Source: Gammaproteobacteria bacterium | Lineage (GTDB): Bacteria > Pseudomonadota > Gammaproteobacteria > HTCC5015 | Assembly: GCA_026004975.1 (NCBI GenBank) | Contig: BPKE01000001.1 | Location: 1-64,000 of the forward strand | DNA: 64,000 nucleotides | Direction: 5' to 3' | Shown: in pieces, positions 1 to 64,000 of the stretch | How the letters are laid out: every line of letters begins with the position of its first letter | Numbering within the stretch: the first letter of the stretch is position 1 | Notes under the pieces: generated by a model | Databases searched by the model: none | What the model was told of the DNA's origin: nothing | Seen by the model: the letters and a program-made list of their open reading frames with translations, nothing else | Made by a program: the position numbers and the translations under genes

Positions 1-881
<881 letters not shown>

Positions 882-1560
882 TCAGCGTCCTCCCTTGCGC
901 TGCGCGGCCAGATGCTTGAGCTGGTACTGCTGCACCTCTTCGCGCAGGTAACCGATGGTCTGGCGGGTCAGGGAGCTGCGCCGGGCGTCGCACAAGCGCC
1001 CGCCCAGCGCGTCGGAAAGCCCTCGGGCCCGCTCGAGGAAGTCCTCGAAGGCCGCCAGCGGCCGCTCACTGCCCGCCAGGGGCAACACCAAGCCCACGGC
1101 GCGGGTGGCGAAACCGGCCGGCTCGGCCGGGAAACGGCCGGGCTTGAGGGCGTTCAAGGCCAAGTACTCGCCGTGTTCGGCGGCACAGACGAACAGCTCG
1201 CCGCGGCGACGGTCGAAACCCGCTTCGGCCAGGGCGGCGTAGAGCGTCTCGCCGTCGAACGCGCCGCCCTCGGGGGCGAGGATGTGCAACACGACCAGGG
1301 TTTCGTCGAGCAGCATCGGCGCGGGGCGGTCTGCCGCGCTGCGCCGTTCGACCTCCAGGCCGCGGCGGATCAGGCCGTCGAAATCCAACTTTTCCTCGGC
1401 AGCGGCGTCCGCGGCCTGGGCCGACGCAGGCGGCCCGTCGAGGCGCGGTTCGCTGCGGCGGGGCGTCCGCGCCGCGCTCCACCTCGCGGCGGGTGCGCCA
1501 CCAGACGTAGGCGATCACCGCGGCGCCGAGCAGCAACAGGATCCAACGTAGGGTGCTCAT
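882..1560 (-). CDS. zipA: Cell division protein ZipA (apparent frameshift)
   Basis: ZipA is a bitopic inner-membrane protein that tethers FtsZ at the division site. The N-terminus from the ATG at 1560 (MSTLRWILLLLGAAVIAYVW) is a membrane anchor followed by a basic stretch. The C-terminal FtsZ-binding domain is in another frame (ORF 882..1388, e.g. LDFDGLIRRGLEVE and TIGYLREEVQQYQLK). The span is 3n+1 bases, so one extra base is expected. The frames join cleanly near 1455-1470, in a run of C/G just after GADAP. The linker is short, giving about 225 residues. It sits between smc and ligA, where zipA normally lies. The break is probably a sequencing indel. Confidence 0.85.
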
Positions 1561-1582
1561 CCCTCCTCCGGAATGTGCGGCC

Positions 1583-4500
1583 TCAGGCGGAGGCCAGGCG
1601 CACCGCTTCGTCGATGTCCACGGCGACGATGCGGGACACGCCCGGCTCCCGCATGGTCACCCCGATCAATTGATCGGCCATCTCCATGGTCGTCTTGTTG
1701 TGGGTGATGGCGATGAACTGAACCTTCTCGGACATTTCCTTGAGCAGTTCGTTGAAGCGCGCGACGTTGGCCTCGTCGAGCGGCGCGTCGACCTCGTCGA
1801 GCATACAAAACGGCGCCGGATTGAGCGAGAAGATCGCGAACACCATGGCCACCGCCGTCAAGGCCTTCTCGCCGCCGGACAGCAAGTGGATGTTGGAAAT
1901 GCGCTTGCCGGGCGGCCGGGCCATGATCGCCACGCCGGTGCTGAGCAGATCGTCCCCCGTCATCTCCAGGTGCGCGTGGCCGCCGCCGAACAGCCGCGGG
2001 AACATGTCCTTGAGCGCGGCGTTGACGCGGTCGAAGACGTCCTTGAAGCGCGCGCGGGTCTCGCGGTCGATCTTGGTGATGGCGCGCTCGAGGGTTTCGA
2101 GCGCCTCGGTCAGGTCGGCGTGCTGCTTGTCCAGGTAGGCCTTGCGTTCGGCCTGCTCGCGATGCTCGTCGATGGCCGCCAGGTTGATCGGGCCGAGCCG
2201 GGCGATGCGCGCCTCGACCTTGTGCAGCTTTTCCGCCCAGGCGTCGGGGTCGGCGTCCTCGGGAAGTTCGGCCAGGACGGCGGCGCGGTCCAGGCCGGTC
2301 TCGTCGAACTGCTCGGCCAGGGCCTGGGCCCGGACCCGCGCTTCCTGGGCCGCCAGGCGCAGCGCATCGAGCGCCTCGCGCAGCTCGCCGACCCGCCGGG
2401 CCTGTTCGCCGCGGCGTTGTTCGAGTTCGCGCACGGCGTTGGCGGCCTCTTCCGCCTCGGCGCGCGCCGCGTTCAGGCGCGCCTCCTCGGCGACCCGGCG
2501 TTCGAGCAGCGCGGCGAGTTGCTGTTCGAGCTCGGCGACCGGCTCGTGGTCTTCGTTCAAGGCCGCCAGCAGTTCGCCGCGCCGGCTTTCCAGGTGATCG
2601 AGCTGCTGCTGCATGCGCAGCAGGCTGCGCTCGGTGGATTCCTTCATGGAGCGCATCGACTGGATGTTCAGCGCCGCCTCGTGCACGGCCTGTTGATCGG
2701 CCTGCGCGGTGCGTCGCGCGGCCTCGAGGGCCTCGGCCAGCTCCGTGCGGCGCGTCTCCAGTCGACCCCGCTCGGCGGCGAGGCTTTCGCTTTCCGCGCG
2801 CGCCGCCTCCCGCTCGCGCTGGGCCGCCTCGCGCGCCCGGCGGTCGCTTTCGATCTGGCGGGTCAATTCCTCGCGCTCGCGGGCGAGTTCGTTGCGCCGT
2901 TTTTGCAGCTGCTCGAGGCGCACCTCGACGGCGCGCAGGGCGGCGCGCAAGGCCGCCCGCCGTTGCTCGAGTTCGCTGCGCGTGTTCTGCAGGGCCTCGC
3001 GGGCACGCTCGGCCGCCGCCAGGGCCTCGCGCGCTTCGGCCAGCGCGCTTTCCAGCCGGCCGACGGCCGCCTCGGCGTCTTCCCGTTCCCGCCGCAGGGC
3101 CTTGATCTGCTGGGCGCGGGCCAGCACCCCGGCCTGTTCCCCGCCCCGCGCCGGCACCCGCAGCCAGTTGCGTCCGAGCCACAACCCGTCGCGGGTCACG
3201 ACCGATTCACCCGGCGCCAAGCCGGCCGCGCACGGCCGCCGCGGCGGCCAGATCCTCGGCCGCGTAGACGCCCGCCAGCGCCTCGCCGAGGTACTCGGCA
3301 CCGGCCCGCAGGCGGGCGAGCAGGCGATCGCCGGGCTCGGGCGCGTCCTGGGGCGCCACCAGGCACAGGCCGTCCGGCGCGTCCTGGAGGCCCTCGGGGA
3401 CGGTCTCGTCGATCCCTGGCGACGCAGACCGCTTCCAGGGTCTCGCCGAGCACCGCTTCGACGGCGGCTTCCCAACCCGGTTCGACCTGCAGGGTTTCGG
3501 CCAAGCGCGGCCGGTCGTCCAGCGCGGCCCGGCGCAGCCAGGCCTGCGCCTCGGCCTGGTCTTTGCCGAGCGCCGCGGCTTGCAGCGCCTCCAGGGAGGA
3601 CAAAGTGCCGCGCAGGTCCTGAACACGGTTGCGGGCGGCCGCCAGCGCACTTTCGCTTTCCTGGATGCGCCCGCGCGCGGCGTTCAGCTCGCGGGTGTTG
3701 TCCTCGAAGCGGCGGCCGAGCGCCTCCAGTTCCGCCTCGATCCGCGCTTCGTCCTGCAAGGCCTGTTCGCGCTCGGCGACCAGCGGGGCCTCGTCCAGGC
3801 GGGCGCGCTCCTCGTCGAGACGGGCCAGGCGCGCTTCGAGCTGCGCCAGATGGCGCTCGAGCTGTTCCTGGCGCGCCTGCTCGGCGCGCAACCGCCCCGA
3901 CACCTCGGCCTCACGGCGGTGGAACGCTTCCCAAGCCTGCTGCCACTCGGCCATCGCCTTTTCGGCCTCGCCGAGGGCCGCCGCCGAACGCGCGCGCGTC
4001 TCCTCGAGGGCCGCCAGCGCCGGTTCCTTGTCGGCCACGCTGCGCGCGACGTAATCGAGCTTGTTGCGGTCTTCCTCGACGTGCGCTTTCAGTTCCCGCC
4101 AGGCTTTCTCGAGCTGCGCGAGATCCGCCTCGTGGCGACGGCGCGTCTCGCGGCGGTGGGCGATGGTCTGCTCGATGCGGGAGATGTCCGAACCGAGGCG
4201 GTAGTACTCGGCCTGCACGGCGTTGAGCGCCTCGTTGAGTTCCGCATGGCGCTCGCGGGCCCGCTCGATTTCGGCTTCCAGCTCGCGCTGGGCCGCCAGC
4301 GCCGCTTCGACTTCGGTTTCCTTGGCACCCAGCGCCTTTTCTTCGGCCTGGCGGCGCGCCTCCAGGGCGCGCCAGCGCAGCGCCAGCCATTCGGCGCGCA
4401 GGCGGCGTTCTTCTTCCTTGAGCGCCTTGTAGCGCTCGGCCTGCTCGGCCTGGCGCGCGAGATGGGCGATCTGCTTGTCGAGTTCGCGGCGCAGATCGTC

Positions 4501-5082
4501 GAGCCGCTCGAGGTTCTCGCGCGTGTGGCGGATGCGCGTTTCGGTCTCGCGCCGCCGTTCCTTGTACTTGGTGATGCCGGCGGCTTCTTCGAGGTGGATG
4601 CGCAGTTCCTCCGGGCGCGCTTCGATGATGCGCGAGATCATCCCCTGCTCGATGATGGCGTAACTGCGCGGACCCAGGCCGGTGCCGAGGAAGATGTCGG
4701 CGATGTCGCGCCGGCGGCAACGGGTGCCGTTGAGGAAATAGGCCGACTGGCCGTCGCGGGTCACCTCGCGACGGATGGCGATCTCGCTGTACTTGGCCCA
4801 CTGGCCGCCGAGGCTGTGGTCGCTGTTGTCGAACACCAGATCGACCGAGGCGCGGCTGACGGGCGGACGCGCCGAGGAGCCGTTGAAGATCACGTCTTCC
4901 ATCGAGTCGCCGCGCAATTGCTTGGCCGAGCTCTCGCCCATCACCCAGCGCACGGCGTCGATGATGTTCGACTTGCCGCAGCCGTTGGGACCGATGATGG
5001 CGGTGCGCGGGGAAGGCAGCTCGACGGTGGTCGGATCGACGAAAGACTTGAAACCCGCCAGTTTGATTCGACGCAATCGCAT
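1583..5082 (-). CDS. smc: Chromosome partition protein Smc (two apparent frameshifts)
   Basis: SMC ATPase for chromosome organisation and segregation. The N-terminal head starts at the ATG at 5082 and has Walker [22 protein letters not shown] long charged coiled coil follows, then the hinge, a second coiled coil and the C-terminal head with signature [18 protein letters not shown] and Walker [17 protein letters not shown]. The whole is about 1166 residues, normal for the family. The hinge spans two frame changes. The first is near 3415-3425, where [15 protein letters not shown] passes into [17 protein letters not shown]. The second is near 3215-3228, where [10 protein letters not shown] passes into [15 protein letters not shown]. 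The three frames fit end to end, so this is one gene with two indels. No scpA or scpB homologue is in the window. Confidence 0.95.
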
Positions 5083-5100
5083 GGGTCGGGAGAATCACCC

Positions 5101-5106
5101 TATAAT
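5101..5106 (+). promoter_or_regulatory. Candidate -10 box for queF
   Basis: A perfect TATAAT lies 33 bases upstream of the queF ATG in the short smc-queF divergent gap. No good -35 hexamer is seen at 17-base spacing (cgcatg), so the promoter is weak or activator-dependent, if it is real. The complementary strand reads TTATAG here and could serve smc. Confidence 0.45.
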
Positions 5107-5139
5107 TCGCCGGTCCGCCGCATCCAGGTGCACGCACCC

Positions 5140-5528
5140 ATGCCGACCCGACCGTCGAAAGAACTGGAAACCTTCGAGAACCCGGAGCGAAACCGCGATT
5201 ATACCATTCGCATCCGCATCCCGGAGTTCACCTGCCTGTGCCCGAAGACCGGCCAGCCGGACTTCGCGACGCTCGAACTCGAATACGTGCCGGACGCCTC
5301 GTGCATCGAACTGAAGTCCTTGAAGCTGTACATCTGGTCCTTCCGCGACGAGGGCGCGTTCCACGAGGCGGTGACCAACCGCATCCTCGACGACCTGGTG
5401 GCGCCTGCCGGCCGCGCTTCATGCGGCTGACCGCGCGTTTCAACGTCCGCGGCGGCTTGTACACCACGGTGGTCGCCGAGCACCGCGCGCCGGGCTGGAC
5501 GCCGCCGGCCCCGGTCACCCTGCCCTGA
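5140..5528 (+). CDS. queF: preQ0 reductase QueF, short type (apparent frameshift)
   Basis: QueF reduces 7-cyano-7-deazaguanine to preQ1 with NADPH, a cytosolic step of queuosine synthesis. The nucleophile cysteine and general acid are in the motif [10 protein letters not shown] (Cys about 34, Asp about 41). At about 129 residues it is the short, Bacillus-like (unimodular) form. The N-terminal frame runs to ILDDLVA and then stops early at 5430. The correct C-terminus ([20 protein letters not shown]) continues one frame over to the TGA at 5528. The span is 3n+2, consistent with one missing base near 5403-5410, where GCGCCTGC probably stands for GCGGCCTGC. It is divergent from smc and convergent with the squalene synthase. 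Confidence 0.92.
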
Positions 5529-5575
5529 GGACCGGCGCGCCAGTATAGCCGGCCGCGCCGCGCCCGGCATGCGGA

Positions 5576-6641
5576 TCAACCCGCGGCGGCGAACCACGCC
5601 TGGATCGCCCGGTGCCGGCGGTCCACGGAGACGGGGACGGCCGCCGGCAGGCCCGCCGCCTCGCGCTCGAACGCCCAGCGCAGGCGCCGCCGGCCGCCGG
5701 CCGCCAGGGCCCCGAGCAACAGACAGCGGTACAGGCAAACCCGATCGATGCGCGCCGCCCGCCGATCGTAGCCGGGACCGGCCTGCCAGATGCGTTGCAG
5801 GTTGGCCGCGGCGGTGAGCAGCGCCCAGGCACAGAATCGGCGCAGCGCGACGGCGCGGCGAGGCAACAAAAGCGTGTAGAGCAGGCCGTTGCGCAGATGG
5901 CCGTGGGCCTGGGCGACCAGGTGCGCGAGGCCCGCGCGGCCGAGGGCGTCGCCGGGCCGCAACAGGGCTTCCGGGTCGCCGGCGAACACGTCGCGCGGCA
6001 GCCAGCACACGCCGCGCTCGCGATCGGCCGGCACGTCGCGCAGCACGTTGACCATCTGCAGTCCCTGACCGAAGGACGGCGCCAGGCGCATGAGTTCGGC
6101 GCCGTGCGCGGCGGGCAGGCTGCCGTCGGCCAGCCACAGGCCGGTCAAGGTTTCGCCGACGATGCCGGCGACATGGTAGCAATAGCGGTCGAACAGCCGC
6201 GCCTCGGCCAGGCCCTGCGGGCCGGCCTGGGCCTGGAAATAGGCCATGCCGGCGCTCATCACGCGCACGCAGTGGGCGATGCGGGCGCGCGCTTCGGGGC
6301 TCAGGGCCTGGTAACCGGCCAGCACCCGCCCGACCGCCGACAGCAGGGCCCGTTCGCCGGCCGGCAACGGCGCGGCGAGCCCGGCGAGCTCGCCGCACAA
6401 GGGCGCGGCGGCCGCCAACCCCTCGAGCACCGCCACCCATTGCGCCAACAGGCGGCGCTTGTCGGCGGCCCCGAGCGCCGGATGGTCCTCGATGGTGTCG
6501 GCGATGCGGCACAACAGGTAAGGCGTTGCCGACCGCCAGGCGCTGGGGGGGCGGCAGGGTCTGGATCAGGAGAGCGAAGCTGCGCGCGACCCCGGCGAGC
6601 AGGCGGCGCTGGTCGGCGAGCAGCGCGCTGCGCCCGCTCAC
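5576..6641 (-). CDS. Squalene/phytoene synthase family protein, probably squalene synthase (apparent frameshift)
   Basis: A trans-isoprenyl diphosphate synthase of the squalene/phytoene synthase family, likely condensing two farnesyl diphosphates into squalene for hopanoids. First Asp-rich motif: RIADTIED. Second: [20 protein letters not shown], the arrangement seen in bacterial Erg9-like enzymes. The N-terminus ([24 protein letters not shown]) is in another frame from the main ORF 5576..6514. One extra T near 6515-6520 (GCCTTACCTG for GCCTACCTG) restores [14 protein letters not shown]. Total about 354 residues. The GTG start overlaps the ispG stop by four bases (GTGA), so it is translationally coupled to the MEP-pathway gene. 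A phytoene synthase role is less likely but not excluded, since no other carotenoid or hopanoid gene is in view. Confidence 0.82.
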
Positions 6642-7882
6642 GGGTTCGACGCGGCGCCCCGGCCGAAACGGCGCTCGACGTAATCCTCGACGATGCGCCG
6701 GAATTCCTCGGCGATGCGCTCGCCGCGCAGCACGGTGACCCGCTCGCCCTCGATGTAAACCGGGGCGGCCGGCGCCTCACCGGTGCCCGGCAGGGAAATG
6801 CCGATGTCGGCGTAGCGGCTCTCGCCGGGGCCGTTGACCACGCAGCCCATGACCGCGACCTTCATCCGCTCGACGCCGGGATGGGTGCGCGCCCATTCGG
6901 GCATGCGCCGACGCAGGAAGCTCTGGATCTGATCCGCCAGCTCGAGGAAAAACGCGCTGGTGGTGCGGCCGCAGCCGGGACAGGCGATGACCGTCGGCGC
7001 GAATGCCCGCAGGCCGAGGCTCTGCAGGATCTCCTGGGCCACGCGCACCTCCCGCGCCCGGTCGCCGCCGGGTTCCGGCGTGAGCGAGACGCGGATGGTG
7101 TCGCCGATGCCTTCGGCGAGCAGCACGCCCAGGGCCACGCTCGAGGACACCACGCCCTTCAGGCCGGTGCCCGCTTCGGTCAGCCCCAGGTGCAGCGGGT
7201 GGTCGCAGCGCGCCGCCAGCGCCCGGTAAACGGCGATCAGGTCCGGCGCGGCGCTGGTCTTGCAGGACAACACGATGCGGTCGTGGCCCAGGCCGAGCGC
7301 CTCGGCGCGGCGGGCGCTCTCCAGGGCCGACTCCACCACCGTCTCGCGCATCACCGCCTCCAGCGGCCAGGGCTCGGGGCGGGCCGCGTTCTCGTCCAGT
7401 CTGCGGGCGAGCAACTCGGGATCCAGGCTGCCCCAGTTGACGCCGATGCGCACGGCCTTGTCGTAGCGGCAGGCGACTTCGATCATCGCCGCGAACTGCG
7501 GATCCTTCTTGTCGCCGCGGCCGACGTTGCCGGGGTTGATGCGGTACTTGTCGAGCGCCTCGGCGCACTCGGGAAAGCGGGTGAGCAGCTTGTGGCCGTT
7601 GAAGTGGAAGTCCCCCACCAGGGGCACTTCGCAGCCCATCGCATCGAGCCGCTCGCGGATGCGGGGCACGGCCTTGGCGGCCTCCGGAGTGTTCACCGTG
7701 ATCCGCACCAGCTCGGAGCCGGCTTCGGCCAGGGCGCGCACCTGGGCGGCGGTGGCCTCGACGTCGGCCGTATCGGTGTTGGTCATCGACTGCACCGCCA
7801 CCGGGTTGTCGCCGCCGATGGTCACCCGGCCGATGCGCACCGCGACGGTGCGCCGCCGGGGCGGAACATGAGTCTCGAGCAT
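6638..7882 (-). CDS. ispG: 4-hydroxy-3-methylbut-2-en-1-yl diphosphate synthase IspG
   Basis: IspG converts MEcPP to HMBPP in the MEP isoprenoid pathway using a [4Fe-4S] cluster. It has 414 residues from the ATG at 7882 ([19 protein letters not shown]). The TIM-barrel start ([17 protein letters not shown]) is followed by the C-terminal cluster domain with ACPGCGRT and [12 protein letters not shown], which supply the cluster cysteines. The frame is unbroken. I chose this start over the longer ORF start at 8398 because the extension lies antisense to cysZ and resembles no IspG. Usually ispG sits between rodZ and hisS. Here it lies beyond der, divergent from cysZ and coupled to the squalene synthase. 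Confidence 0.97.
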
Positions 7883-7914
7883 GGTCACACGCGGATGGAA
7901 ACCTGGGTGCGGGG

Positions 7915-7920
7915 ATTGTA
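7915..7920 (-). promoter_or_regulatory. Candidate -10 box for ispG
   Basis: TACAAT on the minus strand, 32 bases upstream of the ispG ATG, in the 105-base divergent gap with cysZ. No convincing -35 element was identified. Confidence 0.4.
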
Positions 7921-7957
7921 CCCCAGGCCGCGCCCCGGACCGCGGCCGGCACGCTGC

Positions 7958-7963
7958 TATACT
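7958..7963 (+). promoter_or_regulatory. Candidate -10 box for cysZ
   Basis: TATACT on the plus strand, 24 bases upstream of the cysZ ATG, just before a small GCCGCTTCGGCG element able to form a UUCG-type mini-hairpin at the 5' end of the transcript. The -35 is not clear. Confidence 0.4.
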
Positions 7964-7987
7964 GCCGCTTCGGCGAGGAGTACGGAG

Positions 7988-8723
7988 ATGATCGCAGACG
8001 TGTTCCGCGGCGCCGGCGCGGCCCTGTCCGGCTGGCGGCTGATCCGCACACCGGGGCTGCGCCGCTGGGTGTGGCCGCCCCTGCTGATCAACGCCGCCTT
8101 GTTCGGCGGCGGCCTGTACTGGGCGTGGCGCCGGGTGGCGGCGCTGGCCGAACGGCTCGGGGCGCATCTGCCGGACTGGCTGGATTGGCTGACCGTGCTG
8201 ATCTGGCCGTTGTTCTGGGCGACCGCCCTGCTGATCCTCTTCTACGGGTTCAGCCTGCTGGCCAACCTGATCGCGGCGCCCTTCAACGGGCCGCTGGCCG
8301 CCGCCGTCGAGCGGCAACTGACCGGGCAGGATCCGCCCGCGGGGACAGCGCCCGTGGTGGCGGGAGCTGACCACGGCGGTGCATGGCGAGCTGGCCAAGC
8401 TGTGGCGCTTCGCCCTGATCGCCCTGCTGTTGCTGCTCCTCAGCTTGATTCCGGGGCTGAACCTGCTCGCCCCGGCGGCCTGGCTGGCCTTCGCGGCCTG
8501 GACGCTGGCCGTGGAATACCTGGACTACCCGGCCGGCAACCACGCGGTCGCCTTCCCGGAACTGCGCCGGCGGCTGCGGGCGCGGCCGGGCCTGGTGCTG
8601 GGCTTCGGCCTGGTGGTCGGCGCGCTCACCGCCGTCCCCCTGCTCAACCTGTTCGTGATCCCCGCCGCGGTCGCCGGCGCCACGCGCCTTTGGTGCGAAC
8701 GTTTCGCGCCCCCGCCGTCTTGA
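7988..8723 (+). CDS. cysZ: Sulfate permease CysZ family membrane protein (apparent frameshift)
   Basis: An EI24/CysZ-type inner-membrane protein, in E. coli a sulfate importer that feeds cysteine synthesis. The N-terminal frame ([19 protein letters not shown]) carries hydrophobic segments around residues 30-50 and 65-100, including [19 protein letters not shown], typical of CysZ. The second half ([20 protein letters not shown] and a final hydrophobic stretch ending [20 protein letters not shown]) is in another frame (ORF 8379..8723). The frames join near 8330-8350 with one extra base (span 3n+1), giving about 245 residues. It is transcribed divergently from ispG and converges on der. The substrate is assigned by family only. 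Confidence 0.83.
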
Positions 8724-8724
8724 A

Positions 8725-8737
8725 GCCGCTCAGCGGC
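8725..8737. terminator. Short hairpin at the cysZ/der convergent junction
   Basis: GCCGC-TCA-GCGGC forms a 5-base-pair stem, and the der stop codon (TCA on the plus strand) is the loop. It lies 1 base after the cysZ stop. There is no T-run, so termination here would be weak or Rho-assisted. Confidence 0.3.
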
Positions 8738-10073
8738 GGTCCTTGTCGCCGACGTAGGGGTTGGGCGCGTTGCGGAATTCCAACTCCAGGGGGGTGTCGC
8801 TGAGCCCCAGACGGTGCTGGAACCAGTGCCGCAGATAACGCCGGTAATCGGCCGGCAGCCGCTCCAGGGCGCTGCCGTGGATGACGATGCGCGGCGGATG
8901 GCGGCCGCCCTGGTGGGCGTAACGCAATTTCGGCCGACGGCTGCGCACCCGCGGCGGGCTCTGCCGGACCAGGGCTTCCTGGAGCAGCCGGTTGAGCAAG
9001 GGCGTCGGCAGCTCGCGGCCGGCGTTCTCGTAGGCCCGCTCGATGCGCTCGAACAGCTCCCCGACGCCGGTGCCGTGCAAGGCCGACAGGCGGTGGACGC
9101 GGGTGAAATCGAGAAAGGCCAGGCGCCGTTCGAGTTCGTCGAGCACCCGGCGGCGCTGCGCCTCGTCCAGGCCGTCCCACTTGTTCACCGCCGGGATCAG
9201 GGCCCGGCCGCGTTCGAGGACCTCGTGCAGCAGGGTCAGGTCCTGCTCCACGACGCCCTCGCGCGCGTCCATCAGCAGGATGACCACGTCGGCCTCGGCC
9301 ATCGCCTGCAGGGCCTTGAGGACGCTGAACTTCTCCAGCGTCGCCCGCACCCGGCTGCGGCGCCGGATGCCGGCGGTGTCGATCAGCGTGTAACGGCGCC
9401 CGTCGCGCTCGAAGGGCACGTAGATCGAATCGCGGGTGGTGCCCGGCTGGTCGTAGGCGATCACCCGCTCGTAGCCGAGCATGCGGTTGAGCAAGGTGGA
9501 TTTGCCCACGTTCGGCCGGCCGAGCAAGGCGACGCGGATGCCCTGCTCGCGGCGCCGGTCGGCCTCCTGCTCGGCGTCGGGCGCCGGCACGCCGGCGAGC
9601 ACGGCCTCGATGAGCTGGCGCACGCCCCGGCCGTGGGCGGCGCTGATCGGCCACGGCCGCCCCATGCCCAGGGCATGGAAATCGGCCAGCGCCGCCTGCG
9701 CATCCAGGCCGTCGACCTTGTTCGCCACCAGCCACACCGGCTTGCCGCTGCGCCGCAGCCAGTCGGCGATCTGCTCGTCGGCGGCGGTCAGGCCGCTGCG
9801 CGCGTCCACCAGCCACAGCACGTGGTCGGCCTCCAGCAGCGCCTGGCGCGCCTGCTCGGCCATGAGCGCGTCGATGCCGGCCTCGTCCATGCCCAGCCCG
9901 CCGGTGTCGACGACGAGGTAGGGCTTGCCGCCGAGGCGGCCCTCGCCGTAGAGGCGGTCCCGGGTCAGGCCCGGGATGTCGGCGACCAGGGCGTCGCGGC
10001 TGCGCGTGAGGCGGTTGAACAGCGTCGATTTGCCGACGTTCGGCCGCCCCACCAGGGCGATGACCGGTTTCAT
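8730..10073 (-). CDS. der: Ribosome-assembly GTPase Der (EngA)
   Basis: Double-GTPase factor required for 50S subunit assembly. The 447 residues hold two tandem G domains. The first has [20 protein letters not shown] and DTGG, the second [20 protein letters not shown]. Two NKxD-type motifs (NKVDGL and NKWDGL) follow, then a KH-like C-terminal domain. Intact frame from ATG at 10073. It follows bamB by about 35 bases and ends the ndk-to-der operon, its usual position in Gammaproteobacteria. Confidence 0.98.
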
Positions 10074-10108
10074 CCCCGCGTGTCGCTCGCCTAGCGGCCC
10101 GGGCCGCC

Positions 10109-11280
10109 TCAGGCGTCGCGGGCGCGCCAGGCGCCAGACCGACAGGCGCCCGTCGCGGCTCGGCCACGACGATGCGCCCGTCCTCGACCACCCGCGGCGT
10201 CGCGCGCAGGGCGTCGCCGACCCGCACCCGGGCGATCAGGCGCCCGTCCCCGCGGTCCAAGCGCGTGCAGGTAGCCGTCGAAGTCGCCGACCAGCACGGC
10301 GTCGCCGGCCAGCGCCACGCCCGTCGTCAGAGCGCGCGTGGAGCTTCTCCTGCCGCCAGCGCGGGTCGCCGCTGTAGCGGTCCAGCGCCTGGACGTGGCC
10401 GGGCTCGTCGACGTAGTACAGGCTGTCGCCGTCCAGCGCCATGGGGGTGTACACCGAGGCGCGCCGCGACCAGGGGTTGGCGCCGCGGGCCAGGTCGAAG
10501 ACGGTGACCTGCCCCTGGTAGGCGGCCACGTACAGCACCTGGCCGTCGACCAGCGGCGGCGACATCGACGTCCACCATCCGCGACAGCTCGCTGTGGCCG
10601 GCGGGCAAGCGCCACCGGCAGCTCGAACAGCAGCCGCCCGTCGCGCAGGGCCAAGCGCCACCAGGCGGCCGTCGTCCGTGCCGCACAGCACCGCGCCGCC
10701 GGTGGCGACCGGGTCGCCCACGCCGCGCAGGCTCAGGGTCGGCACGCTGGTGCTGTGGGTCCACAGGCGCTCGCCGCTGCGCGTGTCGTAGGCCTGGATC
10801 ATGCCGTCCACGGCGTGCACGACGACGATGCCGGCGTCCACCGCCGGCGCGGACAGCGCCTCGCTGGAGCCGCGGCTGCGCCAGGCCGGGCGGCCGTCCT
10901 CGCTCCAGTAGGCGGCCAGCTCCCCGTCGCTGGTGCCGACGAACAGCAGGCCGCCCCGCACCGTCGGCCCCGACGCCACGCGCAGGCCGGTCTCCACCCG
11001 CCACAGGCGTTCGCCGTCGGCGAGCCGCCAGGCGGCTCAGGCGGCCTTCGTGGTCGGCGCTGTAGATCACGTCGCCGTCCACCGCCGGCCTCAGGTTGAG
11101 CGCATAGCCGCCGTCGCCCTCCCCGGCGTCGCGCTGCCAGAGGCGCTCGAAGCGCGCCTCCGCCTTGAACGGCGGCAGCTCGACGGGCTGCTCGGCGGTG
11201 TCCACGCCGCCGCAGGCGGCGAGCACGGCGGCCAGGGCCGGCGCCGCGAAGCGCCAGAGACGATCAGGACGCGGGCGCAT
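10109..11280 (-). CDS. bamB: Outer-membrane assembly lipoprotein BamB (several apparent frameshifts)
   Basis: BamB (YfgL) is the beta-propeller lipoprotein of the BAM complex. From the ATG at 11280 there is a lipoprotein signal with lipobox LAAC ([15 protein letters not shown]), then propeller blades rich in W/G repeats. Examples are [59 protein letters not shown] and [20 protein letters not shown]. These pieces lie in different frames (ORFs 10327..11703, 10236..10997 and 10109..10654, plus the end of 8644..10260: [20 protein letters not shown]). At least four frame changes are needed over 1.17 kb. The exact C-terminus, set at the TGA at 10109, is uncertain. It overlaps yfgM by 17 bases, as neighbours in one operon. 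Confidence 0.85.
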
Positions 11281-11938
11281 CGTCCCCCCGTTCCTGCTGG
11301 GCGGCGAGCCGCTGGGCCTGGAGCACTTCCGAGCGCTTGATCTCCACCGCCATGCGATCCGGCGGCGGCAGTTCGGCCGCCAGCGCCTCGTCGTAAGCGG
11401 CCAGCGCCGCGGCCAGATCGCCGCGCGCCCGGGCGACGTCGCCGCGCAATTCGGCCTGGCGCGCCCGGTAGGCGGCCGGCAAATCCGCTTCCAGGGTGCG
11501 ACCGGCCTCCTCCACTCGGCCGGCGGCCAGTTGCACCGTCGCCAGGCGCAGCACCGCCAGCTGCGCCAGCGGCGCCTCGGAGGCCTCGCCGGCGAGCGGC
11601 GCGAGCGCCGCCGCGGCCGCCTCGAGCGCGTCCTCGTCCACGGCCAGTTTCGCGTCGACCAGCCCCGCGGCCTCGGCGAACAGGGTGCCGGCGTGTTCTT
11701 CACGCAGCTCGGCGATGACCCCGCGCAGCGCCGCCGGATCCTTGTTCTCGCCGAGGTCGGCCATCAGTTGGGTGAAGCGTCCGCCGGCCAGCCGCGCGCG
11801 GGTGTCGGTGTACTGGTCCCAGAAACGGTAGCCGAAGATGGCGCCCAGGCCGAGCACGACGCCCAGGACGACGGCCTTGCCGTTCTCCTGCCACCAATCC
11901 TTGAGCGCTTCGATCTGTTCTTGTTCGCTGCTGTGCAT
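11264..11938 (-). CDS. yfgM: YfgM (AncA) family periplasmic chaperone / TPR protein
   Basis: YfgM is a bitopic inner-membrane protein with a periplasmic TPR domain that works with PpiD at the SecYEG translocon. The 224 residues have a cytosolic N-terminus (EQEQIEALKDWWQENGKAV), one membrane segment around residues 23-42 (VVLGVVLGLGAIFGYRFW), and an Ala-rich TPR_21-type domain to the end. Intact frame. Its ATG shares one base with the hisS TGA (TGATG), and its 3' end overlaps bamB by 17 bases. The hisS-yfgM-bamB-der order is the standard one. Confidence 0.93.
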   Translation of the reverse strand: MHSSEQEQIEALKDWWQENGKAVVLGVVLGLGAIFGYRFWDQYTDTRARLAGGRFTQLMADLGENKDPAALRGVIAELREEHAGTLFAEAAGLVDAKLAVDEDALEAAAAALAPLAGEASEAPLAQLAVLRLATVQLAAGRVEEAGRTLEADLPAAYRARQAELRGDVARARGDLAAALAAYDEALAAELPPPDRMAVEIKRSEVLQAQRLAAQQERGDDAPAS

Positions 11939-13214
11939 CAGCTCGTCTCTTTCGTCGCTTGGATCAACACGTCCGCCAGCCGCGCGAGCGGCACGCTGCG
12001 CTGCTCGCCCGCTTCGCGCAAAGGTTTGAGGCCGGCGATCCCCTGCTCGCGCTCGGCCTGGGCATAGACCACGGCCCAGCGCGCACCGCTGCGGTCGGCG
12101 CGCTTGAACAGGCTCTTCAAGCTCGCCGGGCCGCCATGATACACGATCGTCTCGGCCGGCAAGGCCTCGCGCAGCGCCTCGGCCAGGCGCAGACCGCCGC
12201 CGTCGTCGTCGCCGGGGGCGAGCACGCAGGCCAAGGGCGGCCGCGGCGGCGGCGTGCCCGCCCCTCGATCAGCGCCACCAGGCGCTCGAGGCCCGCCGCG
12301 AAGCCGACCGCCGGGGTCGGCGAGCCGCCGAGCTGCGCGACCAGCCCGTCGTAGCGCCCGCCGGCGCAGACCGTGCCCTGGGCGCCGAGCGCGTCCGTGA
12401 TCCACTCGAAGACGGTGAGGTTGTAGTAGTCCAGGCCGCGCACCAGGTGGGGGTTGACGGTGTAGGGCACGTCCGCCGCGTCCAGCAGGCGCCGGAGGGC
12501 GTCGAAATGGGCGCGCGAGGCCTCGCCGAGCGCCTCCTCGAGCCGCGGCGCGCCGGCGATCAGCGGGCGCATCGCCGGGTTCTTGCTGTCCAGGATGCGC
12601 AGCGGGTTGCGCTCCAGCCGGCGGCGGCTGTCCTCGTCCAGCGCGTCCCGGTGCGCCTCGAAGTAAGCCACCAGGGCGTCCCGGTAGCGGGCGCGCTCCT
12701 CGGCCTGGCCGAGGCAGTTGATTTCCAGGCGCACCTGTCCCTCCAGGCCCAGCGCCCGCCACAGGCGGCGGCACAGCAGGATCAACTCGGCCTCGATGTG
12801 CGGCCCGGGCAGGCCGAAGACTTCGACGCCGAACTGGCGGAATTCGCGGTAGCGGCCCTTCTGCGGCCGCTCGTGCCGGTACATGGGGCCCATGTACCAG
12901 AGGCGTTGCACCTGGTTGTGCAGCAGGCCGTGCTGGATGCCGGCCCGCACGCAACCGGCGGTGCCCTCCGGCCGCAGGGACAGCGACTCGCCGTTGCGGT
13001 CCTCGAACGTGTACATCTCTTTTTCGACGATGTCGGTCACGTCGCCGATCGAGCGCTTGAACAGTTCGGTCTTCTCGACCACCGGCGTGCGGATTTCGGC
13101 GTAGCCGTAGCGGCGCATGTGGTCGGCGAGCTGTGCTTCGAGCCACTGCCAGAGCGGGGTCTGCTCGGGCAGCAGGTCGTGCATGCCGCGCACGGACTGC
13201 AGGGTCTGGCTCAT
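11938..13214 (-). CDS. hisS: Histidyl-tRNA synthetase HisS (apparent frameshift)
   Basis: Class II aminoacyl-tRNA synthetase that charges tRNA-His. The start at 13214 gives [20 protein letters not shown]. Motif 2 is around [20 protein letters not shown]. The histidine-specific parts are [16 protein letters not shown] and [20 protein letters not shown], and motif 3 is [17 protein letters not shown]. The anticodon-binding domain continues in another frame (ORF 11938..13146: [20 protein letters not shown] through [18 protein letters not shown]). The span is 3n+2, so one base is missing. Adding a G near 12260 (GAGGGGCGGGGCACG) joins the parts. It lies 11 bases after rodZ, where ispG would be expected between them. 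Confidence 0.95.
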
Positions 13215-13225
13215 GGCGGATCGCT

Positions 13226-14185
13226 TCAGGGCGAGTCGGGACGGAGATTCAGGCGGGCCGTGCGGTTGGCGCGCAGATGGGGCCCGAGGTCGATGCGGCG
13301 GCCGGCGTATTCCAGCTCGACCCGGGTGCCGTCGCCGAGCAGCACCTGCAGCGGCGGCCGACCGCGGACCTGGATCGGGCCGCGGTCGGCGTCGAACAGG
13401 CCGTATACCAGCCGGCGGCCGTCGGCGTCGTAGATTTCGATCCAGGACGGGCCGCGCAGTTGCAAGCGCAAGGGCGGGCCGTCCTCGACCCCCGCCGCCT
13501 CGAGCACTTCGCGGGCCGCCGGGTCGGCACCGGCGGGCATGCCGCCCAGGGCGGGGTGCGCCCCCCTGCCCGCCCGCTTCGGCCGCGGGGCCGGCCGTGG
13601 CCGCCGCCTCCGGCCCGGGCACGGCGGTGGGTTCGGACCTCGGGGCCGGCGCCTGGCCCGAGGCGGGCCCGCCCGCCTCGGGCGGCACCGCGACCGGGAC
13701 CGGCGGCGTGAAGGCATCGACGGCCGGCAGTCGGCCCGCCGGCCGGAGCGGCCGCCGGCGGTGCGGCGGCCGGTGACCGGCGGGCGCGGCCGCGCACCCT
13801 CGACGAACCACCAGAGCGCCGCCGCGCCGCCGCCGACCAGCAGGACGAGCAGCGCGACCGCCGCCGGCTTCCGCCCGCCGCCGGGCGCCGGGGCCCGTTG
13901 CGGGCGCGCGCCGGGTTCGGCTTCGTCTTCCTCGGGATGGGCGCGGTCGTATTCCGCGACCAGGGCGTCGGCGGGCACGTCGAGCAGCTTGGCGCAGGCG
14001 CGCAGATAACCGCGCACGTAGGCCGGCGCCGGCAGGCGGGCCTCGTCTTCGGCCTCCAGGGCCTCGATCAGCGCCGGGGCGAGGCGCAAGCGCTGGGCGA
14101 CGTCGTGCACGCTCCAGCCGGCCGCCGCCCGCGCCTCGGCGAGCGCCCGGCCGTAGCCGCCCGCGGGGCGCGCCGCGGCGCTCAC
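13226..14185 (-). CDS. rodZ: Cytoskeletal membrane protein RodZ
   Basis: RodZ links MreB to the membrane and sets rod shape. An N-terminal Cro/xre-like helix-turn-helix ([20 protein letters not shown]... [20 protein letters not shown]) comes first. A membrane helix ([20 protein letters not shown]) and a periplasmic DUF4115 domain ([20 protein letters not shown]... [20 protein letters not shown]) follow. The ORF is continuous, but the middle ([20 protein letters not shown]) is Arg-rich. The neighbouring frame reads [20 protein letters not shown], a far more typical Pro/Ala linker. Two compensating indels are therefore likely around 13560-13770. I place the start at GTG 14185, overlapping the pilF stop as GTGA; the in-frame ORF start at 14203 is possible. 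Confidence 0.88.
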
Positions 14186-14956
14186 GGCGCTCGCCCCCGG
14201 CACGGCGGCCGTCGACGGCCAGGTTCTTCAAGCCGCAGCCGGTAGCTCGCCTCGCCGTCGCGGTCGCCGGCGTCGCGCGCCAGGCGCACGGCCAGCGACA
14301 AGGTCTCGGCCGTGTGGCGCCCGCCGGCCTTCTCGAAGCGCTTGAGCCAGGCGTAGCCGAGCCCCGGTTGACCGCGCTTCTCGTACAGGACGGCCATCTC
14401 CAGCAGCGCATCGGCGAAATTCGGCGCCGCGGCCAGCGCCTGGCGCAGGTGGCGCTCGGCGCGGTCCAGGTCGCCGGCCTTGATCGCGCAGCGCCCGGCG
14501 TTGGTGTAGGCGTACTCGGGCGTCTCGTAGAGCGGGTCGCGCAGGGCCGCCATGAATTGCTTCTCGGCCGCCTCGTAGCGCCCCTGGCTGCACAAGAAGG
14601 TGCCGTAGTTGTTGCGATAGACGGGGTTGGACGGCTCGAGGCGCAGCGCGCGTTCGAAGTGTTTTTCGGCCTCTTCGGGGCGCCCGAGGCGGGTCCACAG
14701 CAGCGCGTAGCCGGCGTGCGCGGCGGCCAGCCGCGGGTTCTGCGCCAGCGCCTTTTCGAACTTGCGCTTGGCCTGGTCCAGCCGCCCCTGGGCGAGGTAG
14801 CCGTGGCCGAGCTGGGCGTTGAGCTCGGCGGCGCGCTCGAGATCCCGGCGCGTTTCGGACGGGCCGGCGCAGGCCGCCAGCACGGCCGTCGACGAGCAGG
14901 ACGGCGGCGCGCGCCGCGCAACGGCCGGGCCGGCGGGCGTGGCGGGACGGGCTCAT
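14182..14956 (-). CDS. pilF: Type IV pilus assembly lipoprotein PilF/PilW (apparent frameshift)
   Basis: PilF (PilW) is the outer-membrane TPR lipoprotein that pilots the PilQ secretin. The main frame has six or so TPR units, with [40 protein letters not shown] and [20 protein letters not shown] as clear helices. The signal peptide begins at the ATG at 14956 ([19 protein letters not shown]) in another frame and joins near 14885-14900. The restored lipobox is LAAC with Cys acylation ([16 protein letters not shown]). The span is 3n+1, so one extra base. It sits between rlmN and rodZ as in Pseudomonas. Together with comEA in the window it suggests type IV pili and DNA uptake. Confidence 0.87.
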
Positions 14957-14995
14957 CGCGCGATCCTCCTCGGTCGATGCAGGGCTCGGCGCGCC

Positions 14996-15001
14996 ATTAT
15001 A
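14996..15001 (-). promoter_or_regulatory. Candidate -10 box for pilF, built into the rlmN stop codon
   Basis: TATAAT on the minus strand, 39 bases before the pilF ATG. The TAA stop of rlmN (14999-14997) is the TAA inside this hexamer. No strong -35 at 16-18 bases, and transcription also probably enters from ndk-rlmN. Confidence 0.4.
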
Positions 15002-16157
15002 GCGGCGCCTTCGCCCCCGCTTCGGGACGCCGTTCACCGTAACGCGGCGCGGCGAAGCGCAGGTGGCGGGCGCTGCGGTCCTGCACCCGGCCGGCGAGCT
15101 GGCCGCAGGCCGCGTCGATGTCCTGGCCGCGCGTCTTGCGCACCGTGACGACATGGCCGCGCGCACGCAGGGTCTCGGCGAAGCGCTCGATGGCGTGGGC
15201 GCTCGAGCAGCGGTAACCGCTGCCCGGAAAGGGATTGAACGGGATCAGGTTGAGCTTGCACGGCAGGCCCCGCAGCAGGCGGCCCAGCGCCCGCGCGTGC
15301 TCGGGACGGTCGTTGACGCCGTCGAGCATCACGTATTCGAAGGTGACGCGCCGGCGGGCGCGGCCGGCGACGTAGCGGCGGCAGGCGGCCATCAGCTCGG
15401 CGAGCGGGAAGCGCCGGTTGATCGGCACGAGTTCGTCGCGCAGGGCGTCGTCGGGCGCGTGCAGGGACACCGCCAGGCTGACTTCGCTGTGCTCGCGCAG
15501 GCGGTCGATCATCGGCACCACGCCCGCCGTGCTGACGGTGACGCGGCGCTTGCTCAAGCCGTAGGCGTGGTCGCTGACCATCAGGTTCAAGGCCGGCAGC
15601 ACCTCGCGCAGGTTGAGCAGCGGTTCGCCCATGCCCATCAGGACGACGTTGGTGATCGCGCCCGGCTCCAGGCCCGCCTCGGCGAGCAGCCGCCGCGCCA
15701 GCCACAGTTGGCCGACGATCTCGGCGCTGGTCAGGTTGCGGTTGAACCCCTGCCGGGCGGTGGCGCAGAAGGCGCAATCCAGGCTGCAGCCCACCTGGGA
15801 CGAGACGCACAGCGTGCCCCGGTTGGGCTCGGGGATGAACACCATCTCGACGACGTTCCCCGGCCCGCCCGCCGGATCGTCCAGGCCCAGCAGCCATTTG
15901 CGCGTGCCGTCGGCCGACACCGCCGTGCCCAGCACGCGCGGGGCCGCGACGCAGGCCGTCTCGGCCAGGCGCGCGCGCAAGGCCTTGGAGAGGTCGGTCA
16001 TGCACGCGAAGTCGTCGACGCCGCGCCGGTGGATCCAACCGAGCAGTTGCCGGGCGCGGAACGGCCGCTCGCCGTCGGCCTCGAGCCAACGGCGCAGCGC
16101 GGCCTCGTCCAGGCCCAGCAGGTTGACGCGTCCGGCGCGGCGGGCGGTGTCTTCCAC
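14997..16157 (-). CDS. rlmN: Dual-specificity RNA (C2) methyltransferase RlmN
   Basis: Radical-SAM enzyme that methylates C2 of A2503 in 23S rRNA and A37 in tRNAs. It has 386 residues in an intact frame from the ATG at 16157. The radical-SAM cysteines are in [20 protein letters not shown]. The SAM-binding stretch [20 protein letters not shown] and the C-terminal catalytic cysteine region near [12 protein letters not shown] are present. It follows ndk by 8 bases and precedes pilF by 40, the canonical ndk-rlmN-pilF order. Confidence 0.97.
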
Positions 16158-16165
16158 GGCGTCGT

Positions 16166-16600
16166 TCAGCGGGTGCGCGGGCAGATCTTGACCGGGCCGG
16201 AGAAGAAGAATTCGATTTCCTTCCGGGCGGTTTCGGGGCTGTCGGAGCCGTGCACGACGTTCTCGTCGATCGAGGTGGCGAAGTCGCCGCGGATCGTGCC
16301 GGGGCCGGCCTTGGCGGGGTCGGTGGCGCCCATCAGCTCGCGGTTGCGCGCGATCGCGTCCTCGCCCTCCAGCACCTGGACCATGACCGGCCCGGAGGTC
16401 ATGAACTCGACCAGGTCGTTGAAGAAGGGCCGCTCGCGGTGCACGGCGTAGAACGCCTCGGCTTGCTCACGGGTCAGGTGGAGCATCTGCGCCGCGACGA
16501 TGCGCAGCCCGGCTTCCTCGAAACGGGTGTAGATCTTGCCGATGATGTTCTTGGCCACCCCGTCCGGTTTGATGATGGACAGCGTCCGTTCGATCGCCAT
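16166..16600 (-). CDS. ndk: Nucleoside diphosphate kinase Ndk
   Basis: Ndk transfers the gamma phosphate of ATP to other NDPs through a phosphohistidine. From the ATG at 16600 there are 144 residues, the usual length. N-terminus [20 protein letters not shown]. The catalytic histidine is in [20 protein letters not shown]. The longer ORF start at 16675 is rejected because its extra 25 residues match no family member. First gene of the ndk-to-der operon. Confidence 0.98.
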
Positions 16601-16687
16601 GGTCGAAAAAACCTCGAAAACGTTGGGAAGGATACGGGAAAGCGGCAATTCTACGCGCGCGCGGCCCGCGCGCAAAGCCGCGGCCGC

Positions 16688-17125
16688 TCACGGGCGCCGG
16701 CCGCGTTCGAAGGCTTCGACCGGCCCGCATCGCACCGTGAAGATCTCATGGGCCTCGGGACGGCGGCGCCGGGCGCAGAGTCGGGCATGGCGCGCGGGGT
16801 CGCGCGTGGCGAGCTTGTCGAGCAGATGCGCCCATTCGAAACGCAGCTGGCCGTCGGTGACGGTCAAGCGCGCTCGGGTGCCGGGCGCGAACTTGCCGGG
16901 ATCGAAACGGTAGCCGCGCCGCGCCGCCTCGGCCCACAGGCCCGCGAGGTAGGCGTCGACGGCGGCGAGCGGGTCCGGCGCCGCGCGGAAGCGGTCCAAC
17001 TGGGGATGGTGGCGATAACCGCGGGTGCGGCCGGCGAGCACCGCCTTGGCGAGCAGGGCTTCGCGCCAGCAGGCGAGGAGCCCGACGCGGTCCAGATAAC
17101 GCGGGTGCAAAGACCACAGGCGCAT
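16688..17125 (-). CDS. Pyrimidine dimer DNA glycosylase / endonuclease V family protein
   Basis: A small (145-residue) protein of the Pyr_excise family, which includes T4 DenV-type pyrimidine-dimer glycosylases and many uncharacterised bacterial members. The N-terminus MRLWSLHPRYLDRVGLLACW and the stretch AVLAGRTRGYRHHPQLDRFR are the signature of the bacterial branch. Intact frame, no signal peptide. It sits alone between tRNA-Ser and ndk with 65-87-base gaps, and a hairpin separates it from the tRNA. A UV-repair role is a family inference. Many bacterial members lack biochemical proof and are annotated as hypothetical. Confidence 0.75.
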   Translation of the reverse strand: MRLWSLHPRYLDRVGLLACWREALLAKAVLAGRTRGYRHHPQLDRFRAAPDPLAAVDAYLAGLWAEAARRGYRFDPGKFAPGTRARLTVTDGQLRFEWAHLLDKLATRDPARHARLCARRRRPEAHEIFTVRCGPVEAFERGRRP

Positions 17126-17157
17126 GGACTGGGTCCAGGAGGCGGGCCGTCAACCGG

Positions 17158-17183
17158 AAACGGCCCCCGTGCGGAGGCCGTTT
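17158..17183 (-). terminator. Hairpin after tRNA-Ser
   Basis: AAACGGCC and GGCCGTTT form a perfect 8-base-pair stem around a 10-base loop, 8 bases beyond the CCA end of tRNA-Ser on the minus strand. It lacks a long T-run, but its own arm ends in TTT. It fits a terminator between the tRNA and the glycosylase gene. Confidence 0.5.
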
Positions 17184-17190
17184 CGCGCTA

Positions 17191-17283
17191 TGGCGGAGAG
17201 GGAGGGATTCGAACCCTCGATACGGTTTTAAGCCGTATACTCCCTTAGCAGGGGAGCGCCTTCGGCCACTCGGCCACCTCTCC
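17191..17283 (-). tRNA. tRNA-Ser (anticodon GCT)
   Basis: A class II tRNA of 93 bases with encoded CCA. The 5' acceptor strand GGAGAGG pairs with CCTCTCC before the G discriminator. The D arm region is GGCCGAGTGGCCGAAGGC, the anticodon loop contains GCT (CCCTGCTAAGG), the long variable arm is TATACGGCTTAAAACCGTAT, and the T loop is GGTTCGAATCC. It reads AGY serine codons. It lies downstream of csrA, the classic alaS-csrA-serV arrangement. Confidence 0.97.
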
Positions 17284-17374
17284 GGGCGGGCGCGCTGGGC
17301 GCCTGGGTCGCGATTCTAGCCGAAACCGGCGGTGGATTTCGACCCTTTCTCGCCACCGCCGGAACGGCTCGAAA

Positions 17375-17608
17375 TCACGCCTGGCCGTCTTCGGTTCCCG
17401 TGCCGCGCGGCGTCTCGTCGGACTGCGCGCGCGCCGCCGCTTCCCGTTCACGCTTGATGCGCTCGTAGATTTCCTCGCGGTGGACGGGAATCTCCTTGGG
17501 GGCGCTGACGCCGATGCGGACCTGGTTGCCCTTCACGCCGAGCACGGTCACCACCACGTCGTCGCCCACCATGAGGGCTTCACCGACCCGTCTGGTCAAT
17601 ATCAACAT
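17375..17608 (-). CDS. csrA: Carbon storage regulator CsrA
   Basis: RNA-binding post-transcriptional regulator that recognises AGGA/GGA hairpins. The 77-residue protein starts [20 protein letters not shown] and keeps the RNA-contacting end region ([20 protein letters not shown]). The C-terminal tail is somewhat long and acidic. The Shine-Dalgarno region reads AGGAGTACAGGACG before the ATG, with two AGGA/GGA motifs, so CsrA could repress its own translation as in E. coli. It lies downstream of lysC and upstream of tRNA-Ser, with its own candidate promoter. Confidence 0.97.
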
Positions 17609-17693
17609 CGTCCTGTACTCCTGGTTGAGGCTGCTCGAAGGTCACCTGGCGCCGCTTTCGCTCCCTGTTGTCCTTGGCGCGACGCAATGGCCG

Positions 17694-17722
17694 ATTATAG
17701 ACGCCTTCGCCCCCCCTCTCCA
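17694..17722 (-). promoter_or_regulatory. Candidate csrA promoter
   Basis: On the minus strand TGGAGA (17722-17717), a 17-base spacer and a perfect TATAAT (17699-17694) lie in the 134-base lysC-csrA gap. This gives a leader of roughly 75-80 bases before csrA, enough for extra CsrA-binding hairpins. Confidence 0.5.
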
Positions 17723-17742
17723 CATGCGCGACCCGCGACGGC

Positions 17743-18993
17743 TCAGGCCGGCGCGCCCCCGGCCGCGCCGGGGGCGCGGTCGAGCCCGAAAGCGGCGTGC
17801 AGGGCCCGCACGCCGAGCTCCAGGTATTTTTCGTCGATGACCACCGAAATCTTGATCTCGGAGGTGGAGATCATCCGAATGTTGATGTTCTCGGCCGCCA
17901 GGGCCGCGAACATGCGGCTGGCGATGCCGGCGTGGGAGCGCATGCCGACACCGACCAGCGACAGCTTGACGATGCCGGTGTCGCCCCGCACTTCGCGGGC
18001 GCCGAGCCGCTCGGCGACACCGCGCAGGATGTCCAGGGCGCGCTCATAGTCGTTGCGGTGAACGGTGAACGTGAAGTCGGTGCTGTTGCCGTCGGCACCG
18101 ATGTTCTGCACGATCATGTCGACCTCGATGTTGGCCTCGGCGATCGGGCCGAGGATGGCCGCGGCGATGCCGGGCCGGTCGGGCACGCCGGTGACGGTGA
18201 GCTGGGCCTCGTCGCGGTTGAAGGCGATGCCCGAAATCTGAGCGGCTTCCACCTCTTCGTCCTCCTCGAAGGTGATCAGGGTGCCCGGGCCGTCCTGGAA
18301 GGTGGACAGCACGCGCAAGGGCACGCGGTACTTGCCGGCGAACTCCACCGAGCGGATCTGCAGCACCTTCGAGCCCAGGCTCGCCATTTCGAGCATTTCC
18401 TCGAAGGTGATGCGGTCCAGCCGCCGGGCCTTGGGCTCGATGCGCGGGTCGGTCGTGTAGACGCCGTCCACGTCGGTGTAGATCTGGCACTCGTCGGCGC
18501 GCAAGGCGGCGGCGAGCGCCACGGCGGTGGTGTCCGAGCCGCCGCGCCCGAGGGTGGTGATGTTGCCGTTTTCATCGACCCCCTGGAAGCCGGCCACCAC
18601 CACCACCCGGCCCTCGGCCAGGTCGCGGCGGATCCGTTCGTCGTCGATGCGCCGGATGCGGGCCTTGGTGTGCGCGCTGTCGGTGACGATCTGAACCTGG
18701 GCGCCGGTGTAGGAACGCGCTGGGCAACCGCGTTTGCCGAGCGCCATGCACAGCAGCGCGATGGTCACCTGCTCGCCGGTGGCAAGCAGCACATCGAGCT
18801 CGCGCGGGTCGGGCCGCGGCTGGATCGCGCGCGCCAGTTCGAGCAGGCGGTTGGTCTCGCCGGCCATCGCCGAGACGACCACCACCAGCCGGTGCCCGGC
18901 CTCGCGGGCGCGCAACACCTTGTCGGCCACGTGCTCGATGCGCTCGACCGAGCCCACCGATGTGCCGCCATATTTCTGCACGATCAGGGCCAT
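17743..18993 (-). CDS. lysC: Aspartate kinase (lysC-type)
   Basis: Phosphorylates aspartate, the first step toward lysine, threonine and methionine. It has 416 residues from the ATG at 18993 (MALIVQKYGGTSVGSVERIE, the kinase signature). The AspK catalytic domain spans about residues 1-245 (GRGGSDTTAVALAAALRADE). Two regulatory ACT domains follow (VTGVPDRPGIAAAILGPIAE and LSLVGVGMRSHAGIASRMFA), so feedback control by lysine and/or threonine is expected. The longer ORF start at 19074 overlaps alaS and is rejected. The alaS-lysC-csrA order is common in Pseudomonas-like genomes. Confidence 0.96.
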   Translation of the reverse strand: MALIVQKYGGTSVGSVERIEHVADKVLRAREAGHRLVVVVSAMAGETNRLLELARAIQPRPDPRELDVLLATGEQVTIALLCMALGKRGCPARSYTGAQVQIVTDSAHTKARIRRIDDERIRRDLAEGRVVVVAGFQGVDENGNITTLGRGGSDTTAVALAAALRADECQIYTDVDGVYTTDPRIEPKARRLDRITFEEMLEMASLGSKVLQIRSVEFAGKYRVPLRVLSTFQDGPGTLITFEEDEEVEAAQISGIAFNRDEAQLTVTGVPDRPGIAAAILGPIAEANIEVDMIVQNIGADGNSTDFTFTVHRNDYERALDILRGVAERLGAREVRGDTGIVKLSLVGVGMRSHAGIASRMFAALAAENINIRMISTSEIKISVVIDEKYLELGVRALHAAFGLDRAPGAAGGAPA

Positions 18994-19036
18994 GGATTGG
19001 AGCAGACCTCCTTCGCGGAATCGATGCGGCGGGACA

Positions 19037-21643
19037 TCAGCCCGCCAGTTTGGCGCGCACCCAGTCGACGACACCCGCCAGGGCGGCGTCCAGGCCGGCC
19101 GGGTCGGTCCCGCCCGCCTGAGCGAAATCGGCGCGGCCGCCGCCGCGCCCCCCGACCTGTTGGGCGACGGCGTTGACGAGCTCGCCGGCGCGCACGGTGT
19201 CGCTCAGGCCCGGGGTGACCCCGGCGGCCAGGCGCACTTTGCCGTCCTCGACGGCGGCCAGCACGACGACCGCGCGCTGCAGGCGGTTGCGCAGGCCGTC
19301 GACCGCCTCGCGAAGGGTCTTCGCGTCGGCCCCCTCGAGCCGGGCGGCGACGACTTTCACGCCGTCCACGTCGACCGCCTCGGCGGCGAGATCGCGGCCG
19401 GCGCGGCCGGCCAAGCGGCGCTTCAAGGTGTCGACTTGTTTTTCGAGGTCGCGTTGCCGTTCCAGAAGTGCGGCGGCACGGGCCTCGAGGCGCTCGACGC
19501 CGCCGGCCTTGAGCAGCGCGTCCAAGCGCTGCAGCAAGGCCTCCGCGTCCTGCGCCCAGCGCAGCGCCGCACGTCCGGTGATCGCTTCGATGCGGCGCAC
19601 GCCGGCTGCCACGCCGCCCTCGGCGACGATCTTGAACAAGCCGATGTCGCCGGTGCGGCGCACGTGGGTGCCACCGCACAGTTCCTTGGAGACTTCGCCC
19701 AGGCTCATCACGCGCACCCGCTCGCCGTATTTCTCGCCGAACAAGGCGATGGCGCCGGCACGGCGCGCCTCTTCCATCGACATGTATTCGGCCTGTGCCG
19801 GCACGTTGTCGAGGATCCAGTCGTTGACCAGGGTCTCGATGCGCCGCTTGTCCTCGTCACCGAGCGGCCGGTCGTGGGAGAAATCGAAGCGCAGGCGGTC
19901 CTCGTCGACCAGCGAGCCTTTCTGCTGGACGTGCTCGCCGAGCACCCGGCGCAGGGCCGCGTGCAGCAGGTGGGTGGCCGAGTGGTTGCGGACGATCGCC
20001 CGCCGACGCTCGGCGTCGACTTCGGCGCGGACGGTGTCGCCGCGGCCCAGCCGGCCGCGGCGCAGCACCCCGATGTGGAGGATGGCGTCGGCCAGCGGTT
20101 GGGTGTCCTGCACTTCGAACTCGGCGCCCTCGGCGGCGATGCGGCCGCGGTCGCCCACCTGGCCGCCGCCCTCGGGGTAGAACGGGGTGCGGTCGAGCAC
20201 CACCACCCCCTCTTGTCCCGCCTCGAGGTGCTCGACGGGTTCGCCGTCGCGCAGCAGGTGCAACACCCGCGCCTCGACGCTCAGTTCCTCGTAGCCGCGG
20301 AACTCGCTGGCGCCGTCGATGGCGGGGGTGCGACTCAAATCGACCTTGAAGCGGCCGGCGGCCTGGGCGCGGCGGCGCTGCTCGGCCATGCACGCCTCGT
20401 AGCCGGCCATGTCCAGCGCAAGACCGCGTTCGCGGGCGATGTCCGCGGTCAGGTCGACCGGAAAACCGTAGGTGTCGTACAGCTTGAACACCAGCTCGCC
20501 GGGCAGGGTCTTGCCGGGCAAGGCGGCGATCGCCTCTTCGAGCAACGCCATGCCCTGCTCGAGGGTCTGGGCGAAACGCGCCTCTTCCTGTTCGAGCACC
20601 GCGGCGATGCGCGCCTCGTCGCGGCGCAACTCCGGGTAGGCGTCCCCCATCCACTCACCGAGCGGCGCCACCAGGCGGTGGAAGAACGGCCGCCGGCAGC
20701 CGAGCTTGTGGCCGTGGCGGATCGCCCGGCGGATGATCCGCCGCAGCACGTAGCCGCGCCCCTCGTTCGCGGGCAGCACGCCGTCGGCGACGAGGAAGGC
20801 GCTGGAGCGGATGTGGTCGGCGATCACCTTGAGCGACGGGTCGGTGAGGTCGCTCGCGCCGGTCACCTCGGCCGCGGCGCGGATCAGACCGCGGAACAAG
20901 TCGATGTCGTAATTGCTGTGAACCCCCTGCATGACGGCGGCCAGCCGCTCCAATCCCATCCCGGTGTCCACCGAGGGCTTGGGCAGGGGGTCGAGCCGTC
21001 CGTCCGCCGACCGGTTGTACTGCATGAACACCAGGTTCCAGATTTCGACATAGCGATCGCCGTCGGCCTCGGCGCTGCCCGGCGGCCCGCCCGGCACCGC
21101 CGGGCCGTGGTCGTAGAAGATCTCCGAGCAGGGACCGCAGGGACCGGTGTCGCCCATCTGCCAGAAATTGTCGCTGCCGGCGATGCGGGAGAAGCGCGCC
21201 GGGTCGACGCCGATTTTCTCCAGCCAGATGCGGGCGGCCTCGTCGTCGTCGACGTGCACCGTGATCCACAGGCGTTCCGGCGGCAACCGCAGATCCTCGG
21301 TCAGGAAGCGCCAGGCGTACTCGATCGCGCCTTCCTTGAAGTAGTCGCCGAAAGAGAAATTGCCCAGCATCTCGAAGAATGTGTGGTGCCGCGCGGTGTA
21401 GCCGACGTTCTCCAGGTCGTTGTGTTTGCCCCCGGCACGCACGCAACGCTGGCTGCTGGCCGCGCGGGTATAGGGGCGCTTTTCCAGGCCGAGGAAGACG
21501 TCTTTGAACTGCACCATCCCGGCGTTGGTGAACAGCAGCGTCGGATCGTTGGCGGGCACCAACGACGAAGACGGCACGATGGTGTGGCCGTTCTGGGCGA
21601 AAAAGTCGAGGAAACGGCTGCGCAGTTCGGCCAGGGTCGTCAT
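19037..21643 (-). CDS. alaS: Alanyl-tRNA synthetase AlaS
   Basis: Charges tRNA-Ala and edits Ser/Gly mischarging. The 868 residues are in one unbroken frame. The N-terminal catalytic core begins [20 protein letters not shown], with motif 2 near [20 protein letters not shown]. The editing-domain zinc motifs are [20 protein letters not shown] and [21 protein letters not shown]-Ala oligomerisation domain, glycine-rich near [15 protein letters not shown], ends the protein. Spacing: 33 bases after recX and 43 before lysC. Confidence 0.98.
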
Positions 21644-21676
21644 GTTCGGTCGTTCTCCGGACGGTTCTTCGCCTCG

Positions 21677-22099
21677 TCAGTCGGCGCGGAAACCCAGTGC
21701 GTGGCGCACTTGCTCGGGCGTGAACCCGCGCTGCTGCAGGAACGCCATGCGCTTGGCGCGCTCGCGTTCGTCGGTCGGCGCGGTCTCGCCGTAGCGTTTC
21801 AGGTAGGCGCGCCGCGCCAGATCCCGCCAGCGCCCCTTGTACGGCGCCAGCGCCTCATCGATCACCGCGTCGTCCAAGCCCCGGGCGAGCAGCTCGGCGC
21901 GGATGCGCAGCGGTCCGGCGCCGCGTTCCACCCGGTTGAGCACGAAGTACTCGGCGAAACGCGCATCGGACTGCATGCCCTCTGCGGCAAGCGCATCGAG
22001 CACCGCGTCGATGATCTCCTCGGGGCATTCGCGGGCGCGCAGCTTGAGCACCAGCTCTCGGCGCGAGTGCTCGCGCCGGGCCAGCAGGCCCAGCGCCAC
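21677..22099 (-). CDS. recX: RecA regulatory protein RecX
   Basis: RecX binds the RecA filament and moderates its activity. The annotated 140-residue frame ([59 protein letters not shown]) has the three tandem three-helix repeats of the family. The GTG at 22099 is the first recognised start. The frame stays open a few codons upstream ([11 protein letters not shown]), so the true start could be a little earlier. It follows recA by 22 bases and probably depends on the recA promoter. Confidence 0.93.
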
Positions 22100-22121
22100 C
22101 TCCCGCGCCGCGAATTCCGTT

Positions 22122-23165
22122 TTAAGCGGACTCTTCTTCAGCCGCCGCCTCCGCCGACTGGCCCGCCCGGCCCTTCTTCACCAGCAAGCGCTCGCGCAGC
22201 TCGCGCTCGAGGCGATCGGCCAGTTCGGGATGTTCTTTGAGGTACTGGCGGGCGTTGTCCTTGCCCTGGCCGATGCGCTCGCCCTGGCAGGAGTACCAGG
22301 CACCGGACTTGTCCACCAGCCCGTGCTGTACGCCCAGCTCGAGCAATTCACCCTCGCGCGAACACCCCTCACCGTAGAGGATCTCGAAGGTCGCTTCCTT
22401 GAACGGCGGGGCCAGCTTGTTCTTGACCACCCGCACCCGGGTGTCGTTGCCGATGACCTCGTCGCCGCGCTTGATGGCGCCGATGCGGCGGATGTCCAGG
22501 CGCACAGAGGCGTAGAACTTCAGCGCGTTGCCGCCGGTGGTGGTCTCCGGGTTGCCGAACATCACACCGATCTTCATGCGGATCTGGTTGATGAAGATGA
22601 CCAGCGTGTTCGAGCGCTTGATGTTCGCCGTGAGCTTGCGCAGCGCCTGGGACATGAGGCGCGCCTGCAGGCCGACGTGCGAATCGCCCATCTCCCCTTC
22701 GATCTCGGCCTTGGGCGTGAGCGCCGCGACCGAGTCGATGACGACCAGGTCGACGGCGTTGGAACGCACCAGCATGTCGGCGATTTCCAGGGCCTGCTCG
22801 CCGGTGTCGGGCTGGGAGATGAGCAATTCCTTGACGTTGACGCCGAGCTTTTCGGCGTACACCGGATCCAGCGCATGCTCGGCGTCGATGAACGCCGCGG
22901 TGCCGCCGGCCTTCTGGCACTGGGCGATGCTCTGCAGGGCCAGGGTGGTCTTGCCGGACGATTCCGGGCCGTAGATTTCCACCACCCGGCCGCGCGGCAA
23001 ACCGCCGATGCCCAGGGCGACGTCCAGCGCCAGGGAGCCGGTGGAAATCACCTCGATGTCCGGCAACACGGACTGGTCGCCCAGACGCATCACCGAACCC
23101 TTGCCGAATTGGCGTTCGATCTGGCTCAGAGCGGCGGCCAGGGCTTTTTTGCGATCTGCGTCCAT
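22122..23165 (-). CDS. recA: Recombinase RecA
   Basis: ATP-dependent strand-exchange protein and co-protease for LexA. It has 347 residues from the ATG at 23165 ([20 protein letters not shown]). Walker A is [12 protein letters not shown], Walker B lies around [20 protein letters not shown], and the loop region has the MAW-equivalent [20 protein letters not shown]. The acidic C-terminal tail ([10 protein letters not shown]) is typical. The longer ORF start at 23222 would place coding over the promoter. Intact frame. Confidence 0.99.
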
Positions 23166-23201
23166 AATCGGTCTGTCGCCCCCTACGGGCTGCTCGCGGG
23201 C

Positions 23202-23217
23202 CGGTATTATCCCACAG
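23202..23217 (-). promoter_or_regulatory. recA promoter -10 with a LexA-like operator
   Basis: The minus strand reads CTGTGGGATAATACCG, 37 bases before the recA ATG. Compared with the LexA box CTGT-N8-ACAG it has a perfect left half and ACCG for the right half. The embedded GATAAT (23211-23206) fits a -10 box, so a repressor bound here would cover the promoter. The lineage's LexA consensus is unknown, so the operator call is tentative. Confidence 0.45.
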
Positions 23218-23218
23218 T

Positions 23219-23566
23219 TCAAGGCGCCCTCGCAGCCGCGGCCTCCAGATCCTGCACTTTTTCCTCCAAGGCGCGCAGGCGCGCCTCAAGATCGGCGCGG
23301 TCCTGCTCGAGGGCGTCGCGCTGGCGCTCGAGCGCCTGGCGCTCGGACTCGGCGGCGGCCCGCTCGGCGTCCAGACGGCGGATGCGGGCGTCGAGTTCCG
23401 CCGCCTCCGGTGGCGCGGCGGCCGGCTCGACCGCGGCGGCGGATGGCGGCGGCGCAGCGGGCGATTCGCCCGCCGCCCCGGCCGGCGCGTCGGAGCCGGA
23501 ACAGCCGGCCAGCAAAGCGCCGCACAGCAACGCACAACAAGCAAAACGGCGGGCGTCACACGACAT
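23219..23566 (-). CDS. Putative lipoprotein with C-terminal coiled coil
   Basis: I do not recognise a named family. The 115 residues begin with a lipoprotein signal ([16 protein letters not shown], lipobox LAGC). A 40-residue Pro/Ala linker and a highly charged heptad-like coiled coil follow ([20 protein letters not shown] through [18 protein letters not shown]). The residue after the acylated Cys is Ser, so by the E. coli +2 rule it would go to the outer membrane. It overlaps pncC by 11 bases and ends 53 bases before recA, so it may be transcribed with pncC. The layout resembles Lpp-like or stalk-forming spacers, but no function is assigned. Confidence 0.7.
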
Positions 23567-24065
23567 GGTCGTCCCCCAGCATTTCCAGGATGCCTTCCAA
23601 GGCGGTGCGCACGGCCTGGCGGCGCACCGCCGCGCGGTCGCCGTCGAAACGCCGCCGCGCCACCGTCAGCCTTTCCGGCACCACGGCCGCCCAGGCGAAC
23701 CACACGGTGCCGACCGGTTTGTCGGGGCTGCCGCCGGCCGGACCGGCGATGCCGCTGATCGCCACCGCCAGATGGGCGTCGGCGCGCTCCAAGGCGCCGC
23801 GGGCCATGGCCTCGACCGTCTCGGCGCTGACCGCGCCGTGGACTTCGATGATCTCGGGCGGCACACCGAGCAAGACCTGCTTGGCGCGGTTGCTGTAGGA
23901 GACCACGCCAAGCTCGAACCAGGAGGACGCACCCGGCACGTCGGTGAGCACCTTGGCCAACCCGCCGCCGGTGCAGGATTCCGCCACGGCCAGCCGCAAG
24001 CCCTGGGCGAGCAAGCGCTCGCCGCAGCGCGCCGCGAGCGGATACAGGTCGTCGGCCTCGTTCAT
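23556..24065 (-). CDS. pncC: Nicotinamide-nucleotide amidohydrolase PncC (CinA C-terminal domain)
   Basis: Hydrolyses NMN to nicotinate mononucleotide in pyridine nucleotide recycling. It is a stand-alone CinA C-terminal domain of 169 residues from the ATG at 24065 ([20 protein letters not shown]). Signature motifs are [36 protein letters not shown] and [20 protein letters not shown]. It directly precedes recA with the small lipoprotein between; the cinA/pncC-recA link is widespread. It is divergent from mutS. The long ORF 23556..25499 that contains it is antisense to mutS upstream of this ATG. Confidence 0.95.
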
Positions 24066-24080
24066 GCGGCTATTGTCGCC

Positions 24081-24123
24081 GCGCCGCCGCCGCCCGGCAA
24101 GGTCTGCCCGGCGGCGGCGGCGC
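24081..24123. repeat. 19-base inverted repeat between pncC and mutS
   Basis: The arms GCGCCGCCGCCGCCCGGCA and TGCCCGGCGGCGGCGGCGC pair at 18 of 19 positions around the 5-base loop AGGTC. It lies in the 99-base divergent gap, 15 bases upstream of the pncC ATG and 41 upstream of the mutS GTG. It is too close to the starts to be a normal terminator and may be an operator or a cruciform-forming insulator. Confidence 0.6.
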
Positions 24124-24164
24124 TTGTTACACTTGCCGCCCGACCGCCCGCCCTGGTCCGTGCC

Positions 24165-26759
24165 GTGAGTCGATCCGCCGCCAAAACCGAGCTGGGCGCC
24201 CACACGCCCATGATGCAGCAGTACCTGCGCATCAAGGCGCAGTACCCGGACACGCTCGTGTTCTACCGCATGGGCGATTTCTACGAGCTGTTCTACGAGG
24301 ATGCGGAAAAGGCCGCGCGCCTGCTGAACATCACCCTCACCCACCGCGGCCAGTCGGCCGGCGCGCCGATCCCGATGGCCGGGGTGCCCTACCACGCCGC
24401 CGAGAGCCACATCGGCAAACTGCTCAAGCTCGGCGAAGCGGTGGTGATCTGCGAGCAGACCGGCGAAGCGGCGGGCAAGGGGCCGATGGAACGCCGGGTG
24501 ACACGCATCGTCACGCCGGGCACGGTCACCGACGAGGCACTGCTCGACCAGCGCCGGCCCGCGCTGGTGGCGGCCTGCTGCCCCCTGGACAAGGCCTGGG
24601 GCCTGGCCTGGGCCGACCTGGCCGCCGGTGAATTCCGCGTCCTGGAGGCGCCCGACGAATCCGCCCTGGCCGCCGAGCTCGAACGCCTGCAACCCGCCGA
24701 GCTGCTGCACGCCGAGGGCATGGCGCCGCCGGCGCGGCCGCAGGGCGCCGTGCTGCGCCCCCGGCCGCCCTGGCACTTCGAGCCCGACACGGCCGAACGC
24801 AAGCTCTGCACGCATTTCGGCACCCGGGATCTCAACGGCTTCGGCTGCGCCGGCCTGCGCGCGGCGGTGGCGGCGGCCGGCTGCCTGCTGGCCTACCTGG
24901 AGGAGACCCAGCTCGGGCGTTTGCCGCAATTGCGCCGCTTGGCCACCGAGCGCATCGGTGATGCGCTGGTCCTGGACGTCGCCGCGCGCCGCAGTCTCGA
25001 GATCGACTCGTCCTTGTCCGGCGACCCCCGGCATTCCCTGCTCGGGGTGCTGGACCACTGCGTGCTGGCGATGGGCAGCCGGCGGTTGCGCCGCTGGCTG
25101 GGCCAGCCGCTGCGCGACCGCGCGGTGCTGCGCGACCGCCACGACGCGGTCGAGGCCCTGCTCGAGTCGGGCCGTCACCGCGCGCTGCGCGAAGCCCTGG
25201 CGGCTTGCGGCGACGTGGAGCGCATCGCCGCGCGCATCGCCCTGGGCAGCGCCCGGCCGCGCGACCTGGTCGCCCTGCGCGAGACGCTCGGTGCCTTGCC
25301 GGCGCTCGCCGCCGTGTTGGAGGGGCTGGAGGCGCCGCTGCTGCAACACCACGCGCGCGCCCTGGCGGTGCCGCCGGCGTGGCTCGAGCACTTGCAACGC
25401 GCGCTGGTCGACGATCCGCCGCCGCTGCTGCGCGACGGCGGCGTCATCGCCCCCGGCTACGACGCCGAGCTCGACCGCCTGCGGGCGATGGCGGAACACG
25501 GCAGCGACGCGCTGGCCGAGTTCGAGGCCCGCGAGCGCTCACGCAGCGGCATCGCCAACCTCAAGGTGCGCTTCAACCAGGTCCATGGCTATTACATCGA
25601 GGTCGGCAAGGCTCAGGCCGACAAGGTGCCGGCGGACTACAGCCGCCGCCAGACCCTGAAGAACGTCGAGCGCTACATCACCCCGGAGCTGAAAGCCTTC
25701 GAAGACCAGGTGCTGGGCGCCCGCGAGCGCGCCCTGGCGCTGGAGAAGCGCCTCTACGAGGCGCTGCTCGCCGAACTGGCGGTGGAGCTGGACCGCTGGC
25801 AGGCCCTGGCCGAGGCCCTGGCGGTGCTGGACGTGCTGGCCTGCTTCGCCCATCTGGCCGAGGCGCGCGACTACCGCCGGCCGGTGCTCGACGAACGCCC
25901 CGGCATCCACATCGAGGCCGGACGCCACCCGGTGGTCGAGGCCTTGCTCGACACGCCCTTCGTCGCCAACGACACCCACCTCGACGAGACCCGCCGCATG
26001 TTGCTGATCACCGGCCCCAACATGGGCGGCAAGTCCACCTACATGCGGCAGGTGGCGCTGATCGTGCTGCTCGCCCACTGCGGCGCCTTCGTGCCGGCGC
26101 GGCGGGCGGTGATCGGCCCGGTGGACCGGATTTTCACCCGCATCGGCGCCTCGGACGATCTGGGCGGCGGCCGCTCCACCTTCCTCGTGGAAATGAGCGA
26201 GACCGCCGACATTCTCAACAACGCCACCGAGCACTCGCTGGTGATCATGGACGAAATCGGCCGCGGCACCAGCACCTTCGATGGCTTGTCCCTGGCCATG
26301 GCTTGCGCCGAACACCTGGCCGGCAGGCTGCGCGCCTACACGCTGTTCGCGACCCACTACTTCGAGCTGACCACCCTGGCCGAACGCCTGCCCGGCGTGC
26401 ACAACGTCCACCTGGACGCCATCGAACACGGCGACTCGATCGTCTTCCTGCACGCCGTCAAGGACGGCCCGGCCAACCAGAGCTACGGCCTGCAGGTGGC
26501 GCGCCTGGCCGGCGTGCCGCCGGAGGTGATCGAGCGGGCGCGCGCGCACCTGGTCGACCTGGAAGAACAGACCGCCGGCGCCCTGGACCGGGCCGGGGCG
26601 CAGCTCAGCCTCTTCGACCCCGCGCCGCCCGCCGCGCCGGCGGCCGACCCCCTGCGCGAGGCGCTGGCGGCGGTGGACCCCGACACGCTGACGCCTAGAA
26701 ACGCCCTGGAGCTCGTGTATAAACTGAAGGCCCTGCTCGACGGAGCCCCGCCTTCATGA
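24165..26759 (+). CDS. mutS: DNA mismatch repair protein MutS
   Basis: Recognises mismatches and small loops and recruits MutL. It has 864 residues. I chose GTG 24165 ([20 protein letters not shown]) because the homologous [11 protein letters not shown] segment follows it, as in E. coli. An ATG 45 bases later is the alternative. The mismatch-contacting Phe-x-Glu is in [20 protein letters not shown], Walker A is [15 protein letters not shown], and the signature is [20 protein letters not shown] final helix-rich dimer/tetramer tail reaches the stop. The frame is unbroken. The last stop overlaps the nadK start as ATGA, so the two are translationally coupled. The ORF-track entry beginning at 21837 is this gene plus antisense sequence. 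Confidence 0.97.
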
Positions 26760-27638
26760 GCGTGTTCAAGCGCGTCGCCCTGCTGCGCAACCCCATCGTC
26801 GACCCGGGCGACACCCTCGCCCGCCTCCATCGCTTCCTGGCCGGGGCCGGCGTCACCGTGCTGCCCGAGGCGAGCTGCCGCGGCGCCCTGGACGGGGTGC
26901 GCTTCCACACCCTGGAAGAATTGCAGGACGTCGATCTGGTCATCGTCATCGGCGGCGACGGCACCCTGCTGCACGCGGCCCGGCGCTTCGCCCCGCACGG
27001 CGTGCCGATCCTCGGCATCAACCTCGGCCGCCTGGGCTTCCTGGTCGACATCAGCCCGCGGGAAATGGAAAAGGCCCTGCGCGGCGTTCTGGACGGCGAC
27101 TACGTGGCCGAAACGCGCTTTTTGCTCCATGCGCAGGTCTGGCGCGACGACGCGCTGTTGTGCGAGCAGTTGGCGTTGAACGACGTGGTGGTGAACAACC
27201 ACTTCGAGACGCGCATGATCGAATTCTTCACCCACATCGACGGCCACTACGTCAACCACGAGCGGGCCGACGGCGTGGTCGTCGCCACCCCCACCGGCTC
27301 GACCGCCTACGCGCTCTCGGCCGGCGGGCCGATCCTGCACCCGGCCCTGGAAGCGATCACCCTGGTGCCGATCTGCCCGCACACGCTCAACCACCGCCCC
27401 CTGGTCATCGACTCGAGCGTGGAGATCGCCATCGGCATCGACCCGGCCTGCCGCGTGGCCGCCCAGGCGAGCTTCGACGGCCAGGCCAACGTGCCGCTGG
27501 TCGCCGCCGACCGCGTGGTGATCCGCCGCAGCGAGGAAAACGGCCCGCCTGCTGCACCCGGCCGGTTACGATTTCTTCGACATCCTCCGCGCCAAGCTGC
27601 GCTGGGGCAAACCGCCCGAAGACGACGCGCCGCGCTGA
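26756..27638 (+). CDS. nadK: NAD kinase NadK (apparent frameshift)
   Basis: Phosphorylates NAD+ to NADP+. The catalytic GGDG motif is in [17 protein letters not shown]. The substrate loop NDVVV-x-N follows, and the glycine-rich [19 protein letters not shown] is present. The ORF track fuses it with recN because one extra C near 27545 removes the stop. Reading AAC GGC CGC CTG instead gives [20 protein letters not shown] and a TGA at 27638. The total is about 294 residues, the usual length. It begins inside the mutS stop (ATGA), and recN starts 8 bases after its stop. mutS-nadK coupling is unusual; nadK next to recN is common. Confidence 0.95.
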
Positions 27639-27646
27639 TTCCGAGC

Positions 27647-29329
27647 ATGCTCACGCAACTGCTGATCCGCGATTTCGCCATCATCGACGCCGCCGAGCTG
27701 GAATTCGGTCCGGGCATGACCGCCCTGACCGGCGAGACCGGCGCCGGCAAGTCGATCCTGCTCGACGCCCTCGGGTTGGTCCTGGGCGATCGCGCCGACC
27801 CCGCGGCGCTGGCCGAGGACGCGCCGCGGGCCGAGGTGAGCGCGGTGTTCGACGTCGGCGGCCTGCCCGCGGTGCGCGACTGGCTGCGCCGTCATACCCT
27901 GGACCGCGGCGAACTGTGCATCCTGCGCCGGGTGGTGCCCCGCGAAGGCGCCTCGCGGGCCTACATCAACGACAGCCCGGTGACCGTCCAGCGCCTGCGG
28001 GAGCTGGGCGAGCAACTGGTCAGCATCCACGGCCAGCACGCCCACCAGGCGCTGCTGCACCGCGACGTACAGCGCCGGCGACTGGACGACCACGGCGACA
28101 CCGGCGCGCTGCACGAACGCGTCGCCGAGACCTACCGTGCCTGGCGCGAGGCCGACGCCGAACACCGCCGTCTGCTGGAAGCGGCCCAGGCGCGCGACGA
28201 ACGCCTGGCCTGGCTGCGCGACATGGTCGGTGAACTCGACGCGGTCCTGGCCGGCGGCGAGGACTGGGACACGCTGGAGGAGGAACACCGCCGGCTGGCC
28301 CACGCCGAGGCCCTGATGCAGGCGGCCGGCGAGGCGCTGCGTGCCCTGTACGAGGACGACGATGCCGTCCACGACCGTCTCGGCCGGCACGCCGCCGCGC
28401 TGGAGCGGGTGCTCGCCCACGACGGCCGCCTCGCGCCCGCCGTCGAGGCGCTCGGCGGTGCGCTGGCCCAGATCGAGGACGCCGCCGAAACCCTGCGCGA
28501 CTACCTCGCCGACCTGAACCTCGATCCGGAGCGCCTGCGCTGGGTGGAAGCGCGCATGGGCGCCTTGCACGACCTGGCGCGCAAGCACCGCGTCGAGCCG
28601 CGAGCCCTGCCGGAAACCGCCGAGCGCCTGCGGCGGGAGCGCGACGAGCTCGAACGGCTCAGCGACGCGCTCGCCGAAGCCGCGCCGCGGCTGGCGCGCC
28701 TGCGCCGCGACTACCTCGCCGCCGCCGCCGAGCTGAGCGCGGCGCGCGCCGCCGCCGCCGAGCGCCTGGGCACCGCGGTCAGCGAGGCGATGCAGACGCT
28801 GGGCATGCGCGGCGGGCGCTTCGCCGTTCGGGTCGAGCCGCGCGAGCACGACCCGGAAACCGGCGCGGGGTTTTCCGCCGACGGCCTGGACCGGGTGGAA
28901 TTCGTGGTGGCCGCCAACCCCGGCCAGCGCCTGCAGCCCCTGGCCAAGGTCGCCTCGGGCGGCGAACTCAGCCGCATCAGCCTGGCCATCCAGATGATCA
29001 CCGCCCGCAGCGAGCCGATCCCGACCCTGATCTTCGACGAGGTCGACGCCGGCGTGGGCGGGGCGGTGGCCGAGGTCGTCGGCCGCCAGTTGCGCCGCCT
29101 CGGCGAGCAGCGCCAGGTGCTGTGCGTCACCCACCTGCCGCAAGTGGCCGCCCAGGCGCACCACCACCTGCGCATCCGCAAGGAACCGGCCGGGCGCGGC
29201 GTGCACACGCGGGTCGACACGCTGGACCGGGCGGCGCGCGTCGAAGAAATCGCGCGCATGCTCGGCGGCATGACGATCACCGCCACCACCCGCGAACACG
29301 CCGAGGAAATGCTCGCCCGCGCCGGCTGA
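27647..29329 (+). CDS. recN: DNA repair protein RecN
   Basis: SMC-like ATPase acting in double-strand break repair, usually SOS-induced. It has 560 residues from the ATG at 27647 (MLTQLLIRDFAIIDAAELEF). Walker A is TGETGAGKSILLDALGLVLG. Coiled-coil arms flank the middle. The signature is KVASGGELSRISLAIQMITA and Walker B lies near IPTLIFDEVDAGVGGAVAEV. Intact frame. I see no clear LexA box directly upstream because the gene is embedded in the mutS-nadK-recN unit, 8 bases after nadK. Confidence 0.97.
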   Translation: MLTQLLIRDFAIIDAAELEFGPGMTALTGETGAGKSILLDALGLVLGDRADPAALAEDAPRAEVSAVFDVGGLPAVRDWLRRHTLDRGELCILRRVVPREGASRAYINDSPVTVQRLRELGEQLVSIHGQHAHQALLHRDVQRRRLDDHGDTGALHERVAETYRAWREADAEHRRLLEAAQARDERLAWLRDMVGELDAVLAGGEDWDTLEEEHRRLAHAEALMQAAGEALRALYEDDDAVHDRLGRHAAALERVLAHDGRLAPAVEALGGALAQIEDAAETLRDYLADLNLDPERLRWVEARMGALHDLARKHRVEPRALPETAERLRRERDELERLSDALAEAAPRLARLRRDYLAAAAELSAARAAAAERLGTAVSEAMQTLGMRGGRFAVRVEPREHDPETGAGFSADGLDRVEFVVAANPGQRLQPLAKVASGGELSRISLAIQMITARSEPIPTLIFDEVDAGVGGAVAEVVGRQLRRLGEQRQVLCVTHLPQVAAQAHHHLRIRKEPAGRGVHTRVDTLDRAARVEEIARMLGGMTITATTREHAEEMLARAG

Positions 29330-29336
29330 GCCGGCG
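29320..29336. terminator. Hairpin across the recN stop, recN/fur convergence
   Basis: CGCCGGC-TGA-GCCGGCG is a perfect 7-base-pair stem whose loop is the recN stop codon. It is 8 bases from the fur stop. There is no T-run, so intrinsic termination is uncertain, but the position between convergent genes is apt. Confidence 0.4.
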
Positions 29337-29343
29337 CGGCGGC

Positions 29344-29751
29344 TCACTCACCGCAACCGCATTCGCCGTACAGGATCATGCTGTGGTCGGTGAGCTTGAA
29401 GCCGTTCTTCTCGGCGATGTCGCGCTGGCGCTGCTCGATCACCTCGTCGTAGAACTCGACCACCTTGCCGCATTTGACGCACACCAGATGGTCGTGGTGC
29501 TGGCCGCGGTCGATCTCGAAGACCGCCTGCCCGCCTTCGAAATGGTGGCGGATGACCAGCCCGGCGTTCTCGAACTGCGTGAGCACGCGGTAGACCGTCG
29601 CCAAGCCGATCTCCTCACCCGACTCCATCAGGGCGCGGTAGATCGCCTCGGCGGTCATGTGCCCTTCCTCGCTGCGTTCCAGGATCTCGAGGATGCGCAT
29701 GCGCGGCAAGGTGACCTTCAGGCCGGCCTTCTTGATGTCGCTCGATTCCAC
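29344..29751 (-). CDS. fur: Ferric uptake regulator Fur
   Basis: Iron-responsive repressor. The DNA-binding winged helix is clear (IKKAGLKVTLPRMRILEILE, SGEEIGLATVYRVLTQFENA), as is the dimer/metal domain (QHHDHLVCVKCGKVVEFYDE). I use GTG 29751 (VESSDIKK), giving 135 residues. The longer ORF start at 29826 is rejected because it would cover the promoter and divergent gap. The C-terminus is short: after the first CxxC pair it ends GECGCGE, so the second structural-zinc cysteine pair is compressed to CxC compared with E. coli Fur. It is divergent from bamE and convergent with recN. Confidence 0.95.
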   Translation of the reverse strand: MESSDIKKAGLKVTLPRMRILEILERSEEGHMTAEAIYRALMESGEEIGLATVYRVLTQFENAGLVIRHHFEGGQAVFEIDRGQHHDHLVCVKCGKVVEFYDEVIEQRQRDIAEKNGFKLTDHSMILYGECGCGE

Positions 29752-29778
29752 CTCGGCCTCCGGGAGGGCGTGTTGTGG

Positions 29779-29785
29779 TATTATC
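29779..29785. promoter_or_regulatory. Overlapping divergent -10 boxes for fur and bamE
   Basis: GGTATTATCCC reads TATTAT on the plus strand (bamE side, about 36 bases from its GTG) and GATAAT on the minus strand (fur side, about 28 bases from its GTG). The minus-strand string GGGATAATACC is identical to the one in front of recA. Confidence 0.45.
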
Positions 29786-29820
29786 CCGCAGCCTTTCGAC
29801 CCGTTCAATTCGGAATCGCC

Positions 29821-30216
29821 GTGCACCGCGCCCTGCTCTGCCTGCCTCTGCTGCTCGCCCTCGCCGCGGGCGGCTGCGTCCGGCCCTACCGCGCCAGCGT
29901 CACCCAGGGCAACCTCATCGAGGCGGACGCCCTGGCGCGCCTGGAAACCGGCATGACCCGCGCGCAGGTGGAATTCCTGCTCGGCCGGCCGATCCTCCAG
30001 GATCCCCTCGACCCCCGGCGCTGGAACTACGCCTTCTATGCGCGTTACGGCTACCGGCCGCCGCTGCGCACGGTCATGGTGCTGTATTTCGACGAGAACG
30101 ACCGGCTGGCGCGCATCGAGGGGATACGCGAGGCGACCGCCGACGACGCGGTCGAGGATCAGCTCAACCCCGACCGGCCGTCCGACGACCGCATCGACGA
30201 CATCGACCTGGACTGA
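29821..30216 (+). CDS. bamE: Outer-membrane assembly lipoprotein BamE (SmpA)
   Basis: Small lipoprotein of the BAM complex that binds phosphatidylglycerol and BamD. From GTG 29821 there are 131 residues: signal LLCLPLLLALAAGGC (lipobox AGGC), then the SmpA/OmlA fold with TQGNLIEADALARLETGMTR, VEFLLGRPILQDPLDPRRWN and YFDENDRLARIEGI. The tail is acidic (DDRIDDIDLD). It is divergent from fur, the standard fur-bamE pairing, and convergent with rnfH 15 bases away. The long ORF 29122..30216 begins inside recN and is not the start. Confidence 0.95.
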   Translation: MHRALLCLPLLLALAAGGCVRPYRASVTQGNLIEADALARLETGMTRAQVEFLLGRPILQDPLDPRRWNYAFYARYGYRPPLRTVMVLYFDENDRLARIEGIREATADDAVEDQLNPDRPSDDRIDDIDLD

Positions 30217-30231
30217 GCGGCGCCGGTCCGA

Positions 30232-30513
30232 TCAGCCCTCCGCACCGCCCTTGGCCGCCCGCCGCCGGCGCGCCTGCTTCGGGTCGGCGATCAGGGGACG
30301 GTAGATCTCCACCCGGTCACCTTCCGCGAGCGGCGTATCCAGCGCCACCAGGCGACCGAACACACCGACCTTGTTCACGGCCAGATCGATCTCCGGATGA
30401 CGCTCGAGCAGCCCGGAGCGGCGGATCGCCGTCTCCGCCGTGGCGCCGGGTTCCAGGTCCAGCTCGACGACCGTCTGCTCTTCGGGCAAGGCGTACACCA
30501 CTTCGACGTGCAT
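30232..30513 (-). CDS. rnfH: RnfH family protein (ubiquitin-like fold)
   Basis: A 93-residue member of the RnfH/RatB family ([60 protein letters not shown]). The family has a beta-grasp fold and unclear function. It usually accompanies ratA, smpB and bamE, but here ratA is absent and an NSS-type symporter sits where it would be. Its start lies 3 bases after the transporter stop, so they are probably cotranscribed. Confidence 0.9.
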
Positions 30514-30516
30514 CCT

Positions 30517-31947
30517 TCAACCGCCTCCGCCGCCGACCCAACCGAACACCCCGATCGCGTTGAGGAAAATGAGTCCCACCGCGACGGGCGCCACGTAGCG
30601 CAGCAGGAAGTACCAGAGGTTGAAGTGCCAGCCGTCCATCGCCAGCTCGTCCTCGCAGGACTCGCGGCGCATCAGGTGGGCCGCGAACAGGGCGATCAAC
30701 AGACCGCCGAGCGGCAACATGATGTTCGCCGTGAGGAAATCGACGATGTCGAAGAAGGTCTTGTCACGGAACAGGACGTACTGGACGCGGGTGAAGTCCA
30801 GCGACAAGGTCCACTTGTAGTCGGCCCAGATGTTGAAGGAGAAGATCGTTCCCAGGCCCAGCACCCAGGCGATGAAACCGCATATGCCGGCGGCCTTGGC
30901 CCGGTCCATGCGGCCGTTCTCCAGCAGCCAGGCGACCGGCGGTTCGAGCAGTGAAATGGATGAAGTCACCGCCGCGAACACCAGCAGGATGAAAAACAGC
31001 GTGCCCACCAGCGTGCCCAGGGGCATCTGGGCGAAGGCCAGCGGCAAGGTCGTGAACACCAGCCCCGGCCCCTGGGCCGGCGCCAGGCCGTTGGAGAACA
31101 CGATCGGGAAAATCACCATCCCGGCGAGCAGGGCCACCGCCGTGTCGGCGGCGGCCACGGTGATGCAGGTGCGGGCGATGGAAGCCTCGCGCGGCAGGTA
31201 GGAGCCGTAGACCATGATCGCGCCCATGCCGAGGCTCAGCGAGAAAAACGCCATGCCCATCGCCTCGAGCACGGCCTGGCCACTGAGCTTGCCGAAATCC
31301 GGCACGAACATGAACTCGACGCCTTCGAGGAAAGCCGGCGTGGTCGCGGCATAGACGAACAACAGCACCAGGATGCCGAACAAGGCCGGCATCAGGTAAC
31401 GCACCGCCCGCTCCAGGCCGTGCTCCACCCCGCGGGCGACGATGGCGACGGTGATCACCATGAAAATCGTGTGCCAGGCGAGCAGCCGTTCCGGGTCCGA
31501 GATGAGATCGGTGAACACGCGGCCGACGGTCTCGGCATCCTGGGCGTTGTGAAACACCCCGCCGGCCATGCGGAACACATAAGCCAGGATCCAGCCGGCG
31601 ATCACGCTGTAGAACGACAGGATCAGGAACCCCGCCGCCATGCCCATGCGCCCGACCCAGACCCACTGGGGCGAGCGCCCTTCCTGCTCGGCCAGGCTGC
31701 GCATGGCGTCGATCGGGTTGCGCCGCGCGCGCCGGCCCAGCATCACCTCGGCCATCATGATCGGCAGGCCCACGGCGGCCACGCAGACGACATAGAGCAG
31801 CACGAAGGCGCCGCCGCCGTTCTCGCCGGTGACGTAGGGAAAACGCCAGACGTTGCCCAGCCCGACCGCCGAACCGGTGGCGGCGAGAATGAAGGCCAGG
31901 CGCGATGTCCACAAACCGCGGCCGGGTGCCGCGTCGTTGCCGTGCAT
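30517..31947 (-). CDS. Sodium-dependent neurotransmitter:sodium symporter (NSS/SNF) family transporter
   Basis: A LeuT-fold inner-membrane symporter that couples Na+ entry to uptake of an amino acid or related amine. It has 476 residues from the ATG at 31947, with about 11-12 hydrophobic segments. The first helix carries the family signature ATGSAVGLGNVWRFPYVTGE, which provides Na+ and substrate contacts. The bacterial-type unwound TM6 region is near MGMAFFSLSLGMGAIMVYGS. It ends in a short Gly tail. The substrate cannot be read from sequence. It lies just upstream of rnfH and divergent from smpB, splitting the usual rnfH-ratA-smpB neighbourhood. Confidence 0.92.
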   Translation of the reverse strand: MHGNDAAPGRGLWTSRLAFILAATGSAVGLGNVWRFPYVTGENGGGAFVLLYVVCVAAVGLPIMMAEVMLGRRARRNPIDAMRSLAEQEGRSPQWVWVGRMGMAAGFLILSFYSVIAGWILAYVFRMAGGVFHNAQDAETVGRVFTDLISDPERLLAWHTIFMVITVAIVARGVEHGLERAVRYLMPALFGILVLLFVYAATTPAFLEGVEFMFVPDFGKLSGQAVLEAMGMAFFSLSLGMGAIMVYGSYLPREASIARTCITVAAADTAVALLAGMVIFPIVFSNGLAPAQGPGLVFTTLPLAFAQMPLGTLVGTLFFILLVFAAVTSSISLLEPPVAWLLENGRMDRAKAAGICGFIAWVLGLGTIFSFNIWADYKWTLSLDFTRVQYVLFRDKTFFDIVDFLTANIMLPLGGLLIALFAAHLMRRESCEDELAMDGWHFNLWYFLLRYVAPVAVGLIFLNAIGVFGWVGGGGG

Positions 31948-32094
31948 GCTCAAGATCGACCCTCCCTCACGCGGCCGCGGCCCGGGGCGCGGCGGGCCGA
32001 TAGTGTGCGCAAAATCGACGCCGCGCTCAACCGGCCGCGTTGCCAGACCGCCCCGCGGCGGGTATGGTATGCCGCCTTCGGCGGCCCGGACACC

Positions 32095-32569
32095 ATGAGC
32101 AAGAAACCCGCATCCGGCGAGGCGACCATCGCGGTCAAACCGCAAGGCCCGCCACGAATACCACAATCGAAGAGACGCTGGAAGCCGGCCTGGCCCTGCA
32201 GGGCTGGGAGGTGAAAAGCCTGCGCGCCGGCCGCGCCCACCTGCAGGAAGCCTACGTGTTCCTGCGCAACGGCGAGGCCTGGCTGTTCGGCGCCCACTTC
32301 ACCCCGCTGCCCTCGGCCTCCACCCACGTCGACCCGGATCCGACCCGCACCCGCAAGCTGCTGCTGCACCGGCGCGAGCTCAACCGGCTGATCGGCGCCG
32401 TCGAACGGCGCGGCTACACGCTGGTGCCGCTGCGGCTGTACTGGAAACCGCGGCCGCGCCAAGCTGGAGATCGCCCTGGCCAAGGGCAAGAAACAGCACG
32501 ACAAGCGCGCCACCGAGAAGGCGCGCGACTGGGCGCGCGAAAAACAGCGGGCTGCTCAAGCGTCGCTGA
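32095..32569 (+). CDS. smpB: tmRNA-binding protein SmpB (several apparent frameshifts)
   Basis: SmpB brings tmRNA to stalled ribosomes. Starting at ATG 32095 ([14 protein letters not shown]), the frames must change near 32135-32150 to recover the conserved N-R-K-A-R-H region and [20 protein letters not shown]. They change again near 32450-32460 to read [17 protein letters not shown], and once more near 32545 to give the C-terminal RLLKRR and the TGA at 32569. With these it is about 158 residues, a normal full-length SmpB. Directly upstream GCCGCCTTCGGCGGC can form a UUCG-capped hairpin. The 3' end overlaps dnaQ by 14 bases in convergent orientation. No ssrA gene is seen nearby. Confidence 0.88.
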
Positions 32570-33285
32570 GGGTGCCGCCGCCGGCCGCCTCCAGCGCGTC
32601 CCAGACGCAGGCGCCCGCCTTGGCGCGGATCAGCTCCAGGAACGCCGCGTGTTCGGCCAGCTCTTCGGCCCCCCGCGCGGCGCAGCACCCCCGGCGCCCT
32701 GATCCGGCCGCGTCGGCGCCGCTCGCCCTCGCCGCCGGCGCCCTGCAGGGCCAGGCTCGCCTGCCCCCCGGTCATCGCCAGGTAGACCTCGGCGAGGATC
32801 TGCGCGTCGAGCAGCGCACCGTGCAAGGTGCGCTCGCTGTTGTCCACGTTGTAGCGCTTGCACAACGCGTCCAGGGTGTTGCGCTGGCCCGGGTGCAGGC
32901 GGCGCGCCAGGGCCAACGTGTCGGTGATGCGGCACAGCTCACCGATGGAGGGGTGGTCGGCGCGCCAGCGGCGCAACTCGGCGTCGAGGAAGCCGACGTC
33001 GAAGGGCGCGTTGTGGATGATCAGCTCGGCGCCCGTGACGAAATCGAGGAAGGCCTCGGCGACGTCGCCGAAGCGGGGCTTGTCGGCGAGGAAATCGTCG
33101 GTCAAGCCGTGCACTTCCACCGCGCCGGGATCGATCGCCCGGTCCGGCTGCAGGTACTGGTGGAAGGTGCGGCCGGTGAGCCGCCGGTCGACGAGCTCCA
33201 CGCAGCCGATCTCGATGATGCGGTGCCCCTCTTCCGGCGCCAGACCGGTGGTCTCGGTGTCCAGGACGACCTGGCGGTGACTCAT
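32556..33285 (-). CDS. dnaQ: DNA polymerase III epsilon subunit DnaQ (apparent frameshift)
   Basis: The 3'-5' proofreading exonuclease of Pol III. DEDDh motifs: [20 protein letters not shown] (ExoI), [17 protein letters not shown] (ExoII) and [20 protein letters not shown] (ExoIII with His and Asp). The C-terminal tail that contacts the alpha subunit is in another frame and reads [18 protein letters not shown] to a TGA at 32556. One surplus base in the G6 run near 32667-32674 explains the shift (span 3n+1). Its ATG overlaps the rnhA stop as ATGA, the usual rnhA-dnaQ linkage. Here they are co-oriented rather than divergent as in E. coli. Confidence 0.93.
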
Positions 33286-33730
33286 CGGGCGCCCTCCAGC
33301 AGGCGGTCGATCGCCTCGTTCGCGAGGCGGTCGACCCGCTCGTTTTCCGGATGGCCGGCGTGCCCGCGCACCCAGTGCCAGCGCACGCGGTGGGCCGCCG
33401 CGGCGCCGCTCCAGGCGCCTCCCACAGATCCTGGTTGAGCACCGGCCGGCGGTCTGCGGTGCGCCAACCGCGGCGCTTCCAGTTCGCCAGCCACTCGGTC
33501 ATGCCTTTGACCACGTATTGCGAGTCCGTGTACACATCCACTTCGCAGGGCCGCCGCAGCCGTTCCAGCGCCTCGATCACCGCCGTCAACTCCATGCGGT
33601 TGTTGGTCGTCTGCGCCGCGTGGCCCGACCAGCTGCGCTCGCTGCCGTCGCAACGCAGCAGCACCGCCCAGCCGCCCGGGCCGGGGTTGCCGCGACAGGC
33701 GCCGTCGGTATAGGCCTCGACCCGCTTCAT
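33282..33730 (-). CDS. rnhA: Ribonuclease HI RnhA (apparent frameshift)
   Basis: Degrades RNA in RNA:DNA hybrids. From the ATG at 33730, [20 protein letters not shown] carries the first catalytic Asp, [13 protein letters not shown] the Glu and [18 protein letters not shown] the next Asp. The last part ([20 protein letters not shown] with the conserved His and Asp) is in another frame (ORF 33282..33893). The frames join near 33405-33420, just after NQDLWEA. Total about 149 residues. It overlaps both neighbours by four bases (ATGA), with the methyltransferase before it and dnaQ after it. Confidence 0.94.
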
Positions 33731-34398
33731 GCCGCACGATGCGCCGTGGGCCGCACCGCCAGCGGCACCGCGCGCAGGCGGCGCCGGGCCGGGCGCAAGG
33801 GCGTGAGCGCCTCGGGGCGCTTGTGCGCCACCAGCAAGTAGACGTTGTCCAGCAGGGCCGCGCCGCCCGCCAGGCCGTGGGCACCGCGTACACACAGGGG
33901 CGTGAAGCCGAGCAGGCGCAGCCAATCGTTGATGCGCAACGGCGCCAGGAACCCCAGGTTCCAGGGCGGCCCGGGACGGCCGGCGGCGCGCCGCAGCAGA
34001 CGCCACGCCCCGTAGGGGCTGAAGGGATTGAAACCGAGCGCGATCAGGTAACCGCCGGGGCGCAACACGCGGCCGGCTTCGCGCAACAGGCCGTGCGGAT
34101 CGGCGGCCAGATCCAAGGCGTGCAGCAGCACCACGCCGTCGCAACCGCCGCTGTCCAGCGGCAACGGCAGGTGCGCCGCATCCAGGCCCCAGTCGTGCAG
34201 GTCGAGCAGCAAGGGCGCGGCACGGCGCTCGAGCCACTCGCTCCCCAAGCCGAGCACCACCGCCTCGTGCAGCGGCCACTCTCCCAGTGCGCGGCGCAAC
34301 GCCGCCGCGGCGCACCGGCGCAGGCGCGGGGCGCGCCGCCGGTACCACTCGGCCAGGCGGCGGGCGCGGTCTTCGGCTGCGGTCGAGGATCCGATCAT
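33727..34398 (-). CDS. YafS-like class I SAM-dependent methyltransferase
   Basis: A 223-residue methyltransferase-type protein from the ATG at 34398. Motif I is degenerate ([20 protein letters not shown] rather than GxGxG). The post-motif regions are typical ([20 protein letters not shown] and [20 protein letters not shown]). Its place before rnhA-dnaQ matches E. coli yafS, a protein of unknown substrate. The last 40 residues are Arg-rich. The longer ORF start at 34623 is antisense to the next gene and rejected. No gloB is in the window, although it often neighbours this gene. Confidence 0.82.
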
Positions 34399-34492
34399 GC
34401 GCCTGCATTCTAACACCGGCCGCGCGCGGCCTTGCACCGCGCCCGTACGGAGGCTAACGTAGCCGGCGAAGCGAAAGCCCGGAGCGCCCGAG

Positions 34493-35560
34493 ATGAGTAC
34501 ACCCGTGGACATCGACGCCTTGCGCGGCCTGGTGCCGATCGGCGAGTTGTCGCCGGAAGCCCTGCGCGAGCTCGCCCGCAAGACCCCGGAGCAGCGCGTC
34601 GCCGCGGGGCGCTTCTTGTTCAAGCAGGGCGAACGCGACGGCCGCCACGTCTACCTGTTGGAAGGCGCGGTGGACCTGCTCGACGACAAGACCCCCGTCA
34701 AGCGCATCCGGGCCGGCGACCCGGAAGCCCGCCACCCCCTCGCCCACCAGCAGCCGCGGCGCTACGGGGCGCGGGCGGTGGAGGACTGCCGCTTCGTCGC
34801 CATCGATTCCGATCTGCTCGACATCATGATGACCTGGAACCAGACGGGCACCTACCAGGTCCGGGAGCTGGCCGCGGACGAACCGGCCGCCGCCGAGGAC
34901 TGGATGACCCGGCTGCTCAACACCCCGGCGTTCCACAAGGTGCCGCCGGCCAACCTGCAGACGCTCTTCCAGCGCATGGAAGCGGTGCCCTGCAAAGCCG
35001 GCGACGTCATCGTCCGCCAGGGCGAGGAAGGCGAGCACTTCTACATCATCCAGAGCGGCCGCGCGTTGGTGACCCGCGCCACGCCCGCCCACCCCAAGGG
35101 CATCAAGCTGGCCGAGCTCGGACCGGGCGACGGCTTCGGCGAGGAAGCCCTGATCGCCGGCGGGAAGCGCAACGCGACCATCACCATGCTCAGCCGCGGC
35201 ACGCTGATGCGGCTGTCCAAGGCCGACTTCCTGGAGTTGCTCAACAAACCCCTGGAGCGGGAGATGGACTACGCCGGCGCCGCCGCGGCGGTCGCCGCCG
35301 GCCGGGCCCGCTGGCTGGACGTGCGGCTGCCCGCCGAGTACAAGCACCGCCACATCGACGGCGCACTGAACGTGCCGCTGGTCACGCTGCGCCTGAAGCT
35401 CAAGACGCTCGACCCCAACACCCTCTACGTCGCCTACTGCGACACCGGCCGGCGCGCCTCGGTCGCCGCCTTCATCCTCGGCGAACACGGCTTCGAGGCC
35501 GCCGTGCTGCGCGGCGGCCTCGCCGCGGCGCCCGAGGCGGCGTTGCGCGCCGAGGCCTGA
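34493..35560 (+). CDS. Double cyclic-nucleotide-binding domain protein with C-terminal rhodanese
   Basis: 355 residues with three modules: CNB-like (about 10-125), CNB (about 145-255) and rhodanese (about 265-350). The first CNB is degenerate and has no phosphate-binding cassette. The second has the cassette FGEEALIAGGKRNATITML, with the conserved Glu and Arg, so cAMP or cGMP binding is plausible. The rhodanese loop YCDTGRRASVAAF has the catalytic Cys, so it may carry a persulfide. No helix-turn-helix and no signal peptide, so it is probably a cytosolic effector. It starts the signalling block, convergent with the HD-GYP gene. A class III adenylate cyclase 9 kb away is an obvious potential source of ligand; that link is inference. 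Confidence 0.88.
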   Translation: MSTPVDIDALRGLVPIGELSPEALRELARKTPEQRVAAGRFLFKQGERDGRHVYLLEGAVDLLDDKTPVKRIRAGDPEARHPLAHQQPRRYGARAVEDCRFVAIDSDLLDIMMTWNQTGTYQVRELAADEPAAAEDWMTRLLNTPAFHKVPPANLQTLFQRMEAVPCKAGDVIVRQGEEGEHFYIIQSGRALVTRATPAHPKGIKLAELGPGDGFGEEALIAGGKRNATITMLSRGTLMRLSKADFLELLNKPLEREMDYAGAAAAVAAGRARWLDVRLPAEYKHRHIDGALNVPLVTLRLKLKTLDPNTLYVAYCDTGRRASVAAFILGEHGFEAAVLRGGLAAAPEAALRAEA

Positions 35561-35567
35561 TCAGGCC
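35554..35567. terminator. Perfect 14-base palindrome over two convergent stops
   Basis: GGCCTGATCAGGCC, with the TGA of the cNMP/rhodanese gene and the stop of the HD-GYP gene (TCA on plus) forming its centre. The two stops are directly abutting. It could fold only as a tight or cruciform structure. No T-run is present. Confidence 0.35.
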
Positions 35568-37171
35568 GCCCGCGCGGCGGCGAGCACCGCCGCCTCGTCG
35601 ACCGCGTCGATCTGCTCGGGGGCGAGATGCGCCTCGGCGTAACGCCGCCAGACCCCCTCGCGCACGAACAACTCGAACAGGTCCGGGTCGAGATGGCCGT
35701 CGCGCACCATGCGCGCCATGATCGCCAGGCACTCGGACAAGGGTTTGCCGCGCTTGTACGGCCGATCGGCGGCGCTGAGCGCCTCGAACACGTCGGCGAT
35801 CGCCATCATCCGCGCCGGCAGCGACATCTGGTCGCCGCGCAGCCCCCGCGGATACCCCCTGCCGTCCATGCGCTCGTGGTGGCCGCCGGCGTATTCCGGC
35901 ACCCGCGCCAGATGCTTGGGGAAAGGCAGGGATTCGAGCATGCGGATGGTGGCGACCATGTGGTGCTCGATCATGCGCCGCTCCTCGGGCGTGAGGGTGC
36001 CGCGCGGCACGGTCAGGTTGTAGACCTCCTCGGGCGTGAGCAGCTCGAGCCATTCGCCGTCGGGGTTGCGCCAGCGGCGCTCGGCGATGCGGCGCACCCG
36101 CTCCTGGTCGGCGGCCGACATCCGCTCGGCGCCGATGTTCACCCGCCGCAGGAAATCGCGCTCGCCGTCCAACTCGGCCAGTGTCGCCCGCAAGCGCGCC
36201 TCGGCCGCCGCCCGCGCCGCGGCGTCGTCGCCCGCCGCCGCCAGCGCCTTCCAGTATTCGATCTCGGCGTCGCGCTTGAGCACCTCGAAGCGCGTGTCCA
36301 CCAGCTCGATGCGGTCGAACAGCGCTTCGAGCTTGGTGGCCTTGTCGATCACGTACTCGGGCGTGGTGATCTTGCCGCAATCGTGCAGCCAGGCCGCCGT
36401 CTCCAGCTCCACGCGGTCGGCCGGGCCGAGATGGAAGCCGGCGAAGGGCCCGTGCCCGGCGCGGTCGGCGGCCTCGGCCAGCATCATGGTCAGCACCGGG
36501 ATGCGCCGGCAATGGGCGCCCGTATGCGGCGACTTCTCGTCGATGGCCGTGGCGATCAGCCGGATGAAGGCGCGGAACAAGTTTTCCAGCGCCTCGATCA
36601 GCCGCCGGTTGGTGAGCGCCACCGCCGCCTGTGAGGCGAGCGACTCGGCCAGTTGCCGGTCGGTGTCACCGAAAGGCACCGGCGTGCCGTCCGGCCCGCG
36701 GCGGTTGATGAGCTGCAAAACGCCGATGATCTCTCCCTCGTGATTGCGTAGCGGCACCGTCAAGAGCGAGCGTGTCCGGTAACCGGTGCGCGCGTCGAAA
36801 CGCCGCGTGCCCTCGAAATCGTAGCCGGCGGCGGCATAGGCGTCGTCGATGGCGATCACTTCGCCCTGGTGCACGCAACACGCCACGACCGTGTCGCGGC
36901 GTGGCCGGCCGTCGCCGTCGTACAGCGGGATCGGCTCGAAACCGCGCACCGGCCCGGTGCGCCCGCCCATCCGCACGCCCAGCGACTCGGTGACCAACAG
37001 CTCGAACTCGAGCCGGTCGCCGGCCACGCTGTAGAGGGTTCCGCCGTCGGCCTCGGTCAGCGTGCGTGCCCCGTCGAGGATCATTTCGAGCAGGCGCGGC
37101 AGATCGCGCTCCGTGGACAGGGCGATGCCGATGCGATTGAGCCGTTCCAGTCGTTGGGCGAGCGCGTCCAC
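35561..37171 (-). CDS. GAF domain / HD-GYP phosphodiesterase
   Basis: 536 residues: an N-terminal GAF sensor (about 15-175, LNRIGIALSTERDLPRLLEM to ASQAAVALTNRRLIEALENL) joined by a helix to an HD-GYP domain. Catalytic residues: HTGAHCRRIPVLTMMLAEAA, the HD pair in AAWLHDCGKITTPEYVIDKA, HHMVATIRMLESLPFPKHL, and HHERMDGRGYPRGLRGDQ carrying the GYP motif. About 100 extra residues are inserted between the HD and GYP parts (EYWKALAAAGDDAAARAAAE and following). Expected activity is c-di-GMP (or cGAMP) hydrolysis in the cytosol. Intact frame, ATG at 37171 behind a candidate -10 box, convergent with the cNMP/rhodanese gene. Confidence 0.93.
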   Translation of the reverse strand: MDALAQRLERLNRIGIALSTERDLPRLLEMILDGARTLTEADGGTLYSVAGDRLEFELLVTESLGVRMGGRTGPVRGFEPIPLYDGDGRPRRDTVVACCVHQGEVIAIDDAYAAAGYDFEGTRRFDARTGYRTRSLLTVPLRNHEGEIIGVLQLINRRGPDGTPVPFGDTDRQLAESLASQAAVALTNRRLIEALENLFRAFIRLIATAIDEKSPHTGAHCRRIPVLTMMLAEAADRAGHGPFAGFHLGPADRVELETAAWLHDCGKITTPEYVIDKATKLEALFDRIELVDTRFEVLKRDAEIEYWKALAAAGDDAAARAAAEARLRATLAELDGERDFLRRVNIGAERMSAADQERVRRIAERRWRNPDGEWLELLTPEEVYNLTVPRGTLTPEERRMIEHHMVATIRMLESLPFPKHLARVPEYAGGHHERMDGRGYPRGLRGDQMSLPARMMAIADVFEALSAADRPYKRGKPLSECLAIMARMVRDGHLDPDLFELFVREGVWRRYAEAHLAPEQIDAVDEAAVLAAARAA

Positions 37172-37199
37172 GGCCGGGATCCTTGCAGTACCGGCCTCA

Positions 37200-37205
37200 A
37201 TTATA
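37200..37205 (-). promoter_or_regulatory. Candidate -10 box for the HD-GYP gene
   Basis: Perfect TATAAT on the minus strand, 28 bases before the ATG at 37171 and divergent from the kinase gene. No clear -35 element. Confidence 0.42.
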
Positions 37206-37293
37206 GCCTCCGGCGGCCGACAGCCCTGGGCGACACGTTGTGCGGGGCCGGTTTCGCGGTATCATCGCGGGGGGCACGCCGGGCGAGGAGACG

Positions 37294-39903
37294 ATGAAAA
37301 AAGCGTTCTGGAAGCGCGACGGGGTTCTCGGGCTGCTGACCGCCGCCGGCGTGCTGCTGGTGCACAGCTGCACCACCCTGGTCGACGGCCTGGAAAGGGA
37401 AGTCTACGACCTGGGCGTGCGCGGCGCCGAGCGCGCCCCCGGCGACGCCGTGGCGATCGTCGCCATCGACGACGCCAGCATCGACAACCTGGGCCGCTGG
37501 CCCTGGCCCCGCGATCTGCACGCCGGCATGATCCGTAAGCTGTCCGCCGCCGGCGCCAAGGTGATCGCCTACAGCCCCGTTTTCGCCGAGCCCCAGCGCG
37601 ATCCGGGACTGGCTTACATCGAGCGGCTCGACGACACCCTGCGCGCGGCCGGCCTGTCGGCCGCGGAGGGCGCGCCGCGCCTGGCCGAACACCGCGGGCT
37701 GATCGGGCAGGTCGGCGAAGACGCGCTGCGCGCCGCGCTCGAGGGTTCGCTGGACGGCATCGCCGCGCCGCTGGCCGAGGCGGACCGCCTCCTGGGCGAA
37801 GCCCGGACCCGCCTGGACGTGGACCGCCAGCTGGCCGAGGCCATGCGCGAGGCGGGCAACGTGGTCAGCCCGATGTGGTTCCTGTTCGGGCCCACCCTGG
37901 GGCGGCCCGACGCGCCCCTGCCCGAGGCCGTGCGGCGCATGGCGCTCACCCGCGTCGAAGACCCCATGGGAGTACGCCAGCTCGGCGAATCCTTCCTGCC
38001 TTTGAGTACGCAGCGGGTGATCGCGCCGATCCCGGCCGTGGCCGAGGCGGCGCGCGCCCTGGGCAACATCAACAACGCCCCGGACATCGACGGCGGCACC
38101 CGCGGCGAGGCGCTGGTGGTCGAACACTACGGCGAGCTGTACCCCTCCTACGCCCTCATGGTCGCCGCCGCCAGCCTCAACCTCGGCCCCGAGGACATCG
38201 TCGTGCGCCTGGGCCAGGGCGTGAGCCTGGGCGGCCTGGACATCCGCACCGACAGCCGGCTGCGCATGCTCACCTTCTTCTACCCGCCGGGCGCCCTCGC
38301 CGTGGACAGTTTCTTCGACGTCTGGGCGGACAAAGTGCGCGCCGAAAAATACCGCGGCAAGACCGTCATCGTCGGCGTCAGCGCCTCGGGGCTGGGCAAC
38401 CCCCAGTTGACGCCGATCTCGCCGGCCCTGTCCGAGCCCGAGACCCTGGCCCACACCGTCGCCAGCCTGCTCAACGGCGATTTCTTCACCCGGCCGGCCT
38501 GGGCGTCCTGGCTCACCGCCGGCGCCGTACTCGCCGTGGTGCTGTATCTGTGCGCCGTGCTGCCGGCGCTGGGCGCCGGCGCCGGGGCCGTGGCCAGCGC
38601 CCTGCTGCTCCTCGCCCTGCTCGCGGGCGAGTATCTGATGCTCGCCGTGCAGGCCACCTGGCTGCCGCTCACCCTGCCCGCCGTCCTGCTGGTCGTCGGC
38701 CACCTGGTCCTGAGCACCCGGCGCTTCCTGGCCACCGAGCGCGGCAAGCGCCTGGTGGACCTGGAATCGGCCGAAAGCAACAAGATGCTCGGCCTGGCGC
38801 TGCAGGGACAGGGCCAGCTCGACATGGCCTTCGAGAAATTCCGCAAATGCCCCCGCGACCCGGCGATGGCCGAGGTGCTCTACAACCTCGCGCTGGATTA
38901 CGAGCGCAAGCGCCAGTTCGCCAAGGCCGGCCACGTCTACCGCTACATCGCCGAGTTCGCACCCGACTTCCGTGACGTGCAGGCACGCATCGCCCGCGCC
39001 GAGAAAATGGAAAATACCGTGGTCCTGGGCGGCGGCGCGACCGCCTCGGGCACCCTGATCCTGGACGAGGCCGAAAAACCGATGCTGGGCCGCTACCAGG
39101 TGGAGCGCGAGCTCGGCAAGGGCGCCATGGGCGTGGTCTACCTCGGCCGCGACCCGAAAATCAACCGCATCGTCGCCATCAAGACCCTGGCCCTGTCGCA
39201 GGAATTCGACGAGGACGAGCTGGCCGAGGTCAAGGCGCGTTTCTTCCGCGAAGCGGAGACCGCCGGCCGGCTCAACCACCCGAACATCGTCACCATCTAC
39301 GACGCCGGCGAGGAGCACGACCTGGCCTACATCGCCATGGAATTCCTCGACGGGCACGACCTCGGGCGTTACACCAAGCGCGACCGCCTCCTGCCCCTGC
39401 CCGAGGTGATCCGGATCCTGCAGAAAGCCGCCGAGGCGCTGGACTACGCCCACCGCCAGAACGTCGTCCACCGCGACGTCAAGCCGGCCAACGTCATGTA
39501 CAACCCCGACACCGGCCTGGTCAAGCTCACCGATTTCGGCATCGCCCGCATCACCGACTCGAGCCGCACCAAGACCGGCATGGTGCTGGGCACGCCCTCC
39601 TACATGTCGCCCGAGCAACTGGCCGGCAAGAAGGTCGACGGCCGCTCGGACATTTTCTCGCTGGGGGTGATGTTCTTCCAGATGGTCACCGGCGATCTGC
39701 CCTTCAAGGCCGACTCGATGGCCGCCCTGCTCTACAAGATCGCCAACGAGCCCCACCCGAGCGTCCTCGATCTGAACCCCGAGCTGCCGCCGCTGACCGA
39801 GGTGATCATCGCCAAGGCGATGGAGAAGAACCCGGACGACCGCTACCAGACGGCCGCCGAGCTCGCCCGCGACCTCGGGCGCCTGCTGGAGGAAGGGCGC
39901 TAG
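37294..39903 (+). CDS. CHASE2-sensor Ser/Thr protein kinase
   Basis: 869 residues. A membrane helix (about 9-28) leads into a periplasmic CHASE2 domain (about 35-395, AVAIVAIDDASIDNLGRWPW). Three clustered membrane helices (about 400-475) and a TPR-like cytosolic stretch (about 490-565, FEKFRKCPRDPAMAEVLYNL) follow. A Hanks-type kinase domain (about 598-868) ends the protein: P-loop LGKGAMGVVYLGR, Lys in VAIKTL, catalytic HRDVKPANVMYN, metal-binding DFGIAR and GTPSYMSPEQLAG. ATG at 37294 is used rather than the ORF start at 37240. It is followed 1 base later by a PP2C phosphatase and then an FHA protein, so phosphorylation, dephosphorylation and phosphothreonine reading are in one unit. The signal sensed is unknown. 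Confidence 0.95.
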   Translation: MKKAFWKRDGVLGLLTAAGVLLVHSCTTLVDGLEREVYDLGVRGAERAPGDAVAIVAIDDASIDNLGRWPWPRDLHAGMIRKLSAAGAKVIAYSPVFAEPQRDPGLAYIERLDDTLRAAGLSAAEGAPRLAEHRGLIGQVGEDALRAALEGSLDGIAAPLAEADRLLGEARTRLDVDRQLAEAMREAGNVVSPMWFLFGPTLGRPDAPLPEAVRRMALTRVEDPMGVRQLGESFLPLSTQRVIAPIPAVAEAARALGNINNAPDIDGGTRGEALVVEHYGELYPSYALMVAAASLNLGPEDIVVRLGQGVSLGGLDIRTDSRLRMLTFFYPPGALAVDSFFDVWADKVRAEKYRGKTVIVGVSASGLGNPQLTPISPALSEPETLAHTVASLLNGDFFTRPAWASWLTAGAVLAVVLYLCAVLPALGAGAGAVASALLLLALLAGEYLMLAVQATWLPLTLPAVLLVVGHLVLSTRRFLATERGKRLVDLESAESNKMLGLALQGQGQLDMAFEKFRKCPRDPAMAEVLYNLALDYERKRQFAKAGHVYRYIAEFAPDFRDVQARIARAEKMENTVVLGGGATASGTLILDEAEKPMLGRYQVERELGKGAMGVVYLGRDPKINRIVAIKTLALSQEFDEDELAEVKARFFREAETAGRLNHPNIVTIYDAGEEHDLAYIAMEFLDGHDLGRYTKRDRLLPLPEVIRILQKAAEALDYAHRQNVVHRDVKPANVMYNPDTGLVKLTDFGIARITDSSRTKTGMVLGTPSYMSPEQLAGKKVDGRSDIFSLGVMFFQMVTGDLPFKADSMAALLYKIANEPHPSVLDLNPELPPLTEVIIAKAMEKNPDDRYQTAAELARDLGRLLEEGR

Positions 39904-39904
39904 G

Positions 39905-40726
39905 GTGCGCAGCGCCTCACGCATCGAAGGCCACGCCCTGACCCACCCCGGGGCCCGGCCCGGCCCCAACGAGGACGCCGTGTACCTGCACCGCGGCCGG
40001 GGCGTGGCGGTGGTCGCGGACGGCATGGGCGGTTATCGCGGCGGCGAGGTGGCGAGCGCCTTGGCCGTGACCACCGTCGCCGAGCACCTGCCGGCCGCCC
40101 TCGCCCGCCAGCGGGCCGCCCCCGATCCCGGCGACGGCTACACGCCGGAAAGCCGGGCCGTGCGCGAGGTCCTGGAGCTGGCCAACGAGGTGATCCTCAA
40201 CACCGCGCGCAGCCAGCCGCAATATGCGGGCATGGGCACGACGGTGGTGCTGGCCCTGTTCTACGGGCAGCGACTGACCATCGCCCACGTCGGCGACGCG
40301 CGCCTGTACCGCCTGCGCAACGACACGCTGGAGCTGCTCACGGTGGACCACACGCTGCTGCAGGAACTGATCGCCCGCGGCGTGTACACCGCCGAGGAAG
40401 CCCGCCGATCGCAGAACCGGAACCTGGTGACGCGCGCGCTGGGCATCGAGGAGCGGGTCGAGATCGACATCCAGGAAGATATTGCCCTTCCGGAGGACAT
40501 TTATTTACTATGCTCCGACGGGCTCAACGACATGGTCGAGGACCGCGATATCTATTCCACGCTGAAACGCTATAATGAACAGCTAGACCGGGCCGCGACG
40601 GAACTGGTCAGGCTGGCCAATGCGAACGGCGGACGGGACAACATCTCCGTCGTCCTGGTCCGCCCCCCCCGCGCCGCGGCCGGAGCCCGGCAGTGGGTGG
40701 ACAAGCTGGTAGACTGGTTTTTCTGA
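39905..40726 (+). CDS. PP2C-family protein Ser/Thr phosphatase
   Basis: 273 residues from the GTG at 39905, starting 1 base after the kinase stop. Metal-binding motifs of bacterial PPM phosphatases: GPNEDAVYLHRGRGVAVVAD, DGMGGYRGGEVAS, THV-like TIAHVGDARLYRLRNDTLEL, CSDGLNDMVEDRD and GGRDNISVVLV. It would reverse the action of the upstream kinase. The last third contains an AT-rich patch (about 40485-40590) with TTA and CTA leucine codons, which are rare in the rest of this GC-rich window. A TATAAT at 40571 lies in it. The phosphatase is probably cytosolic, as no signal or membrane segment is seen. Confidence 0.95.
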   Translation: MRSASRIEGHALTHPGARPGPNEDAVYLHRGRGVAVVADGMGGYRGGEVASALAVTTVAEHLPAALARQRAAPDPGDGYTPESRAVREVLELANEVILNTARSQPQYAGMGTTVVLALFYGQRLTIAHVGDARLYRLRNDTLELLTVDHTLLQELIARGVYTAEEARRSQNRNLVTRALGIEERVEIDIQEDIALPEDIYLLCSDGLNDMVEDRDIYSTLKRYNEQLDRAATELVRLANANGGRDNISVVLVRPPRAAAGARQWVDKLVDWFF

Positions 40727-40750
40727 ACACAACCGCTTGAAGGATTCGAT

Positions 40751-41506
40751 ATGCCGGCCAAACTGCAGTTGATGCTCAACGGGGACGTGTTGGCGGAGTA
40801 CGAGCTGAACAAGGAGAAGATCACCATCGGCCGCCGTCCCGACAACGATATCGTCGTCGACAACCTGGCGGTCAGCGGCCGGCACGCCCAGATCACCACG
40901 ATCCTCAACGACGCCTTCCTCGAGGATCTGAACAGCACCAACGGCACCTACGTCAACGGCACGCTGATCAAGAAGCACGCCCTCAAGCACGGGGACGTGA
41001 TCGGCATCGGCAAGCACCAGCTCAAGTACCTCAACGAGCCGGCCGGCGCCGAAGACGCCTTCGAGAAAACCATGGTCATCCGGCCGGACGCCGTCGGCAT
41101 GCCGGAGGCGACCGGCTCGGTGGAAATCGGCGCCTCGGTCAAGAAGATCGCCCAGGCCGAGCAACAGCAGGCCGCCCAGACGCCGGCGGCCGCGCCCGCC
41201 AACACCGGTGCGCAGCCCGCCGCGGCCGGCACGCGCCGCGCCAAGCTCCAGATCCTCAACGGCGCCAACGCCGGCAAGGAGCTCGAGCTGACCAAGGCGC
41301 TGACCACCATCGGCAAGCCCGGCACCCAGGTCGCGGCCATCACCCGCCGCCCGCAGGGTTATTTCATCATCCACGTCGAGGGCGGCGCCGGCGGCCAGAC
41401 CCCCATCATCAACGGCAAGCAGATCGGCACCCAGGCCACCGCCCTGAAAGACCACGACATCATCGAGGTGGCCGGCGTCAAGATGGAGTTCTTCCTCATC
41501 GACTGA
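40751..41506 (+). CDS. Double FHA-domain protein
   Basis: 251 residues: FHA1 (about 5-95) has the canonical phosphothreonine-binding residues, GRRPDNDIVVDNLAVSGRHA and LNSTNGTYVNG. An Ala/Gln/Pro linker (about 125-160) and a second FHA-like domain (about 163-250, GTRRAKLQILNGANAGKELE) follow. FHA2 lacks the usual SRxH (it has AITRRPQGYFIIHVEG) and may not bind pThr. Between them EKTMVIRPDA has a Thr in a context resembling phospho-acceptor sites of other FHA partners of Hanks kinases (inference). It lies 24 bases after the phosphatase, so it is probably the reader/substrate of the kinase module. Its 3' end overlaps rlmD by 11 bases, convergently. Confidence 0.93.
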   Translation: MPAKLQLMLNGDVLAEYELNKEKITIGRRPDNDIVVDNLAVSGRHAQITTILNDAFLEDLNSTNGTYVNGTLIKKHALKHGDVIGIGKHQLKYLNEPAGAEDAFEKTMVIRPDAVGMPEATGSVEIGASVKKIAQAEQQQAAQTPAAAPANTGAQPAAAGTRRAKLQILNGANAGKELELTKALTTIGKPGTQVAAITRRPQGYFIIHVEGGAGGQTPIINGKQIGTQATALKDHDIIEVAGVKMEFFLID

Positions 41507-42824
41507 ACAAGGCCATCGCCTCGCTGTGGGCGGTGTGCGGAAACATGTTCAACAAGCCCGCCGCCTCCAGCCGATAGCCGCCTTCCACCAGCTTGCGCGC
41601 GTCCCGGGCCAGCGTGGCCGGGTTGCAGGACACGTAGACGATGCGCTTTGCGCCCAGGCGCGGCAGCCAGCCGCAGACCGTCTCCGCGCCGCTGCGCGGC
41701 GGATCCAGCAGCACCTTGTCGATGCTGCGCCCCTCGCCCCACCAGAACGGCGTCGGCGGCGGCTCGAACAGGTCGGCGGTGTAAAACGCCGCTTCCAGAC
41801 CGTGCCGTGCGGCGTTGGCCCGCGCCCGCTCGACCATCCCCGCCTCGCCCTCGATGCCGATCACGCGCGCGCCCAGCCGCGCGGCGGGCAGGCTGAAATT
41901 GCCCAGGCCGCAGAACAGGTCCAGCACCGTCTCCCCCGGCGCCGGCTCGAGCAGATCCAAGGCCTGCGCCACCATGCGGCGATTCACCGAAGGGTTCACC
42001 TGCGTGAAATCCAGCGGCGAGAAGTGGATCGACACGTCCCAATTGGGCAGCCGGTAGGCCAGTTCCGGGGGCGACTCGGGCCACAGCGGCTGCAGGGAAT
42101 CGGCGCCGCCGGGTTGCAGGTAGACGACGAGCCCGTGGCGGCGCGCGAACTCGACCAGCCGCGCCCGATCGGGCATTGCGGGCGGCTCCAGCACTCGGAA
42201 CACCAGGGCGGTGGTCCCGTCGCCCTGGGCGACCTCGATCTGGGGCAGCCGGTCGCGGATCGACAGCCCGTCGATCAGCTCGGCCAGCGCGCCGACCAGG
42301 CCGCCCAGCGGCTCCACCAGCACCTCGCAGCGGCGCGTGTCCGTGATGTACGGTCGCCCGCGCTCACGGAAGCCGACCAGGGTCCGGCCCTTGCCGGGCA
42401 CGTAACGCACACCCAGGCGGGCCTTGGCCCGATAGGCCCAGATGTCGCCCTCGAGCGGCGCCAGCCAGCGCTCGGGCGCCACGCCGCCGATGCGCTGCAA
42501 GACCTCGGCGAGCTGGCGTTCCTTGGCGGCCCGCTGGGCCTCGGGCCGCAGATGCTGCAGGCAACAGCCGCCGCAGACGCCGAAGTGAGCGCAGCGCGGC
42601 TCGACCCGGTCCGGGCTGGCGCGCAGCACCGTCAGCAGATCGGCTTGGTCGAACTGGCGGCGGCGCCGGCGCAGGCGCGCCTGCACCCGCTCGCCGGGCA
42701 GGGCGCCGTCCACGAACACCACTTTGCCCTGGTGGCGCGCGACCCCCTGGCCGTCGTGGGTCAGGTCCTCGACGTCGAGCTCCAGGAGGTCGCCGCGTCG
42801 GGGCGCGCCGCTGCCGCCGCTCAC
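41496..42824 (-). CDS. rlmD: 23S rRNA (uracil-1939-C5) methyltransferase RlmD
   Basis: Methylates U1939 of 23S rRNA. 442 residues with an N-terminal TRAM domain (LLELDVEDLTHDGQGVARHQ). Four cluster cysteines follow, three in EPRCAHFGVCGGCCLQHLRP and one further on. The SAM motif is ETVLDLFCGLGNFSLPAARL, with DPPRSGAETVCGW and the catalytic nucleophile YVSCNPATLARDARKL. Start GTG 42824 overlaps the cysM stop as GTGA. The cysM-rlmD pair is conserved in Pseudomonas-type genomes, where relA usually follows. Here the FHA gene lies on the opposite strand instead. Confidence 0.97.
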   Translation of the reverse strand: MSGGSGAPRRGDLLELDVEDLTHDGQGVARHQGKVVFVDGALPGERVQARLRRRRRQFDQADLLTVLRASPDRVEPRCAHFGVCGGCCLQHLRPEAQRAAKERQLAEVLQRIGGVAPERWLAPLEGDIWAYRAKARLGVRYVPGKGRTLVGFRERGRPYITDTRRCEVLVEPLGGLVGALAELIDGLSIRDRLPQIEVAQGDGTTALVFRVLEPPAMPDRARLVEFARRHGLVVYLQPGGADSLQPLWPESPPELAYRLPNWDVSIHFSPLDFTQVNPSVNRRMVAQALDLLEPAPGETVLDLFCGLGNFSLPAARLGARVIGIEGEAGMVERARANAARHGLEAAFYTADLFEPPPTPFWWGEGRSIDKVLLDPPRSGAETVCGWLPRLGAKRIVYVSCNPATLARDARKLVEGGYRLEAAGLLNMFPHTAHSEAMALFSR

Positions 42825-43714
42825 GGCGGGAACAGGCCGGTCGAGAGATAGCGGTCGCCGCGGTCGCAGACGATGGTGACGATCACGGCGTGCTCGAGCT
42901 CGGCGGCCAGGCGCAAGGCCGCGGCCACCGCCCCGCCCGAGGACACCCCGCAGAACACGCCCTCCTCGGCGGCCAGGCGCCGCGCCATCGCCTCGGCTTC
43001 GGCCTGGCTGACGTCGATGATCCGGTCGACCCGGCTCGGATCGAAGATCCGCGGCACGTACGCCGGCGGCCAGCGCCGGATGCCGGGAATGGCCGAGCCT
43101 TCGGTGGGCTGGACGCCGACGACCTGCACGCGCGGATTCTTTTCCTTGAGGTAGCGCGACACCCCCATGATGGTGCCGGTCGTCCCCATCGCGCTGACGA
43201 AGTGCGTGACCCGGCCCTGCGTGTCGCGCCAGATTTCCGGCCCGGTGCCCTCGTAATGGGCGCGCGGGTTGTCCGGGTTGGCGAACTGATCCAGCACCTT
43301 GCCGCGCCCCTCGGCCTGCATCTGCTGGGCGAGGTCGCGGGCGCCTTCCATGCCGGCCTGCTTGTCGACCAGCACGATCTCGGCGCCGTAGGCCTTCATC
43401 ACCGCCCGCCGCTCGAGGCTGGCGTTCTCCGGCATGACCAGGGTGATCGGATAGCCCCGGATCGCCGCCGCCATCGCCAGGGCGATGCCGGTGTTGCCGG
43501 AGGTGGCCTCGATGAGCCGGTCACCGGGGCGGATCTCCCCGCGTTTTTCGGCGTTGCGGATCATCGAGATGGCCGGTCGATCCTTCACCGAGCCGGCCGG
43601 ATTGTTGCCCTCCAGCTTGAGCAGCACGACGTTGCCACGCTCGCGGTCGACCAGGCGCTGCAGGCGCACCAGCGGCGTGTTGCCGATGAAGTCCTCGATG
43701 GTCGGAAAACGCAT
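42821..43714 (-). CDS. cysM: Cysteine synthase B CysM
   Basis: PLP-dependent O-acetylserine sulfhydrylase able to use thiosulfate. 297 residues from the ATG at 43714 (MRFPTIEDFIGNTPLVRLQR). The PLP lysine is in NPAGSVKDRPAISMI. The substrate loop SGNTGIALAM and the PLP phosphate cradle GTTGTIMGVSRY are present. CysM-type ending ERD-like VCDRGDRYLSTGLFPP. The long ORF to 44101 is a fusion with sequence antisense and out of frame to pdxJ. It has its own candidate -10 box in the pdxJ stop and is coupled to rlmD. Confidence 0.95.
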   Translation of the reverse strand: MRFPTIEDFIGNTPLVRLQRLVDRERGNVVLLKLEGNNPAGSVKDRPAISMIRNAEKRGEIRPGDRLIEATSGNTGIALAMAAAIRGYPITLVMPENASLERRAVMKAYGAEIVLVDKQAGMEGARDLAQQMQAEGRGKVLDQFANPDNPRAHYEGTGPEIWRDTQGRVTHFVSAMGTTGTIMGVSRYLKEKNPRVQVVGVQPTEGSAIPGIRRWPPAYVPRIFDPSRVDRIIDVSQAEAEAMARRLAAEEGVFCGVSSGGAVAAALRLAAELEHAVIVTIVCDRGDRYLSTGLFPP

Positions 43715-43739
43715 GGCGGTCTCGGCTCGCGGAGCGGCG

Positions 43740-43745
43740 ATTATA
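43740..43745 (-). promoter_or_regulatory. Candidate -10 box for cysM, built into the pdxJ stop codon
   Basis: TATAAT on the minus strand, 25 bases before the cysM ATG. The TAA stop of pdxJ is bases 3-5 of the hexamer, the same arrangement as at rlmN/pilF. -35 not evident. Confidence 0.42.
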
Positions 43746-44487
43746 CCCGCTCGCCGGCCCGGCCGGCGGCCATCGCCGCCTTCATTTCGCGCACCGCCGC
43801 ACCGATGCCCACGTACAAGGCCCGGCTGATCAGGGCGTGGCCGATGTTCAACTCGGCGATCTGCGGCAGCGCCGCGATCGGCCCGACATTGGCCGTGGTC
43901 AGGCCGTGCCCGGCGTTGACCCGCAGGCCGAGCGCGGCCGCGTGGGCGGCCGCGGTGCGCAGGCGTTCCAGCTCCCGGCGAGCGGCCTCGCCTTGGACCT
44001 CGGCCCAAGCGCCCGTGTGCAGCTCGACGACGGGGGCGCCCGCGGCGGCGGCGGCGTCGACCTGCCGGGGCTCCGGGTCGATGAACAGCGACACCCGGCA
44101 ACCGGCCGCCGCCAGGCGCGCCACCGCCTCGGCGATGCGGGACGTCTGGCCGGCGACGTCCAGGCCGCCCTCGGTGGTCAGCTCGGCGCGCTTTTCCGGA
44201 ACCAGGCAGACTTCCGCCGGCCGCCAGCGCTCGGCCAGGCGCAACATCTCCTCGGTGACGGCCATCTCCAGATTCAGATGCGTGCGCAACTCGGCGAGCA
44301 GGCGCTCGATGTCGTGATCCTGGATGTGGCGGCGGTCTTCGCGCAGATGGGCCGTGATGTAGTCGGCGCCGGCGTCCTCGGCCAGGCGGGCGATTTCGAC
44401 CGGATCCGGGTAGGGCGTGCGCCGGGCCTGGCGCAAGGTGGCGGCGTGATCCACGTTCACGCCGAGCAAGGGCGGCGATGCAGTCAT
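43741..44487 (-). CDS. pdxJ: Pyridoxine 5'-phosphate synthase PdxJ
   Basis: Last step of DXP-dependent vitamin B6 synthesis, condensing 3-amino-1-hydroxyacetone phosphate and DXP. 248 residues from the ATG at 44487 ([20 protein letters not shown]). Typical motifs: [60 protein letters not shown], and [20 protein letters not shown] with the catalytic His. Intact frame. It precedes cysM, both PLP-linked functions, and is divergent from the adenylate cyclase. The extended ORF start at 44586 overlaps the cyclase start and is rejected. Confidence 0.97.
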
Positions 44488-44493
44488 GTTGCG

Positions 44494-44499
44494 ATTATA
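44494..44499 (-). promoter_or_regulatory. TATAAT directly upstream of pdxJ
   Basis: Perfect TATAAT on the minus strand only 6 bases from the pdxJ ATG. If it works as a -10 box the transcript would be leaderless or nearly so. Otherwise the real promoter is further up. Confidence 0.35.
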
Positions 44500-44576
44500 T
44501 CGCGGGCCGGCGGCGATTCTGTTATGTTGCCTCGAATGCGGCCGATGACGGTTCCGAGGCCGCCGAGGAGCACCGC

Positions 44577-46797
44577 GTGACCCCACGCCGACTGCTGCGT
44601 CTGACTGTCTGTCTGCTGCTCGCCGCGGCCTTCCTCGCGCACGCGCTGGGCTGGTGGCGCATCGGCCTGATCGACACCCTCGAACGCTTCGCCTACGACA
44701 GCCGCTTGCGCCTCACCGCGCCCGGCGGGGTGGACGAGCGCATCGTCATCGTCGATTTCGACGAACGCTCGATCGAGCGCTTCGGCTGGCCCTGGCCGCG
44801 CCGCGAGCTGGCCGCGATCGTCGACCGCCTGTTCGATCACTACGGCGTCGAGCTGGCGGCCTTCGACATGGTGTTCGCCGAGCCGGACGCGCGCAGCCCC
44901 CTGCCCGTCCTGGACGCGCTGGGCGCCGGTCCGCTGGCCGACGACACCGCATTCCACGCCGTGATCGAGCAGCGGCGTGGGGAGTGGGAATACGACCGCC
45001 GCTTCGCCGACAGCCTGCGCGGCCGCCCCGTGCTGCTCGGCTTCGTCTTCCACCACGACGATGGCCGCCGCAAGGGCCTGCTGCCCGAACCGCTCGGCGA
45101 GGGCCTGATCGATCCCGCCTGGAAGCGCCGCCTGCCCATCCCCGAGGCCCGCGGCCACCTGGGCAACCTGCCCGAACTGCAGGCCGCGGCGGCCGGCGGC
45201 GGCTTTTTCGACAACCCGCTGGTCGACGACGACGGCGTGTTCCGCCGCGTGCCGCTCCTGCAGCTCTACCAAGACCGCCTCTACCCCTCGCTGGCGCTGG
45301 CCGTCGCCCGCGCCGCCCTGGATACGCCGCCGCTGGAGATCGTGGTCGTCTCCTCCGGAACCGGCCGCGGCGACTACAACGCGATCGAGGCGATCCGGCT
45401 GGGCGAGCGCAGGGTGCCGGTCGATGCACGCACGGCGGCCCTCGTGCCCTACCGCGGGCCGCGCGGCAGTTTTCCCTACGTGTCCGCGGTGGACGTGCTC
45501 GACGGGCGCGCCGCGCGCGAGACGCTGGCCGGCAAGATCGTGTTGCTGGGCACCACGGCGGCCGGCTTGATGGATCTGCGCGCCACCCCGGTGGCGGCGG
45601 TCTACCCCGGGGTGGAGGTGCACGCCAACCTGGTCGCCGGCATCCTCGACGGCAGCCTGCGCCAGGCGCCGTCCTGGATCCAGGGCCTGGAGGTGGTGCT
45701 GCTGCTGGCCGTGGCCCTGGCGCTGGGCATCGCCCCCCTGTTCCTCAGCGCGCTGGGCAGCACCGCGCTCGCCGGCGGTCTGGCCGCCGCCCTGCTCGGC
45801 CTCGACGCCTGGCTGTGGTCGCACGGGCTGGTCGCGCCGCTGGCCGCCCCCCTGCTCCTGCTCGTCCTGCTCTACCTGTGGCAGAGCGCCTACGGGCACT
45901 TCATCGAGTCGCGCAACAAGCGCGCCCTGGCCCGGGTGTTCGGCCAGTACATCCCCCCGGAACTGGTCGACGAACTCGACCGGCGTGGCGGCCGGGTCGA
46001 ACTGGAAGGCGAAAGCCGGGAATTGACCGTGCTGTTCTCGGACGTACGCGGTTTCACCCGCATCGCCGAGCGCCTCGACCCCAAGACCCTCAGCCGCCTG
46101 ATGAACATCTTCCTCAGCGCCCTGACCGAGGCCATCCACCGCCACCGCGGCACCATCGACAAGTACATGGGCGACGCGGTCATGGCGTTCTGGGGCGCGC
46201 CGCTGGAAGACCCGCTGCACGCCCGTCACGCCCTCGAGGGCGCCTTCGAAATGCTGCGCGTGGTGCGCGCTCTGGAGGACGACTTCCGCGCGCGCGGCTG
46301 GCCCGTGCTGCACGTCGGCATCGGCCTGAACAGCGGGCCGATGCGCGTCGGCAACATGGGCTCGCGCTTCCGGATGGCCTACACCGTGCTCGGCGACGCC
46401 GTCAACCTGGGTGCCCGCCTGGAAGCGCTCACGCGCCGCTACGGCGTGGACCTGATCGTCGGCGAGTCGGTCAAGGCGCAAGCACCCGATTACGTCTACC
46501 TCGAGCTCGACCGCGTGCGCGTCAAGGGCAAGGCCGAGCCGGTCACCATCTACGCGCCCCTCGGCCCCCGCGAAACCGTGGACAAGGCGCAGCGGCTGGC
46601 GGCGCGCCGCTTCGGCGAAGCGCTGCTACTGTACCGACGCGGCGACTTCGACGCCGCCGAGCGGGAACTCTTCGCCCTGGCGAGCGCCGAGCCCGACCGC
46701 CTGTTGTACCGCCTCTATCTCGAGCGCATCCTGCACTTCCGCCAACACCCGCCGCCGCCCGGACTGGGACGGCGTGTTCGACTTCACCGAGAAATGA
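44577..46797 (+). CDS. CHASE2-sensor class III adenylate cyclase (apparent frameshift at the end)
   Basis: About 740 residues from the GTG at 44577. Membrane helix (about 5-25), periplasmic CHASE2 (about 35-350, [20 protein letters not shown]), three membrane helices (about 360-440) and a class III cyclase domain (about 478-660). Metal-binding Asps are in [16 protein letters not shown] and [13 protein letters not shown]. Base-selecting Lys (DKYMGD) and Asp ([14 protein letters not shown]) point to ATP, and the same stretch has the transition-state Asn and Arg. A TPR-like tail follows. The ORF continues to 46862, but removing one base near 46760 gives [11 protein letters not shown] and a TGA at 46797, a better end. 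Its sensor resembles that of the kinase at 37294. Confidence 0.93.
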
Positions 46798-46806
46798 CCC
46801 GCCCGC

Positions 46807-47806
46807 TCAGCCGGCGCCGTCGGCCCGGCGCGCGATCGCCGGCAGGAAAGGGCTCGAGATAGTGCTGGCGCTCGAGATACGGATTCGGGGAAGCGCAACA
46901 GGATGCCGCGGATCACCGCCAACACCGCCGCCAGCGGCTGCTCGCCGCGGCGGTAGGGCCTCGATCAAAGCGCCCAGATAGGCTTTTTCCGCCGGCGGCA
47001 GCACGCGCTTGAAATACCCCTGCAGGTGCATCAGCACGTTCGCATGCCGGCCGCGCGAGGCCGTGGTGGCCAGCGCAGCCATGAACGCCTGCCGGTAGGC
47101 GCGCCAGAACGCCGCCCCCGGCCGCGGCTCGATGCGCGCCACCAGGCGGCCCAATGCCTGCGCCCTGGACGGTGCCGCCGCCATGAGCGTGTACTTGTAG
47201 CGGCTGTGGAACGCCACGTAATCGGCGGCGCGGGCATCCTCGGGAAGCGAGCGATAAAAATCGCGCAAGGCGAACAGGCGCAGCACGAAGTTCTCGCGCA
47301 GGGCCGGATCCTCGAGCCGGCCGTTTTCCTCGACCGGCAACCAAGGCATCGCCGCCCGCAGGCGCCGGGTCCACAGGCCGGTGCCGCGGCGCTCGCCGAC
47401 CGGCGCGCCGGGCTTGTATACCGGCACCCCGCGCCAGACCGCAGGACGGGCTCTTGGCACACACCACGTAACCGCACAGATCCGCCAATTCCGGCACCTT
47501 GCGGTCGGCGAATCGGTGCATCGCCTCGGTGACGTCCAGGCCGGCGTCGGTCACACCCTGCAGGCGCAGCCCGGACGCGGTCTCGACCAGGCGGATCGGC
47601 GGGCGCGGCACGCCCATGCCGATCGCCAGCTCCGGGCAGACCGGCACGAAGCGCACCCATGGCGCCAGCACGTCGGTCAGAAAGCGCAGGCGCTTGTGGC
47701 CGCCGTCGTAGCGGACGGGGTCGCCGAGCAAACATTGGCTGACGCCGAGGGGGATGCGTTCCTCCTCGTTCGAGGCGTCGTACAGCGGCGGGCGGCTCGC
47801 GCTCAT
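46807..47806 (-). CDS. TudS-like (DUF523) protein fused to DUF1722 (YbgA-like) (apparent frameshifts)
   Basis: The N-terminal half from the ATG at 47806 is a DUF523/TudS domain. It keeps three cysteine motifs (GVSQCLLGDPVRYDGGHKR, FVPVCPELAIGMGVPRPPIR, AKSPSCGL) that hold a [4Fe-4S] cluster in thiouracil desulfurases. The second half, in another frame (ORF 46807..47460), is DUF1722: ENFVLRLFALRDFYRSLPED, YVAFHSRYKYTLMAAAPSRA and NVLMHLQGYFKRVLPPAEK. Frame changes lie near 47430-47460 and again near 46940 and 46880, so the exact C-terminus is uncertain. Fused DUF523-DUF1722 proteins are widespread, and the physiological role is not established. It converges with the cyclase, with a 9-base gap. 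Confidence 0.85.
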
Positions 47807-47911
47807 CGCGCGGGACGATAGCAACGCCGCTCCCGCGCGCCAAGCCTTTTCGGCGCCCGCCACCGCCCCCATATTGCTTCGACCCGCAGGCCTTGCAACG
47901 GAGGAAACGGC

Positions 47912-48586
47912 ATGAAGCGCGTGTTGTTCGTCGTCACCAGCCATGACGCCCTCGGCGACAGCGGACGCCGGACCGGTTACTTCCTGTCCGAGGTCGCCCA
48001 CCCCTTCCAGGTGCTCGAAGCGGCCGGCTTCGAAATCGATTTCGCCAGTCCCAAGGGGGGCCGGGCGCCGATGGACCCGAAAAGCCACGACCTGAGCGAC
48101 CCCGTCAACGAGGCGTTCTGGGCCCGTCACGGCGCCCGGCTCGACGCCACCCTGGCGCCGGAGGCGGTCGATCCGGTCCGCTACGACGCGGTGTTCTACG
48201 CCGGCGGGCACGGGACGATGTGGGACTTCCCGGAAAACGAAGCGCTGGCGCGCATCGCCGCCCAGGTCTACGGCCGCGGCGGCGCCATCGCCGCGGTCTG
48301 CCACGGCCCTTCCGGCCTGCTGCCGATCCGCCTCGAAAACGGCCGGCCGCTGGTCGCCGGGCGGCGCATCAATTCCTTCACCAACGAGGAGGAACAGGCC
48401 GTGGGACTCGAGCGGACCGTCCCCTTCCTGCTCGAAACCCGCTTGAAAGAACTGGGCGCCATCCACGTCTCGGTGGCCAACTTCAAGCCGCACGTCGAGG
48501 TCGACGGGCGCCTCGTCACCGGGCAGAACCCGGCCTCCGCCGAGGGCGTCGGGCGCGCCCTGGCCGAGCTGCTCGGGCGGCCTTGA
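47912..48586 (+). CDS. DJ-1/PfpI family protein (type 1 glutamine amidotransferase-like)
   Basis: 224 residues, intact, from the ATG at 47912. The flavodoxin-like DJ-1/PfpI fold has a nucleophile elbow AIAAVCHGPSGLLPI (Cys followed by His). Family motifs are VLEAAGFEIDFASPKGGRAP, VFYAGGHGTMWDFPENEALA and GRRINSFTNEEEQAVGLERT. The long N-terminal loop (GDSGRRTGYFLSEVAHPFQV) is like the Hsp31/glyoxalase III and YDR533C-type subgroup. Likely roles are methylglyoxal detoxification or protein deglycation; the substrate is not determined by sequence. It is divergent from the TudS protein and precedes tRNA-Leu. Confidence 0.9.
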   Translation: MKRVLFVVTSHDALGDSGRRTGYFLSEVAHPFQVLEAAGFEIDFASPKGGRAPMDPKSHDLSDPVNEAFWARHGARLDATLAPEAVDPVRYDAVFYAGGHGTMWDFPENEALARIAAQVYGRGGAIAAVCHGPSGLLPIRLENGRPLVAGRRINSFTNEEEQAVGLERTVPFLLETRLKELGAIHVSVANFKPHVEVDGRLVTGQNPASAEGVGRALAELLGRP

Positions 48587-48609
48587 GGGCGAAGACGCAA
48601 CCGCCGGCC

Positions 48610-48631
48610 GCCGGCTTTGCCGGAAGCCGGC
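48610..48631. terminator. 8-base-pair inverted repeat after the DJ-1 gene
   Basis: GCCGGCTT and AAGCCGGC form an 8-base-pair stem around TGCCGG, 23 bases after the DJ-1 stop, followed by CTTTG. It overlaps the -35 region of tRNA-Leu, so it may terminate one transcript where the next begins. Confidence 0.4.
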
Positions 48632-48644
48632 TTTGCACTACAAT
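48616..48644 (+). promoter_or_regulatory. tRNA-Leu promoter
   Basis: TTTGCC (48616-48621), a 17-base spacer and TACAAT (48639-48644) end 15 bases before the mature 5' end of the tRNA. This is the best-spaced -35/-10 pair I found in the window. Confidence 0.6.
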
Positions 48645-48659
48645 GCCGCCCCTGCCCCG

Positions 48660-48746
48660 GCCGGGGTGGCGGAACTGGTAGACGCGCCGGACTCAAAATC
48701 CGGTTCTGGCGACAGAGTGTGGGTTCGAGTCCCACCCCCGGCACCA
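48660..48746 (+). tRNA. tRNA-Leu (anticodon CAA)
   Basis: Class II tRNA of 87 bases with encoded CCA. Acceptor GCCGGGG pairs with CCCCGGC before the A discriminator. D-arm region GGCGGAACTGGTAGACGCGC, anticodon stem-loop CCGGACTCAAAATCCGG with CAA, variable arm around TTCTGGCGACAGAGT, and T loop GGTTCGAGTCC. Reads TTG leucine codons. Confidence 0.97.
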
Positions 48747-48748
48747 AC

Positions 48749-48774
48749 AAAAAAGGCGGGCTCGAGGGCCCGCC
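48749..48774 (-). terminator. Intrinsic terminator of comEA
   Basis: On the minus strand GGCGGGC-CCTCGA-GCCCGCC (7-base-pair stem) is followed by TTTTTT, 28 bases beyond the comEA stop. It is the clearest Rho-independent terminator in the window. The same hairpin lies 8 bases after tRNA-Leu on the plus strand but has no T-run there. Confidence 0.75.
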
Positions 48775-48802
48775 GATGCGTCCGGCGCCCGCGGGCGCCG
48801 TT

Positions 48803-49075
48803 TCATTCCGCGCCCAGGCGGATGCGCTCGCGGTTCTTTTCGAGGATGGCCTCGCCGATGCCGTTCACTTCGAGCAACTGCTCGATCGAGGTGAACGGGC
48901 CGTGCTGCTGGCGATAGGCGACGATCGCCTGCGCCTTGACCTCGCCGACGCCGTCGAGCGCCGCCGCCAGGGTGGCGGCGTCGGCACTGTTGATGTCGAC
49001 GCCGTCCCCCGCCTGCAACGCGCTCAGCGCCAGGGTGAAAACGGCTCCGCACAGCCATTTACGCCAGGTGGACAT
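48803..49075 (-). CDS. comEA: ComEA-family helix-hairpin-helix DNA-binding protein
   Basis: 90 residues: a signal peptide (MSTWRKWLCGAVFTLALSAL, cleavage after AQA-like ALQA) followed by a ComEA double HhH domain (VDINSADAATLAAALDGVGE, IVAYRQQHGPFTSIEQLLEV, NGIGEAILEKNRERI). It is a periplasmic DNA-binding protein of natural transformation. Some short family members are only annotated as helix-hairpin-helix proteins. It stands alone with a good terminator, 172 bases after pyrF. PilF elsewhere in the window fits a pilus-dependent uptake system. Confidence 0.9.
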   Translation of the reverse strand: MSTWRKWLCGAVFTLALSALQAGDGVDINSADAATLAAALDGVGEVKAQAIVAYRQQHGPFTSIEQLLEVNGIGEAILEKNRERIRLGAE

Positions 49076-49247
49076 GGTGGTGACTCCCTTTTCGATGTGA
49101 GTGGGTTCGTTCGGCGGTGGCCCCGCCGCCGGCCAAGATAGGCGCGTAAGCGCGGGGCTGCAGCCGGACGGCGGCGCATCCGCCGGTCGGCGGGCGCCTT
49201 ACGGATTCGCCCGCACGGCCTGTGGATAGGAGGATCGGCCGCGCCGT

Positions 49248-49958
49248 TCAGGCAGGGCGGGACGGCAGCGATTCGACGAGTGCGCGCAGCGCGGCGAGGG
49301 GATCGGGGGCGGCGGTCACCGCGCGGCCGACCACGAGGTCGTCGGCGCCGGCGCGCAGCGCCTCGGCCGGCGTCATGACCCGGCGCTGATCGCCGCGGTC
49401 TACGCCGGCAGGGCGGATGCCGGGGGTCACCAGCCGGAAGCCGGGACCGAAACGCGCCCGCAGGGCGGCCGCTTCGTGGGCCGAACACACCACCCCATCC
49501 AGCCCGGCCTCCCGGGCCAACGCCGCCAGGCGCTGCACCCAGTCGGCCGGGCGCCCCGGCAGGCCCAGGGCGGCGAGGGCGGCCTCGTCGAGGCTGGTGA
49601 GCACCGTGACGGCGATCAGCAGCGGCGGCCGAGGCAGGCCCGCCAGGGCCTCGCGCGCCGCGGCGAGCATCGCCGGCCCGCCCAGGGCGTGCACATTGAT
49701 CATCCACACGCCGAGCGCCGCCGCCGCCCGGCATGCCCCGGCCACGGTGTTCGGAATGTCGTGGAACTTGAGGTCGAGGAACACCTCGTAACCCCGTTCC
49801 ACCAGGCGCTGCACCAAGGCCGGCCCGCCGCGGGTGAACAAGGTCTTGCCGACCTTGAGCCGGCACAGCCGCGGGTCCAGGCGCGCGGCGAGATCGAGGG
49901 CGGCGACCGGTTCGTCGTGGTCCAGGGCGAGGATGATGCGGGGCGCGGGGGTGTCCAA
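49248..49958 (-). CDS. pyrF: Orotidine 5'-phosphate decarboxylase PyrF
   Basis: Last step of UMP synthesis. 236 residues with an (ab)8 barrel. The catalytic Asp-Lys-Asp array is in [20 protein letters not shown]. The phosphate-binding end is [20 protein letters not shown] and [20 protein letters not shown]. The start codon is TTG (49958), giving [20 protein letters not shown], and no ATG or GTG closer to the domain start fits. It follows lapB by 24 bases, a conserved pairing. Confidence 0.97.
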
Positions 49959-49982
49959 GGGTCGGTCTCCACGGCAAAAACT

Positions 49983-51128
49983 TCACTCGACGGCCGCCAG
50001 GCCGTCGGCCAGCGGCCGGACGGTGCCCCAACTGCGGCAGGTGGGGCACTGCCAGTAAAGCCGCGAGCCGCGGTAACCGCACTGGCGGCAATGGTAAGCC
50101 GGCAGGCGGCCCGACACCGCCCGCAGCCATTCTTCGAGCCGCTCGACGAAGGGCCCGGCTTCGAGGTCGCGCTGCAGGCTCAGCCAGACCTGCAGCCCCT
50201 CGAGGGTCACGTGCTGGCCCAGGGCGCGCTCCAGGCGCTCGCGGGCGGCGGCGGCGCCCCGCGTCAGGCACAGGTAGTGCGTCAGTCCCGGCAACCAGGC
50301 CGGCGGCGGCGGGTCGTGGCGGCGCAGCTCGGCTTCGAACTCGTCGGGGCGCGCCCCGAGACGCACGCAGGCGACCGCGCGCCCGAACACTTCCGGCCCG
50401 AAATCGGGGTCGATGCGCAACACCTGCACGGCCTGCCGCAGCGCGTGCACCGGTTCGCCCGCCGCCAGGGCCAGGTCGCACAGCTTCAGGTGCGCGCGCA
50501 CGCAACGCCCGTCGACTTGCAGGGCGCGCCGCAGACTTTGCTCGGCGCGCGCCACGGCGCCGTGGGCCAGCGCCTTCTCGGCGAGCTCGCAGTGGCAATG
50601 CGCGATGACGGCACGCGCCTCGGGCGCCACCGGCAGCATGCGGCGGGCGACGTCGATGGCCTTTTCCCACTCGCCCTCGCGTTGGTAGATCGTCAACAGA
50701 TGCTCGAGCGCCTCCGGATGGGGCCGGCTGCCTTCGACCAGGCTCCCGAACAGGGCCTCGGCGCGGTCGAGCAGGCCGGCGTGCATGTAATCGCGGCCGA
50801 GCTCGAGCAGCGCGAGCCGCCGCTGGTCGTCCGACAGGGTCGGGCGGGCAAGCAGGTTCTGGTGGATGCGGATCGCCCGTTCCACCTCGCCGCGACGGCG
50901 GAACAAGCCGCCGAGCGCGAGATGGGTTTCGACGCTCTCGCTGTCGGTCTGCGCCAGGCGCAGGAACACTTCCAGCGCCTTGTCCTGCTCTTCATTGAGC
51001 AGGTGATTGAGTCCGCGGAAGTACTCGGGCGGCAGGCGAACCGGCCCGTCGGCGCGCGTGTCGCGCCGGTGCAGCCACCACAGGCCGAAGAGGGCCGCGG
51101 CCAGCACCAGGAGCAGAACGCTGTTCAT
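49983..51128 (-). CDS. lapB: LPS assembly protein LapB (YciM)
   Basis: LapB controls LpxC proteolysis by FtsH and thus LPS synthesis. 381 residues: an N-terminal membrane anchor (NSVLLLVLAAALFGLWWLHR), about nine TPRs facing the cytosol (YFRGLNHLLNEEQDKALEVF, ERAIRIHQNLLARPTLSDDQ) and a C-terminal rubredoxin-like metal domain with two CxxC pairs (YHCRQCGYRGSRLYWQCPTC). Intact. ATG at 51128 overlaps the lapA stop by four bases. Confidence 0.97.
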   Translation of the reverse strand: MNSVLLLVLAAALFGLWWLHRRDTRADGPVRLPPEYFRGLNHLLNEEQDKALEVFLRLAQTDSESVETHLALGGLFRRRGEVERAIRIHQNLLARPTLSDDQRRLALLELGRDYMHAGLLDRAEALFGSLVEGSRPHPEALEHLLTIYQREGEWEKAIDVARRMLPVAPEARAVIAHCHCELAEKALAHGAVARAEQSLRRALQVDGRCVRAHLKLCDLALAAGEPVHALRQAVQVLRIDPDFGPEVFGRAVACVRLGARPDEFEAELRRHDPPPPAWLPGLTHYLCLTRGAAAARERLERALGQHVTLEGLQVWLSLQRDLEAGPFVERLEEWLRAVSGRLPAYHCRQCGYRGSRLYWQCPTCRSWGTVRPLADGLAAVE

Positions 51129-51457
51129 GCCTCGGGCCCGTCCTCGAAGGGCGCGCGGCGCAGCCGCTCGACTTCCCGCTGCAGCGCGTCAAGCCGCCGG
51201 TTCAGGCGGCGCAGGGCGCGGCGCTGCCGCCAGCGCAGGAGGGCGTCGAACACCAGGCCCAGCACGACCCCGGAGAGAAACGCCGCGGCGACGACGAGAT
51301 AAAGCGGCGCGGTCGGGCGCCACAGCAAGAGGTCGAGGGTCACCTCGACCCGGTTGCGCAGCGCGAACAGGAAGACCAGCGCCGCGGCGCCGAGCCAGCA
51401 CAGCGCCTTGAGGACGCTCCAGACCCGCGCCGGCGCCGGATGACGTGTCACGGCCAC
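51125..51457 (-). CDS. lapA: LapA family membrane protein (YciS)
   Basis: 110 residues with two membrane helices (LKALCWLGAAALVFLFALRN and YLVVAAAFLSGVVLGLVFDA) and a C-terminal charged coiled-coil tail (ALRRLNRRLDALQREVERLR). It partners LapB in LPS regulation. The start at 51457 gives a short polar N-terminus. It is 16 bases after ihfB and coupled to lapB. Confidence 0.94.
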   Translation of the reverse strand: MAVTRHPAPARVWSVLKALCWLGAAALVFLFALRNRVEVTLDLLLWRPTAPLYLVVAAAFLSGVVLGLVFDALLRWRQRRALRRLNRRLDALQREVERLRRAPFEDGPEA

Positions 51458-51473
51458 GCGCCGCCGGAACGGC

Positions 51474-51785
51474 TCAGGCGGAGCGTCGCTGACACTCCGC
51501 CTGGAAACCCTCGTTCACCCGTTCGCGCAAGGCCTTGCCCGGCTTGAAGTGGGGAACGAAACGCCCCGGCAGGGGCACGGTTTCGCCGGTCTTGGGGTTC
51601 CGCCCCAGACGCGGCGGCCGGTAGTGGACGGAGAAACTGCCGAAACCGCGGATCTCGATCCGGCCGCCGCCGGCCAACTCGTCGCTCATGCGGTCGAGCA
51701 ACCGCTTGACGGCGAGCTCGACGTCCTTGTAGGCGAGATGGCTCTGCTTGCGCGCCAGAACATCGATCAGTTCGGTCTTGGTCAT
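51474..51785 (-). CDS. ihfB: Integration host factor beta subunit IhfB
   Basis: DNA-bending HU/IHF-family subunit. 103 residues, [20 protein letters not shown]. The DNA-bending arm has the conserved Pro in [20 protein letters not shown], and the body has [13 protein letters not shown]. It follows rpsA by 31 bases as in E. coli and Pseudomonas. The alpha subunit is not in the window. Confidence 0.97.
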
Positions 51786-51816
51786 CGCGCTCCCCCGGGC
51801 CGCAACGGGCCGCCCT

Positions 51817-53505
51817 TCATCCGTTCTCGTCGCCGCCTTCGCTCATCTGCTCCTTGAGCAGTTCACCGAGGCTGGTCGCCGCCGGCGCGCCGCCGCCCCG
51901 GGTGTATCCCTGGACCACGGCGGCCTCGTCTTCGCTTTCCTTGGCCTTGATCGACAGGCTGATGACGCGGTTCTTGCGATCGACGTTGATGATCTTGGCT
52001 TCGACCGTGTCGCCTTCCTTGAGGACGTGGGTGACGTCCTCGACGCGGTCGCGGGAAATTTCCGCGGCGCGCAGGATGCCCTCGACGCCTTCGGCCAGTT
52101 CGACGGTGGCGGCCTTCGGCTCGACCTTGATCACGCGGCCGCTGACGTGGCTGCCGCGCGGGTGGGCGGCCAGATACGCGTTGAACGGATCATCGGACAA
52201 TTGCTTGATGCCCAGCGAGATGCGCTCGCGCTCGGGGTCGACGGCGAGCACCACGGCTTCGACTTCCTGGCCTTTCTTGTACTGCCGGACGGCCTCCTCT
52301 CCGGGGATGTCCCAGGACAGGTCGGAGAGGTGCACCAGGCCGTCGATCCCGCCGTCCAGGCCGACGAAGACGCCGAAGTCGGTGATCGACTTGATCTTGC
52401 CCCGCACCCGGTCGCCCTTGGCGTGCGTGGCAGCGAATTCTTCCCAGGGGTTGGGCTGGCACTGCTTCATGCCCAGCGAGATGCGGCGGCGCTCTTCGTC
52501 GATGTCGAGGATCATGACTTCGACCTCGTCGCCGATCGCGACCACTTTCGCCGGGTTGACGTTCTTGTTGGTCCAGTCCATCTCGGAGACGTGGACCAGA
52601 CCCTCGACCCCTTCCTCGATCTCGACGAAGCAGCCGTAGTCGGTGATGTTGGTGACCTTGCCGAACACCCGGGTCTTGGGCGGGTAACGGCGGGTGATGT
52701 CCACCCACGGGTCTTCGCCGAGCTGCTTCAGGCCAAGGGAGACGCGGTTGCGCTCGCGGTCGAACTTGAGGACTTTGACGGTGATCTCGTCGTCGATGTT
52801 GACGACCTCGGAGGGATGATGGACGCGCTTCCAGGCCATGTCGGTGATGTGCAGCAGGCCGTCGATGCCGCCCAGGTCGATGAAGGCGCCGTAGTCGGTG
52901 AGGTTCTTGACCACGCCCTTGACGACCATGCCTTCCTGGAGGTTCTCCAGGAGTTGGGCGCGTTCGGCGCTGAATTGCTCCTCGACGATGGCGCGGCGCG
53001 ACACGACGACGTTGTTGCGCCGCCGGTCCATCTTGATCACCTTGAATTCGAAGGTCTTGCCTTCCAGCGTCGAGGGATCGCGCACCGGCCGCACGTCGAC
53101 CAGCGAGCCGGGCAGGAAGGCGCGCACGTCGTCGATGGCGACGGTGAAACCGCCCTTGACCTTGCCGGTGATGACGCCTTTGACCGGCTCGTCGGCCTCG
53201 AAGGCCTTTTCGAGCGCACGCCAGGTGTGCTCGCGCTTGGCCTTCTCGCGGCTGAGCCGGGTTTCGCCGAACCCGTCCTCGACGGCCTCGAGCGCGACCT
53301 CGACGGTGTCGCCCACTTTGACTTCGAGCTCACCGTCCGGCCCGATGAACTGGTTGATCGGAATGACGCCCTCGGATTTGAGGCCGGCGGAGACGATCAC
53401 CACGTCGGGCTTGATGTCCACCACCTTGGCCTCGATGATGGCGCCGGGCCGCATTTCGGTCTGGCTCAGGCTGGCTTCGAACAGTTCGGCAAAACTTTCG
53501 CTCAT
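51817..53505 (-). CDS. rpsA: 30S ribosomal protein S1
   Basis: Six S1 (OB-fold) RNA-binding repeats in 562 residues, the full gammaproteobacterial type. N-terminus [20 protein letters not shown]. Repeats are recognisable at [80 protein letters not shown] and [19 protein letters not shown]. Repeats 1-2 bind the ribosome and 3-6 bind mRNA. Intact frame. The 136-base leader after cmk is hairpin-rich, compatible with S1 autoregulation. Confidence 0.99.
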
Positions 53506-53641
53506 CGATGTCTATGACCTGTGTGTTGACGTTCACCGAAGCCCGACACCGCCGCTCGGCAGCCCCGCCTCCGGCGAGGCTTGGGTCCTTGGCATCGGTT
53601 CCGGTTGTTGCACCCGGGGCCGGCGTCCTGCCGGCGCCCAC
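53506..53641 (-). promoter_or_regulatory. rpsA leader region
   Basis: Between cmk and rpsA the minus strand can form GCCGGC-AGGAC-GCCGGC immediately after the cmk stop. A second stem is possible around CCTCGCCGGAGGCGGGG. In E. coli the rpsA leader folds into three hairpins that S1 itself recognises. Whether this leader does the same is inference. A minus-strand TATAAG inside cmk (53860-53855) in an AT-rich patch could be an rpsA promoter. Confidence 0.35.
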
Positions 53642-54331
53642 TCAACCCGCCTGCGCGACCAGCCCCCGGGCGCGCAGTTGCTCGAACACCGCGGCGCAGA
53701 CGGCGTCGATGTCCATCTGCGTGGTGTCCAGCACCCAGGCGTCGGGGGCGGGAACGAGCGGCGAGACGGCGCGCTGGCGATCACGCGCATCGCGCGCCTC
53801 GATCTCCCTCAGGAGGTCGCGCAGGTTAACATCGATCCCCTTTTCTTTCAACTGCTTATAACGGCGCTCGGCGCGGCACTCGGGGCTGGCGGTGAGGAAC
53901 ACCTTGAACGCGGCGTCGGGAAAAACCACCGTGCCCATGTCGCGGCCGTCGGCGACCAGTCCGGGCGGCCGCCGGAAGGCCCGCTGGCGCGCCAGCAAGG
54001 CGGCCCGCACCTCCGGCCGCGCCGCCAGGCGCGAGGCCAGCGCCGCGACGTCCTCGCCGCGCAGCCGGTCGTCCACGTCGCGCCCGTCCAGGCGCACCCG
54101 CAACCCGCGCTCGGAGACCCGGAATTCGACCGGCAACGCCTCGGCGCGGCGCACCAGCTCCGGATCTTCCGCCCCCAGTCCCCGCTCGAGTGCGACCAGG
54201 GCGAGCGCCCGATACAAGGCGCCGCTGTCCAGGAGGTGCCAGCCGAGACGCCGTGCCAGCCGCAAGCACAAGGTGCCCTTGCCCGCGCCGGAGGGGCCGT
54301 CGACCGCGATCACCGGCACCGTCGCGTTCAC
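53642..54331 (-). CDS. cmk: Cytidylate kinase Cmk
   Basis: Phosphorylates CMP/dCMP. 229 residues. P-loop [23 protein letters not shown]-binding [40 protein letters not shown] and the LID region [20 protein letters not shown]. The start is GTG 54331, overlapping the aroA stop as GTGA. The codons of [13 protein letters not shown] are unusually AT-rich for this window. Intact. Confidence 0.97.
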
Positions 54332-55650
54332 GCCGGCGACACCGCGATGTCCAGCCCCGTGCGCGCCGCCAACTGGGCGAAACCCGGGAAAGAAGTGCGC
54401 ACGTTGGCGCAGTGTTCGATCTCGATCGGGGCGCGGGCGCGCAAGGCGGCCATGGCGAAGGCCATCGCCACGCGATGGTCGCCGTGGCTGTCCACCCGCC
54501 CGCCGGCGAACGCACCGCCGGGCCCCATGCCCTGGATGCGGACGCCGTCGGCGGTGGGCTCCGCCTCGACCCCCAGGGTGCGCAGGCCGTCGGCCATCAC
54601 CTGGATGCGGTCGGTCTCCTTGACCCGCAGTTCCGCGGCCCCACGCAGCACGGTTTCGCCCTCCGCCAGGGCGGCGGCGACGAACAGGACGGGGAATTCA
54701 TCGATGGCCAGCGGCACCCATTCTTCCGGGATCTCGATGCCGCGCAGCGGCGCGGCGCGCACGCGCAGATCCGCCACCGGTTCGGCGCCGAAATCGCGCC
54801 GGTCCAGCCACTCGATGTCGGCGCCCATGGCGCGCAGGATGTCGAGCACCCCGGTGCGGGTCGGGTTGACACCGACCGATTCCAGGACGATCTCCGAGCC
54901 GGGCGCGATGCTGGCGCCGACCAGGAAGAACGCCGCCGAGGAAATGTCCGCCGGCACGGTCAGCTCCGTGGCCGTCAGCCGGCCGCCGCCGGCCACGCCC
55001 ACCCGCCGGCCTTCGCCGAGCACGGGGTAACCGAAAGCGCGCAGCATCCGCTCGGTGTGGTCGCGTGTGGGCGCCGGCTCTTCGACCCAGGTTTCGCCCT
55101 CGGCGTACAAGCCGGCGAGCAGCAGGCAGGACTTGACCTGGGCGCTGGCGATCGGCAGCCGGTAATTGATGCCGTGCAAGCGCCGCCCGCCGTGGATGCG
55201 CAGCGGCGGCCGACCGTCCTCGGAATCGATGCGCGCCCCCATCTGCGTGAGGGGCTCGATGACCCGCCCCATGGGCCGCCGCGACAAGGAGGCATCGCCG
55301 ATGAGCACGCTGTCGAAGGGCTGACCGGCGAGCAGGCCGGCGAGCAGGCGCATGGAGGTGCCGGAGTTGCCCAGGTCCAGCGGCCCCGGCGCGGCCCGCA
55401 GCCCGCGCAGGCCGACCCCCTGGATCTCGACCTCGCCGTCGCGCGGGTCGCCGATGTCCACGCCCATCGCCCTGAAGGCGCGCAGCGTGTTCAGGCTGTC
55501 TTCCCCTTCCAGGAAACCGTGCACCCGGCTGCACCCCTCGGCCAGCGCGCCGAGCATGATCGAACGGTGGGAGATCGACTTGTCCCCCGGCACACGGACG
55601 CGGCCGCGCAGGCGGCCGCCGGGTCGCACCCGGTAGCGTTCTTCGTTCAT
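54328..55650 (-). CDS. aroA: EPSP synthase AroA (3-phosphoshikimate 1-carboxyvinyltransferase)
   Basis: Sixth step of the shikimate pathway. 440 residues from the ATG at 55650 ([20 protein letters not shown]). Motifs: [40 protein letters not shown], the [12 protein letters not shown] substrate loop and [22 protein letters not shown] with Ala/Gly variants suggests the class II-like, non-enteric type. Overlaps tyrA (ATGA) and cmk (GTGA). In Pseudomonas tyrA and aroA are fused. Here they are separate but overlap by four bases. The ORF track entry to 57024 is a run-on through tyrA and pheA in another frame. Confidence 0.97.
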
Positions 55651-56534
55651 CGCTCTCCTCGATCGCAAAAACGTTCGCGCGCCGCCTTGGCCCGCGCGAA
55701 CCATTCGTACAGGGCGGCGCCGTCGGCCGCGTCCAGCGCCGCATCCAGTTCCGCGAGCAACGCGCGGTAGCTTCCCAGCGCGGCGCGCAAGGCCGGCCGG
55801 TTGGCCAGACAGATGTCCCGCCACATCGTCGGGTCGGAGGCGGCGATGCGGCTGAAATCGCGGAAGCCGCCGGCGGCGAAACGGAAGGCGCGCTCGCGGC
55901 CGTGCCGGCGCAGCAGATGCTCGACCAGGGCATAGGCGAGCAGGTGCGGCAAGTGGCTGGTGTCGGCGAGCACGCGGTCGTGTTCCTCGGCCGTGCAGCG
56001 CTCGACCTCGGCACCCACCGCGGTCCACAAAGCCTCGACCCGCGCCAGCGCACCGGCGTCGGTTTCGGGCAGCGGCGTGAGGACCACGCGGCGGCCGTGA
56101 AACAGGTCGGCCCGGGCCGCGCCGAAACCGCTGCGGGCGTCCCCCGCGATCGGGTGGCCGGGCACGAACCAGGGCGGCACCGCTCCGAACACCGCGCGGG
56201 CGTCCTCGATCACGCTGGTCTTCACACTGCCCACGTCGGTGACCACCGCATCGGCCGGGCGGTGCGGGCGCAGCGCCTCGAACACCGCGCGGCAGGCGCC
56301 GAGCGGCACGGCGAGGACGATCAGCCCGGCGCCGGCCAGGGCCGCCGCCGGGTCGGTGTGCCCTTCGTCGATCACCCCCGCGCGCACCGCGGCCGCCAGA
56401 CGCTCGGCGTCCCGGCCCCAGCCGACGGTGCGGGCGCAGGCGCCGGACCGGCGCGCCGCCAGCGCCAGCGAACCGCCGATCAGCCCCACCCCGGCGACGA
56501 CCAGACGTTCGATCACGGGCGGGCGTCCCGGCAC
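55647..56534 (-). CDS. tyrA: Prephenate/arogenate dehydrogenase family protein (TyrA)
   Basis: NAD(P)-dependent step to tyrosine. 295 residues from the GTG at 56534. Rossmann motif VVAGVGLIGGSLALAARRSG. Active-site region FVPGHPIAGDARSGFGAARA with the catalytic His, followed by TSHLPHLLAYALVEHLLRRH and FRDFSRIAASDPTMWRDICL. Whether it uses prephenate or arogenate is not readable. The start directly abuts the pheA stop, and its own stop overlaps aroA. No hisC lies between pheA and tyrA, unlike many relatives. Confidence 0.95.
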   Translation of the reverse strand: MPGRPPVIERLVVAGVGLIGGSLALAARRSGACARTVGWGRDAERLAAAVRAGVIDEGHTDPAAALAGAGLIVLAVPLGACRAVFEALRPHRPADAVVTDVGSVKTSVIEDARAVFGAVPPWFVPGHPIAGDARSGFGAARADLFHGRRVVLTPLPETDAGALARVEALWTAVGAEVERCTAEEHDRVLADTSHLPHLLAYALVEHLLRRHGRERAFRFAAGGFRDFSRIAASDPTMWRDICLANRPALRAALGSYRALLAELDAALDAADGAALYEWFARAKAARERFCDRGER

Positions 56535-57611
56535 TCAGAGCACCGCACAAGGATAGGAACCGAGCAGCTTGAGCAACGCCGCCTCCCGCTCCACGGCGCG
56601 CAGCGCACGCTGCACGCTGCGCTCGTCCTTGTGGCCAAGGATGTCGATGAAGAAAACATAATCCCACGGCGCCCGCCGGGACGGCCGCGACTCGATGCGG
56701 GTCATGTCGATCTCGTGGTCCGCCAGCGGCGCCAGGATCTGGTGGAGCGCGCCGGGCTTGTTGCGGATGGCCACCATCAGGGAGGTCTTGTCCCGGCCGC
56801 TGGGCGGCACGTCCTGGCGGCCGATGATCAAAAAGCGCGTGGTGTTGTCGGGCTCGTCCTCGACGTTCGAGGCCAGCACGGACAGGCCGTAGAGCTCGGC
56901 GGCGTGATCGCTGCCCAGCGCCGCCGCATCCTCCCGTTCGGCGGCCAGGCGCGCGCCCTCGGCGTTGCTGGAAACGGCCACCGTCGGCACGCCGGGCAGG
57001 TTGGCCGCCAGCCATTCCCGGCACTGGGCCAGGGCCTGCTGGTGGGCGTACACCGTGCGCACGGCCTCAAGCGAGGGAGCCCTGGACAGCAGGTGATGAT
57101 GGACACGCAGCAACACCTCGCCGCAGATCTTCAGCGGCGAATCGATGAACATGTCGAGGGTGTGGGTGACCACGCCCTCGCTGGAGTTTTCCACCGGCAC
57201 GACGCCGTAGGGGACCGAACCCGCTTCCACCTCGCGGAACACCTCGTCGATGGCGGCCAGCGGCCGGCTCCGCACCGCGTGCCCGAAATGCTTGAGCACC
57301 GCGAGCTCGGTGAAGGTGCCGCGCGGGCCGAGGTAGGCGACGGTCAGCGGTTGCTGCAGGGCCAGGCAGGCCGACATGATCTCGCGGAACAAGCGCAGCA
57401 GCGTCTCGTCGTCCAGGGGGCCGCGGTTGCGCGCCCTGACCCGCTCGAGGATCTGGGCCTCGCGTTCCGGGCGGTAGAAGTCGGCGGTGTCGCCGCGTTC
57501 GCGCTTGATGCGCGCGATCTCCTGCGCACAGCGCGCACGTTCGCTGATCAAGTTCTGGATTCGTTCATCCAGCTCGTCGATGCGGGCGCGGACCTGTTCG
57601 AGCGGGTTCAT
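56535..57611 (-). CDS. pheA: Bifunctional chorismate mutase / prephenate dehydratase PheA
   Basis: Makes phenylpyruvate for phenylalanine. 358 residues: AroQ-type chorismate mutase (about 1-90, LEQVRARIDELDERIQNLIS, KRERGDTADFYRPEREAQIL). Prephenate dehydratase (about 95-270) has AYLGPRGTFTELAVLKHFGH and the Thr-Arg-Phe triad in PDNTTRFLIIG. The regulatory ACT domain follows (about 280-355, ESRPSRRAPWDYVFFIDILG), expected to mediate phenylalanine feedback. Intact. 15 bases after serA. Confidence 0.97.
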   Translation of the reverse strand: MNPLEQVRARIDELDERIQNLISERARCAQEIARIKRERGDTADFYRPEREAQILERVRARNRGPLDDETLLRLFREIMSACLALQQPLTVAYLGPRGTFTELAVLKHFGHAVRSRPLAAIDEVFREVEAGSVPYGVVPVENSSEGVVTHTLDMFIDSPLKICGEVLLRVHHHLLSRAPSLEAVRTVYAHQQALAQCREWLAANLPGVPTVAVSSNAEGARLAAEREDAAALGSDHAAELYGLSVLASNVEDEPDNTTRFLIIGRQDVPPSGRDKTSLMVAIRNKPGALHQILAPLADHEIDMTRIESRPSRRAPWDYVFFIDILGHKDERSVQRALRAVEREAALLKLLGSYPCAVL

Positions 57612-57626
57612 CTTCGGGCAACGTCG

Positions 57627-58794
57627 TCACAACAGGCGCAGCGACAGCACGCCTTCGATGCCACGGATCCGCTCGACCAGCTCGGGCGAGACCGGTGAAT
57701 CGACGTCGATGAGGGTGTAGGCCAACTGCCCGCGCGACTCGTTGACCATGTGCACGATGTTCACATCGCTCGAGCCGAGGACGTGGGAAATCTGCGCGAC
57801 CATGTCCGGCCGGTTGGCGTTCGCCACCGCCAGCCGCTGCACACCCGCACGCGGCAGGCTGACCGCGGGGAAATTCACGGAATTGCGGATGTTGCCGTTC
57901 TCGAGAAAATCGCGAATCTGGTCGACGACCATCACCGCGCAGTTCTCCTCGGCCTCGCGCGTGGAGGCGCCCAGGTGCGGCAGGGCGATGACCCGCGGAT
58001 GGCCACGCAGGGTCAGCGAGGGAAAATCGGTGACGTAGGCGGCCGCCTTGCCGCGTTCCAGGGCGGCGAGCACCGCGGCGTCGTCGAGGATCCCGGCGCG
58101 GGCGAAATTGAGCAGCACGACGCCGTCCTTCATCTTGTCCAGGCGGGCGGCGTCGATCATGTGCCGGGTCTGGTCGTTGAGCGGCACGTGGACGGTGAGG
58201 AAATCGGCTTCGCGCAGCACCTCGTCCAGGCCGCCGGCCTGGACGATGTCGGAGGACAAGCGCCAGGCGCTTTCGACCGTGATGTGCGGATCGTAGCCGA
58301 TGACGCGCATGCCCAGCGCCCGCGCCGCGTTGGCGACCAGCACACCGATCGCCCCCAGGCCGACCACGCCGAGCGTCCGCCCCGGCAGCTCGATGCCGGC
58401 GAAGCGTTTCTTGCCGTCCTCGACCTGCTTGTTGAGCGTCTCGTCGTCGGCCGCATCCAGCTCCAGCACGTAGCGCCAGGCCTGGCACAGATTGCGCGCC
58501 GCCAGCAGCATGCCGGCGATCACCAGCTCCTTGACCGCATTGGCGTTGGCGCCCGGGGTGTTGAACACCGGGATGCCGCGGGCGCTCAGGCGCTCCACCG
58601 GGATGTTGTTCACACCGGCGCCGGCGCGGCCGACCGCCTTGAGCGAATCGGGGATCGGCATGTCGTGCATCTTGAAGGAACGCAGCACGATCGCATCGGG
58701 CGCGTCCACATCGGCCCCCACCTCGGTAGCGGTCGGCGGGGAAGCGCGACAAACCCTTGGGTGAGATGTTGTTCAGCGTCAGAACTTTGTACAT
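57627..58794 (-). CDS. serA: D-3-phosphoglycerate dehydrogenase SerA (apparent frameshift)
   Basis: First committed step of serine synthesis. The N-terminus from the ATG at 58794 (MYKVLTLNNISPKGLSRFPA) is in another frame from the body. Dropping one C near 58725-58735 (TACCGAG to TACGAG) gives DRYEVGADVDAPDAIVLRSF. Catalytic and NAD motifs: RTLGVVGLGAIGVLVANAAR, LNFARAGILDDAAVLAALER with Arg, and RVIALPHLGASTREAEENCA with His. A C-terminal ACT domain (VANANRPDMVAQISHVLGSS) suggests serine feedback. About 389 residues, the short form. It lies between serC and pheA, so serC and serA are neighbours. Confidence 0.95.
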
Positions 58795-58816
58795 GGGCGG
58801 CGTCTCTTCGGGTGGG

Positions 58817-59899
58817 TCAGCCGTGGCGGCGTTCGAAATCGGCCATGAAGTCGATCAGGGCGTCGACCCCGGCCTCCGGCATGGCGTTGTACAGGCTGGC
58901 GCGCATGCCGCCGACGGAGCGATGACCCTTGAGGTTGGTCAAGCCGGCGGCCTCGGCTTCCTCGAGGAAGCGCGCGTCCAGCTTGGCGTCGGCCAGGGTG
59001 AAGGGGATGTTCATCCAAGACCGGCAGGCCGGGTCCACCGGGTTGTGGTAGAACGACGAGCCGTCGATCGCCGCATAGAGCTTTTCCGCCTTGCGGCGGT
59101 TGCGCTCGGCCATCGCGGCCAGGCCGCCCTCGGCCTTGATCCACTTGAACACCAGGCCGGCCATGTACCAGGCGAAGGTCGGCGGCGTGTTGACCATCGA
59201 GCCGTTGTCGGCCTGTGCGCGGTAATCGAACACCGACGGGCAGCGCGGGTCGGCCTGGCCGATCAGGTCTTCGCGCACGATCACCACCGTCAGCCCCGCC
59301 GGGCCGATGTTCTTCTGCGCGCCGGCGTAGATCAAGCCGAAGCGCGACACGTCGATCGGCCGCGACAGGATCGTGGAGGACATGTCGGCGACCAGCGGCA
59401 CGTCCCCGACCTCGGGAATCCAGTGGAACTCGACGCCGCCGATGGTTTCGTTCGGCGTGTAGTGGACGTAGGCGGCATCCGGGTCCAACTGCCAGGTGTC
59501 GCGCGGCGGAATGGTGTTGAAGCCGCTGTCGGCGCTGCTCGCGGCCACGTTGACCTTGCAGTAGCGCTTGGCCTCGGCGATCGCCTTGGTCGACCAGGAG
59601 CCGGTGTTGATGTAGTCGGCCGAAGGCTTGCCGCGCAGCAGGTTGAGCGGAATGACGGCGAACTGCGCCTGCGCCCCGCCCTGCAGGAACAACACGCGGT
59701 AGGCGTCCGGGATGCCGAGCAGCTCACGCAGGTCGGCCTCGGCCTCTTCGGCGATCTTCATGAACGCCTTGCCGCGGTGGCTCAGTTCCATCACCGAGCA
59801 ACCGCAGCCCTGCCAGTCGAGCAGCTCCTCTTGGGCCTGGCGGAGCACCGCTTCGGGCAGCATCGCAGGGCCGGGACTGAAATTGAACACACGTGGCAT
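58817..59899 (-). CDS. serC: Phosphoserine aminotransferase SerC
   Basis: PLP enzyme of serine and pyridoxine synthesis. 360 residues from the ATG at 59899 ([20 protein letters not shown]). Motifs: [60 protein letters not shown] and the PLP lysine in [20 protein letters not shown]. The ORF start at 59965 is rejected for lack of similarity in the extra residues. It follows gyrA by 49 bases. PdxJ, another enzyme of the B6 route, is encoded elsewhere in the window. Confidence 0.97.
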
Positions 59900-59948
59900 G
59901 TCGGACACCTCGAACGTACGATTGTGGGTTGTGGATCGCTTTTCGCCG

Positions 59949-62493
<2,545 letters not shown>

Positions 62494-62609
62494 GGGGTTC
62501 GAAAACCGGGGTTGTCGGCAGGTCGATGCGCCCCGGCGGCGGGCGATCGGCGGCGCATTTTAGCACAGCGCCCGGCGCCGGCGGGCTTTGCCGCCCGCCC
62601 CCCGCCTGC

Positions 62610-62615
62610 TATAGT
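62610..62615 (+). promoter_or_regulatory. Candidate -10 box upstream of the small secreted protein gene
   Basis: TATAGT on the plus strand, 33 bases before the GTG at 62649. The gyrA side of this divergent gap has TAAAAT on the minus strand at 62562-62557. Neither has an obvious -35. Confidence 0.35.
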
Positions 62616-62648
62616 TCCCGAGGTCGCAACCCCCGGGATCGGACCGCC

Positions 62649-62954
62649 GTGCGCACGCTGTTCTGCCTCCTGCTGAGCCTGACCGCGAGTCTTGCGGCCG
62701 CCGTCGACGAAGGCGCGTTGCAATCCCTGCGCGGCGCCTCGATGGACGCGGTCCGGACCCGCTTCGGCACCCCCGTCGACACCCGCGGTCCGGTGGGAGA
62801 CCCGCCGATCACGCGCTGGCTGTACCCCGATTTCACGGTCGTTTTCGAATACGACCGCGTGGTCCACGCCTTCCCGCGGCGCCCGGAAATCGAGGCGCAG
62901 CCCCCGGTCGAACGCGGCGGCGGGGACACGCTGGATCTTCCCGACCGCTCCTGA
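62649..62954 (+). CDS. Small secreted protein of unknown function
   Basis: I do not assign a function. 101 residues from the GTG at 62649, with a signal peptide (VRTLFCLLLSLTASLAAAV, likely cleavage after AAA). A compact domain SMDAVRTRFGTPVDTRGPVG, PPITRWLYPDFTVVFEYDRV follows. The repeated x-V-x-x-x-F-G-x-P logic is reminiscent of SmpA/BamE-like small folds, but there is no lipobox. The tail is acidic. It lies 12 bases before aguA on the same strand, so the two may be cotranscribed. Confidence 0.72.
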   Translation: MRTLFCLLLSLTASLAAAVDEGALQSLRGASMDAVRTRFGTPVDTRGPVGDPPITRWLYPDFTVVFEYDRVVHAFPRRPEIEAQPPVERGGGDTLDLPDRS

Positions 62955-62966
62955 CCCGCCGCCACG

Positions 62967-64000
62967 ATGCCGCGCCCCTGCGTGCTGCCCGAATGGGCGC
63001 CCCAAGACGCCGTGCTGCTCGCCTGGCCGCACCCCGACAGCGACTGGGGCCCCCTTTGGCCGCAGATCGAGAACGATTTCTTGCGCCTGGCGCGCCTGAT
63101 CGCCGCGCACGAACCTCTGCTGGTGCTGGTGCGCGACGCCGCCCACCGCCGCCACCTCGGCCGCCGGCTGTGGCATGACCGGGTGTTCGTCTGCGAGGTG
63201 CCGACCGACGACACCTGGTGCCGCGACTTCGGGCCGCTGGCGGTGGCCGGCGACGGCGGGCCCACGCTGGTCGATTTCCGTTTCAACGCCTGGGGCGGCC
63301 GTTATCCCTGGGCGCAAGACGACGCGGCCACGGCCCGGCTGGCCGCGCTGGGCGCCTTCGCGGCGCCGCTGCGCCGCGCGGACATGGTCCTGGAGGGCGG
63401 CAGCCTGGACAGCGACGGGGCCGGCACCCTGCTCACCACCCGCCGCTGCCAGCTCGACGGCCGCCGCAACCCGGCATTGGCCGGCGACCCGGCGGCCTTC
63501 GCCGAGGCGCTGGGGCGGCATCTGCCCTTCGAGCGCCTGATCTGGCTCGAATCCGGCCTGCTCGAAGGCGACGACACCGACGCCCACGTCGACAACCTGG
63601 CGCGCTTCACCGACCCGCGCACCCTGGTCTACGCCGCCAGCCTCGACCCCGACGATCCGCACCACGAACCGCTGACGAAGCTGGCCGAAGAACTGGCCGC
63701 GCTGCGCACGGCCGACGGCCGCCCCTACCGCCTCGTGCCCCTGCCCCTGCCCGCCGCCCGCCACAGCCGCGTCGACGGCCGGCGGCTGCCGGCCAGCTAC
63801 GTGAATTTCCTGGTGATCAACGGCGCCGTGCTGGTGCCCCAGTTCGGCGACCGGCTCACCGATCACCTGGCCTTGTCCCGGCTGGCCGGTTGCTTCCCGG
63901 GGCGGCGGGTGATCGGCGTCGACAGCCGGGGCTTCATCGAACAAAATGGCGGCATTCACTGCCTGACCATGCAGCTGCCCGCCGGCAGCGTCGCCTGGGA
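62967..64000 (+). CDS. aguA: Agmatine deiminase AguA (3' end beyond window)
   Basis: Converts agmatine to N-carbamoylputrescine on the way to putrescine. The open frame from the ATG at 62967 (PRPCVLPEWAPQDAVLLAWP) has no stop before the edge, so it is missing from the ORF track. Guanidine-modifying-enzyme motifs: VPTDDTWCRDFGPLAVAGDG, FNAWGGRYPWAQDDAATARL, MVLEGGSLDSDGAGTLLTTR, GDDTDAHVDNLARFTDPRTL, and the catalytic Cys in GGIHCLTMQLPAGS near the end. About 344 residues are visible, close to full length. It follows the small secreted protein by 12 bases. Confidence 0.95.
   Translation, partial: MPRPCVLPEWAPQDAVLLAWPHPDSDWGPLWPQIENDFLRLARLIAAHEPLLVLVRDAAHRRHLGRRLWHDRVFVCEVPTDDTWCRDFGPLAVAGDGGPTLVDFRFNAWGGRYPWAQDDAATARLAALGAFAAPLRRADMVLEGGSLDSDGAGTLLTTRRCQLDGRRNPALAGDPAAFAEALGRHLPFERLIWLESGLLEGDDTDAHVDNLARFTDPRTLVYAASLDPDDPHHEPLTKLAEELAALRTADGRPYRLVPLPLPAARHSRVDGRRLPASYVNFLVINGAVLVPQFGDRLTDHLALSRLAGCFPGRRVIGVDSRGFIEQNGGIHCLTMQLPAGSVAW

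Follow-up and report, generated by a model that had tools for sequence, protein, structure and literature searches.

In this study, we concluded that a signalling block in the window (the whole stretch of gammaproteobacterial DNA analysed, 64,000 nucleotides) is reasonably likely to be a member of a conserved and apparently undescribed membrane signalling module, whose core joins a CHASE2 kinase, a PP2C phosphatase and a two-domain FHA protein to a CHASE2 cyclase, and which GAF/HD-GYP and CNB-rhodanese proteins join in some families. Work on Gram-negative bacteria usually treats Hanks kinases separately from class III cyclases. Since at least 18 families keep a cAMP cyclase together with a kinase, the phosphatase of that kinase and an FHA reader, control of bacterial cAMP by Ser/Thr phosphorylation becomes directly testable. 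The features of the block are as follows.

34493..35560, plus strand: CNB-CNB-rhodanese protein, 355 aa (Pfam: two cNMP-binding stretches and a rhodanese domain)
35561..37171, minus strand: GAF/HD-GYP protein, predicted c-di-GMP phosphodiesterase, 536 aa (Pfam: GAF and HD_5, 150 bits; motifs; conservation)
37172..37293, no strand: intergenic stretch separating the divergent HD-GYP and kinase genes
37294..39903, plus strand: CHASE2 Hanks-type Ser/Thr kinase (Pfam: CHASE2 148 bits, kinase 188 bits; PDB search; motifs)
39010..39063, plus strand: kinase linker with two Thr motifs (conservation among aligned kinases)
39905..40726, plus strand: PP2C-type Ser/Thr phosphatase, Stp1/IreP family (Pfam; NCBIfam)
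40751..41506, plus strand: FHA protein, FHA1 + linker + pseudo-FHA2 (Pfam, one FHA; AlphaFold model; structure matches)
41060..41080, plus strand: FEKTMVI motif in the linker of the FHA protein, candidate phosphosite (alignment, orthologue counts)
41496..42824, minus strand: rlmD, housekeeping, between the FHA and cyclase genes
42821..43714, minus strand: cysM, housekeeping, between the FHA and cyclase genes
about 43741..44487, minus strand: pdxJ, housekeeping, between the FHA and cyclase genes
44577..46862, plus strand: CHASE2 class III adenylate cyclase, about 761 aa (Pfam: CHASE2 195 bits and class III cyclase; PDB alignments)

The domain content that the earlier note had given for the six proteins was borne out by Pfam and motif checks, with catalytic motifs intact, and its tight kinase-PP2C-FHA unit proved exact, with gaps of 1 bp between the kinase stop and PP2C and 24 bp between PP2C and FHA. 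The CNB/rhodanese gene is convergent with the HD-GYP gene, which is divergent from the kinase gene, and this divergent pair is retained in families f1, f49, f93, f154 and f155; rlmD, cysM and pdxJ are outside the signalling module. No CRP-like sites were found in the intergenic stretches of the window, including 37172..37293, or near the block genes; a sigma-70 promoter scan of the window returned nothing, its terminators were unremarkable, and an Rfam scan of it gave two tRNAs and no other match.

The kinase (residues numbered from position 37297) consists of one N-terminal TM-like stretch, the CHASE2 domain, a TM-like block at about 401-474, a linker and a PknB-like kinase domain at 597-863, which has the full set of kinase motifs, including the activation loop TKTG...GTPSYMSPEQ, and has PknB as its nearest PDB match. 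Its linker carries ENTVVLGG, with T574 invariant among 22 aligned kinases, and GTLIL, with T586 conserved in at least 90%; both motifs are candidate sites of autophosphorylation and FHA docking. The phosphatase passes the NCBIfam Stp1/IreP equivalog model NF033484 at 231.5 bits, against a cut-off of 230. In the FHA protein, FHA1 (residues 1-95) carries the canonical FHA residues and has GarA and OdhI as its best fold matches, and the linker at 98-159 is predicted to be disordered. The second FHA domain proposed in the earlier note is present as a fold at about 162-251, where it was missed by Pfam (AlphaFold pLDDT 94; matches to FHA structures, GarA at E 4e-5 and TM 0.78), but the canonical phosphothreonine residues G-R / S-x-x-H / N-G-T are absent from it. 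An alignment of 9 FHA proteins, drawn from several phyla, shows T107 of the linker motif FEKTMVI to be invariant, and a motif of this type was found in 31 of 37 FHA orthologues, so that a canonical FHA domain stands beside a conserved, potentially phosphorylatable Thr, the arrangement predicted for a switch of the GarA/OdhI type. Since a conserved TxxL/I motif is common to the linkers of the kinase and the FHA protein, and FHA1 resembles GarA and OdhI, the probable mode of action of the trio is that of PknB-PstP-GarA, with CHASE2 as the input; for an FHA switch operated through these Thr motifs, the sequences leave the chances about even. Trio kinases had the motif slightly more often (31 of 41, compared with 5 of 8 kinases lacking trio neighbours; two motifs in 26 of 41 and 2 of 8), a difference so weak that a trio-specific motif was rejected. 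A similar pattern also occurs in the HD-GYP family and, within the catalytic core, in the cyclase family; it was set aside there as a signalling site, being probably structural, and therefore presence of the motif by itself proves little.

The cyclase has all the residues expected of a class III adenylate cyclase, namely the two metal Asp in FSDVRGFT and KYMGD, the adenine Lys in GTIDK and the transition-state Asn/Arg; its motifs, at 488, 526 and 603, are conserved in 41 orthologues, and it aligns with solved bacterial adenylate cyclases in the PDB. Both HDCGK at 263 and HHERMDGRGYP at 431 are intact and conserved in the HD-GYP protein, which is a predicted c-di-GMP phosphodiesterase. In the CNB/rhodanese protein, a degenerate CNB1 is followed by a CNB2 whose phosphate-binding cassette, FGEEALIAGGKRNAT (residues 215-229), is complete, aligns with the PKG/PKA-R cassettes and has key letters at least 90% conserved in 31 orthologues among the matches listed; the rhodanese loop YCDTGRR (315-321) has the active-site Cys. 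This protein is thus a probable cyclic-nucleotide reader, and it could be a cAMP effector that is neither a channel nor a transcription factor; that it reads the cAMP made locally is a possibility to which we give slightly less than even weight.

The gene neighbourhoods of 369 genomes of the same class were searched, with linkage defined as a distance within 15 kb and the best few candidates per genome scored in the class searches. The kinase lay within this distance of the cyclase in 32 of the 48 genomes with both, or 18 of 30 families, where about 0.6 was expected; genomes cannot be counted as independent cases, and family counts follow the genome codes used. The conserved co-occurrence that the earlier note had named as support was therefore found for kinase and cyclase. 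The independent occurrence that it had named as refutation holds in part, the trio and cyclase being apart in 12 of 30 families and the CNB/rhodanese protein often being encoded at a separate locus or fused to other domains (among the matches listed). We accordingly define the core as kinase-PP2C-FHA plus cyclase, with CNB and HD-GYP as frequent companions. Every other pair among kinase, HD-GYP, cyclase and CNB/rhodanese was also enriched for closeness, although the HD-GYP gene is often located elsewhere, and both companions were linked in fewer families than kinase and cyclase (for CNB, among the matches listed). The entire block is present in the window's family and in f93, f154 and f155 (genomes G000-G002, G156, G157, G215, G266, G267 and G362), and near-whole in f49 (G189, locus L138, where the contig ends within the CNB gene) as well as in a MAG of betaproteobacterial origin (L172); elsewhere its genes lie apart. 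In L172 and L173 the cyclase is followed by a class-II cAMP phosphodiesterase-like gene, and L140 and L169 have such a gene beside the cyclase.

The earlier note had reported that no pilus or two-component genes accompany the block, which is correct for the window itself and fails in its relatives: the block encloses a BarA/GacS-like hybrid histidine kinase in sister genera and in certain other families, and its immediate neighbours in Burkholderiales include a pilin and a pilus-type ATPase. MshEN (c-di-GMP-binding ATPase) was uninformative as a marker of pilus linkage, being present in 34 of the 34 genomes searched.

It might be argued that unrelated signalling genes have simply been kept together by a conserved housekeeping region with no joint function, and the window's family, like several others, does have the block set among the same neighbours, dnaQ/rnhA/mltD or cysM/pdxJ, with three housekeeping genes parting FHA from cyclase in the window. 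However, the kinase-cyclase linkage persists in unrelated contexts (the dnaQ/rnhA side, mutS/fdxA with a Mce-type ABC operon, recA/sucCD, and tmk/mltG/pabC) and in three orientations, the cyclase being downstream of the trio and co-directional in 7 families, downstream and opposite in 10, and upstream and opposite in 1. Moreover, none of 13 paralogous kinases was near the cyclase, and the betaproteobacterial MAG keeps the genes together, all on one strand. The linkage label changes 5 times on the kinase tree, against 18.4 when shuffled, and the tree allows one old joining with separations later. We therefore regard mere co-location as rather unlikely; it is already weakened for kinase and cyclase, less so for CNB-rhodanese and HD-GYP, to whose linkage shared ancestry of the dnaQ/rnhA/mltD region may in part contribute.

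Equally improbable, in our estimation, is that two separate systems lie side by side, one of them a PknB-like trio serving envelope growth or division, the other a cAMP unit serving surface life. Many genomes, and also other phyla (Elusimicrobiota, Deltaproteobacteria), do contain the trio with no cyclase, and at other loci the cyclase is instead accompanied by FecR/TPR genes, a version also seen with a TPR/SlipAM-barrel protein in gammaproteobacterial relatives (L154, L158 and L121). Yet the closeness of trio and cyclase survives rearrangements, and the cyclase is accompanied by the kinase trio at 23 loci and by a FecR gene at 32, with no locus combining the two and with 6 trio/FecR switches on the cyclase tree; FecR, checked twice, was found neither at a distance of up to 12 kb from the window cyclase nor at 33 trio-type loci. 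These findings suggest that the trio takes the place of an input partner of the cyclase, and the alternation with FecR yields a clear prediction of its role. The FecR version has already been published from Campylobacterota (PMC9239204). We found no description of the kinase version in the literature on CHASE2 kinase/PP2C/FHA/cyclase combinations, which is weak evidence, as subscription literature was thinly covered.

Considering all the above results, we prefer the reading in which trio and cyclase are likely to belong to one pathway, and we have proposed a plausible model for it. A periplasmic or membrane cue would reach the CHASE2 domain of the kinase, which would autophosphorylate at the activation loop and at the TVxL/TLxL threonines of its linker, allowing FHA1 to dock on pT-x-x-L. 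Phosphorylation of T107 might then toggle the FHA protein between open and self-bound forms in the manner of GarA/OdhI, with PP2C resetting both the kinase and the FHA protein. The cyclase, which has a CHASE2 domain as well and may be under the control of the trio or sense together with it, would make cAMP to be read by CNB2 of the CNB-rhodanese protein, and the HD-GYP protein would lower c-di-GMP. Of the integrated circuit proposed in the earlier note, the conserved gene association was upheld (kinase and cyclase above all, other pairs enriched, the full block in several families); linkage is not wiring, and we infer the wiring and the output. Surface attachment, pili or biofilm would be the likeliest output, a tentative assignment. 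It is likewise only tentatively that we envisage the trio and FecR/TPR-barrel as alternative inputs of one CHASE2 cyclase family, with phosphorylation directly gating cAMP synthesis, Hanks-kinase signalling, cAMP and c-di-GMP turnover joined in one circuit, and CNB-rhodanese as a non-CRP cAMP effector.

A phage-defence locus, with a Pycsar-like cyclase and CNB reader and a PD-T4-6-like kinase, is very improbable. PADLOC matched the kinase domain to PD-T4-6 (up to 315 bits), the cyclase domain to PycC (104 bits) and, weakly, CNB2 to PycTIR/TIR effector models, but these matches span only common catalytic or CNB domains, the block has no adjacent TIR or membrane effector, its reader is a rhodanese fusion, and it has been retained at housekeeping loci from family to family rather than with the patchiness expected of defence genes. 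Least probable of all is a T6SS-type threonine phosphorylation pathway (PpkA-PppA-Fha) moved off its secretion genes: the same three enzyme types stand in a row and the FHA protein matches the TagH model weakly (TIGR03354, 48.9 bits against a cut-off of 120), but VipB/TssC occurs in 4 of the 32 kinase-cyclase genomes and never on the contig of the block, the kinase sensor is CHASE2, and the FHA protein is nearest to GarA/OdhI.

The module can be compared with several known systems. With T6SS PpkA-PppA-Fha it shares a kinase, a PP2C phosphatase and an FHA protein, but there are no T6SS genes at the block and T6SS is absent in 28 of 32 carriers, in agreement with the earlier note, which had seen no T6SS regulatory module here; VipB is also absent from the window's own genome, which is 64% complete. 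The likeness to PknB-PstP-GarA/FhaA of Actinobacteria is closer, comprising a PknB-like Hanks kinase, a Stp1-family PP2C, a GarA/OdhI-like FHA1 and a conserved Thr beside the FHA domain, whereas the block kinase has a CHASE2 instead of a PASTA sensor, and a second, degenerate FHA domain and a linked adenylate cyclase are added. Assignment to the PASTA kinases (PrkC/Stk1/PknB) failed, with no PASTA domain in Pfam and 324 bits against a cut-off of 450 for NF033483, as did assignment by score to the OdhI family (NF041660, 61.9 bits against 200). In GarA/OdhI the phosphosite precedes the FHA domain, whereas T107 follows it. The Campylobacterota cluster of CHASE2 adenylate cyclase, FecR, TPR and phosphodiesterase has a comparable class III cyclase with a CHASE2 domain, at times accompanied by a class-II cAMP phosphodiesterase-like gene, but the window and 18 families have the kinase-PP2C-FHA trio in place of FecR (PMC9239204). 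In Sinorhizobium meliloti, the CHASE2 adenylate cyclases CyaD1, CyaD2 and CyaK act with NsrA and Clr as envelope sensors raising cAMP, a likeness from which the CRP-type Clr reader, the outer-membrane barrel input and the lack of a described kinase trio set that system apart (PMC13001267). Finally, the BiofilmReg operon of Burkholderia contaminans also places a CHASE2 sensor beside a LysM/FecR protein, but that sensor is a histidine kinase with a response regulator rather than a cyclase or a Ser/Thr kinase (PMC5192318).

In the window, the earlier note had described six signalling proteins with named domains, and Pfam recovered all of them (CNB-CNB-rhodanese, GAF/HD-GYP, CHASE2 kinase, PP2C, FHA and CHASE2 adenylate cyclase); the spacing it gave for the kinase-PP2C-FHA trio is exact, with 1 bp between kinase and PP2C and 24 bp between PP2C and FHA. 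The gene starts are as follows.

ATG 37294, CHASE2 kinase (residues numbered from 37297)
GTG 39905, PP2C phosphatase
ATG 40751, FHA protein
GTG 44577, CHASE2 adenylate cyclase

The housekeeping genes rlmD, cysM and pdxJ, on the opposite strand, separate FHA from the cyclase. The double-FHA claim holds for the fold and fails for two phosphothreonine readers: Pfam sees one FHA domain, the second (FHA2, residues 160-251) was predicted with pLDDT 94 and matched the GarA and OdhI FHA domains in a structure search (E 4e-5, TM 0.78), and alignment found none of the phosphothreonine-binding residues of FHA1 in FHA2. Between the two CNB domains, only CNB2 carries the Glu and Arg of the phosphate cassette (FGEEALIAGGKRNAT), which aligns with the PKG and PKA-R cassettes and is conserved among orthologues. 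The rhodanese domain retains its active-site Cys.

The neighbourhood search suggested by the earlier note was run on 369 genomes of the same class, scoring the best few candidates per gene and genome, and all six gene pairs co-occurred within 15 kb far above random placement. The kinase was located in at least 91 genomes, HD-GYP in at least 57, the cyclase in at least 89 and CNB-rhodanese in 155, with positions used for 115 of these. Kinase and cyclase were close in 32 of the 48 genomes with both (18 families; 0.6 expected), kinase and HD-GYP in 15 of 34, and cyclase and HD-GYP in 17 of 42; among the CNB matches listed, CNB-rhodanese was close to HD-GYP in 15/38, to the cyclase in 13/51 and to the kinase in 11/55, all of these being counts that are not independent across genomes. 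By family, kinase and cyclase were close in 18 of 30 having both, and second, paralogous kinases, an internal control, lay near a cyclase in 0/13 genomes. Judged from sequence, the kinase-cyclase association is old and long retained, because on a tree of 55 kinases, which over-samples linked cases and includes loci partly picked for closeness, the label "cyclase near" changes 5 times versus 18.4 when shuffled. The survival of closeness through rearrangement is a stronger argument than counts or tree. In 7 families the cyclase lies downstream on the same strand, in 10 downstream on the other strand and in 1 upstream on the other strand, and linked loci occur beside dnaQ/rnhA/mltD, mutS-fdxA with an Mce-type ABC operon, recA-recX-sucCD or tmk-mltG-pabC, several of these neighbours being presumptively named from protein starts.

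Within the window's own family, three further genera retain the block at 50-65% protein identity (G001, L094; G002, L095; G003, split over two contig ends, L104 and L105). Sister genera (L094:5705-8359) and families f93 and f155 (L133:11302-14058) have, within the block, a hybrid histidine kinase resembling BarA/GacS that the window lacks. In two sister genera (L095:10292-13484 and L105), this histidine kinase is preceded, between cysM and pdxJ, by a TonB-receptor-like gene and by a gene of 300 aa that has no Pfam match. A betaproteobacterial MAG (L172, JACPRN010000257.1) carries, all on one strand and in this order, kinase, PP2C, FHA, cyclase, cAMP phosphodiesterase-like, CNB-rhodanese, GAF-MshEN-T2SSE ATPase and HD-GYP genes. 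In a Burkholderiales MAG (L173), kinase-PP2C-FHA-cyclase-phosphodiesterase is followed by an 804-aa protein, partially similar to that ATPase type, and a pilin-like gene. Elusimicrobiota and Deltaproteobacteria MAGs likewise have the trio, or nearly the trio, in a row, and a Nitrospiraceae MAG has a kinase-PP2C pair. In a 1.7 Mb genome (L130, G009:C1:94000-110000), pdxJ-cysM-FHA-HD-GYP-CNB-rhodanese stands without kinase, phosphatase and cyclase; unless it reflects decay, this reduced block ties the FHA protein to HD-GYP and CNB-rhodanese independently of the kinase. Giant proteins of 1437-1756 aa with a C-terminal FGE-sulfatase (formylglycine-generating enzyme-like) domain likewise start with CNB-CNB-rhodanese (L101:6951-11345, L117:4302-9569, L126:3940-8250). 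A second CHASE2 kinase of the window's genome (L112, G000:C1:683.5-686.0 kb) has no PP2C or FHA neighbours and adjoins gltA (citrate synthase)-like and ttcA-like genes, an order repeated in a sister genus (G001, L113).

Across 80 genomes with the cyclase family, the cyclase genes had FecR, among the FecR matches listed, within 12 kb in 32 cases, the trio nearby in 23, neither in 29 and both in 0 (Fisher p 1.8e-6, kinship ignored). A second search with FecR proteins as queries, which detected its positive controls, found no FecR at 33/33 trio-type loci. On a quick tree of 76 cyclases with many weak branches, the two states are interleaved, and the 6 switches fall in a supported clade of 53 (28 trio, 13 FecR, 12 neither); one genome (G059) has two cyclases, one adjoining the trio and the other FecR. 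HD-GYP and CNB-rhodanese accompany both kinds, mostly the trio kind (FecR kind: L154, L158). Most simply read, the trio would substitute for the FecR system as cyclase partner.

The trio probably works by FHA docking and self-binding on phosphothreonine motifs, a model drawn from likeness to PknB, GarA and OdhI and from conserved Thr motifs in both linkers. PknB is the solved structure nearest to the kinase domain, FHA1 is closest to GarA and OdhI, and the phosphatase exceeds the Stp1/IreP cut-off. The linker before the kinase domain holds the motifs E-x-T-V-x-L-G-G and G-T-L-x-L, with T574 invariant and T586 at least 90% conserved in 22 aligned kinases. The FHA linker is predicted disordered and is hypervariable outside F-E-K-T-M-V-I, whose T107 is invariant in nine FHA proteins of several phyla; the motif was found in 31/37 orthologues. 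FHA domains usually prefer pT with Leu/Ile/Val/Asp at +3. Kinase autophosphorylation would create a docking site for FHA1, phosphorylated T107 would be an internal ligand competing for FHA1, and PP2C would reset the phosphorylated state; cAMP from the cyclase would reach CNB2, a candidate cyclic-nucleotide site, and HD-GYP would lower c-di-GMP. The Thr motif alone is no proof of docking, since it is only a little commoner in trio kinases than in kinases without trio neighbours.

No gene in the window marks the output. The block was not taken for a T6SS module in the earlier note, and 28 of 32 carriers indeed lack T6SS, the window's own genome, as far as assembled, among them. PASTA kinase membership failed on Pfam domains and model score, and Pycsar-type defence was rejected as the block holds no effector. 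In several other lineages, a tmk-holB-pilZ-tatD (or tmk-mltG-pabC) locus is home to the cyclase, CNB-rhodanese or the whole trio (L098, L108, L110, L148, L152, L158). The tmk-holB-pilZ-tatD placement may connect these genes with type IV pili and, with the pilus genes that adjoin the module in Burkholderiales, points weakly to attachment or pili as output. In two lineages (L099, L122), the cyclase adjoins type II secretion gspD/gspE/gspF-like genes, named from protein starts alone.

No description of kinase-PP2C-FHA with a CHASE2 cyclase was found in the openly available literature. Papers list CHASE2 kinases from cyanobacteria (PMC2176072) and report CHASE2 cyclases from rhizobia (PMC13001267), CHASE2 with FecR in a histidine kinase operon (PMC5192318), and a cluster of FecR, TPR/SlipAM-barrel, phosphodiesterase and CHASE2 cyclase in Campylobacterota (PMC9239204). 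Each single device is already known. Two features appear to be new: that a Ser/Thr kinase-phosphatase-FHA unit stays paired with a cAMP cyclase across lineages, and that this pairing stands in an either-or relation to FecR.
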